Positions 1 through 22,567 of a stretch of DNA of 22,567 nt are shown one piece after another. The position numbers and the translations under genes are program-made. How positions within the stretch are numbered: position 1 is the stretch's first letter; each line of letters begins with the position of its first letter. Below the pieces are notes generated by a model that was given only the letters and a program-made list of their open reading frames with translations, searched no databases and was not told where the DNA came from. This stretch comes from Hamiltosporidium magnivora. Its lineage: Eukaryota > Microsporidia > Dubosqiidae. The stretch lies in contig PITI01000096.1 in NCBI GenBank assembly GCA_004325065.1, positions 1 through 22,567 of the forward strand, given 5' to 3'.

Positions 1-1790
1 ATCAATTTTCTATTTTGATATAATAAACTTAAGACTTTCAGGATTCAAATAAGAAATAAGAGTTTTTGATACATCGAGTCAAATAAGCATAATCTATTAA
101 ACCATAAACTTTTTTGACATCGATCATTATTGCTTTAAGACTGTTTTCATGATCTTTATTCGAGTAAATGTTCAGTAAAATCCTGCTTTTTTGCCACTTG
201 CACTCCTTTCATCGCTTCTGGCCAATTATCTGATACTACCTCTCATCTTTCACTTCAAGCTAAACCACTTTCGTTGCACATTTTCCTTCAGCTTGTACAG
301 GTTTACATACAGGTTATTGGCCATTAGTCGGAACCTCTTATTGGTGTATCTTTTGGTATCAGATAAGTTAGCTCCAGGTAAAACCATCAGCTCGAGGTCT
401 TCGTTCTAAAAAAATGACTATTACAATATTTAAAGAAACCTATGAAGAGTCATATGTTTCTTGATGTAGAAATTGTAGAGACTATCAATTTACGGAGCTT
501 TCCAATTAAGAAGCCAATTGATGATCTCTACAATTCTTCAAGTGAAAGACACGTGGCCTGATCAGTATCGGACACGAAAGGTATCAAATAATCATCATAA
601 GTGACTCGCTCATCATTTTTTCCTACATTGTAGACCAAAAACCTACAATTTAGTCCCGATTGACTATATGCTTGAAATTCACATGCTCGGATTAATCTCA
701 ATAATTTTACCTCGGAAATCTTAAACACACGGTTTTCTCTTCGGAATTTTTTCCTATTTTCGTACATTGTAAGTTTCCTCTGATAGACATTTAAAGATTC
801 ATTCTTCTTAACCAAAGTCTCAGAAAAATCGTTTGTTTTGCTTAAATCTAAATTAAACACTAGCATAATTTTTCCGAGAGTTTTTCCTGTCAATGCGCTT
901 TCTCGAGGATATCTTTGAAAGTTTTAACGCCGAAATTTTCCTCTCAATGTTTTCATTCCACATTAATTTTGATCTTCATTCCGTGCTTCCTCGTCATAGC
1001 ATGCTTGCGTCGCCTGGATAATTAGTAACACATCAGTTATCGTCATCGGGAAGTGAAATTCAGCATGTTCCCCGATAATTCAATTAATGCGGTCCAAAAC
1101 TTTACTTTCCACCAATTCACTTAAAAGCTTTCGCGTTTGTACAAATACATCTCCAATTCCTCTTCAAGAGTTACTTAATTTTACATGAACATTACTTTTT
1201 TCGAATAATATAGAGTGAAGTGTCCGTCAGAGAACATGGCTCAGTGAGACAAGTGGCGATTCTACGTCGCTCTTCATTCTCTTATTGCCCATTTCCCTTT
1301 CTGGCTCAAGTTGTGTTAATTTTTTAAGCACATCGATATCATAAGTGGGCTAAATTTCTCATTATAATACCTCAAAATTGTGGCCCAGCCATTTCTTGAA
1401 ATTATGCTGAATCTTTTCCTTATTGCAAAAAAGCAGATCGGGTCATTTCGGCTATGACAGAATCTAGTATTGAATGTAATACCATTAGCCTGCTTCCTTC
1501 TGAAAAAGCAAAATTATTGAGATTTTTTATGCAATTGGCTGGTTCACACCCAGTGGAATCGGTACAAAAGAAAACATTATGCTGTAAACTAAGCCTATTA
1601 GACTAGATTGGCAACCATTGCTTGGTAAAAGGTGTTTTTATTAGTCGATTGAGGCGAAGGTCTCTCGGGTATCGTTTCTACATCTATATTTCACGATTTA
1701 ATCTCTCTCGCACAATTCTGCGAGTTGTTTACAGCTTTTATTTCTTCTTTTTTTATATTTTCCCTGTCAACTTTTTTTCTTTCTACCCAT
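1..1790 (-). mobile_element. Decayed non-LTR (LINE) retrotransposon, 5' part, truncated by window edge
   Basis: Minus-strand translation in one frame from an ATG at 1790 gives a basic N-terminus (MGRKKKS) and then protein-like sequence cut by in-frame stops down to about 240. One piece, 893-528, is open for 121 codons. At 527-440 the frame reads NWLLNWKAP, a stop, then IDSLYNFYIKKH, which resembles the 'WKAPG.D...NF..K' block just before the reverse transcriptase of R2/R4-type LINEs. At about 400-250 comes VLPGANLSDTKRY followed by LMANNLYVNLYKL, like the 'LIPKG....YRPI' region. After a frameshift (205-38) it reads KAIMIDVKKVYGLIDYAYL, which is RT motif A, with the putative catalytic Asp at codon 121-119. 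The usual AFD and His are changed. What I see is a dead element with several stops and at least one frameshift; its endonuclease and 3' end lie beyond the window. R2/R4 affinity is inference. Confidence 0.72.
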
Positions 1791-3536
1791 TTGCAATAGT
1801 AAGTTAAAGAATATAAATTGAATTACAGACGCAATTATTTTCAGGGTTTCCTTTTTTAAATATAAGGAATATTAATTTTATAAAACGTGATTGTGATTTA
1901 ATTTATAAAATAAATTGCTCCAATGTTATTTTTTTTTCATATTAATGTTTTGCTGCAATTTATTTCGATGATTTTTCTTTTTAGAAAAAAAAAATGACAA
2001 TTTGTGAAGTTCTATAAACTTCTGCAAAGAAATGTTTTACGATTTTCTTTTATAGAATCCGTTTGACACTGCGGCACTTCAAAAAATACAAGTTGTATTT
2101 TTTGGCATACAAACATAAAATTGTTTGCTAATCTTGATAGGAAAAGTAGAATGTGTAGTATAAATATTACACATGAAGAGTTTAGAAGTGAAAAATATAT
2201 TTGATAATCACATATATACAAAATTTATAAAATACAAGAAAAGGTTTAAAATATTTTACAAATTATGTTGAAACCTGAATTATAAAACATCACATCTTTT
2301 TAAAACAGTGGCAAGTGTTATATTCGTTTTCATGACATTAACGCAGTTTTAGGGTTAACATAAATAACTGCTACCCAACACTCCATCGGTAACCCCTGCG
2401 ATACCTACATCCCAAAGCCTTTCATCTACCAGATGTGTAGAACCCATTTAATAGTCGAGTCAACTTCCCTGTGCGTGTTAATATCATTGCATGAAGTGTG
2501 ATCGAAGGCCGAAGTCCCCGGGCTCCCCGAAAACTATGCCGCATTACACTTACTCTACACTTTCTGAACCCAATGAACTTCTAGCTAAGATATATTTCAG
2601 AGAACTACATGAGGTTAAACTAGACTGTGCAATGTCATATTAACAGGTATAACGTGCTACTTAGCTTTCCTGGCTTTAAGATGTTTTCATTTTTATATCT
2701 CTCAGACGCTAACTCTTTTAACCCGAGTGAGGACGGTCAGTTTGGCATACTTTTACATGGTTAAGTTTACATTTTTAGCTGCTTTATGCAATTTAGGTAC
2801 ATAAAAAACTACAAATAGATTTGAAGAAAATGTTTCGCCATTTCGTAACCTTCTCCTTTTCGTAAAAACGTATAGAACAAGAAGATGTAGTGAGTTTTTA
2901 TTCCCTTAAAAACCAAAACAATGATCTACATACACGTTTCACATGCTCATCGCCAACCAGAAAGTTTTTTATGTTGATATCCTCTCTAACCAAGAATTAA
3001 GTTGACCAAAAATAAAATATCATTTGTGATTTATAGAGTTAAATTTTATTGATTAATCTATAAAAAACTACCAATACTACAAAAAAAAAATTCCAATAAT
3101 TTATTATTGTTTCTTAATTTATATATTTTTATTCCTTAAACGGTTTTTAACAAGATAACCCCAATTAAATATTCTAGCAGTAAATTTTAATTCTGTTGTG
3201 CCACTAGAATTTATCTTTCATTTGTTTCTTTTTTAAAAATTGTATTTTATGATTATTAGTTGATTTTCCAATAATGGTATTTTCACAAATTTTGATCTAT
3301 TTATAGTAAATTTATCAAAAAAAATATAAAATATTTTCTAAAATTTTTTTTTAAAAAAGAATGAAAAGAAAAAGATTTGCGAGAGAATTAAAAAATAAAT
3401 TAAAAGCTATAAAACTATCTAAATAGACACATTTGATAGGGTTTTACTCGACATTTATCAATACAAAACTTCTTACAATCATTTATCTATTAAATTTATC
3501 AAACCACGTGATTCGCTCCTCTAAGACCTAGAACTA
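1791..3536. other. Gene-free stretch between LINE relic and LRR pseudogene
   Basis: I see no supportable gene here. The part just upstream of the LINE relic (about 1730-2300) and the part before the LRR pseudogene (about 2960-3530) are A/T-rich with homopolymer runs. The middle contains a GC-richer island, listed separately. Short open frames are present but none has a recognisable motif or a CCC-marked start. Confidence 0.5.
2330..2760. other. GC-richer island of unknown origin
   Basis: Base composition changes clearly here: runs such as CCCCGGGCTCCCC (about 2517-2530) stand out from the surrounding AT-rich DNA. A 50-codon open frame on the plus strand runs 2491-2643, and the minus strand has a similarly short open run. 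Neither has a motif I recognise. Small hairpins are possible, for example CATCT/AGATG near 2427-2440. I could not match it to rRNA, SRP RNA or RNase P RNA by eye. It may be a fragment of an older mobile element or a structured RNA, but this is unresolved. Confidence 0.3.
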
Positions 3537-6046
3537 ATGTCTTTAAATGACTCAAATGCATTTATCGAGCCTGATGTGCCAAGAATAACATGTTTCTAAT
3601 TATTTTTGAATCGAATGATACACTTAAAGAATATTGTACCGATAATTCTACTAATAAAAACATATTTTTATTTAAAGACAAAAATCATTACTTAAGCAAT
3701 ATTTGCGGAGAAGAACACGTTATAAGCAATAAAAATAAATCAACTTGGCGAGAGAAATTTATTTGTTTAGAAAATATTGATATGAAAGATCATTTTCCGA
3801 CAGAAATTCATTCATTTTCTTATGATCCGTCTTAATTAGCTTCGAAACTTTAAAGAAGTATACTTTAAATAAATCAGGAGCAATTAATTTTTCTTTTTTT
3901 AGCAGATATTGTTTCTTTTGAAAGCTACAATCTATTTCTCGAGATTTATCACAACATTAATTAAAAACAATCAACGTCGGTAATCTCACAGAAAGCGCTT
4001 TTGGAAATTTGTAATTTTTTAGATTATGTAAATCCTTTGCCTTCCAAAATTTGAATAAATTTTTACAAAATCTTTCTCTAAGGTATATTCATTATACTGT
4101 TGAAGTTGATAGATTCGTAGACAATAAGAAATATGAGTCAACTGATCCCTAGTATCATCTACTTTACTTATCAAAAACGCTTTATGAAAATAAGATTACA
4201 GAAATAGTCGATGGCAAAAATGTAGAAAAGAATATTTCCAATAAATCTTTTACTTCAACTGGTAATATTATTGTACTATCAAAGTGGCATTTTTGGCTAT
4301 TAAAAGTATATTTTGATATTTTTAACTTTCTCTGAAATGTATCGACGAAGTATGGACAATTCAAAGTAAGTCATTCATAGCGTCCCGTTCGTAATTCAAA
4401 ACGAATTAAATGATGCTAATATTACATTGAGAATTGTATCCGATTCAGTTATAAATCTAGACCGTACTCTTGAGTGCGAAAATCATGAGAAGAAGCTGCA
4501 GTTTCTTATCAAATATATAAAAATTTTGAAACTTGAATTAATAGATCTAGAGTATGAGCCCGAAGACACCGAAAAAATCGTTAATTACAATAATGCAATC
4601 CAAAAGGTTAAGAGTATATATTTTAACAAACATGATGACTTAGCTGGTATTCTATATAAACTTACACATACGTTTGAGTTAAAATATGTTACACGTTTAT
4701 AAATAAAAAATTTTGATTTGATTAGTTCCGATATTGAGATACTTTTGAACGCTAAAACTTTGATAAAGCTAGAAGTTATTGGTGAATCCACAAATTTGAA
4801 CTATTGTCTTGCTCAAATAATTAGCGAACGCAAACCTCTTGAGTATATATCGCTAGAAAATGTTAAATTGAACAACTCATTATATCATTTTTTGACAAAT
4901 ATTTCTCCCCGGATATTTAGTTTGAAAAATTATTTAAATCCCCCAGTAGAATTGAAACTGGCGTACTATTTATTCGGTTTTTTTTCGTTCAATATCTCAA
5001 ATTTTTGCTCTCAACTTTCGACTTTGGTGATCAATGGCAATAAAGAGTTTGGATTATATATTATTCTCGTTATCAAGATCATGAAATACTTGAAAACTCT
5101 TTGGCTTCTTTACATATTTGAAGAGAATATACAAGAGAAGATAATCAAAGAATTCGAAAGTATTACAAACCTAGAAGAACTTAATTTGTCACAAAATTTC
5201 TTTGATTGTAAAGTAAATATTAAAGTTTAATTCAGTGCCCAACCTTCGCAAATTATTACTATCTGATTTTAGTTTTGATTTAGATAATTTCTTTTCAGTA
5301 GATTTAAAACCAGCAAATTCATTAAATCTCTAGAAATATTAGATTTATAAAAAAATCACGAGATAGATATAACAGTGTTTACAAAGATCAATGAATTATT
5401 TAATTTGAACAAATTAATTTTAAGTAAAATAAAATATTCACTGGCGAGAAAACATCTCAATATACCTTTTATTAGTTTGCTTCGTGAATTTAAGATTTTA
5501 AAACTTTCATAAGTATCACATTCTTATATTTCCATTGTGGATATCTCACAAAGTAAGATAGAACAAAGAGAAATTCGTCTAGGAGATTCAGGATTTGATT
5601 TTTCGCCAAGTAAAGATTGTATTACGCCTTCATTTTTTAGAAAATTGAAACTGGACCTAAGTTATTGTAGGATTGCAATCGAGGATTTTCGTTTAAACTA
5701 ATCTATAAAGGGTTGCAACCTTTAATACTCTGGGATTATCTATATCGAATCAAATGTTTGCCGATTTTTAATTTCATCCAACTTTAAAAGTCTAGAAATA
5801 ATTATATTAGCGTGGTAAGTTTAATTTATCAGAAATTAGGCTGATGAGGGTTTTAAGTAATTTTAAAAATCTAAGAACATCTCATTATATAATGTAGAAA
5901 TTCCATTTGATTCTTTTAAAGATATTTCTATCGAAGATTTTAAAAAACCGAATTTACTTTCAATCGGATATTTCATGAAATCTGTAAATTCGGAAGAAAT
6001 TGTAAGGGCTTATTCCATATTTGGATCAAATATTTTAAAAACATAG
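3537..6046 (+). pseudogene. Leucine-rich-repeat protein pseudogene
   Basis: An ATG at 3537 opens a short frame (MSLNDSNAF...) that hits a stop at 3597. Coding sequence continues in another frame at 3590-3835, shifts at about 4024-4380, and returns to the 3590 frame at 4427-5230, where a single TAA (4700-4702) interrupts it. It shifts again at 5229-5332, then resumes the main frame at 5324-5702 and 5891-6046. Leucine-rich-repeat signatures recur: LEYISLENVKL, LEELNLSQNFF, VPNLRKLLLSDF, SLEILDL, LNKLILSKIK, FKILKLS, FRKLKLDLSYC. Repaired only conceptually, it would be about 830 codons. Large LRR families, often secreted, are known in several microsporidia; membership here is inference. It carries about ten disabling changes, so it is long dead. 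The N-terminal 250 codons match nothing I recognise, and no clear signal peptide is visible. Confidence 0.75.
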
Positions 6047-7021
6047 TTGATGATTTTTTGACATAATCCACTTATATTCTAATTGCACCGATTTTAAGGA
6101 CTAAATATTTGAAAAAATCTTCTTTCATTGCTTTTTTTTTCAATTACTACAAATCAATAAAAAATTATTTTTATATTATTCATGAGTGAGTTTAAATTGC
6201 AAACTATAATTTCCTTTATAGTATTAAGACTTCAAATTTTTAACGGACGTATCAAATATTTCAGCAAAAATAAATTCAAAATCTACTTTTTTTTTAGATC
6301 TAGGGAAATTTGTTTTGTCTCATTTTCTTAAATTTGGTTATATCTGTGGTGGAAACCCTCAATTATGATAATTTTTAAATCAATAAAACATAGTATTCAA
6401 GTTTCTGTCGTACGAACATATCTTAATTAGATAAAAATTTAAGAATGTGAGTAAATCGATTGGAAAAAAACAATTATTCTTGCCTGAAGTGGCTCATTGC
6501 AAAGGCTTGCTTGTACTGATCTATATTGTTTGTTTTTTTCAGATTTTTCAATTATTTTTGTCGCATTTTAATATTAATCCCTTCTCTTCACTCCCATCCT
6601 AACTGAATTATACTCTAACTAACATTAAATCCAGCTGATCTCACAGCTCTTTAAATGTAAAAAATTTGACAAAAAAATTCGTTTTATTCTTTCTTTGAAA
6701 TAAAATATCCTTTTCTTCTGAAATTTACTATTTTTGAAGAATTAAAGGATATTAAGAATAAGACCTTTATAAACTGAAAATTTTCTCTATAATAAATTAA
6801 AAAAAATTAAAAAGATAAAAGAAGAAATAAAAGAAAGAAAAAAAATCTAAAGAAAAAGAATTACAAAAACGAAATCGGACAATCCAAATAAAGAAAAATT
6901 AAAACATTTAAAAATTTAATTTTAGCGTTCTTCTCTTTTCTTTGTTTTATATTTTTGAATTTTCTTTGTTTTATTGGTTTTCCTATAAGTATGATAGACA
7001 TTTGGAAATTAACTAGAAATT
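6047..7021. other. Gene-free A/T-rich stretch
   Basis: No coding frame is supported. A strongly purine-rich, A-dominated tract lies at about 6795-6900 (repeated AAAGAAAT-like words). The rest is unstructured A/T-rich sequence. The minus-strand pseudogene listed next may extend slightly into the right end. Confidence 0.45.
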
Positions 7022-7666
7022 TTACAAAGCTGAAAATTTTGAAAAATAGGAATTAAGTTGGATAATCCCTCTTAAATTTAGGTCATACCAAATTTTTTTT
7101 AGCTTTTTATTAACATATTTTTACCCCAAATTATTCAATTTAACCAGGGAATGCAATAAAGAATAACTGGGAGACCGAATGGAATAACATCATATTTTGG
7201 TAATTTTTTTATAAGAAATTCTTCCAAAACCGAGCATTAGAATATGAGAATATATAAAAACAGTGGGAATTTTTAAATACGAAAATATTAGTGTAAGTCC
7301 GGGAAGATATGATATTTTATTACAGCTTTTTTTAGTTTTTGACAGGAGTGACAGATAAAATACGACAATACATGCTGCATGTTTATATTTTATGTTGGTA
7401 AATGATAGAAATATTACTGTTAATAATATAGGATTCAATGCACAGGTGATGCTTTCCTCAAATTTTTGCTTCGGTGCGTGTATTAAATAAAATATAGACT
7501 ACTGATGACTCTCGGGCTCTTAGATGATACCTTTTCTTTTTGGTTTGATGAATATTAAGTCTTGGATTCAGGATTCTGTTATATCAAGAAAAACTTTTTC
7601 GACCATTTTTATATTACCATAGGCATTTAAGTTCTGAATTTTTATGTATTGTGCCTTTTGATGCAT
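7022..7666 (-). pseudogene. Decayed reading frame, probable membrane protein
   Basis: One minus-strand frame starts at an ATG (7666) reading MHQKAQYIKIQNLNAYGNIK and stays coding-like to a stop at 7024-7022. Only about five in-frame stops fall in about 214 codons (after ITES, KGII, SHQ, ITKI and NNLG), whereas roughly one stop in eleven codons is expected at this base composition. No frameshift is needed. The central part (7438-7190) has two or three hydrophobic stretches, for example PILLTVIFLSF and YLPGLTLIFSYL, suggesting a multi-pass membrane protein. I do not recognise the family. It points away from another degenerate frame starting at 8035, as if a divergent gene pair once sat here. 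Confidence 0.45.
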
Positions 7667-8034
7667 TTTCGCTTTTATTAACCTTGTCCTATCCTAAGAA
7701 TTGTTAAATATTTATATGCGTCAATTTTATAATTTCAACTTAATTTATTATCTACCAAGTCTTATTTCTATATGTTTTAGCCTTAAAATATTTAGTGGAA
7801 GCCGCTGTATAATTCAAAGCTCAACAAATATTATTTTTATTAATATTTCTGAACTAAAAGTATCAAATCTGTTTATTTTGGCTTGAAGTTTAGTTTTATT
7901 CTAACATTTTATTACATTTTGGAAAACTCAAAATCAGAAATTTAAGCAAAATTAATGTTTTATTGCAATATGAATTCTAGGTTGCATTCATTCGAGAGAG
8001 GGTATTTTAAAACCCAAGTTCTTAAATTTAAGAT
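7667..8034. other. Gap between two divergent degenerate frames
   Basis: Short A/T-rich segment. A plus-strand open run at 7701-7886 has no motif, and I do not call it a gene. If the flanking relics were once divergent genes, this would have been their shared promoter region. Confidence 0.3.
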
Positions 8035-9360
8035 ATGCTTGCTTCTTATACAAATATTTTCTTTGCAATCTTACATTAGTTCTCTTTCGTCTCACAAGGT
8101 AGAAAAAAATACTTAATAGAACGTTGCATCCTAAAAAATATGTAATTCTTGATCTATAAAAATGTTTCTTTTTTTGCTTGGTGTGGAATTTCTCTTTATT
8201 TCTTTCTAGAGAACACTATTACTCATAATCCCGTGCTTTCTGGCTTTACTATCACAAGATGCAGCTGCTATTTTCGAATTTTTAACATTTTCCCTTTATG
8301 GCGTGTTGTAATATATTTAATAAATGTATGTATAATCCTATATTATATTTTTTTGCGGTTTTTATTGCATAATTAGCTTTTTTTATATTTTAAACTATTT
8401 TTTGCTTGCCTTTTGAAGAAATTTGTTTTCTTTATACTATAAATTTGACGAGATGCTATAAAAGAGTCTCTCTTCTGAATTAAACAACTTTTAAGTCTTT
8501 CCCAAGCCAGGATTTAAATTTAAATTCTTTTTAACTATATGGTCTAAAATTTATGCTAAGGCTGACAAGACTTAGGATCAAGACACCTATTGCGGAAAAA
8601 TACATAGGGCAGACAAATTTCTTCTCATTATAGTTAATCTTTGATAAGGCAGAGGTATTGCTGTTCTAATCCGCAACCCTTTCTACAATTATATCATGGA
8701 AAAATAGATTCTAATAAATCAATATACTTTTACAACACAAATTTCCGATTTTTTGTTTATATTCATGTATTCAAGCGGAAAATATATTGTATTTATACTC
8801 ACATATTAAGTTATTTAAGTCTTATCTTTCTCTCTATGTAGAGTTTTAAAAGATAGAAGGTCAGTTTATTCTGTAGATGTTCCCTTTCCTAGTATTTTCT
8901 ATGTCTATTTCATTTTTACTCGAAGCTAGTTTTAAGATTTAAGAGTAATTCAAAATTTACATGCGTTCTTATTTTCATCTTCAAATCTCTTGTTTTTATC
9001 TTACTAGATCATGATCAGATTTACAAGCATAGTCATTAATTTCAGACATTTTTTTATTTTCTATTTTTTTCTATTTTTTTCATTTAATTCGTTAAAATTC
9101 GAGGTTATTAAAGATGTACTCATAGATCCAGTTAGTTAATATCTTATCGGAAATTCAATTTATTTACGCACATTCTACATAATATTTGCAAAACAGACGG
9201 TTCTTAGGCGGGTATTCCTTTCACCCTTTTATATTTCAAAGCGCCTTCTTTTTGTCAAAAGTAGATAGAATATGAAATCATGGAATCAAGAAACCGTAAA
9301 AAAGTTTATGTAGTAGCAACTTTTCCTTTATCATGCCTGAAATCAGGAAAAATAGATTTA
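8035..9360 (+). pseudogene. Degenerate plus-strand reading frame, unknown family
   Basis: From an ATG at 8035 the frame reads MLASYTNIFFAIL, then continues past two stops into 8149-8376, an open run of 75 codons rich in hydrophobic residues. The same frame remains coding-like in pieces to about 9360, including 8641-8841, 8893-9036 and a final piece beginning MESRNRKKVYVVATF at 9280. About 8430-8640 is badly broken, with many stops. Overall stop density is lower than expected for this composition but higher than in the 7022-7666 relic. No family is recognised and the limits are uncertain. It may be more than one relic. Confidence 0.3.
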
Positions 9361-9649
9361 AAATAGTCCACCTGTTATATACTTTGAAAATGAGAAGCTA
9401 AATGCTAAAATATGAGCGCTTCATAAAAAAAAGTAACTGCTATGACAGTAGCGTAATACAGCAAATATTTTTTGATTTTAAATCTTGAATATCATAAAGA
9501 CTTAAAATCAACAAATCAAAAAATGATAAAAAAAATTTTCGAGTGGAAACGAATCTAGATATTTATTAAAAAGTGTAAAGATTTCCAACCTTACTAGCCT
9601 ATGAAGCTTAATAATGTAAGTCAAATTAAATTTCAAATTGTTTCCGGTA
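9361..9649. other. Short stretch with no supported feature
   Basis: Many stops occur in all frames that I translated. It lies between two coding-like relics and may be a heavily decayed part joining them. Confidence 0.3.
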
Positions 9650-10440
9650 AATAAATAAGATATATCCTATTGATTTGCAGAAATATATAAAAATTATATG
9701 ACTGTAAATGATCCTAAACATTCTAGATGTAAAGCCAGGTTTTAATCTGAGATCCAATTGCAAATAAAGTTAAAATGTGGTGTTGCAAGCGCTCTAGAAG
9801 AGAATATATTCTCAGATGATACGATTAGTATTTTTCGAACGAACAATTATAAAAGGTTTGTTAATGAATGAATAAAAACGTTTGTCTGTATTAAAACATT
9901 TTTTATTGCCAAAAGAGAAAATTTCCTCTAAATCAAAGGCAAGTTTAGAGATGAGACCAAAGAGTCTTACGTAAGCTTGGTATCAACCGAAGAATATTTA
10001 TCTTAAATATATGAATCGATTTGTATAAGAAAATCGTTCTATACTACAATCAAAGTTAATCTAAAATAGTGATTTTTACCTTTTAAAATGAGCCACACCC
10101 CTTTGACTCTGAAAATTGGTCCCAGCACCCACAAAGAAAAAATGTTTCTTTTTTTTCTATTTGTTACAAAAAACCACGTTCAAAATTTTGTAGGAGCTTA
10201 AGCTTTTGACAGGGGCTTCTGTCGCACTCCAAAAAATACTTTCTCGCATCTTTGGTTAAAAACCGCTATTCGAAACGATTAGAAAAACACCATTGGTAAA
10301 TTTAGAAGTCATATACACCAAAAAGCTGTTAAATACAAAGAGAATGCGCTTTTCTAATAATATTCGAGTTAAACCAATGTTGAAATCCTGATCACAACTT
10401 CGTTGTGCCATTAGATAATTTTAGAGTGAATACTTGGCAT
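9650..10440 (+). pseudogene. Degenerate plus-strand coding relic, possibly retroelement-derived
   Basis: One plus-strand frame, starting in a run with ATG at 9697, is coding-like to at least 10440. Segments include GVASALEENIFSDDTISIF, FIAKRENFL, GKFRDETKESYVSLVSTEEY and RGFCRTPKNTFSHLWLKTA, separated by single stop codons without frame change. Charged and hydrophobic residues are balanced, unlike random AT-rich translation. The order has a faint likeness to the linker before a retroviral-type integrase, but the diagnostic His2Cys2 residues are not visible, so I do not claim it. The same frame keeps a moderately low stop density to about 11100. The family is unknown. Confidence 0.33.
10193..10230. 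repeat. Nested inverted repeat with embedded palindrome
   Basis: GGAG (10193-10196) pairs with CTCC (10227-10230), and inside it GACAG (10208-10212) pairs with CTGTC (10219-10223). The 10-bp palindrome AGCTTAAGCT lies at 10195-10204. The site is inside a coding-like relic, so chance or decay is plausible. No function is assigned. Confidence 0.3.
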
Positions 10441-11214
10441 ATTTCTAAAAACTCAATATTTTCCAACTGTGTTATATAAAAAAGAGAAAAACATGTTTTG
10501 AGTATGAAAAGGTATACCAATGTGTATTTACATCGTTTAAACTTAAATCCAGGGATGTAATTTTTCTAAAGAGATGTTTAAATAGGGATTAACCAACAGA
10601 AAATGAAACATGATAGTTTTGTCAGAAAACTTTAGATGGTTGTTTCCGAAGTAGAAATTTTCGATTTTTTTATAGAATGCGACTGCAAAAACAATTATTT
10701 TTACAAAAATCATATTAAGAAGTATCATTTTGAGGAATTATTTCTCCTCAAATACAACACAAATAAATAAAGGCTAGGTTATTAAGATAATGGTCTATAA
10801 CTTCAAGAGAGCCTTGTATTATTTTCTTCATTTTAATTTTTAATTGATTGAATGTTTTTCATCTTTTTACATTTCTTACAATCAGAAAACCAATAAAAAA
10901 TAAACTATGGAACACAAGGAAAATGCTACAACTATAATTGGATTTCATCAATTGTATTTAGATGTGTAAACCCGATGAAATATATCATTTAGGGTTTAAT
11001 GAACAGTTTGAGCGTGGTTGTGAAATCGGTTCGTCATTGAATCACAGATTTTCAAATTATTTTTAAACAGTGATTTTTTAGTAAAACCAATCTCAATTAA
11101 GTTATTAAAAATAATTGTAAAGTAAAAAAATAAACCAAATTTTACGTTTAGAATTTAAATTTTGACTCCCATTTTTTTAAAAAATAATTCATCTGTATTT
11201 GTAAAAAAATCTTT
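10441..11214. other. Upstream region of RPB3 without a clear gene
   Basis: A minus-strand open frame of 61 codons (10728-10543, from an ATG) and weak plus-strand coding-like runs are present, but neither shows a motif or a CCC-marked start. The last 200 bases are A/T-rich and lead into the RPB3 promoter. Confidence 0.35.
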
Positions 11215-11246
11215 AAATTTTTTTGTTACCAAATACTTTTAAACCC
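11215..11246 (+). promoter_or_regulatory. RPB3 start-proximal promoter signals
   Basis: CCC occupies positions -3 to -1 directly before the ATG at 11247, in the context AAACCCATG. An AAATTT hexamer lies at 11215-11220. CCC-like and AAATTT motifs near start codons are known from microsporidian genes; their use here is inferred from position. Confidence 0.55.
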
Positions 11247-11975
11247 ATGAAAGTAGAAGTTATATCTTCAAACGATGAATCTATAAAATTCATTTTAAAA
11301 AATTCTTCTATTTCGTTTGCAAACTCCCTAAGACGTGTTTTATTAAGCGAAGTGCCAACTATTGCAATAGATTTGGTAGAAATAGAAAAAAACAATACAG
11401 TATTACCCGATGAAGTTATAGCACATAGATTAGGACTTATTCCTATATATTCAACAAATACAGATCTTAAATTTCATAATGAATGTACATGTGACTCTCA
11501 TTGTTCAGAATGTAGTATTTCTATTGATTTGAGTGTTTCTAATACAGATGATGCTATAAGATTAGTCACTTCAAACGATTTATTTACTTCGTCTGACACA
11601 CCGCTTTTTAAATTTTCAAAACCACCTTTACTAGCTAAACTTTCTAAAAATCAAACTCTTAAACTCAAATGTATAGCACGTAAAGGAATAGCGAAGGATC
11701 ATTCTAAATGGTGTCCTGTCAGTGTCGTTAGTTATGAATACGATAAAACAAATAAAAGAAGGGACACGGATTTATGGTACGAAGAGGATATAGAAAAAGA
11801 ATGGGAAGGACTTAAACAAGACGAACCAGACATTGGATTGGATATTACTGAAATAGAAATGGGTGTAGAAGTTATTGAAGGGGTATATGAACCTGTCTCA
11901 GTTGTAAGAGCTGGGTTGGATGTATTGAAGAACAAAGTCAGTAATTTAATTTATTTATTGGAAAATGAAGAATAA
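11247..11975 (+). CDS. RPB3: DNA-directed RNA polymerase II subunit RPB3
   Basis: This is the alpha-like subunit that pairs with RPB11 and nucleates assembly of RNA polymerase II in the nucleus. The 242-residue product starts MKVEVISSNDESIKFILKN and contains the alpha-motif ANSLRRVLLSEVPT (25-38), HRLGLIP (60-66), a zinc-binding loop CTCDSHCSEC with four cysteines (80, 82, 86, 89), KGIAKDHSKW (146-155) and the downstream DLWYEEDIEKEW block, all in the order found in yeast Rpb3. It is much shorter than yeast Rpb3 (318 residues), mainly by lacking the C-terminal tail, as is usual for microsporidia. I chose the ATG at 11247 because CCC sits right before it; an in-frame TTG at 11223 would add eight residues with no support. 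The zinc ligands distinguish it from the RPC40/AC40 paralogue. AATAAA overlaps the stop codon. It converges with SPT5. Confidence 0.95.
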   Translation: MKVEVISSNDESIKFILKNSSISFANSLRRVLLSEVPTIAIDLVEIEKNNTVLPDEVIAHRLGLIPIYSTNTDLKFHNECTCDSHCSECSISIDLSVSNTDDAIRLVTSNDLFTSSDTPLFKFSKPPLLAKLSKNQTLKLKCIARKGIAKDHSKWCPVSVVSYEYDKTNKRRDTDLWYEEDIEKEWEGLKQDEPDIGLDITEIEMGVEVIEGVYEPVSVVRAGLDVLKNKVSNLIYLLENEE

Positions 11976-11976
11976 A
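11971..11976 (+). terminator. AATAAA overlapping RPB3 stop codon
   Basis: AATAAA begins two bases before the TAA stop and ends one base after it, implying a very short 3' UTR. Overlap of polyadenylation signal and stop codon is a known microsporidian habit. No transcript evidence is available here. Confidence 0.45.
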
Positions 11977-12366
11977 CTGTTTCTATTTCTTTACTTTTCA
12001 ATTTGACATTTAAATTATGATTTCATACAAAGAACTAAAATTAAAAATTTTAAAAATAAAAAAGTCTTTTAAAAAAACTGTTTCCTAAAAAAATATTCAA
12101 AAATGAAATTAAAAAATAAAGATTTCCTTTCAAAGACTAAAAAAAATTGAGTTTAAAAAAAAAATTAAAAAGAAATAAAAAAAATTTTAAAATTTTAAAA
12201 TAAAATTAAAAGAAATAAAAAAAAGGTTTAAAATAAAAAAAAGGTTTAAAATTAAAAAGAAATAAAAAAAAATATTAAAATAAAAAAAAAAAATAAAATC
12301 CAAAAGAAATAAAAAAATCAAACATTTTTTATTCAAACAACGAATTAATAAACAATAAATTTATTT
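11977..12366. repeat. A-rich low-complexity spacer between convergent RPB3 and SPT5
   Basis: The spacer is dominated by A-runs broken by AAATTAAAA-like words. AAAAAAGGTTTAAAAT occurs twice at about 12222-12256, a recent local duplication. It contains no gene. It holds the 3' ends of both convergent genes. Confidence 0.6.
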
Positions 12367-12372
12367 TTTATT
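12367..12372 (-). terminator. AATAAA overlapping SPT5 stop codon
   Basis: On the minus strand, GAATAAAAAATAAA contains the SPT5 stop (TAA, 12370-12368) inside an AATAAA hexamer (12372-12367). A second AATAAA follows immediately. Confidence 0.45.
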
Positions 12373-14257
12373 CTGACTTCGCTAATTTATCAACACTTAC
12401 TTCTTTTACGCTTCCATTTCCAAACCGAACAATACAAACATCTCCTTTCATACTCAAAACAATTCCTTTCTCGTTTGTTTCTACAACACAGCATCTGTCA
12501 AAAACAACAGGTGGTGCATATTCTACATCACTTATATCAAATTCTTTACCGTTTCTAGTAAAATATGTAGATTTGTACAATTTCTCTACCACGTCAAACC
12601 CATCATCAGTCTTCAAAATAATTCCTTTGTAATTATTTTCTTGGTTGGAAAATTTATTTGAATATCCCGGTGTTTGACTCCCCAAAGACTTGTTTGTCGT
12701 AGAATATCCCGGTGTTTCTCCTGTATATTTATTTGACGTAGAATATCCAGGAGTTTCCCCAAATTTATCCTTATATCGATGACCAGGTGTCTTGTATCCA
12801 GGTGTTTCACCAAACTTTTCTTTATACCGATGACCAGGTGTCTTGTATCCCGGTGTTTGTCCATACATATGGCCAGGCGTTTTATACCCCGGAGTTCCAC
12901 CATATTTTTCATTAAAAATGTAATTTTTACTTCCCTCAAATCCACCAACTTTCTGAACTTTGTCTCTTCCTATATTAACGTATTTCAAATTACTATTCAA
13001 CTGAACTCTAAAAGTATCTCCATAACAATCTTTAACCACTCCTTTATATCCTTTGAATTCTCCTTCTTGAAGTAAAACTTCTTTGTAAAGAAACGGATCT
13101 CTTTTTAACCGCTGTCTCGGTACAGAAGAATTTTTTATTACAGTTGGAACGGTATTTGCAAGTCTGAGAAAATCAATTTTTACACTTTTTTGTTCTGTAA
13201 AATTATTGAAAGCAACAACCGCTGTAGAATTAGTAACATTTAAAATTACGCCAGGTGTTTGTTCAAATACAACCAAATCGCCTTCTAAAAAATCTCTTTT
13301 TACAAACGAAGAATGAACCTGAATCAAATTGTTGCTATTTCGTTTCAAATAATTTTTATCTGTTTGATTATTATTAATTGTTCTTATAAACAATTCCTGT
13401 CCACTCACACTTTCAACAATACCAACACTGTTAGTCATTTCTCCTTCCAATACTCTTATACGTTCACCAGACATTATTCCATTTTCGCAGAACATGCTCA
13501 TTTCACTAAATGAAGGTTCAATTATTGTGAGTTGCGTGGAATCAAAAACTTTTTCTAAAAAACCGTTTTTGTAAATTTCTTTTTTATAAATAAAATAATC
13601 TTTGGTTTTAAACACTTCGTTGGGAAATTCGGTGGGATCGAACATTTTTTTTGTTGGAAGTCTTGGCACAAGTCGTATCTTTGTTCTGCCCGGTCCTTGA
13701 ACACCAATGACTTGTCCGATATCGTTTTTGTATTTTCCTTTTCCTATTCTCACATACATTCCACTTTTAAAAACAACATTTTCATCGGTTGCGGTACTGA
13801 GAGCATCTACCATCTCTTCAAGAGGAACAAGTGTAATACGAGATCTGATATGCTCTTGTATGTGTTGCTTAGAGTAGGATTCGATATAAATGTAGCCAGG
13901 AAGATTGTCGCGACAAAAAAGCGATAAAATAGGAGAATTGGCAAATTTCACCATCAGTTGCTGTAAAATACGTTTTTCTTTATGCGGTTTTACTTTTATA
14001 ACCCAAAGTTTTGGTGATGTTTTTGTGGGAAGAAGATTCTGCTGCGCCATTTCTGATTCAACATATTCTTCTTCTACTTCTCCTTCTTCTAACTCTTCAT
14101 CTACATCTTGATATTTCTTGATTAATTGATCGGTGAAATGCGTCCAGTCACGTGTAGCTACAGGTGAGGATGGTGTTGAATATGTTGATTCATACGAAGA
14201 AGAAGAAGATTCTTCGGCCTCAATATCTATAAATTCGCTATGCTTATTTTTTGGCAT
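12368..14257 (-). CDS. SPT5: Transcription elongation factor SPT5
   Basis: SPT5 binds elongating RNA polymerase with SPT4, closes its clamp and recruits processing factors. The 629-residue product has an acidic, Ser-rich N-terminus (about 1-70, EEGEVEEEYVESE), an NGN domain (about 83-152, KLWVIKVKPHKEKRI), a first KOW after it (about 164-205, SGMYVRIGKGKYKNDIGQV) and further KOW-like units (about 263-300, 325-350, 390-445). A C-terminal repeat region (about 453-535) carries six TPGY and three TPGH motifs; two 17-residue units are near identical. A last KOW-like segment follows (about 540-629). TP sites in such repeats are P-TEFb/Bur1-type kinase targets in other eukaryotes. The ATG at 14257 is supported by CCC at -17 to -15 and by the N-terminal composition. 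It is shorter than yeast Spt5 (1063 residues). Long antisense open frames across it are shadows. Confidence 0.95.
   Translation of the reverse strand: MPKNKHSEFIDIEAEESSSSSYESTYSTPSSPVATRDWTHFTDQLIKKYQDVDEELEEGEVEEEYVESEMAQQNLLPTKTSPKLWVIKVKPHKEKRILQQLMVKFANSPILSLFCRDNLPGYIYIESYSKQHIQEHIRSRITLVPLEEMVDALSTATDENVVFKSGMYVRIGKGKYKNDIGQVIGVQGPGRTKIRLVPRLPTKKMFDPTEFPNEVFKTKDYFIYKKEIYKNGFLEKVFDSTQLTIIEPSFSEMSMFCENGIMSGERIRVLEGEMTNSVGIVESVSGQELFIRTINNNQTDKNYLKRNSNNLIQVHSSFVKRDFLEGDLVVFEQTPGVILNVTNSTAVVAFNNFTEQKSVKIDFLRLANTVPTVIKNSSVPRQRLKRDPFLYKEVLLQEGEFKGYKGVVKDCYGDTFRVQLNSNLKYVNIGRDKVQKVGGFEGSKNYIFNEKYGGTPGYKTPGHMYGQTPGYKTPGHRYKEKFGETPGYKTPGHRYKDKFGETPGYSTSNKYTGETPGYSTTNKSLGSQTPGYSNKFSNQENNYKGIILKTDDGFDVVEKLYKSTYFTRNGKEFDISDVEYAPPVVFDRCCVVETNEKGIVLSMKGDVCIVRFGNGSVKEVSVDKLAKSE
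12650..12900 (-). repeat. Coding tandem repeat, SPT5 CTR
   Basis: Degenerate repeats encode TPGY/TPGH heptad-like units. The cleanest pair has a 51-bp period (for example GATGACCAGGTGTCTTGTAT at 12778 and 12829), encoding 17 residues. The remaining units are shorter and diverged. Every unit keeps Thr-Pro-Gly, which indicates selection on the protein. Confidence 0.85.
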
Positions 14258-14274
14258 TCTTTCTATTAAATGGG
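14258..14274 (-). promoter_or_regulatory. SPT5 start context with CCC motif
   Basis: The upstream minus strand reads TTAACCCATTTAATAGAAAG before ATG, with CCC at 14274-14272 (-17 to -15). Confidence 0.5.
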
Positions 14275-14382
14275 TTAATCTTTGAAAGAAAATTCTTTTT
14301 TAAAAAAAAAAATCAAAAAATTTGTAGAAACATAATTTTTTTAAATTTTGAAAAATATGTAATGAAGATATTATATTTTATT

Positions 14383-14592
14383 TAATAAATTTATCTCTTG
14401 TAATAAATCCAGCTCTTTTTATAAAATTCATCTCTTTTTAATAAATTTATCTCTTTTTATAAATCCAGCTCTTTTTATAAAATTCATCTCTTTTTATAAA
14501 TTTATTTCTTTTTAATAAATTTATCTCTTTTTATAAATTTATCTCTTTTTTATAAATTTATTTCTTTTAATAAATTTATCTCTTTTTTATAA
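14383..14592. repeat. Minisatellite of 19-21 bp units upstream of SPT5
   Basis: About eleven tandem copies of a unit like ATAAATTTATCTCTTTTT, with variants carrying ATAAATCCAGCTC and ATAAAATTCATCTC. The order of variants suggests an internal duplication of a three-unit block of about 60 bp. The array lies 126 bp upstream of the SPT5 start, so copy-number change could affect its promoter. Confidence 0.8.
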
Positions 14593-15323
14593 TTTCTAGA
14601 TATTTTAAATAACACTACTACTTATATTTAAGTGTTAATTAAGTTAAGTCTTTGAATATTTTATTTTAAACAGCTAAAAAATTTAAATATTTTTTAGAAA
14701 AAAAATGCATAAAATTAAATTCAGAGAAGAAAGGAGAAGAAGACAACAAAAATCAATAAAAATATTTTTTATATATTTGGAAAAAAAAAATTTAATGTAG
14801 CAAATAAAAAAATTAGAAATAAGGAGGAATGTAAATAATTAAATTGGATGAAATTTAACCCCTAAAAATTGCTTTGAATTTTTGAAGCAGAAAACTTAGA
14901 AAATTTATATTATTTATAAAGATATTACTGTAATGGTAATATCTTTTCTGCATATTTGTGTTTTTTGCAAATATTTGAGTAATTAGAGGAATATTACGGA
15001 ATCGTGATTTACTTTTGTCACATAGTTATGTTGCAATCAAATACCATAAGATGTATCTTAAAAAACTTCAAATACCAGTAAGAATAGAAGCATATATTTA
15101 GTCAATAGTACTCAAAAAGACAGTCAAAATTATTTCTTCTGAAGCAGAAGAAAATTATAGACAAAATAAATGATGAATAAATACAGTAAAATAAATAAAT
15201 ATATTAAAGTGATATAGGATATTCCTAATATCAACTTGTATGCAACAAAGTATTTCGATTATTAAAAATTCTTCTAAAATAAACTAAATATTTGATAAAA
15301 TAGCAAATATTTACAATAATTTT
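14593..15323. other. Gene-free A/T-rich stretch upstream of SPT5
   Basis: No coding frame is supported. The only clear structure is an 11-bp inverted repeat, AAAGATATTAC (14918-14928) with GTAATATCTTT (14936-14946) and a 7-base loop. Confidence 0.45.
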
Positions 15324-15338
15324 CATATAATTAATTAT
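15324..15338. repeat. Target-site duplication, SINE 3' side
   Basis: CATATAATTAATTAT matches 14 of 15 bases with 15567-15581. It directly abuts the A-rich tail of the SINE. Confidence 0.65.
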
Positions 15339-15566
15339 TTTTAATTTAGTTAATAGCTCGCTCCTTCCCTATGGATGGAACACAATCCAACGATGAATCA
15401 TAGCTTCACCAAGTTATAGGCGTCCCAAAGACAATTTTCTTTTGATTGGTTAGGTTGTCAGTCTTACGCAAACTTTCCTAACGAAAGATAGAGAGTGCAC
15501 CAACCGGGGATCTAACACGTCCTTCTGAATTAAATTCCGATATACTCACCACTAGACCATTGACGC
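15339..15566 (-). mobile_element. tRNA-derived SINE
   Basis: This 228-bp minus-strand element is GC-richer than its surroundings. Its first 70 bases (15566-15497) fold as a tRNA. Next comes an unrelated body of about 135 bases (to about 15361), then an A-rich tail ending AAATTAAAA at 15339. It is flanked exactly at both ends by 15-base direct repeats with one mismatch (15324-15338 and 15567-15581), the hallmark of target-primed reverse transcription. A box-A-like sequence TGGTCTAGTGG (15559-15549) and a box-B-like sequence TGTTAGATCCC (15517-15507) suit RNA polymerase III. No minus-strand TTTT occurs inside the element; the first run is at 15300-15297, beyond the 3' duplication. Mobilisation by a LINE is expected for this class. 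Only one copy is in the window, so the family status rests on structure. Confidence 0.72.
15497..15566 (-). pseudogene. tRNA-like head of the SINE (anticodon position UUA)
   Basis: Acceptor stem GCGTCAA pairs with TTGGTGC over all seven positions (two G-U pairs). The D arm is GTCTAGTGGTGAGTAT. The anticodon stem TCGGA/TCAGA has four of five pairs and a loop ATTTAAT, placing TTA at positions 34-36, which would read the stop codon UAA. The T arm ACGTG-TTAGATC-CCCGG has two mismatches. The D arm and box sequences look most like Asp, Glu or Gln tRNAs. With a weak T arm and a three-base variable loop it is unlikely to be a working tRNA. Confidence 0.6.
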
Positions 15567-15581
15567 CATAAAATTAATTAT
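15567..15581. repeat. Target-site duplication, SINE 5' side
   Basis: CATAAAATTAATTAT matches 15324-15338 in 14 of 15 bases and ends exactly at the first base of the tRNA-like head. Confidence 0.65.
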
Positions 15582-16591
15582 AGAGAAACAAAATGCATAT
15601 AAATATATACAACTTAATAATATAAATATTTTTACATATATTTAATTATTTTTCCTGTGAGTTTTGTCATATAAAAAAGATTTGGGTAATGCTTTATATT
15701 ACTTGTTGGATACATAATTAATACTATATTTATCATTAAGGCTGTATTTATAAAAACTCAATATCAAGAGTAATAAATTTCTTTACTAATAACTCTAAAA
15801 ATTCAAAAATTAAGCTTTTCTTAAAAGCCTACTTGTTAAAAAAAATAAAACTGAATTAAAAATTCAATCCATATAAAAATTTAATAATAATATTCATATG
15901 CGAATAAAATGAATAAGAAACTACTTTTTCACAAATCTTGTAAGAGAATCTATCTCTGAAAAAGAGTAAAGACTAAAATAAAATAATTTAAATCTTCGCT
16001 ATTTACCGGTTGTTTTAAACGTATTTCCTACTTTATATGATTAAAATATACAAGTAAGTGAATTTTAGATTAAAAAAAACAAAACTTTTTTTTGAAAAAT
16101 ATTTTAGTATCTGAAAATAAATCATCCGATTAAAAATCCTATATTTTAAATAATTAAATTCATTGAATTGATTACAAATTAGATTAATTTCAAATTGAAT
16201 CAAATTTAAGATATTATAATACTTTGGATTAAAGTTTTAAAGAAATTTTTATCTGTAAAAATCATGACTTATTGATTTAATAAAATTGATTAGCAAATAA
16301 ATAAATTTACTTTTTAAATATGTAAACATCCTTAAATATTTCATTAAGAATAAAGCAGTCTTTAAATTATTTTCATATCGTTTAATCTTTAAAATACAAT
16401 TAAAACTACAAATTAGATAGATAGATATATATTAAATATAATGAAATTGCACAATAAATTAGGAAAGTATTATACAAATCTCTGATATAAAAATCATAAG
16501 AAAGATAAATTTTGTTTATATAAAAAGACGAAAATAATATAGAATTTATATAAATTTATAAAAACCTGGTATAAATTTATAAATTTATTTC
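15582..16591. other. Gene-free A/T-rich stretch
   Basis: I see no coding frame, RNA gene or clear repeat, only A/T-rich sequence with a few TATAAATTTATAA-like words near 16540-16590. Confidence 0.45.
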
Positions 16592-16800
16592 TAAAAAACT
16601 GTACAATCTAATCTAAATTAATAGTTTCTCATAGCATTTTAATCTGGAATATCAATAATAAATAATCTGTAAAAAAACTGTACAATCTGATCTAAATTTA
16701 TAGTTTCTCATAAAATTTTAAATGGAATATTAATAATAAATTTACCTGTAAAAAACTCTATGATCGAGTATAAATTTGCATGTCTTTTTAGAATATTTTA
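16592..16800. repeat. Tandem repeat with about 79-bp period
   Basis: Two well-matched copies begin at 16592 and 16671 (shared words ACTGTACAATCT, TAGTTTCTCATA, GGAATAT), and a diverged partial third copy starts at about 16750. It lies 3' of the HRD3-like gene. Confidence 0.7.
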
Positions 16801-16958
16801 AATCTTAAAAACCAAAAGTTATTTAATCCGAAGAAATTACAAAAAAAAATAAAAAGGTATTTTACACATAAGAAATCCAAGTTAAAAAAGGCAAATAAAT
16901 TTACAAACACAGAAATATGAAATTATTTTTAAACAAAGAAACACAATTTTAATAAAAT

Positions 16959-18488
16959 TTATGTCTTAGAAATAATACGAGGATTAAATTTTAAAGCAAA
17001 CAGTCCAATCAAACAAGCAAATAACGAAGAAATAAAAACACGTTTTCTCCAAAAGAATTGCACACAAATTTTAGAAATAAGTCTGAATTCTACATACCAA
17101 ACAAGTAGATATGCCTTTGGTTCGTATTTCATAATTCTTGAAATATAATTTAAAGCTTTTCTAACATCTTTTTCACATCCAAGTCCATTTTCGTACATAT
17201 AAGCCACCGAATAGAAACCTTCTGGGTCATCAAGAAGAGAAGCAGACAAATAAATAGAAAAACTACTCGTATAAGATTTTTCTACACCGATTCCATAAAA
17301 ATAGCAATCTCCCAATTTCACCAAATTATTTTTGTGTCCCATTTGTGCCAATCGATGATTTAAATCAAAAATTATTTTATTCTGATTTTCTATCAATCCA
17401 CTATGATTGTAAAGTAGAAACAATGCATTCTGCATAGAATGTATCGAACCCATTTCACCAGCAAACAACAAATACATCAAAGATGATTTATATTTTCTTT
17501 CTACAAATCTTTTTTCTGCTTTGTTTTGTATTTCTACAAGGTCTGTGCTGTAATCACAGACAGAACAAAGATATTGAAGAGAAACTCTGTAATTCTTAGA
17601 TTGATACAATTTCAAAGCATAGCTATAAATTGCAGGTAAAAAACCTTTATTTGCTGCATTTAATAAATAAACCAATCCCATTTCTTCAACCATATAAACA
17701 TCTTTAAAAAATTTATAAAGATTGTAATCTGCCTCAGCCAATCCTCTTTTAGAAGCTTCTTCAAAATACGCTTTTGCCGCCAAAAGATCGTTGTGACTTT
17801 CATGTAAAAATATTAAACCGAGTCCATTGTAACAGACAGGATCCTGTTTGTTTGCCCCCTCCATAAAATAATGCATCGCTGTAGTAAAACATTTTTCAAC
17901 TCCTTTCCCTTCATAATACAACATTCCAAGAATTCCCATCGCTTTTTGATTTCCTCTTTCACTCAAAATTTTAAGAACTTTTAAATATTTTTCTGGTTCG
18001 ATATGTCCACCTTTAATAAGTTTAAGAAAATTTGTTTCTGCTTTCGAATCCCCTGAACCAATAAGATACGTAAGGTGCTCAATTGTTTCGTACAAATATT
18101 TTTCTTTTTTTATTTTTTTAAAATGTCTCTTGGATTTTATGTCACTTCTTCTCTTTTCAAACACTTCTTTAACTTTTTCAGCAACTTTTATTGCCAAATC
18201 TGCTGTTTCCTTAAAATCAGAATTCAAACCAAATGAAAAGAACGAATTGTGCGAAAATATTATTTTATAAAAGTCTTTACTACTTGTTTCACCTGCAATC
18301 AACCTAAAGAATGCTTCTTCTTGTTTCCCGTAAAATACTCTGTAAATAAAATAGAGATATATTTGATCGTCTGGTTTTCCTAATGATAAAGCCATTTCTT
18401 CTGCTTTTTTTATATTACATTCTTCAAATAATATTTCTTCAATTTCATTTGTTCGTAATATATTAAACAGAAATAAAAAAAATATCAT
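16959..18488 (-). CDS. HRD3: HRD3/SEL1L-like ERAD adaptor with SEL1 repeats
   Basis: Hrd3/SEL1L is the luminal partner of the HRD1 ubiquitin ligase and hands misfolded ER proteins to it. The product from the ATG at 18488 has 509 residues: a short hydrophobic signal-like start MIFFLFLFNILR, a helical N-terminal half, clear SEL1 repeats (about 175-250, GILGMLYYEGKGVEK and AAKAYFEEASKRGLAEADY; about 385-450, NLVKLGDCYFYGIGVEKSY and AYMYENGLGCEKDVRKAL) and a single C-terminal membrane segment (about 483-500, VFISSLFACLIGLFALKF). This layout matches Hrd3. I chose 18488 because CCC (-16 to -14) and AAATTT (18495-18500) precede it and the signal sequence then lies at the N-terminus. A longer frame to 18599 starts only at TTG. 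It is shorter than yeast Hrd3 (833 residues). A generic SEL1-repeat protein is the alternative. It diverges from the orphan gene 261 bp away. Confidence 0.82.
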   Translation of the reverse strand: MIFFLFLFNILRTNEIEEILFEECNIKKAEEMALSLGKPDDQIYLYFIYRVFYGKQEEAFFRLIAGETSSKDFYKIIFSHNSFFSFGLNSDFKETADLAIKVAEKVKEVFEKRRSDIKSKRHFKKIKKEKYLYETIEHLTYLIGSGDSKAETNFLKLIKGGHIEPEKYLKVLKILSERGNQKAMGILGMLYYEGKGVEKCFTTAMHYFMEGANKQDPVCYNGLGLIFLHESHNDLLAAKAYFEEASKRGLAEADYNLYKFFKDVYMVEEMGLVYLLNAANKGFLPAIYSYALKLYQSKNYRVSLQYLCSVCDYSTDLVEIQNKAEKRFVERKYKSSLMYLLFAGEMGSIHSMQNALFLLYNHSGLIENQNKIIFDLNHRLAQMGHKNNLVKLGDCYFYGIGVEKSYTSSFSIYLSASLLDDPEGFYSVAYMYENGLGCEKDVRKALNYISRIMKYEPKAYLLVWYVEFRLISKICVQFFWRKRVFISSLFACLIGLFALKFNPRIISKT

Positions 18489-18749
18489 TTTTTGAAATTT
18501 AGGGTGAAAAACAAATAATTTTATTTTAAAGATGAAGTTTTTACTTCTAAGATGGTCCTTGGTAAATAAAAAAAGGAATAAAATTAATGAAAGAATCAAT
18601 GAATGAAGGAATAAATAGAATAATTATAAAGAAATCAAATTAAGAAGTTATGATTATTTTTAATTCAACCCTTTCATCGCAAAATTTTTTTTCTTCCAAT
18701 CAGAGAAATACAAATATAGTTTTTTCATTCAAAAACCCATCTTTTTTAT
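18489..18749. promoter_or_regulatory. Bidirectional promoter region of HRD3-like and orphan gene
   Basis: This 261-bp intergenic region separates two divergent starts. Minus-strand CCC lies at 18504-18502 with AAATTT at 18500-18495. Plus-strand CCC lies at 18736-18738 followed by TTTTTTATATG into the orphan ATG. Confidence 0.5.
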
Positions 18750-19607
18750 ATGAGAAGTGTAGAACATTGTGACATGTTTAAAACTTTTGAATCACCAAAG
18801 GATTTTATAAAAATGTATATAAAAGTATTCGATATGCAAAAAGACACGCCATATAAAGTATTTCTCAACGATACACCATATTATAAGGATTTTCATAGTT
18901 TATTTATAGATGATCTTTTTTCAAAGGTAAATTCATCTACGAATCAGAAAAAAATACGAAAATATTTTTTAGAAATAGAAAATATATTGCTTAGTATGAA
19001 AGATAGAGAATTTTATGATATAAACTTTTATAAAGATTGTATGAATATATATTTGAATGCTGTCACGTATCTGATTGATAATTCTGAAAGTGAAATAATG
19101 GAGTATAAAGATAAAGAAGTCGTTTGTTCAGAAAGGCTTGTTGATTCGTGTGTTAATTTATTTGTATTTACTTCAAAAAATATTTGTTTGTATAATTTTT
19201 TTCTGAGAAATTTGTGTACGGATTTGAATGCTTCTTTTACAGATATAGTAACGTTTTTTGAGAAGATAAAAAATATTAAAAAAATAATTTTTGAAATAAA
19301 TGAAAGCATTAGATCTGTAGAAATGTCTAAATATAAGGAAAAAGCAGAGCTTATGGCCAAAATTAACATATCTGATTTACTTATATCAGATATTAGAGTG
19401 TTACAGCATTCCTTTGATACATTTTTTCAAGAATTAATTTTTTTGATTCAAAAATATTTATTAACTTTGCCAATGGAAGAGGCGTATTTGAAATCTATGA
19501 ATTTTACTTCTGAAATGGTATTGAGTAATCTTGCAAACGAAGAGTTGGCAGAAAATATGAAAATATTTTCTTCTAAACTATTAATACAAGAAGAATCTAA
19601 AAAGTAA
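18750..19607 (+). CDS. Orphan protein, 285 residues, helical
   Basis: I do not recognise this protein. It begins MRSVEHCDMFKTFESPKDF and is rich in Lys, Ile, Phe and Leu. It appears almost entirely alpha-helical, with no signal peptide, no membrane segment and no zinc or nucleotide-binding motif. A stretch at about 165-215 (FFEKIKNIKKIIFEINESI) has coiled-coil-like spacing, and the C-terminus is acidic then basic (QEESKK). The ATG at 18750 is backed by CCC at -14 to -12; an in-frame Met at residue 9 is an alternative start. An intact frame of 286 codons in such AT-rich DNA, a CCC-marked start and AATAAA at the stop make it a real gene. It may be a subunit of a tethering, nuclear-pore or kinetochore-type complex, but that is only a guess from fold type. 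It diverges from HRD3-like. Confidence 0.82.
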   Translation: MRSVEHCDMFKTFESPKDFIKMYIKVFDMQKDTPYKVFLNDTPYYKDFHSLFIDDLFSKVNSSTNQKKIRKYFLEIENILLSMKDREFYDINFYKDCMNIYLNAVTYLIDNSESEIMEYKDKEVVCSERLVDSCVNLFVFTSKNICLYNFFLRNLCTDLNASFTDIVTFFEKIKNIKKIIFEINESIRSVEMSKYKEKAELMAKINISDLLISDIRVLQHSFDTFFQELIFLIQKYLLTLPMEEAYLKSMNFTSEMVLSNLANEELAENMKIFSSKLLIQEESKK

Positions 19608-19612
19608 ATAAA
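19607..19612 (+). terminator. AATAAA touching the orphan stop codon
   Basis: The sequence GTAAATAAAAG places AATAAA starting at the last base of the TAA stop (19605-19607). Confidence 0.42.
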
Positions 19613-19627
19613 AGTATTTTTAAATAT

Positions 19628-19927
19628 TTCTTTCGCGATTCTATTTTTGTTGGTTTCTTTTCGAGTAAAACGTAAATACAGCCTAAAAAGAATTAGGAAA
19701 AGGTGGTAAGTGAAAGTTTTATATCCATGAGGAAAGACTTAATATGTAAAAACGTGCCTTTTTAAATCAATGGAACCATAAAGATTCGCCGTTTTTATTT
19801 AGAATACAGCGTTTTGAACTAAAAATACTGCAACATATATCTGATTAACTACCAATAGCATATTTTCTCCATCAGGCTTCATTTTAATGGTTTCGAAAGA
19901 TATTAAATATTCTGTATTAAAGTTACA
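19628..19927 (-). mobile_element. Decayed retroelement integrase-like fragment
   Basis: The minus-strand frame is coding-like for about 100 codons with only two stops. It reads CNFNTEYLISFETIKMKPDG, ENMLLVVNQIYVAVFLVQN, a stop, IKTANLYGSIDLKRHVFTY, a stop, then VFPHGYKTFTYHLF and LYLRFTRKETNKN. The order follows the Ty3/gypsy-type integrase core: 'G..YILVVID..TKY...FP..N', then 'A..LY..I...HGFP....SD.G..F.S.LF', then 'R.SPYHPQTN'. The residues at the expected catalytic Asp positions are lost. Sequence upstream in the same frame (to about 20400) has more stops but some coding-like pieces. The fragment sits just downstream of the orphan gene and is antisense to it. The family call is by eye only. 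Confidence 0.42.
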
Positions 19928-21794
19928 TTAAAATGCTCAAATTAATCGTTACCATTTTGTCTAATTAAGTTAAGTTTTTATTAAAAATAGACTTTGAATT
20001 CTTTTCCCTCGTAAAAAAAGACCTGAAAGAAATTATTTGAAAATCTGATATTGGTTTTTAACTTACTCTAACTTAAATTTCTTAGTTCGGCTTAGTTGAT
20101 GACTAAGAAAAGAAGGATAGAAAACATACCTTTAATTTGAAAAGAGAACAAGACCAAATAATACTCAATTATGTTAAATTACCTTTAAGAACGACTTAAT
20201 ATCTTATAAATTCAAAAAAAAAGTTTTAAATATTCAGAAATTCTTTGATTTAGAAAATTTTTAAAATTCAGAAATTTCCTTTATAGAATATTGATATCAA
20301 AACTTCATTTAAAGATAACAGATGACTGCTGTATACATTCTCATAGTTTTAAATATTACACACACATTCTATCATCATTATTCATGTGATTTTCTGTACA
20401 ATAATCATGTGTAAATTTAAATGTGATTCTTCGAGACAAAAAAAAATCAATTTTAAGTTCATAAATATTCAATTATTTACTTTTCTTACTTTTAATGAAA
20501 AGATCAAATCTCAAAAATAATATTCCTCCTTAATTTCAAAAATTTTCAATTTAACTTTGAACAACTAAATGCTTGCTACATGATTGAAGGCCAGTAAATA
20601 TGCGTTTGTCAAAAAAATTATTATGGATAAATATAGAAAGCAAATCCGAAATTTTAGTCGTATGTTTGAGCTATTCCGAAGTCGATTTTAGACTAAATAC
20701 TTCAACCGTATATAAATCAATACACAATTCATATGGTTTTAAATGATTTAATTGTAAAAAGTAGCAAAAAGTTGGATTGGATTTGCAACCTTTAGATTTT
20801 AAACATTTATGATATATCCTTTAGTAAATGCCTATTTGCATGCAAATGATGGATAAAAAAATTCATATAATTTATAATATTATTGAAATTAAGAGTTAAA
20901 TTTATACGATAATTAGAAGAATCACAGGAGTCAGGATATTATTATATATGGATATATTGCACAATTTTGTGCAATAAAATTTTATTACTATAGAAGAACA
21001 ACCCATATAACAAAGTTTAATGAATAAAGCTTCATTCAAATATTTGTTATGAATTTATATCTATTTCATTGATTCTTTTATAAAATCTTATATTTGCAGT
21101 AAAATTATATTCACACTATATAATTAGACAAAATTTAATGCCGAAGACAATAAAATATAGGGGGAGGCTCTAATTCCACACACATTGTCACTAAAATTAT
21201 TTCAAATTCCATGTTTTGTTTATATTTTTAATACCATTGAATGTATATGATCCTGATCTAGTTCATGTTTAAATGCTACATTTTTTAAAAAAAAAGAAAA
21301 CATAAATTGAATCTGTGTCCTAAGAAAATGAATAAATTAGAAGATTACAATTCAAACTACGCTTGAAAAAGCTTTTCTATTTCATTTATTTTGTTTTTAT
21401 ATGTTTCGTTAATGGAAACAAATTTAAATTTTTCTGGCTAATCGTAGTATTCTACTAAATAAAATTTGATTTGAACCATAATATTAAGGTGTATAAAAAT
21501 TGGTTAATAAATTTATTATATAAAGCAAACAAGAACGGAACAGAACAACCTCAGATAAAGAAATAATAATTGTAAATAATTCTTTATTAAATGGTCTTTT
21601 CGGTTTTCTATTATTATAATGGATCTATCTATACTAAAGATATTTCATTTGAAAGTTTTTTTGACAGTTATATATACGAAAAAACATGTTTTAATAATAT
21701 AAATAATCTCTATTACTTAATAGAGCTTTGAAAATTAATTAATAAGTAACTATATCTGTAAAAACGAAAAAGCCCTATTCTACCCAAAATGTTC
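19928..21794. other. Long stretch without a clear gene
   Basis: I see no intact gene. Left of about 20400 the minus strand may hold more of the integrase-like relic. A plus-strand run at about 21065-21250 (for example GEALIPHTLSLKLFQIPCF) is weakly coding-like. The rest is A/T-rich noise. Confidence 0.4.
20955..20976. repeat. Near-perfect 22-bp palindrome
   Basis: TATTGCACAA and TTGTGCAATA form a 10-bp inverted repeat around a 2-base centre. It lies in gene-free DNA. No function is assigned. Confidence 0.4.
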
Positions 21795-22567
21795 ATGGAA
21801 AACATACAGCAAATGGGTATAGTAAATGTGTCCGAAATATATTATTTGAATAAAAATCTTTTAATTTACTTCGGTTTTCCTAATACAGGTTATTAGATTA
21901 TATGTATCAAACCATACAAGGATATTGAATGTCGAATTCATTCCACACCTACAAAAAAATTTTCCAACAAAAATTCAAAAGACGATAGATCATTCGAGTT
22001 TATACTTTAAACTCTATTATTTACGCCAGTCATTTTTCGAGGCCGGTTTTCTTTGTAATTATTTTTTCATATTTTATTAGTTTAAGAAATGCGAAAAATC
22101 AGAAAATCAGTCATCTGAAATTTAAATAGAAGAACAACGTGAAAATTACACCCATGGATATATAAACGGTGTATGTGAAGAACCTAGATTTTATTCATTA
22201 ACCTTGTTTTCAATACTAAAAAAAATTCATTATAATGATACTTCTTAATGCGATTTTGTAAATAATTTTTTATTTTCCGTTACATTCTAATATAAAGATA
22301 TTTCTACCGCCTCTATAAACAACTTTACAAAGTCTTTCTCAATAAAAATTAACTATTTAGCTTTTTTCGCCTTTTATTTGCAGCTGATGTCTCTCTTTGC
22401 GTGCATTACATAATCAATTCAATTTAAAACGAAAACGAAGGAGGAATACATGAATTTTTCAACGTATTCAACCATTTCTCTGAGTATTGATTAAACCATT
22501 AAATCCAAATCTATTATATTGAATAATGGCCGCGGTATTTGCTCTAAGTTCATTATATGGCTCCTTA
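21795..22567 (+). pseudogene. Decayed unknown gene running off the right edge
   Basis: From an ATG at 21795 the frame reads MENIQQMGIVNVSEIYYLNK and meets a stop at 21894. A second frame is open from 21865 to 22077 (71 codons, for example VIRLYVSNHTRILNVEF, IPHLQKNFPTKIQKTIDHSS), so one frameshift joins them at about 21865-21890. The second frame continues coding-like to the window end with stops at 22078, 22123, 22246, 22288, 22411 and 22492. It includes IEEQRENYTHGYINGVCEEP and KTKTKEEYMNFSTYSTISL. Seven disabling changes in about 255 codons show it is dead. No family is recognised. No LRR pattern is visible, so I do not link it to the 3537-6046 pseudogene. Confidence 0.5.

What the first reader, a model, noticed from the sequence alone, without database searches (positions are those of the whole stretch)
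15324..15581. A tRNA-derived SINE with intact target-site duplications
All four SINE hallmarks coincide to the base on the minus strand: a tRNA-like head starting right after one 15-base repeat, box-A and box-B-like sequences, an unrelated body, and an A-rich tail ending right before the second repeat (14/15 identical). SINEs are rarely discussed in microsporidia. The fresh duplications suggest fairly recent movement.
Basis: partly seen in the sequence, partly recalled or inferred. Interest (0 to 1): 0.78.

Follow-up and report, generated by a model that had tools for sequence, protein, structure and literature searches.

The report
A tRNA-Glu-derived SINE family in microsporidia
The stretch is one of about seventy scattered copies of a small jumping element whose front part comes from the parasite's own glutamate transfer-RNA gene; such elements are common in other organisms but seem little described in microsporidia.

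Summary
Confirmed. The genome search it asked for shows a dispersed family: 70 insertion sites were analysed, 38 full length and 32 5'-truncated, with common ends and different flanks. Target-site duplications far exceed a permuted control (score 9 or more: 22 of 70 against 1.6 expected). One truncated copy has a paralogous empty site with a single copy of its 13-bp target. The head matches the genome's own tRNA-Glu(UUC) gene at 80.8% over 78 bases. Best explanation: RNA-mediated copying by target-primed reverse transcription. Pol III transcription and a LINE partner are inferred; no partner was found. "Recent movement" holds only relative to the family: this copy is joint closest to the consensus (7.1%, median 16.4%), but its B box is altered and no close paralogues were seen. 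It is a new member of a known kind. In the microsporidian papers whose text I searched, SINEs appear once, as a line in a Nosema bombycis repeat table.

The parts
15567..15581 (-). target-site duplication at the 5' (head) end
   Evidence: 14/15 identical to 15324-15338; score 12, reached in 0.12% of permuted pairs
15496..15566 (-). tRNA-Glu-derived head
   Evidence: RF00005, 20.1 bits, below cut-off; family consensus 80.8% identical to the genome's tRNA-Glu(TTC) gene over 78 bases
15549..15559 (-). A-box-like TGGTCTAGTGG
   Evidence: position; box motif itself recalled
15507..15517 (-). B-box-like TGTTAGATCCC, altered at two positions relative to the family consensus
   Evidence: box motif itself recalled
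15473..15486 (-). small hairpin region after the head (consensus CTTTCGTTCGGAAAG)
   Evidence: -3.7 kcal/mol for the consensus; function unknown
15352..15495 (-). tRNA-unrelated body ending in GAGCGAGCTAT
   Evidence: shared by the family; no Rfam match other than the tRNA head at E up to 10 in 15200-15700
15339..15351 (-). A-rich tail (TAACTAAATTAAAA-type; family tail mostly TAAA units)
15324..15338 (-). target-site duplication at the 3' (tail) end

Best explanation
A tRNA-Glu-derived SINE family of this microsporidian, copied through RNA by target-primed reverse transcription. Shown: dispersed copies with a common 5' end at tRNA position 1 and a common 3' end, a head closest to the genome's own tRNA-Glu gene, target-site duplications, 5' truncation, a short A or TAAA tail, and one paralogous empty site. 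Inferred: transcription by RNA polymerase III from the internal A and B boxes; nicking (context T|A), tail annealing and reverse transcription by the enzymes of a LINE. The copy in the window is intergenic and, with its altered B box, probably not transcribed now.
For: Family: 40 scored of 86 candidates in the own genome; motif searches gave 51, 43 and 53 places against 6, 0 and 0 for reversed motifs; 70 sites analysed. Ends: 34 of 70 start at model position 3-5, 55 of 70 end at 226-229. Duplications: score 9 or more at 22 of 70 against 1.6 expected, 12 or more at 12 of 70 against 0.08, in full-length (15 of 38) and truncated copies (7 of 32). Empty site: L078 on C152 against C232. Head: tRNA-Glu(TTC) E 3.8e-15, next tRNA-Gly(GCC) 2e-5. 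Reverse transcriptases of LINE type exist, one in an open frame of 914 codons.
Against: No partner LINE: no profile match below E 2.2 in the 30 reverse-transcriptase loci held, which carry at most 1.5 kb of flank and include LTR-type elements. Clear duplications are missing at 48 of 70 sites, read here as decay. Only 2 of 40 loci scanned have heads above the tRNA gathering score, and only 3 of 38 full-length copies keep both a strict A box and a core B box. The empty site is paralogous, not allelic; none is held for the window copy. No transcript data.
Confidence: 0.94

Rival explanations
1. A SINE that entered by horizontal transfer from an animal host instead of arising in the microsporidian lineage.
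For: Exchange of other transposons between microsporidia and animals is in print (PMC4202319, passages).
Against: Among the 16 tRNA genes recovered the own tRNA-Glu is by far the closest to the head, and the local match runs a few bases past the tRNA into its trailer. No animal tRNA or genome was compared.
Confidence: 0.06
2. A tRNA-headed non-autonomous element moved by an LTR retrotransposon's enzymes.
For: Such small-RNA-derived LTR elements are described elsewhere (PMC10886601, listing and start of abstract only); an LTR-type polyprotein is present here (L049).
Against: No terminal repeats inside the copies, duplications of variable length (9-21), 5' truncation in 32 of 70 and A or TAAA tails fit LINE-type priming.
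Confidence: 0.02
3. A decayed tRNA gene or tRNA pseudogene with chance repeats in A+T-rich sequence.
For: Weak tRNA score; 20.5% G+C flanks.
Against: The 228-bp unit, not only the tRNA part, recurs at 70 sites.
Confidence: 0.01
4. A DNA transposon derivative (MITE) or a segmental repeat.
For: Multi-copy and short, with direct repeats.
Against: 5' truncation with a fixed 3' end and variable duplication lengths are not expected of cut-and-paste elements (recalled); flanks are unrelated apart from duplicate contigs.
Confidence: 0.01

Closest known systems
Fungal tRNA-derived SINEs: MgSINE (Magnaporthe grisea, 472 bp, about 100 copies), Foxy (Fusarium oxysporum, about 160 copies), AfuSINE2 (Aspergillus fumigatus) (figures from PMC5063351, passages and abstract)
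   Same: tRNA-like head, unrelated body, duplications, tens to low hundreds of copies
   Different: Other tRNA origins where stated and other bodies; no sequence comparison was made here
SINE class in the Nosema bombycis repeat table (PMC3614468, passages: 28,669 bp, 0.18%)
   Same: SINEs reported in a microsporidian
   Different: Only a class total in the passages I saw; no family, structure or tRNA origin; sequence not compared
tRNA-derived SINEs of animals and plants in general (recalled)
   Same: Architecture and inferred copying by LINE enzymes
   Different: Small copy number and an unidentified LINE partner here

Membership tests
tRNA-derived SINE | Short (under about 700 bp), non-coding, dispersed, multi-copy | tested here: met
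   228 bp; 70 sites
tRNA-derived SINE | 5' head derived from a tRNA | tested here: met
   80.8% to tRNA-Glu(TTC) over 78 bases; RF00005 match below cut-off in the window copy, above it in 2 of 40 loci scanned
tRNA-derived SINE | Internal Pol III promoter (A and B boxes) | tested here: inconclusive
   Consensus has an A box matching the strict motif and a B box one base off the canonical motif; strict A box in 10 of 38, core B box in 11 of 38, both in 3 of 38 full-length copies. Transcription not testable
tRNA-derived SINE | Target-site duplications of variable length | tested here: met
   22 of 70 at score 9 or more against 1.6 expected; lengths 9-21
tRNA-derived SINE | A-rich or simple-repeat 3' tail | tested here: met
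   TAAA type 40, run of A 14, unassigned 16 of 70
tRNA-derived SINE | Insertion into a pre-existing empty site | tested here: met
   One site, paralogous: C152 against C232; no empty site found for the window copy
tRNA-derived SINE | Partner LINE, often sharing the 3' end | tested here: inconclusive
   LINE-type reverse transcriptases present; no shared 3' end found in 30 loci held
tRNA-derived SINE | Pol III transcript copied into cDNA | not testable with these tools
   No RNA data

The most novel reading that the evidence does not exclude
A SINE family that arose inside Microsporidia from the parasite's own tRNA-Glu gene and changed its tail from a run of A to TAAA units while spreading; it would be the first SINE of the phylum described in detail.
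Probability: 0.6. Interest if true: 0.5.

Novelty: new member of a known kind. Interest (0 to 1): 0.42.

Why it matters
Microsporidia are the standard case of genome reduction, yet this one sustained a SINE family, which needs a tRNA-type source gene and reverse transcriptase working in trans. SINE insertions are good historical markers, so the family could help with relationships, haplotype history and ploidy in a group where these are hard to settle. It also makes a directly testable question of whether such families exist, unnoticed, in other large microsporidian genomes.

Tried and rejected
Not significant: a cluster of truncation points beside a small hairpin (9 of 32 truncated copies start at 94-107; scan P 0.087). 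Absence of TTTT in the consensus as a sign of Pol III constraint: 1567 of 5000 shuffles lack it too. Partner LINE through a shared 3' end: the 18 tail-motif places fetched beyond one search were all SINE copies, and no match below E 2.2 was found in 30 reverse-transcriptase loci; by eye, L048, L054, L051, L077 and L053 share a different 3' end. Two exact patterns in the viral collection: no match. Relatives of this genome are not held, so spread among microsporidia was not tested. A microsporidian rRNA family search did not complete.

Rows dropped before the count of 70: of 81 profile hits, 7 with duplicate flanks (5 copies and one secondary hit on the near-identical contig pairs, and one place fetched twice), the tRNA genes L035 and L043, and two secondary partial hits in L018 and L022. 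Places on contigs that looked like duplicates by equal scores or hits (C3, C5, C7, C9, C56, C172 and a second place on C166) were not fetched. Of 22 duplications at score 9 or more, four (L106, L108, L113, L117) were left out of the insertion-context count of 18. Searches ended with a script error after printing the results cited.

Full report
The observation. On the minus strand the window holds ATAATTAATTTTATG (15581-15567), a 228-bp element (15566-15339) and ATAATTAATTATATG (15338-15324); the 15-mers agree at 14 positions. The element is 40.8% G+C between flanks of 20.5%. Rfam's tRNA model matches its first 71 bases from end to end with 20.1 bits, below the cut-off of 29. The element lies between an SPT5-like gene (12368-14257, minus) and a Sel1-repeat gene (16959-18488, minus).

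The family. A search of the window's own assembly (10.74 Mb, 644 contigs) gave 40 scored matches out of 86 candidates, 77-88% identical apart from the window itself. Three motif searches with up to three mismatches gave 51, 43 and 53 places against 6, 0 and 0 for the reversed motifs. The fetched loci were scanned with a profile built from the 25 aligned copies. After the exclusions listed under Tried and rejected, 70 insertion sites remained. 38 of 70 start within the first nine model positions and 32 of 70 are 5'-truncated; 55 of 70 end at model position 226-229. With 1601 bp of window sequence as query, the 39 other SINE matches listed lie inside 15316-15606 (40 of 142 candidates scored). 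A few run up to 40 bases past the head at about 77% identity. One other match marks a separate repeat at 15039-15142.

Duplications. At each site I scored the best ungapped repeat between left and right flank and compared it with permuted pairs. Scores of 9 or more occur at 22 of 70 sites against 1.6 expected, and of 12 or more at 12 of 70 against 0.08. The window copy scores 12. 48 of 70 sites show no clear duplication, as decay would give but also as a weak signal would. At the 18 sites kept for context, T precedes the duplication in 12 and A begins it in 15, against 89 and 106 of 219 permuted pairs scoring 8 or more. This suggests a T|A nick, but the start is partly confounded with homology to the tail.

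The empty site. The left flank of the truncated copy on C152 (L078) matches C232 at 77% over its positions 43-480. The C232 stretch (L123) has no SINE (best profile E 1.7) and holds AAAGTCAAAGAA once, where C152 has AAAGTCAAAGAAT on both sides of the element. With the element and one repeat taken out, the alignment score rises from 758 to 824.5 and 707 of 872 aligned bases agree. The alignment has small gaps near the site. This is direct evidence of insertion with duplication, by a paralogue. No empty site for the window copy was found, nor a second contig for the flank of L002.

Origin of the head. ARAGORN tRNA genes in the 17 loci found with the Rfam tRNA model (63 of 817 candidates scored, so the tRNA set is partial). 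The 17th locus is a SINE head itself (L047, 39.7 bits). tRNA-Glu(TTC) is by far the closest to the consensus: 80.8% over 78 bases, E 3.8e-15; the next is tRNA-Gly(GCC), E 2e-5. The match includes both sides of the acceptor stem and a few bases of the trailer. Of 40 loci scanned, 2 have heads above the tRNA gathering score.

Age. The window copy differs from the consensus at 7.1% of positions, tied with one truncated copy as the lowest of the family; the median is 16.4% over the 68 copies with more than 100 compared positions. The closest paralogous pairs over 110 or more columns differ by 11%. Five near-identical contig pairs (99.3-100%) carry the SINE on both members. Movement is therefore old relative to these differences in the contigs held; younger copies could be missing from the assembly. 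The B box of the window copy has two changes. Tails are of TAAA type in 40, run of A in 14 and unassigned in 16 of 70 copies, with median divergence 0.145, 0.180 and 0.193. This hints at a change of tail with time, but the consensus leans towards the larger group.

Mechanism. Target-primed reverse transcription explains variable duplications, 5' truncation, a fixed 3' end and a simple tail. One LINE-type open frame of 914 codons has RVT_1 (1.7e-31) and a weak endonuclease match (2.9e-4, below cut-off), and its closest solved relatives are R2 proteins. None of the 30 reverse-transcriptase loci held shares the SINE body (best E 2.2), so the partner is unknown. Pol III transcription rests on the boxes alone: strict A box in 10, core B box in 11 and both in 3 of 38 full-length copies.

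Literature. Nine searches were made in open-access papers. I searched the main text of 11 papers on microsporidia (or comparing them) for the word: it is absent from PMC4202319, PMC3486916, PMC4435813, PMC10845963, PMC7313128, PMC13174016, PMC10989860, PMC8206274, PMC10245619 and PMC10759460 and present once in PMC3614468, in the repeat table of Nosema bombycis. I saw counts and passages only, no supplements and no subscription papers. Fungal SINEs are well known (PMC5063351, passages).

Verdict. Observation and reading both hold. By design it is an ordinary SINE; its place, a microsporidian genome, makes it worth reporting.

Noticed in passing
window 1-1396: Decayed relative of the L055/L063/L064/L069/L073 reverse-transcriptase repeat family (65-78% identity).
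   Followed up: partly
window 2248-2984: Another dispersed repeat, matching parts of at least ten fetched loci (L008, L010, L011, L033, L036, L037, L043, L044, L046, L114; 66-86%).
   Followed up: no
window 15039-15142: Short repeat fragment (plus strand) 200 bp from the SINE tail, also in L018, L027 and L044; by eye it resembles the end of the L055/L073 reverse-transcriptase repeat.
   Followed up: partly
L048 130-2871 (C233): Open 914-codon non-LTR retrotransposon frame with RVT_1 and a weak endonuclease match; a 91.7% identical partial copy lies in L054.
   Followed up: partly
L048, L054, L051, L077, L053 downstream ends: By eye these non-LTR elements share a 3' end around TATTTAAATAAAAT..TTTTCC(C)TAA, with no A tail, unlike the SINE.
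   Followed up: no
L006/L007, L011/L012, L014/L015, L016/L017, L022/L023: Contig pairs 99.3-100% identical around SINE copies, likely uncollapsed haplotypes or duplicates in the assembly.
   Followed up: partly
L078 184-257: A stretch of about 70 bases in this SINE's flank recurs widely: 38 further matches at 71-91% were listed, most of them there (40 of 95 candidates scored).
   Followed up: no
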